From positions 1-64,000 of the forward strand of contig NW_001798967.1 of NCBI RefSeq assembly GCF_000165425.1: 64,000 bases of DNA. Reading direction: 5' to 3'. Of this stretch, positions 1 through 64,000 are shown in pieces. The DNA is from Paramecium tetraurelia (lineage: Eukaryota > Ciliophora > Oligohymenophorea > Peniculida > Parameciidae). The position numbers and the translations under genes were made by a program. Below the pieces are notes generated by a model. That model made no database searches. It had not been told where the DNA came from and worked only from the letters and a program-made list of their open reading frames with translations. Positions within the stretch are counted from its first letter, which is position 1, and each line of letters begins with the position of its first letter.

Positions 1-228
1 CACACGGATAAGACTCAGGCAGAACGAGTCAGGCGGGTATCCGCCATATGTCTGGACGAGGCAGAACGAGTCAAGCACACAACCAATTGGGCTTCCACGC
101 CCGGGCACCTTCACCTACTTAGCTAGCAAAAATAGTGAGATGGGTATTCTTCCTCTAGGAGAGCCGGGATTCTTTGCCTTCGCGTAACTGTCTATTTCTT
201 TAGAAATACGTAGATAGGGGTGGCTTTA
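1..228. other. GC-richer segment of unknown origin at window start
   Basis: This stretch is clearly richer in G+C than the rest of the window, and the change occurs at about 230-240. It contains a direct repeat, ggcagaacgagtca, near positions 19-32 and 61-74. A perfect 5-bp stem, ggcgg/ccgcc, lies between the two copies. A second small inverted repeat (tatttc/gaaata) lies near 191-206. I see no convincing Paramecium-style gene in it. It may be a foreign or organellar piece joined at a contig end, a structured RNA fragment, or an unusual subtelomeric segment. I cannot decide between these from sequence alone. Confidence 0.4.
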
Positions 229-787
229 CCAAACCCAAACATTAATTTTTGGCTAACCCTCAAATTAAAAAGATAATTAGTGATCATAATATCAAATACA
301 ATGCTAACCTCAAACCCAAACTTGAAGGGTATTTACAACGAAATTCCTTAAAGTTTTAGCGAAACTTAATTATGAAAAAAGTACTTGGTGAATATATGAA
401 TGCCAAAGCCATTATTTTATTCCAAGAACCTGAATTCCTTGAAGAATTGTAAGACCCTATGTAATAATTATCATCCAGAAAATCTAATTGGGATAGGAAT
501 AATCAGACGGCTTAAATAAAGGATAAAATTTTAAGGATTGACCACATTATGCTAATTTTAAAGTTTTTTTAAAAATATATTCTTCATATTGAATCGTATT
601 CTGAAATTGATGAAGATTTTTGGATTCTATGGGCTTTACTAAATAATAGGTTTCTTAGATTTTTTCTGCCTTTCCAAATTTAATTTGAAATTTTAATGTA
701 ATATCTAAATTAATAAGAAGATTTAACTATACCTTTATTATTATAATATTATAATTCTTTTGGGTTTTTCTCAATGGCTAAATCATG
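229..787 (+). CDS. Coding-like open frame, unidentified, 5' end not defined
   Basis: With TGA as the only stop, one plus-strand frame stays open from about 229 to a TGA near 785-787. Composition over the first 350 bases looks coding, for example LANPQIKKIISDHN and later EPEFLEELQDPMQQ. In-frame ATGs occur at about 371 and 395. I recognise no family. The 3' part overlaps, on the other strand, the last exons of the TPR gene, so the true 3' end is probably earlier or involves an intron I could not place. The 5' end runs into the GC-richer segment, so the gene may be truncated there. Moderate to low certainty. Confidence 0.3.
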
Positions 788-3700
788 ATATTTCAATGCT
801 TCTTGCAAATCTATTCAGATGTTATAAAGTAATAGCTATTTATCATACAAATGTATTTTACCTTTGTTATTATAAAACCCAGATTCTTCTGGATTTTTCT
901 CAATAGCAAAATCATAATATTCCAAAGCTTCTTCAAATTTATTCATTTTATCCAACATAAATGCTATAATAGTATGAAGAGTTGAGTTTACCTTTGCTGT
1001 TATAATAGTCGGATTCTCCAGGGTCTTTCTAAATAGCTAAATCATAAAATCTCAATGCTTCTTCTTATCTATTCATGCCTTATAAAGTAATAGCTACAAC
1101 AGTATGCCAATTTGATATTACCTTTGTTTAAATAATAGTTTGATAATTCTGGGTTTTTCTCAATGGCTAAATCATAATAATTCAATGCTTCTTCAAATCT
1201 ATTCATGTTTTATAAAGTAATTGCTGGAATAGTATGAAGATTTAAATTTACCTTTGTTGTTAAATAGGTCAGATAATTCTTCTGGTCGTTTCTAGATAGC
1301 TAAATCATAATATTTCAATGCTTCTTCAAATCTATTCAAGTGTTGTAAAGTCATCTCTATCATAGTATGCAAATTTTGGTTTACCTTTGTTGTTATAATA
1401 ATCTTATAATTCAGTTTTTTTCTTAATAGCTAAGTCATAATATTTCAATGCTTCTTCGTAACTATTCATTTAATTTAAAGCCAATGCTAAATTTAGAAGA
1501 ATTATACCTTTGATATTGTAGGTATCTGCAATTCTTAGTAGTTTATCAAAATATTTAAATCACAAATAGCAATTACTTCTTGCGAATCTCCTCATATTAT
1601 ATAATGCAATTGCTAAAATATATCAAATTAGAAAATACCTTTATTATTATAGTAGTCAGAATCTTCTGGGTTTAACTAAATTGCTAAATTATAATTTTTC
1701 AATGCTTCTTCGAATTCATTAATTTTATCTAAGATTAATGCTATGGTTATAATTTGGTTTTTCTACCTTTGTTATTATAAAAGGTTGAAACTTCTGGACT
1801 TTTCTATATTGCTAAATCAATATATTCTAATGCTTCTTCATTTCTACCTAACAATTCTAAAGTGTCGGCTAGTACATTACGCTATTCAATTATACCTTTG
1901 TTTTTGTAATACTATGGGTTTTCAGGATTTTATTAAATAGCAAAATTATAGTATTCCAAAGCTTCTAATTATCTATTCATTTAATTTAACATAAATGCTA
2001 TGATGGCATACAGATTAGAGTTTACCTTTTTTGTTATAATAGTCTGATTCTGCTGGATTTTTCTAAATAGCTAAATCATAATATTTCAATGCCTCTTATT
2101 ACCTATTGATGTTACTTAATGTATCAGCTTGTAATTATATATATTGAATTCTACCTTTGTTGTTATAATATTCTGCTTCCTCTGGGCTTTTCTGAATTGC
2201 TATATCATATTATTCTAAAGCTTCAATAAATCTCTCCATTTTATTTAAAGTTAATGCTAGGTTATTTTGATTGATTGTATTATACCTTTATTGTTATAAT
2301 AGTCTGATTCATCAGGGTCTTTCTAAATAGCTAGATCATACTGTTCTAAAGCTTCAACTAATCTATTCATTTTATTGAGTGTTATCCCTGAGTTATAATT
2401 TGAGTTATACCTTTACTCTCAAAATATTTTGATATCTCAGGGTTTTTCTAAATAGCTAAATCATAAAATTATAATGCTTCTTCAAATCTATTCATGTTAT
2501 TTAAAGTCATTGCTACAATAGCATGTAAGATTTATTTTTACCTTTGTTATTATAATAGTTTGATTCATTAGGGTTTTTCTCAATAGATAAATCATAAAAT
2601 TTCAATGCTTCTTCATACCTATTGATTTTATTTAATATTATTGCTAAGTTATTAGATTGATTATATTATACCTTTGTTGTTATAATAATTTGATATTTCT
2701 GGTTTTTTTTCAATTGCCAAATCAGAAAACTCCAATGCTTCTACAAATCTATTCAATTTGATTAATATCATCGCTAAGATAATTTAAAAATTTAACTGTA
2801 CCTTTATTATCATAGTTTTCTGAATCTTCTGGGTTTATCGAAATTGCTAAATCAAAATATTTCAATGCTTCTTCATATCTTTTTAATAACTTTAAAATTT
2901 TAGCTATGAATTATGCTATTTTATTTGCCTTTGTTATTATAATAAACTGATTCATCTGGTTAATTCTCTATAGCTAAATTACAATATTCCAAGGCATCTT
3001 CAAATCTATTCAATGTACTTAAAATAAGTGCTTTGAGTTTAAAAAAAAGTTAATAATACCTTTACGACTATAACATTCTGAATCTTCAGGATTTTTTGAG
3101 ATGGCTTGATCAATTTATTCCAAGGCCTCTTCATATCTATTCAACAATTCTAATGTTCCAGCTATGAAGTTATGCTATTTATGTATATACATTTGCTCAT
3201 ATAATAGACTGAGATTTAGGAATTTTTTTAAATAGCCAAATCATAATATTACAGAGCTTCTACTAATCTATTCATTTTATTCAAAGCCAAAGCTAAATTA
3301 TTTTTGAATTTATACCTTTGGTATAATAATAGTGTGATTCTTCAGGATTTTTAGAAATAGCTAAATCAGAAAATTCCAGAGATTCTTCAATTCTATCCAT
3401 TTCTTTTAATATAATCGCTAACATATCAAGAAAACTTAATTTTACCTTTGTTATAATAATAATCTGATTGTTCTGAGGATTTTTAAATTGCTAATTCAAT
3501 ATATTTTAATGCTTCGACAAATTTCTGAGCATTTTGTAATGCAATTGCTAATATTACTGAAATAATATTACCCTTATAGTTATAAAAACTAGATTCCTCA
3601 GGGTTTTTCTAAATTGCCAAATCATAATATTAGAATGCTTCCTCAAATCTATTCATTTCTGATAAAGTATTGGCTAGGAGATTATGATGATAAATTATGC

Positions 3701-5288
3701 CTTTGCTATTATAAAATACAGGATCTTCAGGGTTAATTTTAATAGCTAAATCATAATATTTCAATGCTTCTTAATGCCTATCCAACATATTTAAAACAAT
3801 CCCTATTTACTGATTTAATTATACCCTTGTTCAAATAATAGACTGAGTCTTCAGGATTTTTCTGAATGGCCAAATCATAATTTTCTAATGCTTCTTCATA
3901 TCTACCTAATCTATCTAAAGTGTCTCCTTTGATTTTAGAATAATTTAAATATACCTTTATTATTATATAGATCTGCATCATCAGGGTTCTTCTAAATAGC
4001 TAAATCATAACATTCTAATGCTTCTTTGAATCTGTTCATTTTATCTAATGTCATGGCTTAGAGAATTTACTGATTTTTCATACCTTTATTATTATAATAG
4101 TCTGATTCATTCGGGTTTTTCTTAATTGCTAAATCATAATATTTCAATGCTTCTTTATGTCTAGCCAACTTATCTAAAGTCATCGCTTAGATATCATATG
4201 ATTTACGTACCCTTGTTACAATAATATTCTGATTCTTCAGGGTTTTTCTTAATAGCTAAATCAAACCATTTTAAAGCCTATTTATATTTTTTCATTTTAT
4301 CTAAACTCATTGCTAAATTATATTGAGACTTAATTTTACCTTTATTATTATAATAGGCTGGTATTTCTGGATTTTTCTAAATAGCTAAATCAAAATTTTC
4401 CAAAGCTTCAATAAACCTATTCATCTTATCCAAAGTATTGGCTTGAATATTATTCTTGGTAAATTTATACCTTTGTTAAAATAATATTCAGAATAATGAG
4501 GGTTTTTCGAAATGGCTAAATTATACAGTTCTAACGCTTCTGCAAATCTATTTATTTTATCTAACGCTATCGCTAAGGAAATGTGCAATTTAATTTACCT
4601 TTGTTATTATAATGGTCTGATTCTTCAATGTTTTTCTAAATACCTTAATCAAATTATTTTTATGCTTCTTAAAAACTATTCATTTTAACCAGGATTTTAG
4701 CTATTTCTATGAAGGAGAGTTACATTTAATTTTTTCATTGACTGATTCTTTTGGAAATTTTTAGAGTTCTAAACTCGAAATGTTTTATTCCTATTTCTCC
4801 AATATATTTGCTATTTAAATTTTACTTAAACTTTTTTGTGAATCATTTACTTGGATCTTATTGAAATTAATAACATCCTCCTCCTAAAATTGCATTCCTT
4901 AATCTGATAATTTTGTCAAATTTTTTAATTACAAAGAATGATCGAGTATTTCCTCTTTGAAGCAAATTTGAAAATTATTGTATGATTCAATCTAAATACC
5001 ATCTTATTCCAAAATTTTCATCTGATTTTTGGAACTCATTTCAAAACATTTTTTTTTTTTCTAATTTAATTGACTTTTTTTCCAAAATTTTTTATATTTT
5101 TGTAAATTTGCTTTATTCTGAATATTTTATGGGTGGGATGTAACTGAATCCTTAGCATGTCTATCCTCAAAATTAATTGATTGTTCATCCAAAATTATTC
5201 GCTAGAGATTGTTAGCATCTTTTAGTTAGGTCAAGTTATAAATAGAACAATTTAGTTATTCATCTTCTCTTTATTGACTTACATCCAT
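783..5288 (-). CDS. Large tetratricopeptide-repeat (TPR) protein; each repeat is a separate exon
   Basis: The start is the ATG at 5288-5286 (MDVSQQREDEQ). About 185 residues of charged, Q-rich N-terminal sequence follow, then roughly 31 tandem 34-residue repeats. The repeat consensus is about A-x-L-x-x-L-N-R-F-E-E-A-L-E-Y-Y-D-L-A-I, continuing K-N-P-E-x-S-x-Y-Y-N-N-K-G, which is a TPR helix pair. About 32 introns of 23-30 nt are visible, one per repeat, always in phase 1 inside the Gly/Ala codon at the repeat boundary, giving a period of about 125-132 bp. TPR arrays are protein-binding scaffolds; no catalytic domain is seen. Oddities: two introns start with GC (2904-2928 and 3674-3700). One repeat has an in-frame TGA at 1562-1560. 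The last repeat has a one-base insertion that produces the TGA at 785-783, although repeat-like sequence continues to about 735. Confidence 0.8.
2904..2928 (-). other. GC-AG intron in TPR gene
   Basis: On the minus strand this 25-nt intron begins GCAAAT and ends CATAG. It lies exactly where the sister repeats have GTA...TAG introns, in phase 1, and removing it keeps the TPR frame on both sides. A GC donor is unusual against the otherwise GTA-starting introns of the window. Confidence 0.7.
3674..3700 (-). other. Second GC-AG intron in TPR gene
   Basis: This 27-nt intron on the minus strand starts GCATAA and ends CCTAG. Its position and phase match the other repeat introns, and splicing it restores the repeat frame. 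It is the second GC donor in the same gene. Confidence 0.7.
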
Positions 5289-6394
5289 TTACTATTTTGT
5301 TTCATTTTCACAAAATTACTTCATAATTTATCCAAAATGCTATCTTTAATTTATTAATATTAGAAATATCTAAATTTCATTTTTATTAAGATATCAAAAC
5401 AAAATATTGGAGATAAAACAATAAAGTATCTTTATGAAATGGCAAAAGCAAATTTAGGGAATTTTAGACAATCTTATATTGTTTGAAAAGGCTAGGAACA
5501 ATATTTTCATTTGATTATTTTTCGAATTGAAAAAAGACTTTAACCAAAACAAAAATGGAAAATCCTATTTAAATACTTATCCAAATTATATAATAAATGA
5601 ATGATTAAAATCAAATTTTCAGAGACGTTCAATGAATAAGCAGTAATTCTGTTTTAACTAAATAAATTAGATACTTAAGATAGAATAAAATTTTCAAATA
5701 AACCAATTTATTTAAGTTCTGTTATCATCTATTTGTAAAATGATTGTACTAAATAATTAAAGTTAATTGGACTGATTGATAATAATCCATAAGATTTACT
5801 TTGACTTGATATTTGATTGGTTCTCATTAATTTAAATATTATTCTATCTGGTAAATGTGAGAATTTTCTAGGTTAAGACTCAAATGATTGTTGAAGAAAC
5901 CTTTTAGTCAAGGAAAGCTGGATTTTTCAGAATTATTCACTATAATATTTTTTCCATAAAATTGATTAAGCCTGAGTCCTTTATATTAAAGGTGAAGATA
6001 TTAAGAAACTAGATTAAATTCAAATTATTTAAGAATAAATAAGCACAGAAGAGCACAAATAAGAATGAAATGAGTTTTCTGTCTATATCCTTCTTAATTT
6101 ACGGTTTTAGTAGTTATGAATTCAATGTAAAAAATTTCAACTCATTTCAATATAATACTTTATTTTTGACAGAGTAAATCCTTTCATCTAATTTAGACAT
6201 TCCAAATATTCGAACACTTCTAGACTTCAAACATTAATTATACATTTAAATTACGTATTAAAGGCAAATTATAAAGAAAAATTGAATTCTATTTCAAAAA
6301 TTTATCAGAATAGTATTTGTTTAAATAAATAACACTCTATTATTGCATTAAAAAAATAAAATTATTTCTCTGTGTTTTTAATAAAATCTAATAG
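5289..6394. other. Intergenic stretch without a supported gene
   Basis: A+T-rich sequence lies between the 5' end of the TPR gene and the 3' end of the pseudokinase gene. A plus-strand frame beginning ATG at about 5887 stays open for some 130 codons (MIVEETFQSRKAG...) to a TGA near 6290, but its composition is not convincing, and with a single stop codon such frames arise by chance. Nothing else could be supported. Confidence 0.4.
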
Positions 6395-7556
6395 TCAGTC
6401 CGTCTGATCGATAATTGTAATTTGGCTTCCTTTGTAAGCATTAAGTTTTAGGTCGAGCCCAACTTCATCTAAAGTTGTCTATGCTCTTTATCTTGCTGAC
6501 TTAATCAATTAATCTATTTCGTTAAAATCAAATGCAGTGGCTGAATAAACTTATGATTTTATAGCTGAACCTTAGGTATGGAATGAACTAAATTGCGATT
6601 CTAAAAATTCTAAAGCTATTATAATTTTAACCTTTTTATCTTCCAGGAGGATTCAAAAAATGGGAAATATTGTCCGACTACGGTTAAAGTTAATCTTAAA
6701 TTAATAAATAATTTAGACGATCTTAAGGGTGAAATTTTAACATGGAACTCAATAATTATTTAAAAGAGTTGGAAAATTAATGTTTCAAACAAAATTTATC
6801 AATTTGTTAGGATACAAAATCTCTTTTATATTCTAATGTATCCTAATTATAATATTCACCACATCTAATGCCGCTCATTAAACTAACAATCATTAGACCT
6901 AAACAAAACACATTCACTAGTTCTTAATCTGTGCTATCAGTTCTGATTTCTCCTTTTAATAATATTAGTTATTCAGGAGCAATATATTCCAAATCTCTTA
7001 AACCAAAGAGAATCTTAAAATAATTATTGATCTTTTGAGTTTCCAAAAATTGATCAAAATATTTGATATTTCTATTTTCGTCAATTAAAACCTTTTGAGG
7101 GTGAATGTCTTGGATTTCATTTTTTTAATCCTTCATATATTAACAAACATTTGAAATCTCAAAAATAATATATAAAAGCTCTTATTCTGTATAAGTTGTT
7201 CTATGTATTTTTCTTTGTTTAAAATCATTGGATAATGACTCACTGTAATATTCAACTGTTATCGACAAGACCATAAATGAACTACATAAGTCATCAATCT
7301 CTCCCTTTTCATGCTTCTTTATTTTTATTAAGCATCTATGATTCAGTTATTATCTATCAATATTGTTTTCAATATACCTTTTAGTAATACTTTATTCCAA
7401 AGCTTTTGCATCTATATCAGATGATAAAACATGCTTAATTTCAGTAAAGGTAAGGTTATTATTTTTATCTAAATAGACAGCAACCTCTCCATAATTGGGA
7501 TCAAGTTTTCTTTCTAAGAATTCCCTTGACTATTCCTTCTCTTGTTGGTTGCCCAT
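6395..7556 (-). CDS. Probable pseudokinase with N-terminal myristoylation signal
   Basis: The start ATG at 7556 gives MGNQQEKEQSREF, a good N-myristoylation context (Met-Gly). The predicted length is 379 residues after removing one 22-nt intron near 6620-6641. The C-terminal two thirds resemble a protein kinase lobe. Where the catalytic loop should read HRDIKPxNIL the protein has DIHPQKVLIDENRNIKYFD, so the catalytic Asp context and the DFG motif are lost. YIAPEQ, corresponding to APE, follows at roughly residue 240, and a hydrophobic VFCLGLMIVSLMSG helix corresponds to subdomain IX. No glycine loop was recognised. This suggests a catalytically dead, membrane-tethered kinase-like protein; the role is unknown. 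Confidence 0.7.
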
Positions 7557-7797
7557 AAAAAAATAAATTTAATATTGATAATTAGTATCTAATCGTTTCT
7601 TATTAATTATCTTAAACCCTCAATATTCAAGAATTGAAAAGGTTTAGAAAAAAATTACAAAATTAATGAAGAGTGCTGAATATTAACATTTGTACAATTT
7701 CTTCAAGCTATGCTTTAAGAATGTATGCATTTCTTCCATTTGTTATTTATTTTAGTTTAAATGAATCAGAAGATATAAATTAATTTAATTAGAAATC

Positions 7798-9149
7798 ATG
7801 GATTAAAAAAAGAAAAAAAAAGACAAGATAGGAAAAAAAATTATTGAAACAATATTTCCATTTATGGTAAGGTCTTGATTTAATTTAGTCAAATCAAAAA
7901 GCAAACCAATAAACAATTGGATAAGGAGAATAAGTTTAAAAAAAGGTAGATCCTTACATGGATCTCTGCCAATTTGAATACATCTATTCCTCTATGAAAA
8001 GTGTCAGTGAAGGGTCCATTTCAATCTTCAGCGAATGGTTAAAAATAATGCAAGCAGATTTAATCGATCTCAATAAACTTTCTTAATTGATTATAAATGG
8101 AATTAACGATGAATGTAAAGCATTAAGAGGAGTAACTTGGAGAATTTTACTAGGGTATTTAATAAAGATATATCAAGAGATACCTGACACCTTCAAAAAA
8201 ATAATGGATTAATCGATTAGAAACAAATAAAAAAAATTACATAGCATTAGTTGATGAGCACATTTTATCCACATTAAGAAATAGTAAATAGCCAGCATAA
8301 AATGATCACCCTCTAAATCGGTCAAAAGATTCCTCTTATAACAATCGTTTCGAAGATTTTAATCTGTGGTAAACAATTGAAAACGATACTAAAAGAACTC
8401 GCTAAAGAGAAGGATTTTTTCACATAGAAAATTAAGAAGCCTCTTTATTCGAAGATGTAAAAAAACTTTATATATAGGATTAAGTTGCTATCCTTAGACT
8501 AAAGAGAGTTGATATAGAATATAATTATGATGTGCTGACTCGAATTTTATTTATTTATACAAAATTAAATGGGTAATACATTTAAGGGATGAATGAACTT
8601 GTGGCAATTTTATACTATTGCTTTGTAAATGATGACAGCACTCTTTTGAGGTCTTAAGCAGAAGTAGACACATTTTTTTGCTTTACAATATTATTGAGTT
8701 AATTTAGATACAATTTTTTTTCTAAAGATGAGGCTAGCATTTGCAATGGATTTATTTAAAACAAGATCAGAGTTGTTTAAGAAATAATAAAAAAACATGA
8801 CTTTCGACTTTATGATCATATGCTGGTAATTTATTTAGTATATTATTAGAAAATTAAAATTGACCCAAAATTATTTATGTCCAAATGGTTTATGACTGTT
8901 TTTACAAAAGAATTTAAGTTATATGACACAATAATTTTATGGGATCACATTTTGTGTGAATTAGATGACAAGAATGAATTATTGAATTATATCGCCTTAG
9001 CGATCATACATTGGTTAAGAGAGGACTTATTAAAAGGAGAGTTTGGGGAAGTTATAACTATTCTTCAAAATTTGGAAAATCAAAAACTAAAAGTTATTCA
9101 ACTTATAGAGACTACTTTGATGTATAAAAAATAGTTCAAACTTAAATGA
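7798..9149 (+). CDS. TBC-domain Rab GTPase-activating protein
   Basis: The predicted protein has 426 residues after removal of three introns (7867-7888, 8155-8179, 8826-8849). A short lysine-rich start is followed by a TBC domain. TBC proteins accelerate GTP hydrolysis by Rab GTPases in membrane traffic. Motifs seen: GVTWRILLGYLTPSKKQW, then LWQTIENDTKRTRQREGFF, which holds the arginine finger (IxxDxxR), and YIQGMNELVAILYY, which holds the glutamine finger (YxQ). Both catalytic fingers are present, so activity is likely. The architecture resembles the TBC1D13 type. The finger glutamine codon at 8583-8585 is TAA, so activity depends on the ciliate code. The second intron ends AGAG and was placed by reading frame and family motif. 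The substrate Rab cannot be inferred. Confidence 0.88.
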
Positions 9150-9282
9150 TTACATGTTCTAATTATAATGAACCTTTTCAAAATGCTATTTTAATTTTAA
9201 TTCATGTTTTTCTGTTTATTTCACATTTTTACTAGATTGATTAATATTAAATTATATTAACAATAAAATTTCTTCAAAATTA

Positions 9283-10219
9283 ATGAAATTACATCATAGG
9301 CAGTTTAAATTAGCATAAAGCAATAACAAAAATGTAACAATTTTGTACGATATAGGAACTGATAAATTTTTAAGGGCAAAAATAAAATAACAACAATCAT
9401 CGATAGAAACTACTATTGTTTGAAAAACCAGATGTAGATTAAGGTTTGCAAACTCAAGAGAAACCTTTAGAAAATAAATTAAAAAAAGTACCCTCATATT
9501 AAATTTAGAAATTGCTACCATAAGAAGAAATTGAAAGTCAACATAAAATGGGATTAAAATAAAACTATTCATTTCGTAGGAAACTAGTTCCTCAAGGGTT
9601 TTAATAATTGATTTCCCCAAGGGTTCAGTCTCCTTATGATTAGAGAGATTGGATAGAGTTTTTATCAAAATAAAACGAAAAATTGTTGGAAGAAAATGAA
9701 ATAAAACAGAAAATAATTAATTAACTTTTAGAATCCCAAACTCAACCACAAAAGATATCAAATTTAAATTCCCCAAGACTTTAATAATTCCCCATCTAAT
9801 AGCCTCCAAAATCAGTAGAAACAAAAAAAGTAACATCACAAATTTCGAGATTACCTTAGATTAAAACTCCTTAACCTAATTTAAAACATAGAATAGAAGT
9901 TAAAGAAACCGATTAAACTCAAGATGAGTCTACTAAGTTGTTTCAATGTTTTTCTCCGCATGTAATGAACTAATAAAATTGGAGCTTTGGAAAATAGTTA
10001 AATTTTGATGATGAAAAGATTGAAGAAAAATAGAATCAATAATAGTAAATAGCACCTTCGAACACTAATTAATTGAAATCTACTTTCTAAAATAAATTCA
10101 ATTAGAAATAGTACTCACATCCAGTTATATAAATAAAAACTAATTTTTCTAAACCTTTACTAAAATTACCTTAAGAATTTCATTTATAAACTTGGAATAC
10201 AAAATAACAATTTATTTGA
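9283..10219 (+). CDS. Q-rich hypothetical protein
   Basis: The ATG at 9283 opens a 304-residue protein with one 22-nt intron near 9335-9356 (phase 0). It is rich in Gln, Lys, Ser and Pro, for example QTQPQKISNLNSPRLQQ and SRLPQIKTPQPNLKH, and contains a short coiled-coil-like stretch (QNEKLLEENEIKQKIINQLL). No known domain was recognised. It is probably largely disordered. It faces the tubulin-like gene tail to tail, with about 70 bp between stops. Several long minus-strand frames here are shadows of it. Confidence 0.65.
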
Positions 10220-10289
10220 GAATTCAAAATATTTACTTAAAATAATGACTAAATAATAATTAAAAAAACAGAATAATTTTTGTTCATTA

Positions 10290-11675
10290 TCATTTATTTA
10301 TCTCATCAATCTCTTCGATTGAAGCCTCATCATCTACATTTTATTTTTCTTGATTTATATCTTGTGAAATTGATTATTCATAATTTGATAATAAGGATGA
10401 GAAGAAGTCTAAACCGTTTACAAATTATGACTCATCAATCTAAGAATTCTTTAAAAACCAATGAAGAAAGCACTTCTTTTAATACAAATTCTTAAATCTT
10501 GATTAAATATTCTTTAAGGGATTTAATATACGTGTTGAATTAGCCACTAAACAAGCAGTTTTATTTCCTCTTCCTAGTTCTGCATTATGAAATTGGACTG
10601 TACTTTTAGAGCTCATTGCAACTTGATAATTGATGGGTACCCAATCTGCGAAATTAATGCATTTAGAATTCTTAAGTTCATTTATGGTGCTTTGTAAATC
10701 TGAGTAGGGGCAATCTCCTCGATAAAATAAATTCACTCCAAAATATTATGATGGATTAGGAGTAAATTTAATAAATGACCCTGCTTCATTAAACAGGGCT
10801 TAAGAGATTTAAAGTAAATTAACACTTGATGAATTTTATTAGTCTCTTTAAATAAAAGGAGCGTAGGATGTGTGTAAAAATTGCAATTCTGGTAGTAAAA
10901 CAAGATTTTAATACATGTCTTATAAATCTACAAAATTTTCAGAATTAAGTCTTTATGTAGAGGTAATTGATGCTATCATCTAAGCAATCATTTTATTTAA
11001 AATGCCAAAATTAGCCCAATCAATTTCTAATTAGCGCTCACATACCTGGGAGAGCGCTGAGTTATCAATAAATATGTTAAAATTAGAGTATTACTTTAAT
11101 TAATTAATAGTAAAAACTGAGTTATATGGCTCCACAATTGTTGATGTTGAATTCTAATCTGACGAAAGCATGGAAACGGTTGATTTTATTACCTTGGAAA
11201 AATCATCCTCAAATTCATTTAATAAATAGGATGCATAGCTCCCTCCAAAACCACCACTTACAGAATGATATATCATAATCCCTTATAAAGAATCGCATTT
11301 ATCTAATAATTAATGAATTTGATTTCTAAAATTTTCAGAAGCTTGTGCACTTTTATAACTTGAAATCCAAATACTTCCTGAATCTCCTTTAAATTCTTAT
11401 AAAGATTTAGTTGAAAACAATTTCTTAAGTTAACCATTTTTGATTTGATCAATACTGTAATCATCATCATCAGCTATATAAGCTAATGGTACATAGCGAT
11501 TATTTTGAGTCTCAGAAAATAATATTTCACGATTTGTGTCATTCTCTTAAATTTCAGAATTATTTGAAACTGATCCATCCAAATTGATACCATGTTCTAA
11601 ACAATATAACTCCCAAAGTGGACTTGCTAGTTGGGCTCCAGATTATCCAAAATGAAATGAAATGATTTCTCTCAT
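10290..11675 (-). CDS. Divergent alpha-tubulin-like protein
   Basis: An uninterrupted frame of 461 residues starts MREIISFHFGQSGAQLA and continues LWELYCLEHGI, matching the alpha-tubulin N terminus. Later motifs also match alpha-tubulin: NKMIAQMIASIT, LVLLPELQFLHTSYAPF, NLFYRGDCP and KKCFLHWFLKNSQID, followed by an acidic C-terminal tail. The tubulin signature GGGTGSG, which contacts the nucleotide phosphates, is changed to SGGFGGS (about residue 157). The tail lacks the terminal Tyr. I infer a member of the minor, divergent tubulins known from ciliates, possibly a basal-body or ciliary isotype, with altered or absent GTP handling. The exact class (kappa, iota or other) needs a phylogeny. No introns were needed. 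Confidence 0.85.
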
Positions 11676-11769
11676 TTAAATAATAAAATTTTTTAATTTA
11701 TGTAAGGATTTTGATATTTTAAATCAATTTAATCTGCCTTGCATCCTCTTTCTGACCTAATCTACGAGC

Positions 11770-12178
11770 TCACTAATTGCTGACTTCTCATAGTCCTTAT
11801 CAAGGAGCAGCTAAATCTTCTATAACCATTTTGAATACTCTTCTTCATTTATTTATACTAATGAATAAACCCTTTTTTGACATATATATGCTCAAATATA
11901 TGATCCAATTTAGAGATCCTTCAGAGATAATTTTTAAATCAGAAATCATGAATAATGATCTAATTCCTCTTCCTAAATCCCCTTCAACCATCAAAGTTAA
12001 TGGCTAATAATTATTTATACCAACTTTAAATCTTGCTAAACAACTAGCATTTTTGCTTTAGTTTACAGTTCATGACTGAATTATAAGTGAATAAGAACAA
12101 CTTAAAATTGAACTCTACGATATGGAACCAATTTTTGAGAGCCTTGATATTTAAAGTCTCATCAAACCTTAAAGATGA
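11770..12178 (+). CDS. Unidentified small protein, start uncertain
   Basis: A plus-strand frame contains coherent coding-like sequence (MNKPFFDIYMLKYMIQF..., then PLPKSPSTIKVNGQQ). A 27-nt GTT...AAG intron near 12061-12087 joins it to EQEQLKIELYDMEP and a TGA at 12176-12178. The first ATG in this frame is near 11862, but sequence upstream of it (HSPYQGAAKSS...) also looks coding, so the real start may lie in an exon I could not place. I recognise no family. Confidence 0.35.
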
Positions 12179-12772
12179 GATTAATTAGGTAATCAATCTT
12201 TTAAGTGTAAAGTATAAATTATAAATCAAGTCAACTGAAATACTTTCTAAAACGAACGTCGTTTCCTGCATCTGTTTCAGAAAAATGTTTTAAATAATCA
12301 TTCCTCTTCCTATCCTAGGACTGATATCCTTTTAGTTGAATTCCTCGTTTAGAAAAAACAATTCGAAATACACATTTCCTCTTGGATAACTCCGATTCCC
12401 ATTATCTCATTTTATAAGTTTAAGATCTGACTTAGGAAAAGATTAATTATGGCCATTTTTATTTTGCTTGTTTTAAAAGCATCGATCTATTTGATATATA
12501 GTAGTAATGATATAAAGAGAATATTTTAAAAATTATAGAGCAATTTTAATTTAAAACAATAAACGAAAAATTATTAAATTAAATTTGATAAGAAAAGAAG
12601 TAGTTCAGAATTATAATGTGAATTTGATATTAAGTAATTCTATAATCGAATTGTGATAAAACACAAATTATATAAAGCAAATAGGAATTCTTTAAGCAAT
12701 TAATGAAGAGTAGAATAAATTATATTAAAATATTACGAAAATCAATAAAGTTATCATTAATTTATTTCAATA
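12179..12772. other. Intergenic, no supported gene
   Basis: A+T-rich. A plus-strand frame stays open over about 12080-12490 because TGA is rare, but it overlaps the end of the preceding gene in another frame and shows no recognisable motif. The rest is low complexity. Confidence 0.4.
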
Positions 12773-14895
12773 ATGTTCAAACAAGAATTAAATCCGAGCA
12801 AAATAGAATATTAGTAATTTAATTTCCTACAACACGTCAGCTGGGCATTTGAATAAAATGAAGGTACTTATGTTTTTGATAGTCATCAATTGAATCAAAC
12901 ACAAACCAAACTATTTACAACTGTAATACAAGACGATTAAATTAAACATCTTACATGGTTGTTTCGAAAATGTCACAATGAGAGTGAATTACAAAAATAA
13001 AATGCAGCATTTATAGATCTTTAACGTATGATCATACATATTTTTAAATTTCTATTACTATTTGTTAGCAATAAAATGGATGACACAAAATTAAGAACTT
13101 TGATGAACTCAATAAGTATTCTAAACGAAAATAATATTCTCTAAATATACCTACCGGACCCTGATCCAGATATTTTGCATTAAAAATATTCCCGTGATTC
13201 AATATTACGACAAGGAGATGATCAGGAAAAAAACTTTGAAGTCATACTTAATATTTGGTTTGAACTTAAAGATGAAACCATAAAAGATATTATATTACCT
13301 CAATCTGATTTTTAATTTTTATAAGACTTGTAAAGATTAAATGCCTGTTTAAATATGAATTAAAGCAGTAAAATAGCTGCAAAAAATAAGGATAGAGAAA
13401 AGGAAAAAAAAAGAAAGATGGAATTAGAGAAAGAAAAACAAGCTTAAAAAATGTTTTAAAGTTAATTGAGGAAAGAACAACTACATTCTATGAAAATGGT
13501 CAAAATTGCTTACAAAGAAGGATCCCAATCACTTTTTCTATAACCGAATGGAAATATGTATTTATCATATTTTATTTATTAGAGTTAAAGGCAAGGTTTG
13601 GTTTCCATACAATTCTCCTCATCTTTGTCCTTTATGGTTGAGTTCCAAATTTGAAATCTTATCATCATACTTTAACAATAACTTAAATGCAGATTTAAGA
13701 AAATATTGTGGTTTAGTCTCTTATAGCGGTCCTGTAAATGATTACTTTGAACCTCACACATATGATTTTGATAATGAAACAGAAGGAATAATGAAAACTC
13801 TCTCAGATGAGACAACTTATAAAGGAGGATTTAAAAATGGACTTATTGATGGAACAAATAGAGTCTACAATAATGCTAGCACATTATTATATTATGGAGG
13901 ATATAAAATTGGGTAAAAACATGGAGAAGGATATAGCTTGGAATATTATTCTTAATAAAACTAGCCAACATATATGAAAGGTCAGTATGAGTCAAATTTG
14001 AAACAAGGTTTATTTGTTAATCACATACTCGTTGACGGTTCAAAAAGGGAAAAATAATTTTAGAAACAGGGAAGTATATAAGAATATTACAAGAATGGAA
14101 TTAAACATGATAGGCTCCCAGCAGACATCTAATAATATAAGGCCAGTTAAAATCCAAGTTGCTATTTATTGAATTTCAATGAATATGGAATAAATAATTT
14201 TTAATTAGCTTCGCTTCGACCAGGAGGATGGATAAATTCCAGTGTAATTGATATTTTGCTGAAATAATTGTTATTTTTGGTAAACAACTCAAATCTCCCA
14301 AGTCAAAATACTGGTATTTAAAATATGAAAACATGTTTTATAAATTGTAGTCAATTTTAAGATATTTTTGGAAGCATGGTGACAAAAGGTGAAAAAATAA
14401 ACCATAAGTATGATATTCTTTTATTTTTTTAGAATTTTTGATGAAATGAATGATTTACATTAAAGTTATCTAATGAAAGATAAATTAAATGGTGAAAATT
14501 AATTTGTTCAAAATTTTCGGATAGTGTTCTACTTTAACTTAGATAGAAGTCATTTTTTATCAGCTGTGTTTGAAAATGAACGGTTATATTTAATTGACTC
14601 CTTAAGAGATAATCGAAAAGCAGTTGTACACTAAATTACATTATTCTTATAATATTTTGGATTTAAGGTTTAAGAATAAAATGAGAATTTTAGGATCAGT
14701 TAGCAGCAAAACTCTTTTGACTGTGGAGCATATACAATATTTTATGTAAGTTAAATAATAAAACATCAACATTTAACGATAGAATAAATGATTAACAAAA
14801 ATTGCTTCGAAATTTCACAGTCATAAATAAACTATTTAAGATATCTAATTTATTTAAACTTAATAGGCGATGGGGCATCAATCATATAATTGTGA
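12773..14895 (+). CDS. MORN-repeat protein with C-terminal ULP1/SENP-type cysteine protease domain
   Basis: The predicted protein has 690 residues with two 25-nt introns (near 13557-13581 and 14407-14431). The N-terminal half is helical and charged, including a Lys/Glu-rich coil at about residues 205-240. It is followed by MORN-like motifs (YKGGFKNGLIDGT, YYGGYKIGQKHGEGY) at about residues 340-380. The C-terminal third is a C48 peptidase: RSHFLSAVFENERLYLIDS carries the catalytic His and Asp, and QQNSFDCGAYTIFYVSQ carries the oxyanion Gln and catalytic Cys. ULP/SENP enzymes remove SUMO or related modifiers from lysines; MORN repeats usually target proteins to membranes or cortical structures. 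The full H-D-Q-C set suggests an active enzyme. Modifier specificity is unknown. Confidence 0.85.
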
Positions 14896-15093
14896 AGATG
14901 AGTTTTTCTTAAAAATAATCAATTAATTACAATATCCTTTATTTTTTTATTTAATTCCAATAATAATCAACATACATATATCCTCTTTCTAATTTCTGGA
15001 ACTATTTGAGTTTTTTCTCTTGAATAAAATTCATCCCTAGCGAATATAATGGATTGTTTAATTATGACATTGAATTATTTATACATAAATAAA

Positions 15094-15986
15094 ATGTTAC
15101 AATAAAATAATCCAAGTTTCCAAGTCAATACAAAGAAAATCTATTATTTTTTATTAGCATTCCCATTTATCTTAGTAGGATCCTTAATTTGTTGCATCTA
15201 TTATATATCTGGAGTATAACTACTGTTTTTGTCATTGTTTGATTAAGTAAGTATAATAATTGATGTAGTGCAAATAAATAAGTTTTCTAGGTGGATTAAA
15301 TCTAACGATGTTGGGAGTTGGTATGATATTATTGATGATGCCATTTGCTCTATTTGAATTTGCGATCGCGTATACTTGTACTGATTATATCACTCCCATT
15401 TTGATCGTTACAGCAGCAAAAATGATAGGAGAATATGCTAGCTTTTTCATAGGCAAGGAATTATCATTTTTCCTCAAAGAATTGCTTAAAGAATTCAAAT
15501 TTTATAATGCAATCGAAAAGTTAACTCAACGTAAGCCTTATAAAACACAATTTTTAATGAGAATGTCTGGTGTTACACCCTAAATAATCATGAACTATGG
15601 AATGGGAGTTTTAAGAACAGTAAGCTTTAAATCATTTGCCATTGTTCAATCAGTTGTTGGATTTCCCAGCACTATATTAGCTGTTTTTATTGGAAAACAA
15701 TTCCATAAAATTAAAGGTATTTGAATAGTATATAATATTAGATATTTTTGATTCCAATAGATCAATTAATAATGAAGGTGTTTTGTATGTTGAAATTGGT
15801 ATAATAACATTTGCAGGACTTAGCATTTCTTTGCTTATATATTATGTTGTTAGAGAATATACAAAAGTATTGAAAGAAGAGGTTTTGGTAGATAAAAATG
15901 AAAACCTAAACAAAGAAATTGACAAAGAGTTATCTAATGATATGGAAAAAACATGGGAAGATATTGAATTATAAAGTGCAATTTGA
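15094..15986 (+). CDS. VTT/DedA-family (TVP38/TMEM64-like) membrane protein
   Basis: A 281-residue protein is encoded in three exons (introns of 22 nt after about 15244 and 25 nt near 15716). It has a short cytosolic start, then a hydrophobic segment (KKIYYFLLAFPFILVG). The VTT core includes LMMPFALFEFAIAYTCTDY, a re-entrant-loop region, and RMSGVTPQIIMNYGMG, equivalent to the family RLxPxxPxxLxNY motif. A last membrane helix (VEIGIITFAGLSISLLIYYV) precedes a charged tail. Family members are lipid scramblases or transport-related proteins of ER/Golgi membranes. An in-frame upstream ATG at 15049 would add 15 residues; I chose 15094 because of the more hydrophilic N terminus. Confidence 0.8.
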
Positions 15987-16025
15987 ACATTTGTAAATAT
16001 CAAAAAAAAATAATATAAATTAATA

Positions 16026-16178
16026 AATGTTATCATAGTCTTTCTTTGTAAATTAAGGACCTATTGTTTCTAAAAATATGGGAGACAAGCTAAAATTCCG
16101 AGATATTTCTACAGAATTAAAGAATATTCTTACATATTGCAATTGGAGAGCATTTTATATTAATTAAGTTAATAAATG
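16026..16178 (+). CDS. Possible small protein
   Basis: The frame ATG...TGA encodes 50 residues (MLSQSFFVNQGPIVSKNMGD..., with a second in-frame ATG at about 16079). It fits between the VTT gene and the convergent CFAP36-like gene. No family was recognised. Such a length is near what chance gives with a single stop codon, so this is a tentative call. Confidence 0.25.
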
Positions 16179-16240
16179 ATTATAAAAAATGTAGTTACAA
16201 CAATGAACATAATTGCTATTTATTATTATAAATCTACTAT

Positions 16241-17739
16241 TCAACTTTGTTCTTATTATTATGCGTCTTATTTGATCTTTCGTAATAGTTCTGCTCTCTT
16301 TCGTAACTCTTGCTTTTTAAGTTCAAGCTCTTATGCTCGCTTTTAATCAGCCACAAAATCATTCTATCATAAATGTATATTTTAACCATATCAACAACTA
16401 GAGGTCCTTTTTCTTTGTCGTGTAAATCTTAGGCTGGTTTATCTTAATCACCAATCTTATTATAGATATTAAAATTACAGCTTTGTATTACTCAATTTCA
16501 TCCTTTCTTTCCTTCATTTTCTTTTATTTGATTAATTCTCTTTATTATTACAACCTTAATTTCCTTTATTCCAAGGTCTCTTAATCTTATTAGTTCTTCA
16601 TATTTTGCTTAAATGTTTCTTCCTAAAATATTTGATATTTTATTATACTATTTCTTTGAGGTTCTCTTTTAATTGATTTCCCTGATTCATTAATGCTTCT
16701 CTCTCTTAAGCTAAACTCAGTACTTCTTTTTTTTCTTAAACAATCTAAGGCAGAGGATCTCTAACTCTTTATTATTTTGGTTCATTTTTCACTTCTACTT
16801 ATTACTATTGTTATTCAACAACAATTGGTGGATTCTTATCTGGTAATCCATCATCTTCAAATATCAAAATAGATTCGACCTTCTAATCTGGTACTATTGG
16901 TTATTATTATTAAGAGGCTTAAGGCTACTGGTGCAATTAGTTTTGCTATTCCACATTACTTTTTAATATTTCAGATTCTATATAATGCTTCTAATTAAAT
17001 ACACTATTGTTCAAATAATTTTTAACTCATTTTAATTGCTTCTTAAAGTTCTTCCTCTTCTTGAATTTAAAGTTTGCTCTTTTCCTATTCTACAGCAATT
17101 GACATTGCAACAGCATGTTCTATTTCCATTCTCTCTTTTTCCAATTCAGCTTATTTAACCTTGAGATCCATTTCAAGATTTTTTCCTCCCTTAAAAATTT
17201 TAGTGATATATCTTTACGTCAATTTTTTATAACTCTTTCAATGCTTCATATTCTAACTCCTTATTTCTCTTTAACATTAATTTCTTAAAAACTAAGAAAT
17301 TTTCAACAACCAGCAGCTATTCAAAATACTTTTTATGTTTTTTATTTTTCAATCCTATTTCTATTACTTTTCTCAAGTATTCTTCATCATCAACACCTAT
17401 ATCCTACATTAACTATTCCATCATAGCTTCAATCATATTTTTGAATTTCTATTTTTCTTTTTATACATTAGTACCTTATGAATTTCTTAGTAAACAATTT
17501 TGTTCTCTTCTTCATCATCAAAAATGATGCAATGCTCATCCAAAAAGTCTGATATTGGGTTTCTCCAGACAGGCGATGCCAAATATTGTAAAATCAAATC
17601 ATACATCCAATTCTGTAGCATAAATAATATTTCATACATTCTCCTCTTGTGGTTTTCTCTTTGGAGGAGGCTTTGGAGCAGAATTTTAAGGAGGATTTTA
17701 TTTTTTTTAAGCTTTAGCCTTTGAATTATCACTTCCCAT
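16241..17739 (-). CDS. CFAP36-like protein with BART (ARL2-binding) domain and ubiquitin-interacting motifs
   Basis: Seven introns of 23-28 nt were placed, giving 440 residues. After a Pro/Gln-rich start (MGSDNSKAKAQKKQNPPQ), residues 35-140 form a BART domain: NWMYDLILQYLASPVWRNP, then SDFLDEHCIIFDDEEENK and VYQEIHKKFKNMIE. This matches the ARL2BP/CFAP36 (CCDC104) family, which binds ARL-type GTPases in cilia. Downstream are UIM-like helices (EHAVAMSIAVEQEK and EEEELQEAIKMSQKLFE), a Q-rich linker, and charged coiled coils to the C terminus. Met-Gly at the start may be acylated. Ciliary function is inferred from the family. Its 3' end faces the VTT gene. Confidence 0.82.
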
Positions 17740-17930
17740 CAATATTATTACTTAATATTTATTATTCAAGAATTTATGATTATTTCTAGGATATATTACT
17801 TCTAGCAAACAACTAAGAGTTTTTAATTAATTGAAATTCTAAAGAATTTTGATTTCATATGCTCAGTTATTGAAATTTGATAAACACTTTACTATCAAAA
17901 TATTTATTGTGTATTATTTATATTAAAATA

Positions 17931-18950
17931 ATGATTCTTATTTGCAGAGGTTAAGACCAAAGATTTTAATTTTTGGACCATGAATAAAGCGGTTTGCAAA
18001 TCTTAGTTAATCTAAACACAATTGAATAGTAATTAGAGGATGGACAACAGGAATATTTGTTAAAAATATTTGAGTAAGTTACTAATTCAGATGAATATAA
18101 AGAAGTTGATTCAGGAGTTAAAAACCAAATAGATTGGGCAAATTCTATGATCCAAAATTATTAAAATAATAATAATGATTAGAAATAATCAGAACTTTAT
18201 GAGTTAAATGCAGAATTAATAAATTAAAGATATCCAGAAGTTCATTAAACAAATAAATTGTTAGATGATAACATTTAAAAAATACGTGCTAGAGTCTAGT
18301 TATTGCAACTGACTGAGTAAAGAAATATTTTGAAAGTAAACTAATTTTTATAATTAGACTAAAAGCCTTGAAAAAAATACACAAAAAGTAATCATTTGTA
18401 AATAAAACAAATTTGAAAAGGAGACTCAAAAGGATAGGTATGCTCGTATATAGAGAGAACAAATTGAAAAAAGAAAAATAGAGATATAAAAGCAAAGAGA
18501 ATTACATTTATAAATTATAGATTAAAGCAAAGGGAGATAAGGAAAAATGTATTATACAAATTTATTTTAAGTGTTCAATAGAGAATTCTTTAGACAAGAG
18601 AATTTAAAACCAGAATCTAATAAGACTTCCATCGAACTATAAGACAAGTCGAAGCTGAAAATTAGAGATCTTATTAAAGAATCAAAAAAATGGAATAAAT
18701 TTAAACAGAGAAAATATAAAAGTTTTTGTTAGATAAATAAGTTTTTGCTTAGAAAAATTATTAAAAAAAAGTCGAAGACGAATTCCAAGCCACAATGTCA
18801 AAACAAGATGAATTAGAATAATTAGAAAAATTAGAATAATAATTACTAGAAAGAATCAAAGTCACATAATAAATGTATTAGGAAAGCTCCTTACGATTAG
18901 AAACAATAAAATAATAGTCATATCGCCTAATAGGCTAATAATAAATGTGA
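17931..18950 (+). CDS. Coiled-coil protein
   Basis: The predicted protein has 324 residues with two introns (22 nt near 18338-18359, 23 nt near 18548-18570). The sequence is almost entirely charged heptad-like helix, for example QREQIEKRKIEIQKQREL, then QVEAENQRSYQRIKKMEQ and DELEQLEKLEQQLLERI. No catalytic motif. It is probably a structural or cytoskeletal coiled-coil protein; the family was not identified. The stop at 18950 lies only 5 bp from the stop of the convergent sorting-nexin gene. Confidence 0.7.
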
Positions 18951-18955
18951 TTATG

Positions 18956-20278
18956 TCATTATTATTATTATTACAGATATTCACTTTCCAATACTTTGCT
19001 CCATAACTTTTCCTCAATTTCTGAAAGCCTGCTTTAATAAGAAATAATGCTCTTTATCATGCTATAATATTGATACTACTTTTCAACTTTAAACTTATCA
19101 ATCTCTACATACCCAACTAGTACAGTAAGGATGTCACAGATGAATTGATAACTTTCTATTTCCTTTCCTACCTCAGTAATTTGAAATTATAGCTTAGCAA
19201 TGTTTTCATCCTTTTTCCCTTTACTAAATAAGGTTCTGATAGTAGTCTTGCCAGCTAAAACCTCTTATAATTACAACTCCAGTTCTTTTTAACGTGATTC
19301 TGCATTTGCTTTCTAATACTCATATTTCTCTCTTTCTGAAAATGTTTCAAGAAACGCCTTTGTTTATTATAGTTAATTACCTTCAACTATTTTCCTTCCT
19401 TTCTTACTTCTTAATATAGTTGATATAATTTAGGATCCTTTAATAATTCACACTAAAATATACTACAAAATTACATATTAATCGATCAACCCTTTAACTT
19501 CTTCAATTTATAATATATTAGTAAAAGGAAGTTTTTCTTGTTATTCTACGTATTCTAATAACAGAGTATTTTCATATTATGGAATAACTCTTATTATGAA
19601 GTCAATTAAAATGATTTAATGAGATTATTTGGCTTCTGCGATATTTTTTGCAATTTACTTAAAATTTTAGACCATTGGCTAGACTTTTTTAATAAATGCT
19701 TTAAAATCATTAATTTTCTAAATAATCTCTCTATTAATTTCCCTCTAGACAGATTAATTATTTATAGTTTACTCCTGATAAGTCTTAAAACGTATCTTGA
19801 TATTTATTGATAATCTCATCATTTGTTATTTTAGGAATAGATAACAAAGCCTTTTATGAGATCAAAAATTACTTTTTCAATCTCGCCAGGAGTTTTCAAG
19901 AAAATTTAAAACTCTTCTGAATACCATAAAAATTTAAGAGCTGCTATTCTCTTTAAAAAATCTTCTAACATTGCCCTTCTCTCATCAATAAATTACTATT
20001 CCATATTACCCTAAAGAGTTTTGAAATAATCTTATACAAACGCTTTTTTTGGTGGAACAGGTGGTATATAGCACCCTGGCCATTTAGTCAAAAGAAATTA
20101 TCTAATAGTCTTAAAATCGCTAAATCTTCTCTAAATGTCAAATTATCCATTTTTATCCATTCCCTTTATAGTGTAAACAATGTATTTATTTATTCCTGGA
20201 ATTATTTTTGGATCGCACACTAAAAGAGTTATCTCTCATAATATTTGAAATTACCTCAGCCTCATCTGATTAATTCAT
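18956..20278 (-). CDS. PX-BAR sorting nexin
   Basis: Five introns (22-28 nt) give a 401-residue protein. Residues 10-120 are a PX domain: VCDPKIIPGINKYIVYTIKG, RRFSDFKTIRQFLL (the RR(F/Y)SDF phosphoinositide-binding motif), WPGCYIPPVPPKK (the proline loop), then FIDERRAMLEDFLKRI. The remaining 250 residues form long helices consistent with a Vps5/SNX-type BAR domain (EIIQKINDFKAFIKKVQP, ESRQKELELQLQEVLAGK) and a Q-rich end. SNX-BAR proteins bind PI3P-rich endosomal membranes and drive tubulation and retromer-type sorting. The partner subunit is not in the window. Confidence 0.85.
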
Positions 20279-20562
20279 ATTAATAAATAAATTGATTAAA
20301 TATAGGCATTTGTGTAAAAACTCTTCAATTAAAGATTGTATAACACAGAAGTTTTGGTGGAAATTATGAAAAGGTTGTTACTTTAATAAAAATAAAGAGC
20401 ATTTAACGCATCTGCTTAATACTTTTGATAGAAAATTTAAGATTTTCACTTTTTCAATCATTCTGAAAGCCGAACAAAGTCATTAAAAATTCTTATAGAT
20501 TAAAATCATACATCATTAAGAACTATATTAAATAAGTTAATTGTATAATTGCTTTAAAGGAA

Positions 20563-21000
20563 TCAATAAAAATCTATATGTTGTTGATATGTATAATTCT
20601 ATATTATTTTTGATATTTTAAGATTCTTCCTTGATGCATCACTTCCATTTTCATATTCTTTTTAATTAAAATCCATTAGCTCTTTATTGATTCTATTCCT
20701 TAAGTAAACATCATTTAATTTTTTAATTGGCTTAAATCATATTTTCCTCTAAAATGTACTATGAAGAATTACTGTCAAATTAATAAATTCCCCATTAGAC
20801 AACTCTTTAGCTTCACAATTATTCTCCCCTTAACTCGTACCTTTTGTAAAATTATGAAGCATGACCTTTAGTAATTATTCTCCATTTCTTCAACAATTAA
20901 CTTTGATAGTCGCTAAAGAACTTTGTGTATTTACATTTAAATTCTTTAAAAGGGTTCCTTAAAGTTCTTTTTTTATTCTTTTCGAATTAAATTATAGCAT
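20563..21000 (-). CDS. Unidentified protein with two in-frame TGA codons
   Basis: From the ATG at 21000 the frame runs 145 codons to the TGA at 20565-20563, but with TGA also at 20892-20890 and 20739-20737. The sequence on all three sides is coding-like and in one frame: SLATIKVNC / RNGEQLLKVMLHNFTKG...TFQRKI / FKPIKKLNDVYLRNRINKE. The in-frame TGAs could be Trp codons mutated from TGG, be inside 3n introns of 36 and 42 nt (GTTAAT...TAAAG and GTAATT...TTAAG), or mark a pseudogene. The first follows a Cys codon. The family was not recognised. Confidence 0.4.
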
Positions 21001-21253
21001 CTTTATTAAAATGTTATTTGTCTATTATACTAAAATCGCACCTCCATGTCTAGGTCTATGAATTTTAGATTTCAGGTGCTTTTTAGCTCACAAATTATAG
21101 CTAACCTAAATTCAAAATAATAAGTAATATATTATTGTTCAGCATGCTGAAAGTGATTGAATTTTGATGAAAATCCTTCGGTAGAAAGTGGTAATTTTAA
21201 GTATTAGATATAAATTATTAATAAAGAAAAAAGTCCAATGCTCTCTTCAGATT
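21001..21253. other. Intergenic with a 14-bp perfect palindrome
   Basis: Between two minus-strand genes. The palindrome ttcagcatgctgaa lies at 21138-21151. It could be a protein-binding site, but a single palindrome is weak evidence. No gene seen. Confidence 0.4.
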
Positions 21254-21596
21254 TCATTAATTTGGTGTAATTTTTTCATCCTTCTTATTATCTTCCCTTT
21301 TTTCTTCATCAATAAACACTTGATGCTTGCTTTCTTCATCACATTTTGTATTCTTTTCCCGTGGTCTTCCTCTACTACCATAATGCTTATCACTTGGTAT
21401 CTATGTGCCAGTAGGAGGTTGGCCTTCATGTTTAATTCTGACATCGAAAAATTAAATACTTCAAGTGAGTATATAATGCAGGATAACTATAATAGCCACG
21501 TCCACAACCACAATGATATGGTCGTGGATTTTGATCCTGTTTTGTACATCTTCTGATACGTTTCTTAGCATTTGGCTGATCTTGCTATTAAGACAT
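21254..21596 (-). CDS. Small C2H2-type zinc-finger protein
   Basis: A 106-residue protein with one 22-nt intron that splits the finger. The motif YHCGCGRGYYSYPALYTHL followed by KIKHEG places zinc ligands C-x-C...H-x4-H in a short C2H2 finger. It is preceded by a basic stretch (KKRIRRCTKQ) and followed by an acidic/basic hydrophilic tail. This suggests nucleic-acid binding. I cannot name a specific target. It lies 37 bp upstream of the NSRP1-like gene stop on the same strand; two long plus- and minus-strand frames over it are shadows. Confidence 0.7.
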
Positions 21597-21633
21597 CACT
21601 ATATTTAATAAATTAAATTTATATATGTAAATC

Positions 21634-22457
21634 TCATAATTATTTTCTTTATAAGTAACGTTCCTTATATTATTTAAGTTTATCCTCTTTTGTCAAAGCC
21701 TCATTTTCTTATTGCTTTTACTCTTTGGTTGATTTCGACCTGGATCTTGATCTAGATTTAGAATTTTCAGCATTTTTCAATTTATTATTGATGTCTTCCT
21801 TATTTTCCTATATCTCTTCTTTTTCTGATTTCTCTTACATATCTTCTTATTGATTAGCAGTAACCTAAGAAGTATTTTTCTATTTCTCCTTCTCAATTAA
21901 AATATTCTCTATTATCTTATACGAATCAACTTAAGCTTCCTAAGATTTTGAATGTTGTCCCTTTTTGGTTTCATTGTCATACAGAGATTTGTAAATTCCG
22001 AGATTGCTTCTCTTCCTACTTTCATCATTTATTTTCTCTTAAATTTATTCAATTTACTCAAATCTCTTAATTTGTTCATGTTGCTGTTTAAATCTAAGTA
22101 TAACATAATTTAATACGATTCAGAAATATAGACTTCTTTTCCTGATTTTATAGCTTCTTTTGCATTCATCCTAGATTTTGTTGCTTCTCTTTCAAATTCT
22201 CTTCTTTTTGATTATTCAAGTATAGAATTTAAGAATTGTGGCTGTTTCGACTTTTTGTCTTCAGTCTACTTTTGTATAACAAGTGCTTTTTCGCTTTTGT
22301 TCTTTTTTGAAACGAATCCATCATAATCATATAATGATGGATCCTCTATTAAATTAGATGAAACTAATTATTATGCCTTTGATGATTGAGATAGTTTTTA
22401 GATTTCCTTGTTAACCTCTTATTTATCCCCTAAATATACTTAATGTTTATTTAACAT
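21634..22457 (-). CDS. NSRP1/CCDC55-like splicing regulator
   Basis: The predicted protein has 266 residues with one 23-nt intron near 22099-22121. The N-terminal part carries the family signature EDPSLYDYDGFVSKKN, then a Lys/Glu-rich helix with KRREFEREATKSRMNAK and KSGKEVYISESFKQQHEQ (compare DKExFVTxxYKxKL in NSRP1). The C-terminal part contains an RS dipeptide run (SRSRSRSKS) and ends in a basic YKERYLQRKQL. Human NSRP1 is a nuclear-speckle protein acting in alternative splicing. Function here is inferred from this similarity. The start codon is only 15 bp downstream of the RSL1D1-like stop. Confidence 0.72.
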
Positions 22458-22472
22458 AAATAAAAAAAATTA

Positions 22473-23401
22473 TCATTGATTTTTCCATGCTTCTATCTCT
22501 CTAACACTAAGTCTTGAAAAGAATGGTAAGGATATTGAACTTGACAACTTGACATTTAATTATCTTAAGCAACTTAAGCTCATTCCTTTTTCTTATAAAA
22601 TTTAAGGCAAGACTTCATAAGCTGCTGCCAAAACATTTTATGTAATTTAGTCTGGAGTCTATGCAACTCTGCCAATTTTAAGAGTACTAACATATATTAT
22701 GTATAATTACTATACAGGGCCATTTCCTTATATAAAATAAGTGTAGTTGGATAAATCATTCAAAGTTTCTTAGGTGATGTTTTCACAATTGATGGGAAAA
22801 GGTATTCTAGATATGAAAAATTCAATTACTTTTTTCTGTAATAGAAGATTTTTCCTAATCCCTTTGCTAAATTTCCGTATATCCTTTGATCACAAAAGAA
22901 TTAATCGTATTCATAAAAGAGTTTTCTTTTGTCAGTGTAAGTTGGATATTTTTTATTCAATTTGCCATAACCAATTACTTTTTAGATTAGTGGTATATCG
23001 AATTCACAAATTTAGTCTTTGAATTATCTTTGAGGATTTGTGCTGATTACACAAAACTTGGAATTCATCTCCTAATTGTAAATGGCATTTGGCAATTTAC
23101 TAATTGAAATAGATCATAGTTCTTACATCTAAACAGGTCTCAATGAATAATTGATTGGCATTTTGTTTAAGACAATTTCTAGATAAATAAAATCATCTTT
23201 AATGTCGAGGATGTTGTCAGTGGTAGTAGATTCTCTGTATTTCAATAAAGCATTTATTGCCTTTTTGATTTGTTTTTAGTCTAAAACAACTAGTTTTCTA
23301 ATGGATTTGGCAATTTTGGTGATTCTATTCTTTTTGATTGTTAAAACCTGCTCTTTTGTCTTATTGTTTTCCAATTCTTCTTATTCAATATTTTTGCCCA
23401 T
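22473..23401 (-). CDS. Ribosomal L1-domain protein (RSL1D1/Utp30/Cic1-like)
   Basis: Three introns (27, 23, 24 nt) give 284 residues. The L1-like fold is recognised from VVLDQKQIKKAINALLKY, then DDFIYLEIVLNKMP, IKLPNAIYNQEMNSKFCVI, YDQFFCDQRIYGNLAKGLG and YTLKIGRVAQTPDQITQN, with a final LNVKLSSSISLPFF strand. These proteins act in nucleolar pre-rRNA processing and 60S or SSU processome assembly. The protein begins Met-Gly-Lys, but this is probably not an acylation site. The intron placements each restore the family frame, which makes the model solid. Confidence 0.82.
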
Positions 23402-23550
23402 AATTTATAATTATAATAATATAATTTGTAATTAAAATATTGCATCATAATTTACATTTAATTTATTAGTTCTTTCACGAATAACAGATTTAGTGCGCAC
23501 TTCGATGAACTTATGCTGTAATTTTAATGGGATTAAATGATGTAAATAAT

Positions 23551-24528
23551 ATGTCTGAAACAACATAATGGATTTACAAAGGCAAAGAAATTTTAAAGCC
23601 CGTGTTCGAAACTTAACTAGTGGGAATGTCACGTGCTGTGATAGGTTTACCAATGGATCATATTTTTGATCGCTTTAAGACTCTAATCCAAGCATAATAG
23701 AATAATAGTTTCAGATAGGTATGGATTCAATCCTGAAAGAAGTTGTTTCTCGAGAGTTATAGAAGGAATGGGATCTTTCGTGGCATATTTGCTGGGTTCT
23801 CTTCGCAAATGACTATTTAAATATTTAAATAGTATTATAGGTTCAAATTATAAACAATATCTAGATGGCCAATGATGATCTTCATACCTAAATTTTTTAA
23901 AGAGTAATTACCTCAACCAATTATGGACAGAGTTCCAACTTTGCATAAAGCTTTAACTGGAGTAACAATTGCATTGTTTGAATCCTTCATAACATGCCCA
24001 TTTGAAAGAGTGAAATGTTAATTGATGACTCAAACCGAATCAAAATCTGGTAGATTGATCATTTATTCGTTAGTTCTCAAGTATATGTGGTAGCATGATG
24101 GAGGTTTGAAGGGATTCACTCGAGATCTATTCACAGGGATGGAAATAATGATGCTGAAATAAGTTGTTTCTTGGACAAATTATTTATATTGGGATCATAA
24201 GGTTAGATATTATTTTAAACAACATCCTTAATCCCAACTGAGAATTGAACAAATTGTATTTTGCTCTGTTCTGACTGCTATTCCAAACATTTTAATAGTA
24301 CAACCTTTCGATTCAATAAAAACCTAATTTTAGATGGAAAACAATCAGTAATTTAAAAATCTCACTATTTGGAATGCATTTAAAAAAGTCTATCAAGAGA
24401 AAGGCATATCTGGCTTTTATGCTGGTTGGCAAATGAGATTTTGCTAATTCTTATTTTAAGCCCTACTTACAACTCCCATAATGGATTACCTAGAGAGGTA
24501 ACATGGATTACCCTTAGAAACTTTGTGA
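23551..24528 (+). CDS. Mitochondrial-carrier-family protein (divergent)
   Basis: The predicted protein has 318 residues with one 21-nt intron near 23716. Three carrier repeats are visible by their Px[DE]xx[KR] helix starts: GLPMDHIFDRFKTLIQAQ, then SFITCPFERVKCQLMTQ and LIVQPFDSIKTQFQ. The first repeat has D-H-I-F-D-R in place of the usual D-x-x-[KR]. Each repeat is followed by a GFxxG-like segment (FRGIFAGF, LKGFTRDLFTG, GFYAGWQMRF). Carriers exchange metabolites across the inner mitochondrial membrane; the substrate cannot be told here. No obvious presequence, as is normal for this family. Confidence 0.75.
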
Positions 24529-24560
24529 CCATTATGAATATTATTATATATATATTAAAT

Positions 24561-26070
24561 TCACATCTTACTAAAATCTGGTTTTAACATCATGTAACTT
24601 GATTTGCCTGCAGATTAATAAATTGAAGTAGGTAGACTTTTTCTCAAACCAACACTATTTCGTTTCTTCGATATATACAATGGAGTCAATTGTCTCACAT
24701 AGTCTATTAATTTTTATTGATCTTCAGTGACAACTGATAACGCATTCTATTTTAGCTTTTTCTTCTATTAATAAGCACTTATTCCAGATTTTCCACTTTA
24801 TTGCAATTTGATGTTTTCAATATATTAAGATACAGTCATCAATCCATCTTGCCTATTTAATTTAGCCAATGAGTAGTTAACAAAAACACTCTCAGGTTAT
24901 TTATTTACCTTCTTTAATTGAGTTTAAGATTATGTGTACATTGAACTAGTTCTTATTATTTAAAGAGAAGGTTAAGCTTTTTCAGCAGGGTTCTTAAAAT
25001 TTTGAATGGGCTGTAAATTCATAAATAAAGGATAAGTGGGTTTCATTTCTGGTTTAGGCGGAGCTCGAGGTTTATTAACTTGAATGTATTTAGTTATTGC
25101 TTCACTCTACTTTGAATTCTTTAAGGTGATGTATTCTTGAAATTGTTCAAACAGTTTTTCTAATGAGAAATGAGGATCTTATAATTTAGTTTAATATGCT
25201 TCCACTAAGGAATGAGTTGGTACAAATAACAGATCACATTCCAATGAATAACATTCTGCTAATTCATTTCTATGAGTGACTCTGGTAAATAATTCCATTT
25301 CCCCAAATTATTGGTCCTTGGAAAGAATATTTTGAATGACTAATTTCTTTCGAGACTTTTTTGTATTTGATATATCATCTTGAGATTATGTCTGTAATTC
25401 TACTAATTTCTTAATGCATATCTCCCCTTCTAGTACCAAATAGAATCCTTTTACAGAGTCACCGATTTTGTAAACTGATTGAGCCTTTTATAATTTTATT
25501 CGAGATGATTCGTGGATTAGCATTGATATGAGAACTGATGGTTCTTGTTATAAAAAATAAACTTTGCTCAAGGATTCTAACACTTAATATTCGCATAAAC
25601 TATAATAATTTTCTTTGTTAAATAAAATTTACTATACTTATTATCTATTGTATACGAACATCCTTAATTATGGTTAGAGTGCAATGAGACAAAGCTAAGA
25701 TCTAATAAAATTCCTTATCATTTGCCAAATAATCTAAACCATAATAGAATGGTTAATCTGTCAAAAGTTCTAATTCTTGTATTAATTATTGATTTTCAAT
25801 CTATATTCTCTACAGTTTGGCTTTCCCTTCTACCAAAGTAATATACGATCCAATATATTATCCTTCAGTTAATAATAGTAATACTCAAGCCATCTTCGAA
25901 TTAGTGGATAGTAAGCTTGATTACTACTGTTTACCAGCAAAGCAAACTAAAATCCAATTTCATGAACTTTTCAACATTTAAATTGGGCTTTTTCTGAAGG
26001 ATGATAATTTTAGCTTACTAACAATTTAATCAAAATAACTTACTTCTATGATTGTCTCTTTAGGTAACAT
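24561..26070 (-). CDS. Cyclic-nucleotide-binding-domain protein
   Basis: The protein contains a clear cNMP-binding fold: IGDSVKGFYLVLEGEICI, then KDQQFGEMELFTRVTHRNE, where the FGE(M/L)AL phosphate-binding cassette is FGEMEL and the usual R is within TRVTHRNE. A second, weaker cNMP-like segment lies upstream (LTEGQYIGSYITLVEGKA). The C-terminal half is hydrophilic and basic (PRAPPKPEMKPTYPLF; QQKKKLKQNALSV). A 26-nt intron lies near the start and a 25-nt intron near 25640. The junction around 25880-25920, where a TGA must be removed, was not resolved, so the N terminus is tentative. It may be a regulatory-subunit-like cAMP/cGMP sensor; no kinase or channel domain is attached. Confidence 0.65.
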
Positions 26071-26269
26071 TTATTATAAAAGTGTAATAAATTTATTTTC
26101 ACAATTTCTAATTTTTACAATAGAAAATTTCAACCAGAAAAAGAAAAGGTATGAAACTAAATTTAAGGTTGATTACCATATGATTTAGGATTTTGACTAA
26201 AGGCTAAATCTACTGATTGGATTTGAAGAAATGAAATCTAATTATTTATAATTTAGTATAAATGTGATA

Positions 26270-27199
26270 TCAGTTATTTAAATCATCAAAATAAGCATGT
26301 TTTAGGGCTTCCTCTGCAGTGATTCTAGCATAAGGGTCATAAACAATCATCTTTGAAAGGAGATCTAAGCCCAATGGACATAAATTATTAATGTCCTTGC
26401 CTAAAGTGGCTGCTGAATTAGTGGGAGTTGGCCATCTTGGGAAAGTGCTTTTAAAGTCTGGTAAAGTGCTGACTCCAGGCCAAGTAGATTCTTTAGGAGT
26501 ACCCATAATCTTAAATATCTTAAATAACTAATCGATTTCTGAATCTCCACAAAATAATGGTCTCTTTTGAGCCATTTCAGCAAAGATGCATCCCAATGAC
26601 CAGATATCGACTGGAGTAGAGTATTGTCGTTACCCTAGCAAAATCTCGGGTGCTCTGTACCATAAGGTAATGACTTCGTGAGTATAGGTTTTAAGAGGTA
26701 AACCAAATGCTCTGGCTAATCCGAAGTCTGCAATTTAAGTGTTTTGTTATTTGATATCTACTAGTATGTTCTATGGTTTTAGGTCTCTGTGAATAACTCT
26801 GTTTTGATGACAATAGTTGAGGGCTTGTAACATTTGGTAGATGAACTTCTTCACTTACATTCTATCTAACTAAGGCACACTTTCCATATATTTTTTAAGA
26901 TCCAAATCTACAAAATCAAAAATTAAATATAATCTTGATTCATCATAAACTACGTCTTTCAAGGGAACAATATTTGGATGTTGAACCTATTATATTTAAT
27001 TTATTGTTACCTCTTTCAATAATGAAATTTCTCTAATCGCCGTTGATGGAACACCTTCATCCTCATGATCCATTCTAATTTTTTTTAGAGCCACGATTTC
27101 ACCAGTTTGATTGTCCCTTGCTTTATAGACTAGTCCATAAGTGCCTTCTCCTATTTTTTCTAATTTTTAATATCTTTCTTCGCTTTATGCAAAATCCAT
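26270..27199 (-). CDS. Cyclin-dependent kinase, CDK1/CDK2 type
   Basis: A 301-residue kinase with one 24-nt intron directly after SLLKE. All hallmark motifs are present: the [11 protein letters not shown] glycine loop with inhibitory Thr/Tyr, VALKKI catalytic lysine, [15 protein letters not shown] cyclin-binding helix with a perfect PSTAIRE, HRDLKPQN catalytic loop, [10 protein letters not shown], and the T-loop [18 protein letters not shown] with the CAK-target Thr. The length matches CDK1/2 (about 300). It drives cell-cycle transitions with a cyclin partner not in this window. Paramecium has several CDK paralogues; which one this is needs a tree. The Tyr15 equivalent suggests Wee1/Cdc25 control. 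Confidence 0.95.
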
Positions 27200-27317
27200 A
27201 ACTAACAGTAATTCGTTAATTTTAATATTTATTATTCCCGTATTTATAAACAACTTTAATACTAATTTATTCTCTCGTTGTTAAAGATAGTGTTTATTAG
27301 TCGAATAAATAATCAAG

Positions 27318-27575
27318 ATGATTAAATATAAAATTAAATTAAATAGGATGTTAAGGAGGAATCTCTTTTACTATTGTAAGTTTTGTAATAAAGACACGGA
27401 GGGCGAAGAATTGTACACGAAAAGTGAGATGACCAACCTTTGTTACTTCTTATTATTCCTCTGTTTCATCGTGCCTGGTCTATTTGCAATGACAACCAAC
27501 AAGTTCAGAGATAAACGAATATTTTGTACCTACTGCGGAGCATAAATAATAAAAGAGAAATACACGATATTTTGA
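27318..27575 (+). CDS. LITAF-like zinc-binding membrane-associated protein
   Basis: An 85-residue intron-free protein. A CxxC knuckle (YYCKFCNK) is followed by a roughly 25-residue hydrophobic stretch (NLCYFLLFLCFIVPGLFAM) and a second CxxCG knuckle (FCTYCGAQI). This is the layout of the LITAF/CDIP1 domain, where two half zinc sites flank a membrane-inserting hairpin on endosomal or lysosomal membranes. The typical GCC...DVxH residues are not conserved, so the assignment rests on architecture. The gene starts about 120 bp from the divergent CDK start. Confidence 0.65.
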
Positions 27576-27672
27576 AATTCTATATATAGTTATTGCCAGC
27601 TATAAAAGTTTAAATCTAGAAGAAATGTATATATTTTAACAATATCTATTGTATTATTAATAAAATAATGGA

Positions 27673-28926
27673 TCAAATTTAGACGATAGCATAACGATTA
27701 CGATATGCTCCTCCTAATTCAAGGACTTTAGCATTTTGATTTTAAAACACAGAGGCAACATCGTTGGTGATAATTCCAGTTGAAAGATCTTCAATTCCAC
27801 CTCCAAAGAACTTCTTTCTGTAATAAAGCTTACCATCCTCAGTTGCAACTACGATGCATCTATAACAACATCCAATATTGGTGATTTTAGCGATTCCTTC
27901 GGGTAGAGGAAATCTGAATAAATTAAATATGAATTTACCTAGCTGGAGAGTATTCAGCTTTGCTGCCAGACCAATAAACTTCATTATTATCTAAGAGTAC
28001 TGCAACAAGATCTTCTGCGACAAAAAAATCTACAATCTTGTTATCTCCAAACTTGTCTCTCAATCCCTAAGTTGGAAAATTGACTGTCTCATAAATTTCA
28101 ACTCCAATCTCATTCTTGGTACCCATTTGGCCAAAGTCATTGCTACCCCATCCATAGAGATGGCCATCACTCATCAAAGCCATTGAATAGTTATTGCACG
28201 ACTTTAATTTAACAATTGAAAGATTTTAAATTTTCTTTAGATAATCCTCAAAGAACTCATTTCTTTTGGGAATGTTGTAAGACTTATTATTTCCATCTCC
28301 AAAGACACCATAATCGCCTTTACCCCACACATATAATTCGTTGTTTTCATTTATGGCATTTGTGAATCTCAATCCTGATTGTACATGTTGAATTTTCTTG
28401 AGTGTTCTTAATGCCTTCACTGGAGTAGGTGTGTATCTATTTTTTGAATCGCCATGACCTAAAGCTCCAACTTATAAAAATAACAAATCCATCATGAAGT
28501 TTTACTCTTTGCCTCCATATCCCCATGTCCACACATCTCCATCATGAGTTAGAGCTACTGTATGATAATCTCCCAGTGCTACTTATTTCACCTTAAGGTT
28601 ATGTTTTGTAAAGAATTCAACCAATTGAGGTGTATTATAATCCTTATCTAATTTGCAATCAGATCAATACCATTATTGTGTCCCAATTATCCGCTATTAC
28701 CAGTCCCCCATGTGTAGAGTTCTCCATCACTTGTGATTAAGGCTGAGTGGTTTTAACCCATTTAGACTTATGCGACATTATTATTAAATCCAGCGACTAA
28801 TTAAGGCATCTAAACTCCTTTCACTTATTATTGACTTCCTACTGCATAGCCTAAACTTCCATTAGATTAGCCCCAAGTGAACAAAGAACCTGTGCTAAAC
28901 AAGTACCTTCTGACACTTTTAAACAT
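27673..28926 (-). CDS. RCC1-repeat (beta-propeller) protein
   Basis: The predicted protein has 401 residues with two introns (23 and 25 nt). RCC1 repeats are visible as GELYTWGTGNSGQLGHN, then GDVWTWGYGGKEQ followed by GALGHGD, then NELYVWGKGDYGVFGDG and GHLYGWGSNDFGQMG. A less regular C-terminal blade follows (VYWSGSKAEYSPA). The N terminus (MFKSVRRYLFSTG) is basic and Ser/Thr-rich, possibly a mitochondrial presequence. RCC1-like proteins include the Ran exchange factor and many unrelated scaffolds; without the catalytic-loop evidence I call only the fold. It has about five to six recognisable blades. Confidence 0.85.
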
Positions 28927-29072
28927 AAATTAATTATTATTTAATTAATTATGGTGAAGTATGAATAATTATTATAATATTAATTTTCTGAACATCTTAG
29001 TGTGGCCATTGTGTATCTTAATTTATTATGATTTTAAAGGACATTAATCAATAATTGGATATTTTTAAAAAT

Positions 29073-30547
29073 ATGATTAAAATACTGCAAAAATTCAATA
29101 GGACACTCTTTCATTTCTCTAAGGAAGTTTAGCTAAAGCAAAGTGAAACTTTGGGCAAAGGCTTTTATCAATAACAAATATTTACAGGATGCTTGGCTGA
29201 ATATGCTTATTATATTGAATCAAACAAAGAGGCCATCATCATCGACCCTCTTAGAGACATCCAACCATATCTGTAAATTAGCTTTATATATTTTTAGCAA
29301 TATTGCAAAAGAGAGAGGAGCAAAAATAAAATATGTCTTATTAACACATTTCCATGCAGATTTCATAGCTGGACATTTGAGCTTGTAGAGAGAAACAGAT
29401 GCATAGATAGTCATGGGTCCAAGGGCTACTGCTCCATTCATCAACAAAGTTTTGAATGACAACGAATTTCTGAAACTCGGAAAAGTTAAGATTCAAGCTC
29501 TACATACTCCAGGACACACCCAAGAATCAACCTGCTTTTTATTGTATGATGAAGAAGGCAAATAGCATAGGTATTGAAATTCCTGAACTTTTTAGCATCT
29601 ACACAGGAGATACATTGTTTTTAGGCGAAGTAGGTAGACCCGATTTGGCAGTCAAAAGCGATGTTACTCAATATGATTTAGCCTCAATGCTCTATGCTTC
29701 CCTTAGATAAAAAATATTGGGACTTCCCGACGAAGTTGTAGTATTCCCTGGTCATGGAGCAGGTTCAGCTTGTGGCAAGAACATCTCAGCTGGTTATAGT
29801 TGCAGTATTGGCAACCAAAAGAAGAACAATTACGCCTTACAAGAGATGGATTAAGAGACCTTTGTACAATTGGTAGCTAGTGATTTGCCCAAGCCCCCAC
29901 AATACTTTTTCTATAATGCAGGCTTAAACAAAACTAATCAATTTCAAGATCTAAATTTGATATTAAAGAAGGCTAATACAAAATTGACTCCAGCAAAAGT
30001 TGTCTCAAAATAAGGAATACAAATAATTGATTCTAGAAATTCTATATCTGATGGATTCATTCCTGGATCAATCAATGTGCCTCTTTAGATTCCATTTGCT
30101 CATTGGGTTGGTACACTTCTACCTCATGACAGAGAAATCGTGATTGTATGTGAACCTGGATTTGAAGAATAAACTATCATGAGACTTTCTAGAATTGGTT
30201 ATGACAATATAATTGGTTATTTACATTTTGAGGATTGGAAAGCAGCAGGAAATTCTATCAGCAAACCAACAGAGTTAGAGGTTTAAGATTTTCTGAAGAG
30301 GAGCAAACTTGCATAAATTGTTGATGTTAGAACCAAAGAAGAATGGGGCAGAGGTATTTTGAAACATGCACAACTCATTACACTTGGTGAATTACCTTAA
30401 AATTTAGAGAAATTAGATAAGTTAAGAGATATTAGCATATATTGTGGAACTGGATAAAGAGCAAAGATAGCTCATACATTATTGGTTGCCAATGGATTTA
30501 CAAGAGTGTAATATTGCAAAGTAGGATATGATGATATCATTAAGTGA
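29073..30547 (+). CDS. Persulfide dioxygenase - rhodanese fusion (CstB/ETHE1-like)
   Basis: The predicted protein has 474 residues with two 25-nt introns. The N-terminal 250 residues are a metallo-beta-lactamase fold of the ETHE1/persulfide dioxygenase group: LLTHFHADFIAGHLSL, ALHTPGHTQEST, GDTLFLGEVGRPDL and VFPGHGAGSACGKN. Two rhodanese domains follow. The first (IIDSRNSISDGFIPGSINVP, VCEPGFEEQ) has a degenerate active-site loop. The second has VDVRTKEEWGRG and YCGTGQRAK, a typical CxxGxR loop. The enzyme should oxidise glutathione persulfide and move sulfane sulfur in mitochondrial sulfide detoxification. The start (MIKILQKFNRTLFHFS) looks like a mitochondrial presequence. Confidence 0.88.
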
Positions 30548-30627
30548 AGTTTAATATTTATTATAGTGATAAAATCTTTCAGTATGTTTATTTTTTTATA
30601 TAATAATCAGTTTCAGTTCGCAAACCC

Positions 30628-30873
30628 TCATTATTACCTGGCCAACGGTTTATCTGGATTATTCGATATCAAATATTGAGCAATAAAATCAATGGGGTTG
30701 GAAGGTCTTTAATAAATTAAACTAACTCACCTCACTTTAGCGACTTCAGTCATTGCTTAAAGTAGGATTGGAACGACAGTTTAATCCAAATAATTTCTAA
30801 TGGGAAGTGATTGCAATTGCTTCATTCTCTAACATAAATATTAAATCTTGATTACTTCGTCTTCGCTTGACAT
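30628..30873 (-). CDS. DPY30-like subunit of histone methyltransferase / ciliary complexes
   Basis: A 73-residue protein with one 24-nt intron. RNYLDQTVVPILLQAMTEVA followed by KVRPSNPIDFIAQYLISNN is a nearly canonical Dpy-30 motif. This X-type helical bundle binds an amphipathic helix of partners such as ASH2L in COMPASS or AKAP-like proteins in axonemes. The short N-terminal part (MSSEDEVIKIQYLCQRMK) is typical. It may serve chromatin, cilia or both; sequence does not separate these. Confidence 0.92.
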
Positions 30874-30901
30874 GTATTTTTTATTTGAAATTTAATTAAT
30901 A

Positions 30902-32163
30902 TCATTTATTTAATAAAAATGCAATTAGAAATACAACAAATCCAGCCATCGTTCCAAAACTCGAAAAATAATACGGAAAGGCTTAAACCAAATATCTTCC
31001 ATATTCATCATGTCTAAACGGTCGTACAGTTATTTTTTCGGCTATTTTTAAAAATGTATATCCAGGTTTCAAATAATTTATTTTAAATTAAAATACACCA
31101 TAGACATCTGGTATCTAATAACTTATAAATTAAAACATTACTTTAAACTACAATTCATACTTTGCTCCATCTCCTTTTTTCAAGGGGAGTCTGTAATATG
31201 GGTCTAACATTACGAATTCTAAAATGACATCATTATCTGTGGAAACATAAGGGACCCACTTATCCTTTTAGTGATCCCATTCAAAGATGTCAATTGAGAA
31301 GTAGCAATCCTCTCTCAATCTATAATTATAAGGTTTGATATCATCAGAATCTAATCTTCTATGAATCAGATTTTCTGCTTTTAAAATCTTTGATTATCCA
31401 AAACCCCATAGAATGATTTCCTAAGCCAATTCAAAGTTTCCCAAATTGGAATTGTTCAAAAATTCATCACTCAATATTTCCCAAGACCCTGTTGCCACAA
31501 ATCTTGCATTATTTCTCCCTTAAGTTGCTCCAACATAAATAATATTATGACTAAGATTGGGACCTGAAAAGGCTGTTTCTGACCCTCTCACTAAACCATA
31601 CACTTAAAATGTTTCATATGGGGTCATTGCTAATCCTGCTCCTTAATGGGCTACGGGCTTATCTACTTTAAGAATATTCACATTGCTAGTGGTAACAATA
31701 TTTTGATTCCCCTTGATGTTATTGAAATAATCCACCACAGACGAGCCCTACAATAGTCTTTTGATATTACGTATTCATGCATGTCTAAACCAAAACTATT
31801 TAAGAACTTTCTGAAATACTTAGATTGGTCAGTTGATCCCAATAATAAAATATTTCTACCAGAGTCGTAAAAGTCCAATAATTCTTAGGTGCTGACTTTC
31901 AAATCGTTTGTAGTGCTAAATAATACAAGATGATCGTATTGCCACTCTCCAAACAACTACAAATTGAATGTATTTGATTAGATGTTTTTATAATCCACTC
32001 TGAATGATTTATTCAATAAGTTGAAAAATTGCGAATGTGAAACATAAATTGCTGGATTATCAGATAGCACTAGCACTTTCTTTTGATTGTTAGGAGTCCC
32101 AGCAAAAACTAACCCAAGTATTAAAATTAAAAATTTAATCATTATTTTATGAAAGAAGTTCAT
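30902..32163 (-). CDS. OST48/WBP1 subunit of oligosaccharyltransferase
   Basis: The predicted protein has 412 residues with one 23-nt intron. A signal peptide (MIKFLILILGLVFAG) precedes the mature start KKVLVLSDNPAIYVSHSQFF, equivalent to RVLVLLDN...THSLFF of OST48. Then WQYDHLVLFSTTNDLKV, SGRNILLLGSTDQSK and a C-terminal RPFRHDEYGRYLVQAFPYYF with a membrane helix (GTMAGFVVFLIAFLL) and a short cytosolic tail. It is the ER subunit DDOST needed for N-glycosylation. The ATG at 32163 overlaps the stop of the upstream small gene; the in-frame ATG at 32142 gives a cleaner signal peptide and may be the real start. Confidence 0.93.
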
Positions 32164-32492
32164 TCAATATCTTAAAGTACATTAAGCTTATTTATTTCAT
32201 CAAATAGTTCTTCGAATACCCAAGATTGGGATTCAGAAATTGCTTTTATTGAAGATAACTATTCCTCAACTTCGACTGCTTCATTTTCCATTTACTCAAC
32301 ATGTTATTGATTATCTTAAATTTTACTTTTTTATTTGGTTCTTTTTTTCTTTAGACCCTTATCTGAAGTATTTTAAATGTATTTTTCCCCTACTTCACTA
32401 ACTATCACTTTACGTATTTTGTTGCATAAATTTTCGATTGAATTTGATGACTCCTCCTGATTTTATTAAGAAACCTTCCTTTTTGATAACAT
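32160..32492 (-). CDS. Small charged hypothetical protein
   Basis: A 110-residue intron-free frame (MLSKRKVSQQNQEESSNS...). It is very hydrophilic, with a basic patch KGLKKKRTKQKSK and an acidic C-terminal half ending WVFEELFDEINKLNVLQD. No known domain was found. The basic patch could be a nuclear localisation signal. Its TGA overlaps the upstream-most OST48 ATG by two bases. Confidence 0.6.
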
Positions 32493-33560
32493 CTAACTAA
32501 TATTAATTATAAATTAATAAATTATTATTATCCTAAAATCATTCTTATTGAAATCAAAATACGATTAAATTAGAATTAAAAATAATCACAAAAGAAAAAC
32601 TTATTATTCATCCGCATCATCTTTCAACAACCGTCTAAGGAAGGTGAACATTCCCGATTTAAAATTTATAGCTAATCAGGATTACCAAATATTTTTACAA
32701 TTTAAGCGAACCATTATAGAAAATCATTTCATTAAATGCATCTTTCTATTTAACATTATTTATGTGAGTTCCTACATCTGATTATTTTTAAATACATTAG
32801 ATAATTTATAAATAATTAGGAGCTTATCTCATTAATGCAAAACAGTAGTTAATATTTAAATGATTAAAATTAACACAACTACTAATATTATTTCCACTAA
32901 ATTTTAGGAGATATTAAACCCAAATTTTATTTTAAAGCATAAAAACAATCATGGTCCAAAGTTATTAAGGTCTATCAAAAAATATATTGATCTTGATTTA
33001 AATAGATGGGCTTTAAATTCAAAAGTTTACTCTTACCAGAAAAAGTGAAGGATTTTTGATATTGTTTTTCAAGAAAATCATTCAATCTCTCAATTTATAT
33101 TTGATTTACATTCATTCTTTACTTCATTTTATCATTCTGAATGCTCAAATTGCCTCATTTTACAAGTATAAATTAAGTTGCCTCTCCATATCATTCACTA
33201 TTGCTGAATACTGAGTAGTGAGATAGTGCAATTAATAAAGATTCTCTTAATTCAGACAAAGGCAATCAAATCTTATTTTAATTCTATTTAAAAAATATAG
33301 CAGTTTTATAGTATTTGGATGAATTTCTCAAATTACCTTTTATTGGTTTCTGCACCTATTTGAAGTGGTTTTCATTTGCAATCCAATTTATTAATATCTA
33401 AAAGTGAATATTATTAATTCTTAATATTTATTTATTCGCCTTTTATATAAATAATGACTTAGTGATTATATGAATTCATAAATTACTTTATCGGAAATTT
33501 TCAGAAGTAATTCATTCATGTTTTATAATAAGGAATTACATGAGTGAATAAAAATTTTAT
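32493..33560. other. Intergenic stretch with possible gene relic and a duplicated 38-bp segment
   Basis: No intact gene seen. On the minus strand around 33020-33250 there are coding-like pieces (VNDMERQLNLYLQNEA; ERLNDFLEKQYQKSFTF) broken by TGAs and with no common frame. This could be a decayed coiled-coil gene. Positions 33470-33507 duplicate the first 38 bases of the adjacent Vti1-like gene with two mismatches. Confidence 0.4.
33470..33507 (+). repeat. Partial duplicate of Vti1-like gene start
   Basis: Begins atgaattcat and ends ttcagaag. It matches 33561-33598 at 36 of 38 positions, 91 bp upstream of it. The frame starting in this copy reaches a TGA after 25 codons, so it is not an alternative start. 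Confidence 0.85.
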
Positions 33561-34171
33561 ATGAATTCATCAATTACTTTATCGGAAATGTTCAGAAGCT
33601 ATGAGTAAGACTATAAGGCTCACATGGAATCAGTCATGCATTATCTCCTTAAAATAAGTAATGATAGAAAGGATGACAATAATAAAAGTTTCTCCAAAGT
33701 TTGTGATAGACTTCAATAAGCTGAATAATGTGTAAACTAATTTCAATATATCATTTTCAGATAAAATAGATGGAGTTGGAAGCATCTACTTTATCTGTTA
33801 GCTATAAAAAAGAATTAATGGAGACAGTAAAATAATATAAAAGAGATATGGCTAAAGTTGAAAAGGATTTTAAACAATTATAGTTAGGTCAATAGGAGGA
33901 ATCGAGCAGAGAAAAATTATTTAACGATAGATAAATTAATCAAACCATATTAAAATAAGATGATCGCTTAATTCGACAAACTCTAGAACTAGAAGCAGCC
34001 AAAAGAACTGCTTATTTGACTGAATAATAAGTGAATTAAATATCTATTAATTTACACTCTTAATCAATAAACTTAAGTAATTCAATTAGGAAGACTTAGT
34101 ATATTAGAGAAGACTTGGGAGAATCTAATAGATTAATGAAAATTATGAAAAACAAGAGTTGGTTTTTTTGA
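33561..34171 (+). CDS. Vti1-like Qb-SNARE, C-terminal membrane anchor out of frame
   Basis: The predicted protein has 193 residues with one 29-nt intron. The N-terminal helices (ITLSEMFRSYEQDYKAHM...KVEKDFKQLQL) resemble the Vti1 N-terminal bundle. The SNARE helix is RQTLELEAAKRTAYLTEQQV followed by LHSQSINLSNSIRKTQ and LGESNRLMKIMKN; the central layer residue is the Gln in that helix. Vti1 proteins function in Golgi-endosome and vacuolar fusion and normally end in a membrane anchor. Here the frame stops at KNKSWFF just before the expected anchor. A run of seven T at 34163-34169 precedes a +1 frame that encodes a hydrophobic stretch (LIWNSFLIF). Confidence 0.72.
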
Positions 34172-34220
34172 TTTGGAATTCATTTTTAATTTTTCATAAT
34201 TATAATTAATTGAAAACTAA

Positions 34221-35740
34221 ATGGCGGAACTCTTAGAGGATTTATTAAAATAAAAAAGGGACAACTTTAGAGTTGAAATAAGAAGAAAGGCCACTGAAGA
34301 GCTTTTTAGGCAAAAAAGAAGAATGCTAACTAATAATGATCAAACTGAGTTGACTGATGAAAAAGTACATCTATGGTACAAGAATTTAGTGAACTAAAAT
34401 TATGAGGAAACTTTAGATGAAATTATAAATTACGTAAAGACCTCAAATGCTGAAGTAATAGGAGTTATCTTATTATTAGTTTAGTTTAGGATTAATTAAC
34501 AAACATGAAATATATCCATTATTGTTAAATATTTGGTATAAGCAAGAATTAGATTACAGTATTATTTAAAAGTTGCTTTTTATATTTGCAGATTTGCATT
34601 TCTATAATGTCTTTGATGATTTGAAGTTTTTACAAAATGAATCTATTATGAGAAAATTGTTCGACTTGTTACAAATGGCATCGTAAAAGATTCAATCTCT
34701 AATATTCTTTTTATTAGCTAATCTAGTTGGTATGGATAATGGAATCAAAGCTAGACAATTGGCAGATTATAGATTTTGTTCTTTTATCAGAAAATTGTGG
34801 ATATAGAAACTAATTCACTTCGAAGTATTGTTTTAATATTTATATTCAGGTTGAAAATATCAAAGATTTCTGTTGGTTCTTAAGCAATTTTTTTAAATAT
34901 GATCCAAGCAATGTGGCTGGTTTTACTTTGAGTGAAGTATATTGTCTTTAATTTATAAAGGTAAAAGAGATTGTGCCAATCGTATTAGAATGCATCGATT
35001 AAAATGATAAGGAAATAAGATCATATTCCTTAATGACTCTAAAATATATGTGTTAAGCCAAAGAAGAAGTATATTCGATGATCCTCAAAGAACTCAAGGT
35101 CTTTAACAATTTAATGAATTTGCAGCTGGTAAGTGCTGATGAAGACGTGTAATTGTTGACAACTGAAATCATAGCATCATTTGCTCTGGCAGATGATGAA
35201 ATAACTGCATAGTTGGTGAATGAGTTCAAAATCTTAGATTTCTTTTTATAAATCTACATCCAACAAGGCAGAAACAAATAGAGAGAATTCAAAAAAATAA
35301 TATTATGGGGATTGACTAACTTATGCTCCAATAAAAATGTAGAAGTCTTATAAACTATAATAAAACACAACCTTATTAGAGTTATGGAAATGGATGAAAA
35401 TGAAACTGAAATTATCAAAGATATTCTGGAAGTTATTAGATCTCTTTCACAATTACAAAATACAGATTTACTTGAGTATGTACTAATGAGTAGAAATTTT
35501 GTTGATATTGTTATGAATCAGCTCAAATTAAAGACATCAAAAGCTATTGTTTTGACTTGTTTAGATATTGTATATAACTTTGCCTATCGAATTGGCCAAA
35601 ATACATAAAGCGATGTCAATAGAGCAATTTCAACCTTTATTTCGAAAGGCTTTGATACTATACTTAATCAATTTGATTTAGATTCTGATCCTGACATCAA
35701 TCTTTAAGCTCAAAGAATAGCAGAAGCTTTCCTTTAATGA
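34221..35740 (+). CDS. Importin-alpha-like karyopherin
   Basis: The predicted protein has 489 residues with two 25-nt introns. The N-terminal importin-beta-binding segment is RDNFRVEIRRKATEELFRQK with RRM following, matching the IBB pattern of basic residues. The rest is a series of armadillo-like helices, with the typical WGLTNLCSNKN and NLVGMDNG-type repeats only weakly conserved. It should bind NLS cargo and importin-beta. The Trp/Asn arrays of the NLS groove are partly lost, so cargo range may differ from canonical importin-alpha. Length is slightly below the usual 520-540. Confidence 0.82.
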
Positions 35741-36274
35741 TTTGATATAATTAATTCAAATTTACAATTTAATTAACACATAGCTTACATTCTTCATTGT
35801 AATACACTATAATAATGCATTTATTCTTTTTTTATCATAATATTCTCCATTTTTATCATAATATTCTCCATTTTAAAGGGTTTATATCAATTGAGCGGAT
35901 TTTTCTTAATATTACTTATTCATTCTTTACTTTCTGAATAAGAATATAATTATTGCATCAATATGATATAATTTTCATCACTCTTTATGAACAACATCAA
36001 AAACATGTGAAAAAGGTGCCCATCAAGAGAATATACACTTTTTATAATTTCTTCAGGTTACAACAATGTAATCAGTTTGCCTAGTCGAAAATTCTATTTA
36101 TTTTTAGTCAAATCTTAAAGATTGAAAACATAAAAGCATTGTCTTTTTAAGATTAAATTAAAATGTTTTACTAATTTTTTTTCTATCATAAAATATCAGA
36201 CCAAAATTTTAGGGACCTTTGAATTCTCTTAAATTAATTAGACATTAATTAAAAATAAATTAATTTTTAAAAAC
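35741..36274. other. Intergenic; contains a 21-bp tandem duplication
   Basis: Around 35829-35872 the unit tttttatcataatattctcc occurs twice in tandem. The rest is A+T-rich with no supported gene. It separates two plus-strand genes. Confidence 0.5.
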
Positions 36275-37778
<1,504 letters not shown>

Positions 37779-37936
37779 TGAGTATTATATAATAATATAA
37801 TAAATCAATTTGATCTTACTTTATATATCTATTTATCATATCAAATTTTTAGGGTTTATATTTTAATAATTATGGAAATGCAAAATTGAATCATAAATAT
37901 TTGCTTAATCCAGATTGATCTTTAAGGCTCAAGTAT

Positions 37937-39422
37937 TCATTTCTTATATTTACCTCCAATTTGTCCAATAGCACTTTATGTACCGTTATAAAGGGCACAA
38001 TTATCAAAGACTAATAGCATGTCTGCATGAAATTCTCTGCAGGATTTGTAAGCATTTACATTCAATTTATTCTGAATATAGGTTGATTATTACTTTGATT
38101 GTTCCGAAATCCATGGGTCTTTTAACAATTTCAAAATAATCACTAATATGATATTCTTTTTAATCAACTGGTTTATGGAAGAAGTAAGCGCCTTTTGACT
38201 TCCATATTTAAGCTAAATTTTTATTAGTACATACCAATTAATCTTTTGGCTAATTTCTCCCAAGTTTCATCTTCTTTGCTTTAGTTTATCATATTATCGT
38301 CAATGACATCATCAGCATTTAAAATCAATTAAGCAATTTCAGGATATTATCTTTGGAACCTTGTAAAATCATCGTTTGTTAATTCTCTTTGTTGTCCCTT
38401 ATCATCAGTATGTAAAATTTTGTATTATTATTTTGGCACATCTTTTTATTTTTTTCTGTTTTGCTTTTATTAATCATTTACTTTGACGACCTCCTCCTTT
38501 TTTTAGTGAACATCTTCCTTTTGCTTTGTCATACTTGCTGTAATTAAGTCAATCACTTCCTTTTTCTAAGATTACTTTGCAAAATACAGAGCAGTCTTTT
38601 TCTTATTATCTTGATGATTAACTGGACAGCCAGCCTTAATATTAGAATTGTAATCTTACTTCTATCAACAATTTACAAGCTTCAAAGTGTCCTTTACTTG
38701 CAGCATAAAATAAAGCCGTTTGACATGATAATGTATCTAGATGAGCCACATCAACACCCAACCTAATGAATCTTAAATGGTTATTTCTTATATTTACTTT
38801 TAAATTATATCCACTCTATTTTCTCTTGATGCATAGAACAATGGAGTCTAACCATAGGAATCAGGATCTGAGATATTTATTTCTTAAGAAATCAAATAAT
38901 CAAACAGTTTAGTTTTGCCATCTCTACAAACATAAAATAAGATCGATTATTTAAGATTATCTTTAAAATTGACATTTGCCCCCAACTCACATAATAGCCT
39001 TAGCAATTGTAAAGAAACTTCCTCATCTGACCCTTATATTGCTATAAATGTAGATATTTGTCTAGTTTATGGATCTATTCTGTTTACTAAATCTACTTCT
39101 GCTTAATATTTATCTAAGAATTTAGAAGGTATTGTGTACTTAAGATCTGCTTTACTTTCTCAATGTGTTGCACATGCAAAGCTTGCTTAAATTCTCCATG
39201 AATTACATAAAGTTATTCAGATGTCAATTTTTCAATTGGAATTTCTTACTCAACTGGCTGAAGCAATTATTGGAACTAATTAATGTCTATATAGTAAATC
39301 ATCTCACCTATTTCAGATATGATTTAAGAGACTATTGAGCGTATCTATGACTCATTATAATTTAAAGCTTGCAAAATGTCTTCAACCTAGATTGAATTTA
39401 CTCTCTCATTATTTGCCGCCAT
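37937..39422 (-). CDS. Ankyrin-repeat protein with C-terminal bromodomain
   Basis: The predicted protein has 454 residues with five introns (22-26 nt). Ankyrin repeats: LLRLLCELGANVNFKDN, YGQTPLFYASRENRVDII, CQTALFYAASKGHFEACKLL and GCPVNHQDNKKKTALYFAKQ. A charged linker leads to a bromodomain at about residues 340-450: WKSKGAYFFHKPVDQKEY, FEIVKRPMDFGTIKNKLNV, then DMLLVFDNCALYNGTQS, where NCxxYN is the acetyl-lysine pocket with the conserved Asn. Bromodomains read acetylated histones. This domain order also occurs in apicomplexan bromodomain proteins, suggesting an alveolate chromatin factor. The protein ends shortly after the bromodomain. Confidence 0.88.
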
Positions 39423-39589
39423 TCTAAATCTGGTTAGAGCAGTTTATAGAAAATTTTATGAAATCATAATTATTAAATTAAATAATAAATGAAATTCTCA
39501 GAAAAATCAACTTAAATTATAAGTATTTGATGTTAAACAATGTGAAATATATTTTGCCATTCCAATTGATATATAAGAAAAAGAAATTA

Positions 39590-40145
39590 AATATATGCTT
39601 GTTTTTTCAATAGATTATACTAATCAACCACTCCACGCATATTTTAATGTGACATTCTACTTAGCCAAAGACAAAGCTTAAGGCCTTCATTAGCTTTCCA
39701 TAAACACAAAATTTCAATGTTTAATGGGTCGTCCTATAAGGACCTTATGACAAACCATACTGGGGTTGGTGTAGCTCAACAACACCTGAATTTATAGCAA
39801 GATAGATCTGATTTATAATGCTGGTGACCATTTATCTTTTAATACATCCAAGCAAATGTCTTCCCAAATTATCAATATTTGGATGATAAATCTTGAGTAT
39901 TTGAAAACACATTTGGGTGGATGTACTAATCACTTAATGTTGAGTAATATTACCATGGGATAATCATCAGGTAAAAGCAATTCAACATCAAAAACACCTC
40001 CTTCATATGGTGTATTAGGAGGTCCTGATATTATGACAAAGAAATGTTTGAAATTTTGTGGATCTGGAGTCACATCAATTCCTTACACTTTGTCTTTGGC
40101 TAAGTTTTATGTCTCTTTGATAATTCTTGGAGTGGGTTAAGCCAT
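39590..40145 (-). pseudogene. Decayed Ubc13/UBE2N-like ubiquitin-conjugating enzyme
   Basis: From the ATG at 40145 the N-terminal half is intact and strongly Ubc13-like: [49 protein letters not shown]. Beyond the apparent intron the pieces fall in different frames: HPPKCVFK, then KIYHPNIDNLGR, then ICLDVLKDKWSPALQIRS with the active-site Cys, then DDPL...WKANE. At least three frame changes are needed, and no short intron I could place explains them. The HPN motif is out of frame with the active site. I therefore call a pseudogene, possibly one copy left from a genome duplication. Sequencing or assembly error is the alternative. Confidence 0.7.
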
Positions 40146-41445
40146 AAATTGTTGAAATTATATTTATATTAATATTTAATATTTTTATGATAAACAATAT
40201 TTATACTCATATTCAATTACCATATTCATTTATTAAATCTAATGTCATCAACATTATAGAATTTATCAAATTATTAATGTTAATAACAATTCTCTCAAAA
40301 ATAACATCTAAAAGAATGATGTGTCTCTAGCCTAACTATATTCAAATTCAATCAAAATTCTCCTTTATGATCACTTTTAACCGTAGGGATTCTTTGAAAT
40401 TTCAAATTAGTCAGCATTTAATATTTGTTCTTATCATATATTATTCAAAATAGTCTTTGTAAGATAATATTGTTTTGAGAATAAATTATATTGTTTTTTT
40501 TCAATATTTCAATATTTCAAAATTTCATACAAATGATCAAATTAAAGGTCATGATATCCCGCATTTTATTGTTAAATACCTTAATTAAATTCAAATTCTG
40601 ATGTCTTTTTTGACATTTATAAAAGTCATTCCTGGATAAGCCTTCTTTTTAGGGCATTTCTCTATCTTCTATTGTTTTTGGTCTTTATAACCTTTATTTA
40701 AATTAGTTACATATTTTAAATTATTCTATTCAATAATTACCAAATAAACAATCAAGTTAATTTTATTAATCTTATCTATACTACCATTCAAAAAATAAAT
40801 TCAAATATATTGATTGAGAATCAGCTTTAACCTTATCTACAATTAATTTTAAAAAATCAAAATTATTAACTAATTAAATTCTTATGGAATTATCTTAACT
40901 TAAATTCTCTAGTGATTTTCTATAAATTTCTCAAATTCTATTGAGTAGTAAATCTACATAAATTGATATTATAATTTTTAAAAAATGTAAATAAATTCAT
41001 CCATAATTAACCTAAAATTAACATAAATTATGGAAATTCATCCTTCAAAAACAGAATTTAACTCTTGAATTAATTAGACCTTATGCGATTTCGAATTATA
41101 TCATTATTTGGGAATTAAAATTTGATTTATAAATATAGGAGACTTTAAAATCAATTAGAAGTTAGGTCTAGAAATTATATAACATTTGAGATCTTATAAA
41201 GAATTAGAATTAACACTAATTCCTTAAGGGCTAGCATTAAAAAAAGCAATGCTTATCTATCAACTAAACTCGATCAATATAACTTTATAACTATGGTTCA
41301 AATTATTTGGATATTCTTGCTCATTCCTTAATGGATGACTAAATTTTTGTCCTAAATTTTGTGAAATCATATTAATTATGAAGATGAATATGGAAATCCT
41401 AATTTATTTATTCAACAATTTCATATTCCATTTTAATAATAATAA
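40146..41445. other. Long A+T-rich intergenic region
   Basis: About 1.3 kb with many homopolymer runs. One minus-strand piece near 40610-40690 looks coding (KIEKCPKKKAYPGMTFIN) but has no start or continuation. I see nothing else. This is one of the longest gene-free stretches here and might hold a decayed gene. Confidence 0.4.
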
Positions 41446-42097
41446 ATGAATCAAAACTCTTATCCATTGAAATTCAAGAATGCATAATTGCACCAAAGAG
41501 ATATCGATTCTTTGAATAATAAACAATGGCTAACAGCTGAAGCCATATATTTCGGAACTCAATACTTGATCAAGGAAATACCAAATGGAATTTCAGTGCT
41601 TGATCCTTCTATTGCCACTTTTCTTATATTTGAAAATGATTTTGAAGATTTAATGTCTGTGTAATAAGAATTGGTAAGAGGAGAAGGCATTATCACAGCA
41701 ATAAACGATTGTTAGAATCCTAATGGCACACATTGGGGAGTGCTGTTATTTTATGAATCTTAATTTTATCTCTTCGATTCAGGATCGAATTCAGATTTAT
41801 AAGTGACACTATAATTTTGATATTTAGAGTAGTGCTGAAATGATTGCTAAAAAAATGTTGGCAATAATAAAAAATGATGAGACATTGATCTAAAAAGACA
41901 TTTCAGTTATCAAATTCAATGGAGTGCCAAAACAAACTAATTCTTATGATTGCGGAGTATATTCAATTGCAATCATTCAGAGATTAGCAGAATGTATAAT
42001 GAAGAAACAGGAATGGAATTTTCAAAATATCACTCCTGATTATGTGACGAATATACGATTAGAATTGAAAAATTCTATTTAATAAATGTTATAATGA
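41446..42097 (+). CDS. NEDP1/SENP8-like deneddylase-type cysteine protease
   Basis: The predicted protein has 208 residues with one 25-nt intron (GTGACA...TTTAG). The C48 family layout is clear: DIDSLNNKQWLTAEAIYFG (the WL substrate-groove motif), NPNGTHWGVLLFYESQFYLF with the catalytic His, DSGSNS with the Asp, and PKQTNSYDCGVYSIAII with the Gln and Cys. The small size and lack of N-terminal extension fit SENP8/NEDP1, which removes NEDD8 from cullins and other targets. Distinguishing NEDD8 from SUMO specificity needs a structure-based alignment. It faces ENY2 tail to tail, with about 13 bp between stops. Confidence 0.85.
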
Positions 42098-42109
42098 CCA
42101 GTTTACATA

Positions 42110-42446
42110 TCATATTTGATTCTCATCAAAGAATTGTCTCAGTCGTGATAATAAGTCTTCCTTCACTTTATTTGGAATAGTAGCTTATCCTCTAACATAT
42201 AACATATCTGTCAATTCTTCAATAGTTATTTTTTCAAGTCCTTTTTATCTTATGACTTCCTTACAGTAATCTTTCAGATCATCCCTCCATCTGCATTCAA
42301 TTAGTTTTTATCTCAAATATTCTTCCAATCTAATTCTACATTATTTTTTATTACCTTGAATCCTCTCCTGATTCTCTCAGTTTTTAAGCCAATAAATTTG
42401 TTCTTTGATTGATAAAATCCCCTGCCAATCTCGACTATTGATTCAT
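42110..42446 (-). CDS. ENY2/Sus1-like subunit of SAGA and TREX-2
   Basis: The predicted protein has 103 residues with one 25-nt intron, which was chosen because it restores exact length alignment: LRESGEDSRLEEYLRQKLIE followed by CRWRDDLKDYCKEVIRQKG, against human LRESGERERLKELLRAKLIE and on. The end VKEDLLSRLRQFFDENQ also matches. ENY2 forms helical hairpins that wrap around partner helices in the SAGA deubiquitinase module and the nuclear-pore mRNA export complex. The start is only about 26 bp from the divergent start of the next gene, so they must share a very small promoter region. Confidence 0.94.
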
Positions 42447-42472
42447 ATGTAATTAATTATAATTTATAATAA

Positions 42473-43075
42473 ATGAATACTGTTCTAAAGGGAGAATACC
42501 CCTATTTAGAATAACAGAGGAAATCTACAATTAGTCCAGAAACTGGGAAACAAATATAAAATATATTACATAGAAGAATCAATTATTCATAAGCAGATTT
42601 AATTACTCCAATAGCAGTGAAATAGAGCCATAAAAAATAAGCAATTAGTCAAGGATTATAGTAACTGCTTAAATCTAGTCCTTATTCCAGATTAGTATCC
42701 TAAAAGTCTTAGCAATAACTATCATATTAAGACAGTTTTTCTTAATAATATCTGAATGGTTATACTCCAAATTAATAATAATCTTAGTTGTTGTTTAAGC
42801 CTGATGTGAGAACACCCTCTACTACTTCAAGCAGCATTAAACCAAGAATGAGAAATCAGGCTAAGGATGCTGTTTAGAAAAAATCATTTGATTTATATAA
42901 TGCAATGTCTTTTAGAGAAAAAGATAAGTAAACAATATCTTAACTTCAAAACATAATATAAAGAACATCTATTTTATTATTATCATATAAAGAATAACTA
43001 TAAAGAGCCATCTTAGAAAAGTAGGACTTGATAACTTAAATCGAGAATTTAGAATAAAATAGGACAAAAAAATGA
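42473..43075 (+). CDS. Hypothetical Q/S-rich protein with C-terminal coiled coil
   Basis: 200 residues in one exon. The first 130 residues are rich in Gln, Ser, Pro and Tyr and probably disordered (SHKKQAISQGLQQLLKSSP). A basic stretch (KPRMRNQAKDAVQKK) leads to a coiled coil, ISQLQNIIQRTSILLLSYKE followed by QLQRAILEKQDLITQIENLE. No known domain. It shares a very short divergent intergenic region with ENY2. Confidence 0.65.
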
Positions 43076-43280
43076 TTAAAAATTATAATAAATTATTGTT
43101 TTTTCTAATTTTACAAGTTGTGCTTCTCAAAGTAATTTAAACAATGTAAACTCATTCTCTTAATAATTAATATCGGGAAAGTAATATTAAGAATAAAATT
43201 TTATCTTAAAATTTGACTAAATACAAAAACACATAGAAAAAGTGATTAATCTTGTATATAATAATAAAGAAGTATATTAG

Positions 43281-43938
43281 TCATTCTTCTACTTCATAAG
43301 AAGTGAAAATTCGTAGTGAATTTTCCAAAATTGTGTTGTCTTATCGACGGATTTCAGCAAAATATTAGTTGATTTTGCTTTTGGCATTTTCTGGGTCTAT
43401 TGCTTAAGTACAATCCTTCAAAACCTTAACCTTGTATCCTAATTTGAGAGCATCGATAACAGTGAAGAGAACACAGTAATCTAAAGCAAGTCCTCCAACA
43501 TAGATAGTGTCCACATTTAAGGATTGAAGCTAAGTTAATAGAACTATAGAATACAATTTAATGTAAGTTGGTTTAGTCTTCTTTACATCCAAAGCCGCTG
43601 TAGCTGTCATATTTATAATTTGTCCCTTTAAGAACAATTATGTCACCTTCTTCAGTTTAGATGTCTTTGTGTAATTCGGCTCCATATGTGTTTTGTACAC
43701 AATGAACTGGCCAAAGATTGTCAACTTCCTCCTTTTTTAATTCATCCAAGTTTGAATGGTTTATTTTGAAAGAGACATGATTTTCAGGATGCCAATCTTT
43801 AGTAAATATAACATGTTTGAAGTATTTTCTGACTTAATTTATCTTAGGGATGATTTCAGAGGATTTTTACACAGGTAGGGATCCTCCTTCACAAAAATCA
43901 TTTTGAACATCAACGATGATGAGGGCTGAATTTTCCAT
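43281..43938 (-). CDS. Nicotinamidase (isochorismatase-like hydrolase)
   Basis: The predicted protein has 210 residues with one 25-nt intron. Motifs of the PNC1/PncA family are all present: ALIIVDVQNDFCEGGSLPV (catalytic Asp), FTKDWHPENHVSF (metal-binding Asp-x-His and His), WPVHCVQNTYGAEL, IIVLKGTNYKYDSYSGF (catalytic Lys), and YVGGLALDYCVLFTVIDAL (catalytic Cys and cis-peptide motif). It should hydrolyse nicotinamide to nicotinate for NAD salvage. The catalytic D-K-C triad is intact. No targeting signal is seen. Confidence 0.93.
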
Positions 43939-44587
43939 TTTCTGAATTTGTATAAAAATTGAAAAAAATATTTATTATTATCAGAATTTCTTATTTGCAT
44001 ACTTTTAAATGTTAAAAATAATACATATTAAATTTCATTAGATAAACACCAGAATTAATATAATCTGATATAAATAAAACTGACAACATGAAAAAAAAAT
44101 TACGTATGGAATGAAATTTTTTGATAATTAATTTATCTTAAATCCCGGCAATATATCGTAAATATCTTTTCAAATATCAATATGCATCTTGATAAACATC
44201 CTTGAGTTGATTCTTAGTCTATTAACTTTTATTTTTGAACAATAAATAGTGTTCATTTTTTTGCTGAAATACTTTCTATTTTATCATTCTAATAAGAATA
44301 ACTTATCTGTTTTCGTGAGATCCACACAACCAACCTTTATTGAAACAATCAAAGAGTTTACTTAAACAAATTTTATTTTTTAAAACCAGTTATAAGTATA
44401 TAAACTTGGAGAACACTCTATTATTTATGATCAAAAATTATTGAGGATAAAGTGTAAACAATTAGAGATATATAAACAAACATTTTTATATTATTAAGCA
44501 GCTGAATAGATGCCTTTAATTTTTTATAATCAACTAATTTGGGCATTGAATTTTAAATTATAATATTTTATTATTATTATTATTATA
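43939..44587. other. Intergenic, A+T-rich, with TTA microsatellite
   Basis: About 650 bp between divergent genes. A short (tta)n run lies at about 44568-44586 just before the next start codon. No gene seen. Confidence 0.5.
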
Positions 44588-44999
44588 ATGCAAATACCAA
44601 ATTACGATAGAGATTCAGTCTGCTCTTTTTTTAAGAAGCTAACAGGAGATATTTTATTTTACTTAGATGAAATGAAATCGGACTTTGCTAAAAATCCTCC
44701 TTAAACCAATATCAAAGACAGAGTGCTTGTAATTATGGTTTCTTAATTAGTTATGGAAAGATAAATATTAATAATCACTCAATCAGTGCATCATGACTTA
44801 TATTATGAAAACAGAGTAAGTTGATGTGTCTTAATTCTAATTTAAAGAATTTTTAGATAAGGTGACTGATGAATATCAAAATGATTAAGAATTTATGGAT
44901 TTATTAAAGTAATGTAATCAAAGCATTGAAAATCTGAAAGACTTCATAAGAACCAATCTAGCCAAAGATCCTTCAATATATGTAATAAAGGATATTTGA
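44588..44999 (+). CDS. Small helical hypothetical protein
   Basis: The ATG at 44588 and one 22-nt intron (GTAATT...AATTAG) give a 129-residue helical protein: RDSVCSFFKKLTGDILFYLD, KDKYQQSLNQCIMTYIM, NQSIENLKDFIRTNLAKDP. A 28-nt intron from an upstream GTG donor would give the same downstream frame. It is acidic and helical, with no domain I recognise. Confidence 0.5.
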
Positions 45000-45094
45000 T
45001 TTTAATTTCTATTTATGACTGAAATATGAATCATAAATTTACCATAAGAAGGAATATTTAATTATATTTTATAATTTATTAACCATTATGTAAG

Positions 45095-46975
45095 TCACAA
45101 TGATTCTAATGCGCTTTTTGCTTAGTATTTGACTTCTGCATCTTAATCATCACTAAGAGTTTATAGAATTTTTTTCATAGGATCGGCAATATTACCTCCC
45201 TTTTCCTTAGCCAATTATATGGATGTTCTACAAACATTGCTTCTAATGTTAGCAACTGAATCCTTGGCCATCGCTTATAAAATGGGGACTATAGTTTTTA
45301 AAATGTAATCATTGGTTAATTAAGAAGTAATTTGCTAAAATAAAATAAGTTTTATACATTGATTGTGAATAAAACAGTTAATCGATGAAGGTAGTTTTAA
45401 ATTGATTAAAATGCCCATATTTTTGTTAATAGGTTTTTGTCTGCCCAAGCCAATCCAAGAATAGATATCAATTAGGCTGTTTATTATATAGCTGTTTGTC
45501 TAACTGAAGAGACCTTGTCACCCATCCAATCCAATAGCAATTTCAGAACTTTATCAGATAAAAATTCAGGGCCAATGGCTCTTGCGAAGAAACTCAAGAC
45601 TTCGATAGTGGAAGCTCTAATTCTCCAATTCTTATCTTGTGCTAATTCTGTCAAAGCTGGAATAACACTTTGGGATAATGAATCTACACCCAATACGTTT
45701 GTGATTAGACTTAATTTCTTAAAGAGGGTTATTCTGACTTCTGAATCTTAGTCTTTGAGTAGGGTCAAAAAGATTGGCAAGATTTGTTCACTTGTATTCT
45801 TCTTACCAATAATTGGACATAATGCCAAGACTGAAGAGGCTAGAGCGTCTTTTAGGTTTATTAGTATGATAAATTACTTCTAACAAATGCATTTGTATCA
45901 GACTGTATTGTTTTCAAAAGAGGGATTAGTTTGTTTAGGATATCTTCTGGATCCATGAGACCGCTGACTCTTTCGATTTTCAATGCTGCTATTGATTTCA
46001 TTTCAGGTTCAGCATCTTATAAGAACTTGAGATGGTAATTTTAGAAATTCTTTCTGTAGCCATCTTTGGTTACCGCTTCACCTATCTTTAGATTAATGAA
46101 TAGAGTTACCTCAGCCAATTTATCACAAAAGTAGAATCTGACTCTCCATGATTGATCTTCAGCTAGTTATTTAAACATGTTTAGAATAAAGTTTTATTAT
46201 TTTTGGAAGAAAGGAGTTTTGCTTGATTGTATTAATGCATCTACTATGTACATTCTAATGAAGTCTTGTTCGTCTTTAATGAAGGAATTCAATATGTTTT
46301 GGATGAAGGTTTCGTTTATTAATGGGAAATGTTTAACCAAATCCTAAATTTTGAAAAAATTAATACCTGAAAATACATGGATGTGAATTTTCTAACTTGA
46401 GGTATTTGATCCTAAGACAATTTGAGTATGATATTTATTAAGTCATTCTAATTATTCTATGAAACTTAATTAAAGATTGCTGGTATTAAAATTGCTACTG
46501 CATTCTTAGCCATGTAATAATCGCTATCGTTTAATCTCTTTATAATTCCAATTGATAATTCTTCTACTTTCTTTTAGTCTGGAAGTTGAGTTAGACATTT
46601 TTTGATTTGATTGGCAGCCTTCATTAATTATTATTTTACTTTTTCTCTTACTGAAGCATCTTCTACTCTGCACAATGCTTCGAATGTAGGCAGTAGGACT
46701 TATGCTTAACCTCCTACAAGCTCCACAAAATTTCTTGATAGTGAATCTACCAATTCTATCAGTACTTCATCATCATCATCCAGCAATTCTAAATTAGATA
46801 TTTGCATACCTTAAATGAACGGAATGAGTTCATTTTTTGTTCTATCTGGACCTATTGTACTAGCAATTAAATCTAAATGCTTGACTGAATGAATCCTTTT
46901 TCGTATGTCATCACTTTTTAGTTCATCAATAATCAAATTTATTGGCATTCCCGTAGTATTTTCAATTTTGGGCAT
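45095..46975 (-). CDS. PP2A scaffold subunit A (PR65-like HEAT-repeat protein)
   Basis: The N terminus (INLIIDELKSDDIRKRIHSV, DDDEVLIELVDSLSRNF) and many HEAT repeats match PR65: WRIRASTIEVLSFFARAIG, KVLKLLLDWMGDKVSSVRQ and the end DSVANIRSNVCRTSIQLAKE with VKYQAKSALESL. The genomic span of 1881 nt minus several short introns fits the usual 590 residues. I did not place every intron. The protein is a horseshoe-shaped scaffold that joins the PP2A catalytic subunit to B-type regulatory subunits. A long plus-strand frame inside is a shadow. Confidence 0.93.
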
Positions 46976-47042
46976 TTTTTAATTAATTTATTAAATACAT
47001 TATTTTTTCTTTTGATTTTTATTTTAAATATTAACCGTTGAT

Positions 47043-48624
47043 ATGTAATAAGGCTAAGTCAAAGTTATTGGTAATTACAGCTACAACCTAAAGCATTGCT
47101 TAGGAGAGGGTGCTTACGGTAAAGTATACTAGGGACTTGATACCACGACTAATTTAAAAGTGGCCATCAAAAAACTTGATTTACGTAATTTTGAAAGAGA
47201 TAATTATCTTAAACAATCAATCATATAAGAAATCGAAATTCTAAAGAAATTCAATCATAAAAACATAGTCAAATTTATAGATTTGATTTCAACTCAAAGA
47301 AGTCTCTACATCATAACAGAATTTTGTAAAGATGGAGATTTAAGAGAAATTATGAGTAGAAAAAAATACAATGAATAAGATGCTTGGAAAATTATGAAAT
47401 AGATCATCCAAGGATTCCGTGAACTAGTATCCAATGCCATCATTCATAGAGACTTAAAACCAGCAAATATTCTTAGTCATGAAGGAGTATTCAAAATTGC
47501 TGACTTTGGATTCGCTAAATATGTTGATAATTTCACCAATCAATTGCTAAGATCATGTGTTGGATCTCCACTCTACATGGCCCCTTAAATTTTAGCAAGA
47601 AAACCCTATTCTACCAAATGTGATATTTGGTCTCTTGGTGTCATATTTTACGAGATGGTCTTTACTGATGTTCCTTGGAAAGGCAGAGACGAAAGAGACT
47701 TATTGAAAAATATTTTAAGTGTTCCTGTTTCAATCAAAAAAGGATTTCTGACATCCAAATCTGAAGAATTCTTAAGGAAAACATTAACAATTGAAGAAAA
47801 TGATAGAATATCATGGGAAAAAGTATTTGAAATGTTTGAAGTTGTCAATCTCCCCTCTGATTAGAGAATTCAAACATCTCCTAATTTAAATATTAGAGCA
47901 AATAATCATTAGAATTCTTCAAACAATGAAAAGGAAAGAAAGAAGTCTATCTTCTAAGGCCCATCCTAACCACCTGTGCAATAAACATCTGCTCCTGTTT
48001 CACCCATTTCAATTTAACCTCAAACTCCTTCTATTAAGAGTTTAAGAAATGAGATTATTTTTAGGAATTTTGTCTTGACAACTGAATTATTCCCAAGATA
48101 CACTTCTAACAAAAATAGTATTGTAGAAAAAGTTATGATTTGCTTGAGCAAAACTAATATGGCAATGCAAAATGCTTTATATACTTTAGCTAATCAGATC
48201 ATGGTCCCAGCAATAAAGAAAGATCATGATTAGTATGTATAATTTCATTCAGATTTAATTGAAACATTACAAAGAAACGGGTAATTGCAGCATTGTGATA
48301 GAGAATTAGATATAAATTCAAAGGATTAGAATTGCACCGATACCGAATGCGATAAGTTAAATATAACCTTAACTACATTAATTAAATAATTATGGTATTA
48401 ATTTTTTGATTATTTTTAGTTAGGAAATGCTTGAGGAACACAAGAGAGCTCCTTCTAGACCAATCATGTTGTTATTAGACAATTTAGTGGATATCATTAT
48501 CATTCACAAGAAAGTCCAAAGATGTGTGGAGATAGATTACGATCAATTGAATGCTGAGAAGGCTGAAGAAGAAGATCCAAGAAAGATTATGGATGCTGTT
48601 ATAGAAAAGCTCAGGCAAGCTTGA
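47043..48624 (+). CDS. ULK/ATG1-like serine/threonine kinase
   Basis: The predicted protein has 518 residues with one 25-nt intron near 48392. Kinase domain at residues 10-265: [83 protein letters not shown] (APQ replaces APE), [13 protein letters not shown]. The catalytic Lys, Asp and DFG are intact, so it is probably active. The C-terminal 250 residues begin with a Q/S/P-rich linker and end in helices, as in ULK kinases with their C-terminal binding region. ULK relatives act in autophagy or cilia; ciliate genomes carry many, so the role is open. It lies head to head with PP2A-A with 67 bp between starts. Confidence 0.85.
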
Positions 48625-48936
48625 TTTATTTTTCAATATTTTTCTACCTATAATCATTATGTTTAATGTAACTAATTGCTTAAACTTAATAATTTAATAT
48701 AATTATAGTTATTAAATATAATAATAAATTTCTAAAATTTAATAATATTTCGTAATTTTCAAATAAATAATAATTATATAATTGTTATTATATGAAAGCA
48801 ATTGATGATTCAAATTCGTAAAACTAATGTTCAAAAGATTCTACATTTCTTTTTTATTACTTCTTACTATCTTTGTAAGAAATACTGTCACTCAAGATCT
48901 AACTTTATTTAAATATTATTAAATAATAAATCTGAA
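48625..48936. other. Intergenic
   Basis: A+T-rich. One frame starting near 48829 (MFKRFYISFLLLLTIF, signal-peptide-like) stays open but runs into the next gene in a different frame, so I do not call it. Confidence 0.4.
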
Positions 48937-49704
48937 ATGGGGAGCAATTGTTCGCACAATTCCTAAGCATCAGAAAGAAGTACTTTCAATAAATCAGATT
49001 CTTTTGGTGAGAATAATCAAATTTTCAAACCTTAAATGGATAGTATTCTTGGAGCAAGTTAAATGACATAAATGGATATACCTAATGCTCAATTACCATC
49101 ACCTATTAAGCCTCTCATCTCTAAATACAATGAAATTAAATCTGTTGTGAGAATTCCTACTGAAGAAAGTATATTTTAAAAAGAATTTTATGAAATCAAA
49201 GAATGTAAACCATAAAACCCCTCTAAAACATAGAAAATACTCCAACCTAAAATATAGATAAATTTACAATATTAAAACCTGCGTAAAAACCAATAAAACA
49301 AATAATAAAGTTCTAAATTCTTTACAGCCTCTCCAAAAAAAAAGTAATAAGAAAAGAGCAATTCTTAGTCCCCACTATAAAAACAGTGTCCCACTTTCCA
49401 GAAATCAAGTAAAAAAAGGGAATCTCCAAATTATATTCATGTACAGAAAGACAAAATAGTAACAAATAGAAAATATTCAGATATACCTTAGAAAAAAGAT
49501 AAACATTAAATCATTAGAAGAAAGATAAGTGATATTTGTGTTGATCATACATACATAATTCGATTAGAGAGTCCTACTAAATTTAGATCGTTAACTCCGA
49601 ATTCAATTTTGAAAAGAAAAGATTTAGAAATTCAAACTAATTCTTCCCAAAAAAAGTAGGTAAGATTCAAAAATTCAAGATAAAAGAATTCACCTTGTAC
49701 TTGA
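48937..49704 (+). CDS. Probable dual-acylated, PP1-docking hypothetical protein
   Basis: 255 residues in one exon. The start MGSNCSHNSQ has Gly2 and Cys5, a classic N-myristoylation plus palmitoylation pattern, suggesting membrane attachment. The body is basic, Gln/Lys/Ser-rich and disordered (SPKKKQQEKSNSQSPLQK). Near the C terminus KKQVRFKNS fits the RVxF motif ([KR]-x-V-x-F) by which proteins bind PP1 phosphatase. LTPNSILKRK precedes it. No globular domain. I infer a membrane-tethered regulatory protein, possibly a PP1 targeting subunit. The RVxF motif is short and occurs by chance, so this is tentative. Confidence 0.55.
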
Positions 49705-50433
49705 TATGATAATATTAATTCATTTGTTAAATTAAAAAGTTTATGAATTCATTAATTGTAATTAGATTTTTAATAATTATTTTAATTATCTCCTGATGTA
49801 GCTGAGTTTGATATTGAAAATGAAATTAGAGAAGATGCATATCAAAATCCATAATCGGATAAGTATTATACTATAATGTGCTTTCAACTAATATTGCTGG
49901 CTACTCTATCTTCCTAATATTGGTTTTCCTATTCAATGATTCTTTTAAGTAATAGAATAATATACATACTAATTTAAAGGACGATTAACTTATAATGAAG
50001 AATAAATTTTATTTCATCAATTTTCTGATATTTTCAAAATGGGATTAATAAACTTTTTCATATATAATAGTAAAACTACTTTATGAATTGGTTGAATAAA
50101 ATTCAAATGACTTATGATATCAATTGAAGTATTACTCTTAGTTCTTAATTGTTTTGAAAGTCATCTAAGAAAAAGGATTTTTAATAGTCTATTGTTATCT
50201 ATTTTGAAAATCATTTCTAATGAATATTGATCAATCAAATCTTTTACAGGACACTTTTAATTATAAATAGATTAGATGATAATAAATTAAATTAGAACTA
50301 AACTAAAATACTTTAATTTAATATATGATGTGATTATTCTAACAATCATTTTCTAAGGGCTTAGAAAATCTTCAATTTATCCAATTTACCGTGTTATCTC
50401 AATTTTTGTACGTGAGTACCATAGTATTATAAT
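49705..50433. other. Intergenic, with one coding-like segment
   Basis: The segment 49785-49890 reads SPDVAEFDIENEIREDAYQN in the same frame as the preceding gene but beyond two TGAs. It could be a 3' exon of the preceding gene with an intron I could not place, or chance. Nothing else seen. Confidence 0.35.
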
Positions 50434-51049
50434 TCATCCTAAATTATTAATTAATGGTATTACATTAGCCTTATATTTGAGATAGTCAGATCTGAAATAG
50501 TTGGTGAATCCCCATTTGGCTGAGACAACAATCTTTTATCTTCCTGGGAACTTATTCTTTCCTCTTCTCAAAGCTTCCATAGCATGATTGATTGAAGCAT
50601 CCTTGCATCTCAAAGAGTAGAGAATGCTGCCGATTTTGACTCTGGCGCACAAACCATTTGGTTTACCGAAGGCACCTCTCATACCGGTTTAAAGTCTATC
50701 TGCACCAGCACATGAAAGCATTTTGTTGATTCTGAGTACGTGCCATGGGTGGACTCTGCATCTAAGATGGAATGCGTCTTTTCCGACTTTCTTAATCATA
50801 TATTTGTTGATGGCAACTCTGCATGCTTCTAAGGCTTCTGATGAGATTTATTCCTTTTCATCTGAAACAATGTGGATGGCAGCCTAATTCATATTAATTA
50901 TTCAATACTGGGAATTCATCAACGTTGGCCTTCTTTCTTCCGACATCATAGATTCTAATTTTAGCATCTGGCACACCTCTGTTGTATCTGGATTTGGGGA
51001 ATGGTTTACCATTACTCACTCTGTAGCATCTTGCTGGTCTTCTGCCCAT
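50434..51049 (-). CDS. Ribosomal protein uL16 (RPL10)
   Basis: The predicted protein has 196 residues with one 25-nt intron. Canonical sequence: [97 protein letters not shown]. It lies at the 60S subunit A/P-site region and accommodates aminoacyl-tRNA. Codons are visibly less A+T-rich than in neighbours, as expected for a highly expressed gene. The C-terminal tail is shorter and different from animals, which is common. Confidence 0.96.
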
Positions 51050-52139
51050 TTTTATTTAAAAAAATATAAAAGATTAAAAATTTTTTGAATTCATTCAATC
51101 ACTCACTTGGAATATATTATATTCAATCTATAATGCCAATTTTGAATATCATACTAATATACACTCAGAGAAGATGATTATAAAGAAAAGATGCTTAATT
51201 AATTAATTAATTTCTTTCATTTGAGGAGCATGAATGATAAAATTTACATACAGTTATAAATGAAGAACATGATTGTTTAAAATTATGATAATTCTTATCA
51301 ATAATATTACCTATAATATCTAATATTGATACAATTCTAAATTAACAATTATATTAACCCAATATCACTACTATCATCTTTTATTTAGTTCTGTTTTACT
51401 CAAGAATTATGTAATTTAAATATTTATTAACAAAAGAGTTGCCATGACGCAAAAGATTTGAAATAACTATTTCAATTTTAAGTAATGAATGCAGTAGTAA
51501 TCGAGTTAACATTTTATCAAGAAGCTTTAAGAATATAAAAGACATAAATTTGGTAAGTAATTATTTTCAAATAACTCATATTTTAATTTTTGATTGAATA
51601 CCTTTTCTCAATTTTAAAAAGGTTAGCATGCGAATATATTTTATTTAGTTTTGGTGAAAAATTGAAGTATTCTTGTAGTTCATTTAGCTAGTTCATCAAT
51701 TATAATGATTGAGTTCCTAATTGTAACCTGTTTATTCAATAGATACAGTATTTTAAATCAATAGTTAAATGATATTATAAATATTAAGTATTCCCATTTA
51801 GAATGATTAATTGAAACTTAAACCAAATAAATCAATAATTTTTATTGGATTTTCTTCAAAAATCAGACTCAATTAATTTAATCCCTCTTTCTAGTCTACA
51901 ATACAGAACAAGCATTTTCATTTTTTAATTTTTCTTATATTTTAATCATTTATTTAACGATAAATAGTTACTTTAAACTAAAAATTTAGTGAAGAAGATT
52001 TTATTTAAATTAATTTAAAAGTATCTTTAATTGATTAAATTATTGAACTCTCATTAATCTGGTATTTAATTAATATCAAAAATATGTTCTAAAATTCTAC
52101 TTATTTGCCTCAATATCTTCATTCTTAGGGTCCTCATAG
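51050..52139. other. Long intergenic region
   Basis: About 1.1 kb upstream of a kinase gene. A frame from ATG 51485 (MNAVVIELTFYQEALRIQKT) starts in a coding-like way but quickly turns into A+T-rich noise. I cannot support a gene. Confidence 0.4.
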
Positions 52140-54123
52140 ATGTAAAATTTTAGTTATTACATAGAAACTCAAAGTATTCTAAGTAGAGGAGGTTTTGAAA
52201 AAAGAAAAGCTATTGATCATTATTCTTATGCTATTGACTAAGAAATAGGTAAGGGATTCAGTAGTAGAGTGTATAAAGGGAGAGACGAAAGAACTTTAGA
52301 GAATGTTGCTGTTAAAGTAAGAAAATATTTTTGTTTAGGTAATTGACATGAAGAAGTTGAAGCAAACAATACATAAACAATTGCTTAAAAATGAGATCAA
52401 TGCATTGAAATCGTTCAATCACTAGAGCATTCTCAAGCTCATTGATGTATGTTAAACCTCAAATAACACTTATATAATCACAGAATTTTGCGATTCGGTA
52501 TAATCATGATTTATGAAGGGAGATCTAGATAAATACTTAAGAAAAAATTTAAAAATAAAAGAACCAGAAGCCATTAGAATATTACAAGCATTAGTTAATG
52601 CTATAAATGAAATAAACTTAAAAGGATTTATTCATAGAGATATTAAACCAGCCAATATTTTGTTAAAAGGAAATGAGCCCAAATTAGCAGATTTTGGATT
52701 CGCTGTTCCTGTTTGGTAAGCAAGAATTTAGCAGAGAAACATCAACGTGGGTACTCCCCTATATATGTCCCCATAAGCCTTGAAACATTAAGACTACTCT
52801 GAAAAAGGGGATGTATGGGCTGTTGGAATAGTTTATTTTGAGATGCTTTTTGGTAAAACCTTATTAAATTTAGTTAGGTAGAACACCTTTTAATGCTTAA
52901 TCAGAAGCAGCCCTACTATCTAATATTCTTAATAAATCTTTAATTATACCTTAAACACCATCTGTTTCTGAGTTGTCAAAAGATTTTATTAAAAAATGCT
53001 TGTAAATTGATGATCATGAGCGACTCAATGTCAAAGCTATGTATGAGCATTAAATTATTTAATCAAAAAATTTTTATTGTTATTTGCAAGATGATTGTTT
53101 CTCACAATTAAAGAAAATCAATACACTGATTAACAATTCTTAAGCAAAAAAGAGCAAAAGAAGTTTAACTCAAAATTTAAAGAGAAATTGTAATTAAGAT
53201 TAAGGTAACCTTGAAAATGATGTAAATGAAGGGAATAAAAAATGTTATGCTTAATAAGATGTTCCCTAAAGGTCATCAAGTTAATATTAATTTTAACTAC
53301 CACAATATAAAATTAAGCATCCGTTGAATATTTAAGCTGAAAATACTAATAGCATTAATTTGTAATAAACGCTCTCCCTCTAATAGGGTGATGGATATAA
53401 AACTAATAATTAAATTCTTATATTTTAGATAAACTATTGTCGATACTTATTTAAGTTTTCATAATATTTAATCAATTCTTAAGCTGTTTAAACAGAGATA
53501 AAAGATAAGATCTTATTTGTATTAAGTAAATGTATTGCTGTAAAAATCAGCCAATTATCTAAAATTCTGGATAAAGAAAATAAGGGAGATAATCAAAATT
53601 AACTTTATGATTATGATAAGTAAAAACAAAGTTAATCATTTAATGGAATTTGTTTAGCAGTTTCTGAATATTAAATTAAGTATATGAACCATTTCTAGAA
53701 AATCTTAAAATTGGCATTAAAAAATAGTAAATTTAATACTCATAATAAGATTTTTCGAATGATCCAATTGTTGGTAGCCTTTGCAATAATTACTTATACG
53801 AGAATAATACTGTTTATGAGATAGCATTGCATTATTTGAATTTAAGTCTAAATAAGTTAACTTAGAATTTAAATCAAACAACGGTAGACAGATATTCTGA
53901 TAAGACGAATGCTGAAGTAAATATTCATTAGTGTTAGTCATAATAATTGTTGTTTATTTTAGAAGGATTGAAAAATTGTAAGGAGTTAATCATGATGATC
54001 TGGAAATGTTAATATGATTTAATTACATTCTAAAAGGGATATTAAATTGATAGAATAATAGCATTAATACCAGGGCAAGTAAATCATAATTAATCTGAGA
54101 ATAAAATACAATATTATTCTTGA
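52140..54123 (+). CDS. ULK-like serine/threonine kinase, second copy
   Basis: The predicted protein has 630 residues with four introns (22, 21, 25, 23 nt). Kinase domain: IGKGFSSRVYKGRDE, IITEFCDSGDLDKYLRK, FIHRDIKPANILLKGNEP, LADFGFAVPVW, VGTPLYMSPQALKHQDYSEK (APE is SPQ), GDVWAVGIVYFEMLFGRTPF. Essential catalytic residues are intact. A long Gln/Asn-rich linker and a helical C terminus (VYEIALHYLNLSLNKL) follow. It resembles the kinase at 47043 in domain plan and substitution of APE, so the two may be distant paralogues. The intron at the DSG boundary is only 21 nt. Confidence 0.82.
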
Positions 54124-54766
54124 TTTTTATTATTTGTATCGATGCCCAGATATTAAATTCAGAATTTTTCATATCTATTTGCTAAGGTTTATTTCTAAAT
54201 AAATGTTATGTAATCTTCTATTTTCATCAATTAATTATATATGCTATATTAATTTTAATATTCCTTTAAACTGCCTAATTCTTTTTTTTACTACTTTGTA
54301 GTATTTTTTTGTAGAAACAATTATAGTTTATTTTAACAATTAGGGGATAGAACTGCAATTTATTTCATCCCTCTTTCCTTAAAGAATATGAGGATAAATG
54401 TTAGAATCACCAGTTACAATTAATAATTGTAATGGAATTAGAGTTAAAGCAAAGTAGATTAAATTCCTTTATTGATTGCGTGACTAAATATTACTTACAT
54501 TTAAGCTAAATATAATACAGTTTGTATTATTATTTATCTTTTGTGCTTCATATAGTTATATGTATCTGAAGTATTGAAGAATCAGGTCTATATTGTCAGC
54601 AAAATAATATAATTTTCACTTGCAGATTGAAGCCTACCTGTTTCTGTATCAAAAATGCTGAGCATGAAGTGTTAAAAGAACTTATGAATTATAGTGATTG
54701 TAAAGGTTGGCAATAATGGTTATTTGTCCATTTATTATTTTTAATGTACTTTTAATAAATTATTAA
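54124..54766. other. Intergenic, A+T-rich
   Basis: Convergent space between the kinase and uS13 genes. I see no gene or repeat worth naming. Confidence 0.5.
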
Positions 54767-55288
54767 TCACTTCTTCTTTCTTTCGACTCCGAGTGTTTAA
54801 CCTCCTCTACCAGTGGTTTTGGTGTGTTGTCCTCTGACTCTCAATCCCCAATGATGTCTCAAACCACGATTACACCTTAACTTAATTTAATTGAAATACT
54901 TGATTTTCTTCATTCTTTCTAAATCTTCTCTTAATTTGGTTTCCAATTCGTTTGTTGTGACTTAATAGTTTTTGCCATCCTTGAAATCTCTTTGTCTATT
55001 CAAAAACCATCTTGGAATGTTGTAAGCTTCTGGTGATTTGATGACTTCTGTGATTTTGTGAGCTTCATCATCAGTCAATTCACCAGCTCTCTTTGTGAGA
55101 TCAAGACGGAGGACCTATAGAATGAATAAAATCACATCAAATACCTTGCAAATTTAGATAGCAAATCTTCTGCCAATACCCTTGATACTTCTAATACCAT
55201 AAGCAAGTCTTTATTTTCCATCAACGTTTGTGTTCAAAATACGAATAATGTGTCTGAATGAATCAGCCTTTTCCAACACCAAAGACAT
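54767..55288 (-). CDS. Ribosomal protein uS13 (RPS18)
   Basis: The predicted protein has 163 residues with one 30-nt intron directly after AIQICK. Sequence: [97 protein letters not shown], ending GVERKKK. It is a 40S head protein contacting P-site tRNA and the large subunit. Codon use is less A+T-biased than in neighbours, consistent with high expression. Confidence 0.96.
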
Positions 55289-55678
55289 TTATTTGTATAA
55301 AAGATTTAATTTAATTTAAAATTTTAATGGCTGCTCGATTGCATGCAAATATTGCATCCCAGAAACTCATTCATAATTCTAATTTTTATAAACAAACACC
55401 AACTACAAATTACTCTTCATTGCCTCTCATTCATCTTTGATCATTCCTGTTAGTACGAATTCAAAACTAAAATGAACTTAATTAAGAAAGATCATAAGAG
55501 TGCTTTAGTTTTCATTTCATTTAGAAAATATAATGAAATAAATGCTTATAATTATTCTAATAATACCTAAATTAAACTTCATTTAAATTATTTCACAAGT
55601 AGTACTTGGGGAATGACTTAGAAATTGATACAAATTTAAAAAGAGATAATTATTAAAATGCATTTTTAAATACTATAT
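55289..55678. other. Intergenic, nothing seen
   Basis: About 390 bp of A+T-rich sequence between two minus-strand genes; it should contain the promoter of the uS13 gene. Confidence 0.5.
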
Positions 55679-56134
55679 TCACTTTCCCCCAAACTTAACC
55701 TTTTATAATAGATAGTCACACAAGGCTATTGGCATTCTATTTTTGACTTCTTCCACGGTAACCCATCTCTCAATGCCTTCGTCGTGTATATATATCCAAA
55801 ATTCTATTCTTCCATCATTCTTTCTTAAAGACTTTACATAACCCTTTTCTGAGCTTCTCTCCTTGTGAGGAGTAAGTTTCGGTTTTTCAACTTCCATTCT
55901 GTACTTCAGTTGTTCTTCAATTATTTTTGTTATTTTTGTATTGTTCTTTTCAATGGACTTGCCATTCTTACTGTAATGTTCTTGCAATTCCCATTCATTG
56001 ACTAAACGAAGCATTTCTGGTGTGAGTTCAACCATAGGTTCGTAAGTAATTGTACCAGTATTCCATTTTATTTTATATTCTATTCTTTCCTTTACTTTCT
56101 TTTTTAGAATCAAAACAGGATGTTTAATTTGCAT
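55679..56134 (-). CDS. HP1-like protein with chromo- and chromoshadow-like segments
   Basis: 151 residues in one exon. The first 50 residues, VLILKKKVKERIEYKIKWNT followed by GTITYEPMVELTPEMLRLV, resemble a chromodomain (YxVKW...TxEPxxxL) with only part of the aromatic cage. The last 50, GYVKSLRKNDGRIEFWIYIH followed by RWVTVEEVKNRMPIALCDYL, resemble a chromoshadow fold (the final P-x3-xxYL pattern). A basic hinge (PKLTPHKERSSEKG) lies between. It would act in heterochromatin. I assign this from pattern only, so a profile search is needed. Confidence 0.5.
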
Positions 56135-56202
56135 TATTAATTAATAACAGATAAATAGATTATATATATAAATTATATATAACAGACAAAAAATAATAGA
56201 GA

Positions 56203-57532
56203 ATGTACAAAGATCTAAATTACGCAATTGAAATAATGGAGATAGAGAAATTAAAATTGCATGAGCAAATTGATTATCTGTAAGAACACATATAGCAATT
56301 GACCAATGAATATAGTGATAAGATTCTGGAAAAGGATGAAGAATTAGTTACAGCCTTTATTAAAATGTAATAAGCAGAAAGACTTAATAATGAATTGATC
56401 TAAAAATTATAATCAACAAAAAAAAATGAAGAATAGCTTAATAATGCAAATTATAATTTTATCACACTACAAAAAAAATTGGATCACCAAATTTAAGAAA
56501 ATTAAAAACTTGAACAGAAGGTCAAATTATTAACGGAATAGAGTATGCAATTCCAGTAAAAATGGTAGAGAGTGTCAATGTAATTAAAATAATTCACCAC
56601 TCAAAAGGTAAGTGCCAGAACAACAGAATAATAATTAAGTCTCAAATAAGAAGAGTGCTAGTCACTTAAGGAGAAACTAGTTCAATATTAATTAGAATTA
56701 ACCATTATCAAATAAAGTGATTAAGAGTATAAGCAATCAATTCATTAAAAAATGCAAGCACTCTATCAGGAATTAAGAGATGCTTAATCAAAATTACAAC
56801 AATTTTAATATATTTCTTAGTAACACAAACACGAATGCTAATAATGTGAGTACTTGAGAAATGAAAATGAACAATTGAAGTCAATGATTAATCAAGATCA
56901 GATCTCATAAGAGTAAAATAGAATCAATAGTCAGATTGTATTATATTTTGTCATCATAATAGAATACATAATAGTAGTAGTAAATGAAAGAGTTCCAAAC
57001 TAGGCTTATGGAGTTGGAGTACGAAAATTAAAACTTAAAGCAATAGATTTAATTGCCTGAATCTATAAGCAATCTAAAAAGCAATGATTGTCTCAATATT
57101 AAATCTATACTGAATCATCCTTTATACATCAAGATGTCTAAATTGATTGACCAATTGAGCAATTAGACTTAGTAAGAGTTATTTAGAAAATCATTAAATG
57201 AGTTAGGATCAGAAATTGAACAACGAGAAAACAAAGAATAATAACTTTAGGAATGCAGAACTATGTATGATAGATTATTGATTAAATACTATGCCTTACA
57301 AAAGAGTATCAATAAAATTGAAGAGAATAGTAATGCAAGTTACTATGCTACTTAGTAAATTACGTCATCAAAATAATAAACTCTTCAAAAGAAAACAAAT
57401 TAGTTGGATTCCTTTTTATAAGAATAGGAGACAACTAAGTAAATGAAATAATCAATATTTTCTAACACACCAAAATAGAGAGTCAATAACAAACTAAACT
57501 TAAGTTTAGATAGTTGTTAATTTAAAAAATGA
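56203..57532 (+). CDS. Long coiled-coil protein
   Basis: The predicted protein has 434 residues with one 25-nt intron near 56938. Nearly the whole length is heptad-rich and Gln/Lys/Glu-rich (NYAIEIMEIEKLKLHEQID, LQQFQYISQQHKHECQQ, ALYQELRDAQSKLQQFQ). No globular domain. Many Gln codons are TAA/TAG. Likely a cytoskeletal or basal-body structural protein, but no family was identified. It is divergent from the HP1-like gene with about 68 bp between starts. Confidence 0.7.
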
Positions 57533-57981
57533 TATTTTTATAAATAATATTTTCATATCATTAGCTTTTCCAAAATTTTCAATAAATAATTATAAAATTT
57601 CTATGCGAAATTGTTAGATGACTAATCCTCGATTCTATTACTTTTGATATTGACAAATATTATAAGAATAATTACCAATTACTTAAGACATTATTTTTAG
57701 AAACGAAAAGTATGCAATTTTTATCTAGATATTTCATTATTATAGAGTCTTTAAGTGAAATCTATTTTCATTTCAAAAGTGGAAAGGGGAAGAAAATGAT
57801 TTGAATTAAAATGCTATTATAAAAAGATATAAATTTCGATGGATTTTAAATGAAAAAAATCTCTTATGATTGTTGGGAAATTTAAGGAAATTTTTTGAAA
57901 ACAGACATTAAAAAAAATAGCAAATAAGAGAAATTAAAATAAATTTAATATCTAAAGATAGTGATGATAAGAATATTAACA
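57533..57981. other. Intergenic, A+T-rich
   Basis: Convergent space between the coiled-coil and TPR genes. No gene or notable repeat was seen. Confidence 0.5.
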
Positions 57982-60900
57982 TCATTTTTATTTTTTATTT
58001 TAAAAAAATCGTTACAACTTTTCTTCGATATCCTTATCCAACATTAAATTATTTTTTATTTGAGTAATTTCTACCATTTAGGATTATGCTTAAGTTTTAC
58101 CATCATCCTCTATTTCAGTTTCTAATCTAATATCATCAACGATTTGAACATTATCAGTAAATATTATCATATCATCTTATTGTTCTCTTCTGATCCATGG
58201 AGCTTCAGGTTTATTTTCAACGGACAAAGGCTAAAAATAGGATATTAATTAATTACCCCGATATTTTAAATTAACTATTTATCAAAAACTATTGATAATG
58301 ATGGAGGAGATAATTTGGGCAAGCTAAAAGATAATCTAATTTTAAATCCATCCACATATACAATAGGAACTTAGAAACAAATAATATTTTCTTTGGGTTC
58401 ATCATATAAGCAGATCACTCGTTAGTAATCAATAGATTGTTAATCCTTCAAAAGGATTTATTCAATATGCATTAAGAGAATTTACAAACCTTCTTATTTT
58501 GCCTCATTTATATTTTCAATCAACTATTTACATTTCTCTTTTGCTTTTTTAAATTATTTTAAAATGATTAAGCAAATCAATTCATTAAATTTGATCTCTA
58601 AGATTTCTAATAGATCTGCATCTTCCTCGTCTTCAGTAAGTTCAAAAAACTCTTCGTCACTAAATAAATCAGTTTGGCTTCCTCTCTATCTTAGTCGTTT
58701 TTCTGTTATTGAAAGTTCCTTCTGACTTTTTGCCATTTAGAAATCCTTCAATGCCTCTTCATATTTCTCCAAATGAAACAAGAATACTCCTCTAAATATA
58801 AACGCATGGAACTACTAAAATAACCTTCCTTTTCCTCTTGTTAGTTACTTTAGACTATTGACAGCTCTATTTAAATTATTTTTTAATTCATGTTGCTCAC
58901 TCTCGCTTTCTTCATTAAAATATATTTATTGATCATCCTTAAATACTAATCTCAAGGCTTATAAAATATCCTTATCAAATTCTGCAGTTTAATCTTTAGT
59001 CAATTTATGAAGTCTATTGATATCTTCTTAACAACTGCGCAAATCACTTAAAACCATGTAGCATTCCGATCTTAACTGTAACAACTTAGGGTTATTTTTG
59101 AAATCTTTATTATTGGAGTAGGCTTTGATTGCATCCTCTATGGCAGCATTGGCAAATAAAAAGTTGCCAGCCCAAACATGCATTCTTGGATCATCTTATA
59201 ATATATGAATACATTATTGTAAATCCTGGAAGGCAGAATTGGAATCTCCACTTAAAAAATGACATTTAGCTCTATTTAAATAAGCATCAGGAAGAGTTTC
59301 ATCCAATGTTAAACAGATGCTAAAATCATTTAAAGAGTGATGATATTATTTAAGAATTCCATACACCATTCCCCTAAAATAAAAATATTTAGCAACATTG
59401 TCTTCTGATTTTTGAATGGCTGACTCAATATCTGCCAAAGCCTCATTAGTTTATCCTAAAAAGCACTTCACTATGGATCTCACATAATAGATGTTTGCAT
59501 TCTAGTCATTTAAACTTTGAGCCTTGTCCAACAATTCTAACCCTTTGACTATATCCTTGTATTGATCGCTTTTTTTTTTAAAGGCTTAATTTATCAATGT
59601 AGCTCCCTAATAGAAAGAAGGTTCCATTTTCTTTTGGAAAATCTTTTATGCTTTTTGAAAGAATTCCATGCCAGAATTGAATTGCCCTGCTTAAATTTTC
59701 AAGATGCCCTCACATAAGAATTTATTATAATGAACACTGGATTCAGCTGGTTGAATTTCCAATAAATATTTATAGTCCTCCAAAGCTTTTTGGTGTTTGG
59801 ACAAACAAAAATGACCATAAGCTCGATAAGCATAGAACAAAGGCTTAAGAAAATCATTTAACTAATGATGACTTTGAATTTCTTGAAAATTGTTAAGACT
59901 CTCCTGAAATTTTCTTTTCATCAAATGAATGACAGCCTATAATCAATCAATCAATCTATTACTTCAGTAAATAATCTAAATTTCTCTAAGTAGGTTTTAT
60001 CAGTATCTAAAAGTGCCGATCTATTGAATGTATGAAATGCGGCATAAAAGTCTCTTTATTCAATCTTCATTTTGGCAATTTCATAGAGCGATTTAGTGAC
60101 CGCTTTTTTAGAATTATTATGTTTGATCGCTTATTCAAAACATAATAAGGCTTCGGTAGGATTCTCTAGAATATTCATATTGAATACTTGTTTTTAATCT
60201 ACAAAGTCCTTTAAAGTAGTAGGCTTCAGAATTCGTAGGGTCAGTTTCTAATAGTTTACTTAAATCTATTGCACATTCGTCATATTCTTGACTTTCAAAA
60301 AGAGTTATTGCTTTTTTCAGCAAAGCAGCATTGCCCACAGCCTACTCACAGTTTATGGCCTTTTAATAACATTTAATGGCTTCCTTATATTGGCTCTGCA
60401 TTCTAAAACAATCAGCTTTGCCCAAATAGCCTAATCCTTTTTGAGGACTTAACTGAATGGCCATATTGAAGTCTTATTCTGCTTTATCAATTTAATTTAG
60501 TTTGGTATAGAGTTTACCTCTATAAATAAAGGCATCATAATATCTTGGGAACATTAAGATGACTTTATTCAGAATTTAGATTGCTGAGTCTATCTCATTC
60601 ATTTTTTTATGAGATATTGCTAACAATAAATAAATATTCTTTCTATGTGCAGCATCCTATTAGATTACATATTGAAATTCTGCTATTGCTTTTGAATAGA
60701 GTTATTTACCAAGATAGCCTATACCTAAAAAGTAATGTCCTTCCAATATTCTTATATCGCTTTCTAAGCACTTTTTCAATTGTCTAAAATTATATAGGTA
60801 GAATACTCAATAGCTTCTTCAATTTGCTTCTCTCTTAATAATTGTTTGCCTTTCTCCAAGAATTTAATAGCTCTAGGGTTGTAATCATCGAGAGGTTTAG

Positions 60901-61434
60901 TTGTATCACTCTAGAATCCACTGTGTTCTTAAAGACCTTTGATGAGGTGGTTCTCAAAGCTCATATCAACTGTCTATTATCCCTCCATGCTGTTGTTTAT
61001 TTTGGATTACTTTTTTTGCATGGTTTGGGAGAGCTTTTACTTATTCGGAAGGTACCAATTTTGTATTGGATTACTTTATCTGGTTTACTTCTTCCTATCA
61101 TTATAATATAGATGTACATTTCTTTGCAAAAACTTCCATTGCGCTTTGTACTATTAAACAAAATATTAAACAACTATTTTTGAGCCTTCTTTTCTTAACT
61201 AAAGTTTGAATTCTACTTTTTTTTGAGATTATGTTCCAAGCTTTCTCCACTTGAAATATTGAATGAGGGTTATCTGGGTGGGTAAGGTTACGATTATTTT
61301 TTATAATGTGGAGTTGGATTTTCAGAAACAAAGTGTTCAATATGTGACTTTGCAGGAGAAAAGGTTTATTTTGGAAAGAACGACACCGCTTGATTCTTGA
61401 CTGTTTGAGGAGGCTTGTTTGACCTATATTACAT
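57982..61434 (-). CDS. Second large TPR protein
   Basis: Start ATG 61434 (MQYRSNKPPQTVKNQAVSFF). About 190 disordered residues precede a TPR array: QIEEAIEQLKKCLESDIR, SKAIAEFQYVIQQDAAHR, KAEQDFNMAIQLSPQKGLGY, EAIKCYQKAINCEQAVGNAA, LETDPTNSEAYYFKGLCRL, KALEDYKYLLEIQPAESS, EALADIESAIQKSEDNVAKY, HSLNDFSICLTLDETLPDAY. At least twelve repeats are visible, then an acidic C terminus (LFSDEEFFELTEDEEDADLL). Several 22-26 nt introns were placed; unlike the first TPR gene they are not at one fixed repeat position. Estimated about 1,080 residues. Such proteins act as scaffolds; no partner can be named. Confidence 0.8.
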
Positions 61435-61488
61435 AAATTTGAATTTTAATATATTCTTATAAGTACATTATTAATTTATTAACTGATA

Positions 61489-61977
61489 ATGATTTTTAGT
61501 GGATCGCTAAGAACTACTACCCCTGAGTAAAAGTCTTAGATAAGAACAAAAAAACACTTCGATTTAAAGCATGACTTAGATGATCAATTACTATCTCTGA
61601 AGTATTTGGACAATTAGAACATCATTTAATCTATTAAAACTAAAAAGCACATCTAACCAATCATCACCGATTAAAATAGCAATATGAGAAAATTGAGGAG
61701 ATCTATTTCTCCTCTATAAAATAGTTAATTGGATAGAAGTCTAGTACCTAAAGTTGATAATGCACCAAAAACACCCCAAAAATCAAGACTTTATGCTAAT
61801 TTATTCAATAATACTTGTTCGTTTGAAAACATTTGTTTGACGTAATGCAACCATTGTAAATCCAATAATAAAGAGAATTTGCGTATATAAACATCTCCTA
61901 TTAAGATGACACAATCCATTTTAAAAATAGAACCTCAATCCTGTCTAACAAGCAGAGGAAACTATTTTAAAAAATGA
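61489..61977 (+). CDS. Hypothetical basic protein
   Basis: 162 residues in one exon (MIFSGSLRTTTPEQKSQIRT...). Lys/Asn/Ser-rich, probably disordered, with a short KTPQKSRLYANLFNN and a Cys cluster (CNHCKSNNKENLR) that is too small to call a zinc site. No family recognised. It is divergent from the TPR gene with about 54 bp between starts. Confidence 0.6.
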
Positions 61978-62211
61978 AAATATATATTATATATATACTT
62001 ATATCGTTAATATTATTTGTGATAATATTTTCGCTACTAAAATGCTTAAGATAACCAATATAATATTGGAGATCAAAATTTTAAATAAATAAATAAAATT
62101 TGTAAAATAAATATATCTCTTTGACAAGATTGGTCTGTATTTTATATTATGCAATGATGGTGAAATAACAGTAAAATGATTTTCGATAATAAATTAACAT
62201 AAATCTAATAA

Positions 62212-63188
62212 TCAATTAAATTTTATTGCTTAACTTTTTATCAATTTATTGAAATACTCTTAATTACAGGATGACTGACGTTCCACAGATTTATTATTTT
62301 AGACAATTGACAATCTATTGACACTGGGTTGGTTTCTTTTGAATTTGATTAATTTTTTAAAGTCTGCATTTTTTTGTAAGATTGCAGTCATCCTGGAACT
62401 TTTTGAAACTCTATTGAGTAAACTTAAAAGCATTGTCAATGTTTCATCCTCACTTAATAATTCTGGATCAAATGTTTTATTTTTTAAAGAGTAAGTTTCT
62501 GATTAAAATGTTTCATTTTTGGGTGAAAATAAAGTGAATGTGGCTCTTGTTTTATTAATTTCAGATTCAAGAATTTATATTTTGGATTTTAATTCAGTAA
62601 TAGATTCTGACTCTTTTTAGTTACACATTTTATTGAATTTTTTTTTATACTCGTTTTCGAGTGACAAATTTTCTATTATCTATTGTTATTGAATATTGAT
62701 TGTCTACAACTGTTAAATCGTCTGGGCATTCATTTATAATTTTTGATTCTTTTCCTGAATTTCATTGGTTAAATTGTCAGTCTGCTTATTCAAAAGTGCA
62801 ATTTGATTGATTTAAGATTCGATTTCCCTCCTCTAATGGTCAACCTACTACTGCAACTAGGAAATTTGATGAAGTAGATTCTTTTATTAGGTATGTTTGC
62901 TAATCTTCTCCTTATTAAGGAAATCCTGAGGCTCATGTTAATTAAAAGCATTCAGGTATAGATTTGCCTTGGTTTAGATGGCTGTTTATTCTTGAGGTTG
63001 GGTCTTTTTAAAGATTTTCATGACTTAATCCTTAGTGATGGAACTCTCTTTCTTGGTCAATCTTGCTGATTATTAAGATAGCGAAGATACTGTAATATCT
63101 GGGACTGGAATACAATCTATAGCTTTGATCAAATCTCGATTCGACTATTGGGAGTATAAGCGATTGTTACTGTTATATATTCATCCAT
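62212..63188 (-). CDS. Coiled-coil protein
   Basis: The predicted protein has 316 residues with one 26-nt intron right after MDEYIT. The middle (about residues 85-210) is a strong coiled coil: QISQLQQQVDHQRREIESQI, LNKQTDNLTNEIQEKNQKL. The C-terminal part has a hydrophobic helix (SEDETLTMLLSLLNRVSKSS) and ends basic. No known family was identified. Gene starts lie 24 bp from the divergent kinase relic. Confidence 0.68.
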
Positions 63189-63211
63189 TGTTAAATTATT
63201 TTAAATTTAAT

Positions 63212-64000
63212 ATGCTTAACGAAAAAGTCATAGGGGAATATGTTTATAAAGTATCTAATGAATGCAAAGTTGGAGTTGGTTAATTCAGCCACTTCTACAA
63301 ACGAGATCATAAGAAGACAAGAAGGAAGTGGTGATTAAGCAGATTCACAAAAAGCAATTACAGCCATTTTTTAACAGATGTTCAGAAACGAAATCATAAT
63401 ATTTAAGCAGCGTAATTATCAGTACATTCACACATATTATTAAACAGCAAACAAATATTATATAATTACTGAATTTTGCGAACAGGTAATGCGCTAATCA
63501 ATAATCTGTAGACATTCTTTAAATAATAAAATAATAAGGTTCTTTGCTTGAAAATACAGTAATCATTTATGTTTTACAAATTGGCGAGGCATTGAAGTAC
63601 GTAAATTCAAAAAGTAAACTTTGACTTTTTAGAGATTGTTCACAGAGATATCAAACCTTCCAATATCCTAATCGATAAAAGAAAGTTAGACTAGCAGATT
63701 TTTTTTGACTTTGCAATCCATTAAGACAGATTTTGAATTGAAGAAAGACAATTCCAGATTGGATCTCCATTTGTATATATATAAAGAAACACTGTTAAAA
63801 AATGAATACAATCATAAAACTAACTTTGGTCCCTTGGTGTACTGTTTTTTGAAATAATTTTTAGTATGCACCCATATGTATTCCAAAAGAATTTTACCCA
63901 TTTATTTAATGGAAATGGATGATTTAGTCAGAAAATTACAAAAAATATCAAAAGGATTATATCTTGATGTTTAAACATCGGTTCTCAGAAGCTTTAACTG
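63212..64000 (+). pseudogene. Kinase gene relic (ULK-like), cut by window end
   Basis: Kinase motifs are clear but lie in several frames: VIKQIHKKQLQPFF, NEIIIFKQRNYQYIHTYYQ, YYIITEFCEQ, IVHRDIKPSNILIDKRK, a damaged DFG region (ADFF...), and WSLGVLFFEIIFSMHPYVF. Between them single-base losses or gains occur, e.g. a run of six T at 63367-63372 where seven would keep frame, and one base missing before GACTAGCAG at the DFG. TGAs interrupt what remains. It resembles the two intact ULK-like kinases in this window. A decayed paralogue is most likely; sequencing errors in homopolymers are the alternative. The 3' end lies beyond the window. Confidence 0.65.

Follow-up and report, generated by a model that had tools for sequence, protein, structure and literature searches.

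Tandem copying of exon and micro-intron units as the probable origin of a Paramecium tetraurelia TPR gene

Architecture of the window TPR array

The window, the whole stretch of 64,000 nucleotides of Paramecium tetraurelia DNA analyzed here, carries on its minus strand a predicted gene in which an N-terminal coding exon is followed by a long array of TPR exons separated by micro-introns (Table 1). The cyclic profile resolves this array into 31 full exons and 32 introns, which bears out the preliminary description of about 31 exon units, each with one TPR and one phase-1 micro-intron. Its exons, described there as mostly 102 nt, are exactly 102 nt long in 28 of 31 cases and then encode exactly 34 residues; two measure 105 nt and one 103 nt. 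The spliced protein matches Pfam TPR_1 with an E value of 1.1e-113 over 13 stretches, and codon position 3 is the most divergent among the window exons (all-pairs values of 0.276, 0.228 and 0.412 for positions 1 to 3). No best Pfam stretch falls inside the N-terminal exon, and a DNA search of the genome with this 5' flank returned only the self-match and no relative elsewhere. In Rfam, no match reached the gathering score anywhere in the window.

All 32 introns lie in phase 1 and measure 21–29 nt rather than the 23–30 nt given earlier; as such, constant phase and diverged sequence stand, while length is narrow rather than constant. Donors are GT in 30 introns and GC in two, and acceptors comprise 24 TAG, six AAG and two CAG (8/32 not TAG). 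With splice-signal scoring switched off, the identical 32 introns were recovered, in a control that keeps the donor-anchored starting exon profile, a fixed bonus per intron and mild weighting by length; across eight arrays, the same control placed GT..AG at 168 of 180 junctions and GC..AG at six. These regularities suggest that the window introns are spliced. The same codon is interrupted throughout, as had been noted for a Gly/Ala codon at the repeat border: the residue is Ala in 25 of the 31 exons and Gly in three, but Ser in two and Glu in one. Counted in the Pfam TPR_1 register, the split codon falls at TPR position 8, inside the repeat, so each exon holds a TPR in circularly permuted form and the intron lies off the domain border.

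Tandem Repeats Finder (TRF) reports an array at 728-4687 with a period of 130 and 30.7 copies, and scores a period of 256 bp higher than 130. Since a unit-lag test also singles out lag 2 (p = 0.0085, 15 lags tested), a two-unit higher-order step is possible but weak. The two frameshifts listed in Table 1, the sister arrays, the contig-end location and the placement of the split codon inside the TPR were absent from the preliminary description.

Table 1 Features of the TPR gene and its surroundings in window coordinates; the remaining full exons occupy the gaps between consecutive listed introns
Feature	Position	Strand	Basis
N-terminal coding exon, proposed ATG at 5324, ~200 residues, Q/N-rich	4724..5324	-	spliced translation
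Entire exon+intron array, 31 full TPR exons and 32 micro-introns	692..4754	-	cyclic profile
Full TPR exon 1, 102 nt	4599..4700	-	cyclic profile, spliced translation
Intron 1, 23 nt, GTA..TAG	4701..4723	-	cyclic profile
Intron 2, 26 nt, GTA..TAG	4573..4598	-	cyclic profile
Intron 3, 29 nt, GTA..AAG	4442..4470	-	cyclic profile
Intron 4, 27 nt, GTA..TAG	4313..4339	-	cyclic profile
Intron 5, 25 nt, GTA..AAG	4186..4210	-	cyclic profile
Intron 6, 27 nt, GTA..AAG	4057..4083	-	cyclic profile
Intron 7, 28 nt, GTA..AAG	3927..3954	-	cyclic profile
Intron 8, 22 nt, GTA..TAG	3803..3824	-	cyclic profile
Intron 9, 27 nt, GCA..TAG (GC donor)	3674..3700	-	cyclic profile
Intron 10, 24 nt, GTA..TAG	3548..3571	-	cyclic profile
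Intron 11, 28 nt, GTA..TAG	3418..3445	-	cyclic profile
Intron 12, 23 nt, GTA..TAG	3293..3315	-	cyclic profile
Intron 13, 29 nt, GTA..TAG	3162..3190	-	cyclic profile
Intron 14, 29 nt, GTA..AAG	3031..3059	-	cyclic profile
Intron 15, 25 nt, GCA..TAG (GC donor)	2904..2928	-	cyclic profile
Intron 16, 28 nt, GTA..TAG	2774..2801	-	cyclic profile
Intron 17, 28 nt, GTA..TAG	2644..2671	-	cyclic profile
Intron 18, 29 nt, GTA..TAG	2513..2541	-	cyclic profile
Intron 19, 23 nt, GTA..CAG	2388..2410	-	cyclic profile
Intron 20, 29 nt, GTA..TAG	2257..2285	-	cyclic profile
Intron 21, 27 nt, GTA..AAG	2128..2154	-	cyclic profile
Intron 22, 28 nt, GTA..TAG	1998..2025	-	cyclic profile
Intron 23, 27 nt, GTA..TAG	1869..1895	-	cyclic profile
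Intron 24, 26 nt, GTA..TAG	1741..1766	-	cyclic profile
Intron 25, 26 nt, GTA..TAG	1613..1638	-	cyclic profile
TPR exon 25, 105 nt, +1 shift at profile column 29 and two more single-base insertions; TGA in spliced frame	1508..1612	-	cyclic profile, spliced translation
Intron 26, 21 nt, GTA..TAG	1487..1507	-	cyclic profile
Intron 27, 28 nt, GTA..TAG	1357..1384	-	cyclic profile
TPR exon 27, 105 nt, one added codon, in frame	1252..1356	-	cyclic profile, spliced translation
Intron 28, 28 nt, GTA..CAG	1224..1251	-	cyclic profile
Intron 29, 28 nt, GTA..TAG	1094..1121	-	cyclic profile
Intron 30, 28 nt, GTA..TAG	964..991	-	cyclic profile
Intron 31, 26 nt, GTA..TAG	836..861	-	cyclic profile
TPR exon 31, 103 nt, +1 shift at profile column shared with exon 25	733..835	-	cyclic profile, spliced translation
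Intron 32, 28 nt, GTA..TAG	705..732	-	cyclic profile
Element 95% identical to C100:34356-34437	103..185	.	DNA similarity

Sister arrays and the joint divergence of exons and introns

At least 24 further loci of the same design are present in the P. tetraurelia genome. Together with the window, the 25 loci hold 397 full exons, 363 of them exactly 102 nt, and 424 introns of 21–33 nt. The coding frame of these 363 exons contains no TGA at all, against 333 and 820 in the other two frames; the frame is broken in 24 of all 397. Codon position 3 is the most divergent in 15 of 20 arrays (all-pairs values), the exceptions being L016, L020, L024, L025 and L061. Public P. tetraurelia proteins follow these gene models in part: P0005 splices 10 of the 15 L019 introns exactly as modeled here, retains three and treats two otherwise, while for the 20 introns of L016, P0015 splices three, retains three and reads 14 otherwise or does not extend to them.

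The introns carry the mark of the array in which they sit. GTA..TAG ends account for 231 of the 424 (54%), and the AAG, CAG and GTT classes are concentrated in particular arrays. Specifically, L061 has introns mostly of 25 nt and L059 introns mostly of 27 nt with GTT, whereas L021 has CAG acceptors in 17 of 31 introns and a three-unit block that is repeated together with its three distinct introns. L059 also holds the most introns of any array, 41, of which 36 are multiples of three, 32 of these with an in-frame TGA. Across 22 loci, 53% of 407 introns have their nearest intron inside their own array (5% on average after shuffling), and 68% of 380 exons likewise have their nearest exon there (5.6% after shuffling). 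Mean intron distance rises from 0.03 at exon divergence below 2% (0.04 without L059) to 0.44 above 35%, a value close to the between-array mean of 0.466. Intron and exon distances correlate at p<0.05 in 12 of 19 arrays for the following exon, and also in 12 of 19 for the preceding exon; the following-exon correlation misses this level in seven, and L010, L025 and L060 have a negative r.

In the window alone, this joint signal is weak and insufficient to settle the origin of the array. The preliminary description had proposed asking whether each intron groups with its own exon, and here the Mantel correlation is r = 0.147 (p = 0.042) for the following and r = 0.126 (p = 0.055) for the preceding exon; window introns are hardly closer to each other (0.467) than to those of other arrays (0.480). 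Because introns are often closest within their own array and their divergence tracks that of the exons, exon and intron appear to have been copied together, and the sister arrays strongly favor tandem copying of the exon+intron unit.

Eleven of the 25 arrays lie no more than 1 kb from a contig end, where the expected fraction is 0.0067, an excess that may partly reflect assembly breaks within repeats. A telomeric repeat directly beside an array was found only at C76. The relative on C100 of the window element listed last in Table 1 is separated by 35 bp from a match to the telomeric repeat at C100:34472, a likeness that supports a near-telomere position for the window gene.

Competing readings and proposed history

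The preliminary description had left open whether units were duplicated or introns were gained at a fixed site. If an intronless TPR array had come first, one and the same proto-splice site (AAAG|C/G) would have received an intron separately in every repeat. The proto-splice-like junction is indeed identical in nearly all units, and the genome contains both intronless TPRs at 102-nt spacing (for instance C10:132555 and 132657) and, on C62, contiguous TPRs next to intron-split ones (L003/L049). Hundreds of gains would nevertheless be required, intron distances follow exon distances in many arrays, and the sequence, length and end type of introns are array-specific (L061, L059, L022, L021). On the last ground gain at a fixed site was rejected: repeated gain at a single site is unlikely, and the intronless-first history very improbable, so that duplication, with its array-specific introns, repeated L021 block and tracking of distances, is the strongly favored half of the earlier alternative. 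Even less credible is the notion that the AT-rich segments of 21–29 nt are not introns at all, but variable linkers translated in some isoforms. Seven of the 32 are multiples of three without an in-frame TGA, and public models keep three introns in P0005 and three in P0015; the other 25 are not multiples of three and, if translated, would throw the TPRs out of frame at the majority of junctions. The reading frame, conserved only after splicing, led to the rejection of coding linkers, and all 32 segments have GT/GC..AG ends.

A different question is whether the window copy is still intact. In the spliced frame from the proposed ATG, the TGA is reached after 24 TPRs, which together with the +1 shift in exon 25 means that this copy is truncated, decaying or mis-assembled. 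A decaying pseudogene, in which a real array has lost its full protein and carries its unusual acceptors and its frameshifts as neutral damage, has a substantial minority chance of being the right description. It fits the two +1 shifts and the early stop, the six AAG acceptors and two GC donors, the adjoining contig end, the near-saturated intron sequences and the absence of the window protein among the best 120 of 516 database matches. Against it, 24 exons in a row are open once spliced, codon positions 1 and 2 are less divergent than position 3, and 22 of 32 introns (69%) have GTA..TAG ends, close to the 69.8% and 77.4% given for two P. tetraurelia intron classes in the accessible part of PMC5663052. 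AAG acceptors are, moreover, frequent in mostly in-frame arrays, namely L014 (11/24 acceptors, 22/23 exons in frame) and L022 (11/16 and 14/16). A pseudogene would be compatible with an origin of the array by copying of exon and intron.

Taken together, the P. tetraurelia TPR gene in the window very probably grew by tandem copying of exon and micro-intron units, an account that draws directly on the architecture, the conserved spliced frame, the array-specific introns of many arrays, the joint divergence of introns and exons and the contig-end excess. The gene would be macronuclear and encode a long predicted TPR solenoid, presumably a binding scaffold, and the multiplying DNA unit would be one 102-nt exon with one spliceosomal micro-intron, each such intron being presumably spliced in vivo. 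With an exon divisible by three set between two phase-1 introns, any number of units could be gained or lost by unequal recombination, the putative copying process, with the frame intact. An ancestral TPR with an intron in its position-8 codon, possibly a single founder of all arrays, may have been duplicated in tandem and given rise to no fewer than 25 loci, preferentially close to the ends of contigs. The arrays would then have expanded independently of one another, one unit or one block at a time, and taken their own types of intron with them. Once copied, the exons would have stayed under selection for protein while the introns drifted in sequence and slightly in length; in the end, nothing but the splice ends, the position, the phase and the range of lengths would be left, a state that the window array seems nearly to have reached. 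More tentatively, and on balance doubtful as a whole, the cassette might predate the split of P. bursaria and P. aurelia and still be active as a chromosome-end duplicating unit that founded at least 25 arrays, continues to remodel them through duplicated blocks and builds fast-changing recognition scaffolds like the Tetrahymena LRR repertoire, with introns spanning the range from identical to saturated, including a tolerated class with AAG acceptors.

Relation to known systems

The closest precedent is found in the 90-bp-exon LRR arrays of Tetrahymena (Xiong et al. 2019, PMC6564038, as described in its accessible part). Both systems are ciliate, with one repeat per exon, exons that are a multiple of three, extreme phase bias, growth by exon+intron copying and array lengths that differ between genes. 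They diverge in domain and geometry, with TPR, 102 nt and phase 1 in Paramecium and LRR, 90 nt and phase 2 in Tetrahymena, as well as in introns (21–33 nt versus about 50 nt and more) and scale (at least 25 loci versus thousands of genes). The same source reports that the youngest Tetrahymena copies are enriched near chromosome ends, which the contig-end excess in Paramecium resembles, subject to confounding by assembly breaks; association with a non-LTR retrotransposon is a further trait of the Tetrahymena arrays. According to that paper, LRR arrays of 90-bp exons occur in Tetrahymena alone, and P. tetraurelia LRR genes show no 90-bp peak; our LRR profile search gave five LRR_6 matches with all 115 candidates scored. 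No paper on one-intron-per-TPR arrays in Paramecium was found among the open-access papers covered by this search. The present arrays extend the one-repeat-per-exon mode of growth to another ciliate genus, in which domain, length and phase all differ.

In size and in GT-AG ends the introns agree with Paramecium micro-introns in general, for which the accessible parts of PMC11334263 and PMC5663052 give 20–34 nt and a preference for GTA..TAG; GTA..TAG accounts for 69% of the window introns and for a lower 54% across the family. The intron load differs, the mean being 2.3 per gene, whereas a single array here (L059) holds as many as 41. Average retention is 3.3% per intron (Table 1 of PMC5663052, in its accessible part), which, if independent, would by our own arithmetic leave about one third of 32-intron transcripts fully spliced. 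The family thus offers 424 micro-introns in closely similar exon contexts, whose relative ages can be read from the co-travelling exons. It permits tests of the splicing needs of a 25-nt intron, of the tolerance of GTT, GC, AAG and CAG ends and of the survival of genes with 20–41 introns despite intron retention, and L059 lends itself to testing the rule that disfavors translatable introns.

Work on exon shuffling in domain repeats (PMC1553488) describes single or block duplication and exon borders sometimes within the domain, as in nebulin, much like the TPR arrays; its accessible part does not cover ciliate micro-introns. In P. tetraurelia, TPR and WD40 repeats expanded in tandem and multiplied copies of IESs in the process (PMC3464196), just as introns were carried along here, although the accessible text reports IES copies and not one intron per repeat. 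WD40 repeats also bear on whether introns are required for array growth. In the same genome, WD40 matches, judged by position only and not sequence among the best 150 of 1622 candidates, mostly follow one another every 126 bp, too closely for a 20-nt intron to fit in between, and on this ground a requirement for introns in growth was rejected. Several of these best 150 of 1622 WD40 candidates lie near contig starts.

Architecture of the window array and its reading frame

A cyclic profile, built as a 102-column exon followed by a free intron, resolves the window array into 31 complete TPR exons with 32 short introns between and flanking them, in agreement with the preliminary description of about 31 exon units, each carrying a micro-intron. 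TRF gives a period of 130 and 30.7 copies. Specifically, the profile assigns 102 nt to 28 exons, 105 nt to two and 103 nt to one, and 21-29 nt to the introns, whose donors are GTA (n=30) or GCA (n=2) and whose acceptors are TAG (n=24), AAG (n=6) or CAG (n=2). With splice signals left unscored, the same profile returned identical borders for 32/32 window introns and, in eight arrays, GT..AG at 168/180 junctions and GC..AG at 6, a control that is partly dependent, as the profile was initially donor-anchored and still gave each intron a fixed bonus and mildly favoured certain lengths. The interrupted codon corresponds to TPR position 8 when numbered by Pfam TPR_1 (residues 365-397 of the protein against model 2-34, junction Ala at 371), a position that, from TPR structures, presumably lies in helix A. 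Divergence at codon positions 1, 2 and 3 is 0.276, 0.228 and 0.412 among the 28 exons of 102 nt.

Under the ciliate code, the spliced frame begins at its ATG with some 200 residues in which no Pfam best stretch falls, followed by 24 TPRs. Exon 25 contains three single extra bases and exon 31 one; the first shift, in exon 25, brings a TGA into frame, and the gene copy is therefore shortened in the assembled sequence, through either decay or assembly error. Exons 26-30 are otherwise well-formed TPRs, with one extra codon in exon 27. An identical extra C stands at profile column 29 in exons 25 and 31, which suggests a copied frameshift or a common assembly artefact.

Coordinates of the features in the window and at two sister loci
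Feature	Sequence	Position	Strand	Description
TPR array	window	4754-692	minus	
ATG of spliced frame	window	5324		
Exon 25	window	1612-1508	minus	extra C at ~1582
Exon 31	window	835-733	minus	extra C at ~805
Contig start	window	1-260		G+C-rich; repeated motif and short telomere-like stretches
Segment matched elsewhere	window	103-185		
Adjacent ORF	window	6528-7619	minus	363 codons
L059	G000:C24	250500-258000		38 full TPR exons, five of 103 nt; near-identical 27-nt GTT..TAG introns
L003/L049	C62	207000-214509		TPR repeats joined directly beside intron-split repeats

A family of sister arrays and its annotation

With the window array and three sister arrays (L059, L060, L061) as DNA queries, and with profile runs, at least 25 loci including the window were identified; all family counts are lower bounds. 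Together these loci contribute 424 introns with GT/GC..AG ends and 397 full exons, of which 363 measure exactly 102 nt. Within the 363 exons, TGA is absent from the spliced coding frame, against 333 and 820 occurrences in the remaining two frames; the frame is broken in 24/397 exons, and 10/25 loci have no such exon. Over all pairs, divergence peaks at codon position 3 in 15/20 arrays (exceptions L016, L020, L024, L025 and L061), and a profile run on the opposite strands of 21 sister loci found no array (score under 60). Intron length is a multiple of three in 93/383 introns of the family excluding L059, and in 36/41 introns of L059, of which 32 carry an in-frame TGA; because the L059 introns are largely clonal copies, this pattern is nearer to one event than to many. 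The L003/L049 locus is possibly an intermediate or mixed array.

Two public P. tetraurelia proteins match spliced arrays, P0005 that of L019 (C158) and P0015 that of L016 (C138), and, both being predictions, back the exon-plus-intron model only in part. P0005 splices 10/15 introns identically, keeps three (28, 27 and 29 nt) and handles two otherwise; P0015 splices 3/20 and keeps three (30, 24 and 24 nt), with 14 otherwise read or outside the protein. Four of the six introns kept as coding have a length divisible by three, and the public annotation of the family looks unreliable at some introns. In P. bursaria, the proteins P0003 and P0114 show, by eye and at the protein level, insertions at the corresponding TPR position, compatible with retained 24-nt introns (GKNFSCNL preceding Gly, GTVYLFYI preceding Ala); a pattern scan found another insertion in P0114 (GIADYIE) and missed these two. 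Judged from protein sequence, the intron site may thus predate the split of the two lineages.

Joint copying of exon and intron

The preliminary description had proposed either that an exon+intron unit was duplicated in tandem or that introns were gained at a fixed site, and the former reading is strongly favoured by array-specific introns, a repeated block in the sister array L021 and the joint divergence of introns and exons. In a nearest-relative test over 22 loci, with 3 bases trimmed at both intron ends, the nearest intron lay in the same array for 53% of 407 introns (5% with shuffled labels), and the nearest exon for 68% of 380 exons (5.6% shuffled). The intron share ranges from 0.11 (L018) to 0.89 (L020), with the window at 0.30. 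Individual arrays have their own intron types, such as GTT in 34/41 of L059 (nearly all 27 nt) and 11/14 of L020, AAG acceptors in 11/16 of L022, CAG acceptors in 17/31 of L021, and a length of mostly 25 nt in L061. At its start, L021 has a three-unit block with three different introns that is then repeated, and the lag test dips at 3 and 6. Additionally, introns grow more distant from each other as their exons do, from 0.027 (0.044 when L059 is excluded) to 0.443, approaching the between-array mean of 0.466. Mantel tests reach p<0.05 in 12/19 arrays against the following exon (missed in L010, L013, L016, L022, L023, L025 and L060) and in 12/19 against the preceding one. The window's weak correlation (r = 0.147) arises because its mean exon distance of 0.31 falls where introns approach saturation.

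The intron does not seem to be needed for tandem growth, since WD40 matches in the same genome have, where grouped, mostly 126-bp spacing without room for an intron (coordinates of the best 150 of 1622 candidates) and intronless TPRs at 102-nt spacing are also present. Most simply, the intron would be a passenger that arrived with the founding unit, and an exon of 3n length with phase 1 on both sides allows extra copies to be inserted harmlessly. The nearest known kind are the Tetrahymena LRR arrays with 90-bp exons (PMC6564038), from which the Paramecium arrays differ in domain, exon length, phase and genus; the open literature searched gave no description of a one-intron-per-TPR architecture in Paramecium. 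PMC3464196 describes IESs multiplied through TPR and WD40 expansions in P. tetraurelia.

Position near contig ends and telomeres

The distance to a contig end is at most 1 kb for 11 of the 25 arrays, at most 10 kb for 13 and at most 35 kb for 19 (binomial P of 5e-18, 1e-9 and 4e-8, at distances picked post hoc and with C24 counted twice). Assembly breaks add to this excess, because four contigs (C155, C4, C24, C26) start or end inside arrays. Among the best 150 of 1622 candidates, WD40 matches stand less than about 2 kb from the starts of C222, C8, C191, C216, C205, C46, C108 and C187; tandem growth there therefore extends beyond TPR.

Among the matches listed, telomere-type repeats (mixed CCCCAA/CCCAAA) occur at several contig ends and some internal sites; the reversed-pattern control also matches such repeats and is uninformative. 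On C76, some 180 bp separate the end of the array from telomeric repeats, and such repeats lie about 6 and 17 kb from the arrays on C165 and C50, respectively. The matched segment near the window's start has a 95% match in C100, 35 bp from a telomeric-repeat match, and one 80% match in C162. The ORF adjacent to the window array resembles, by eye, a degenerate protein kinase.
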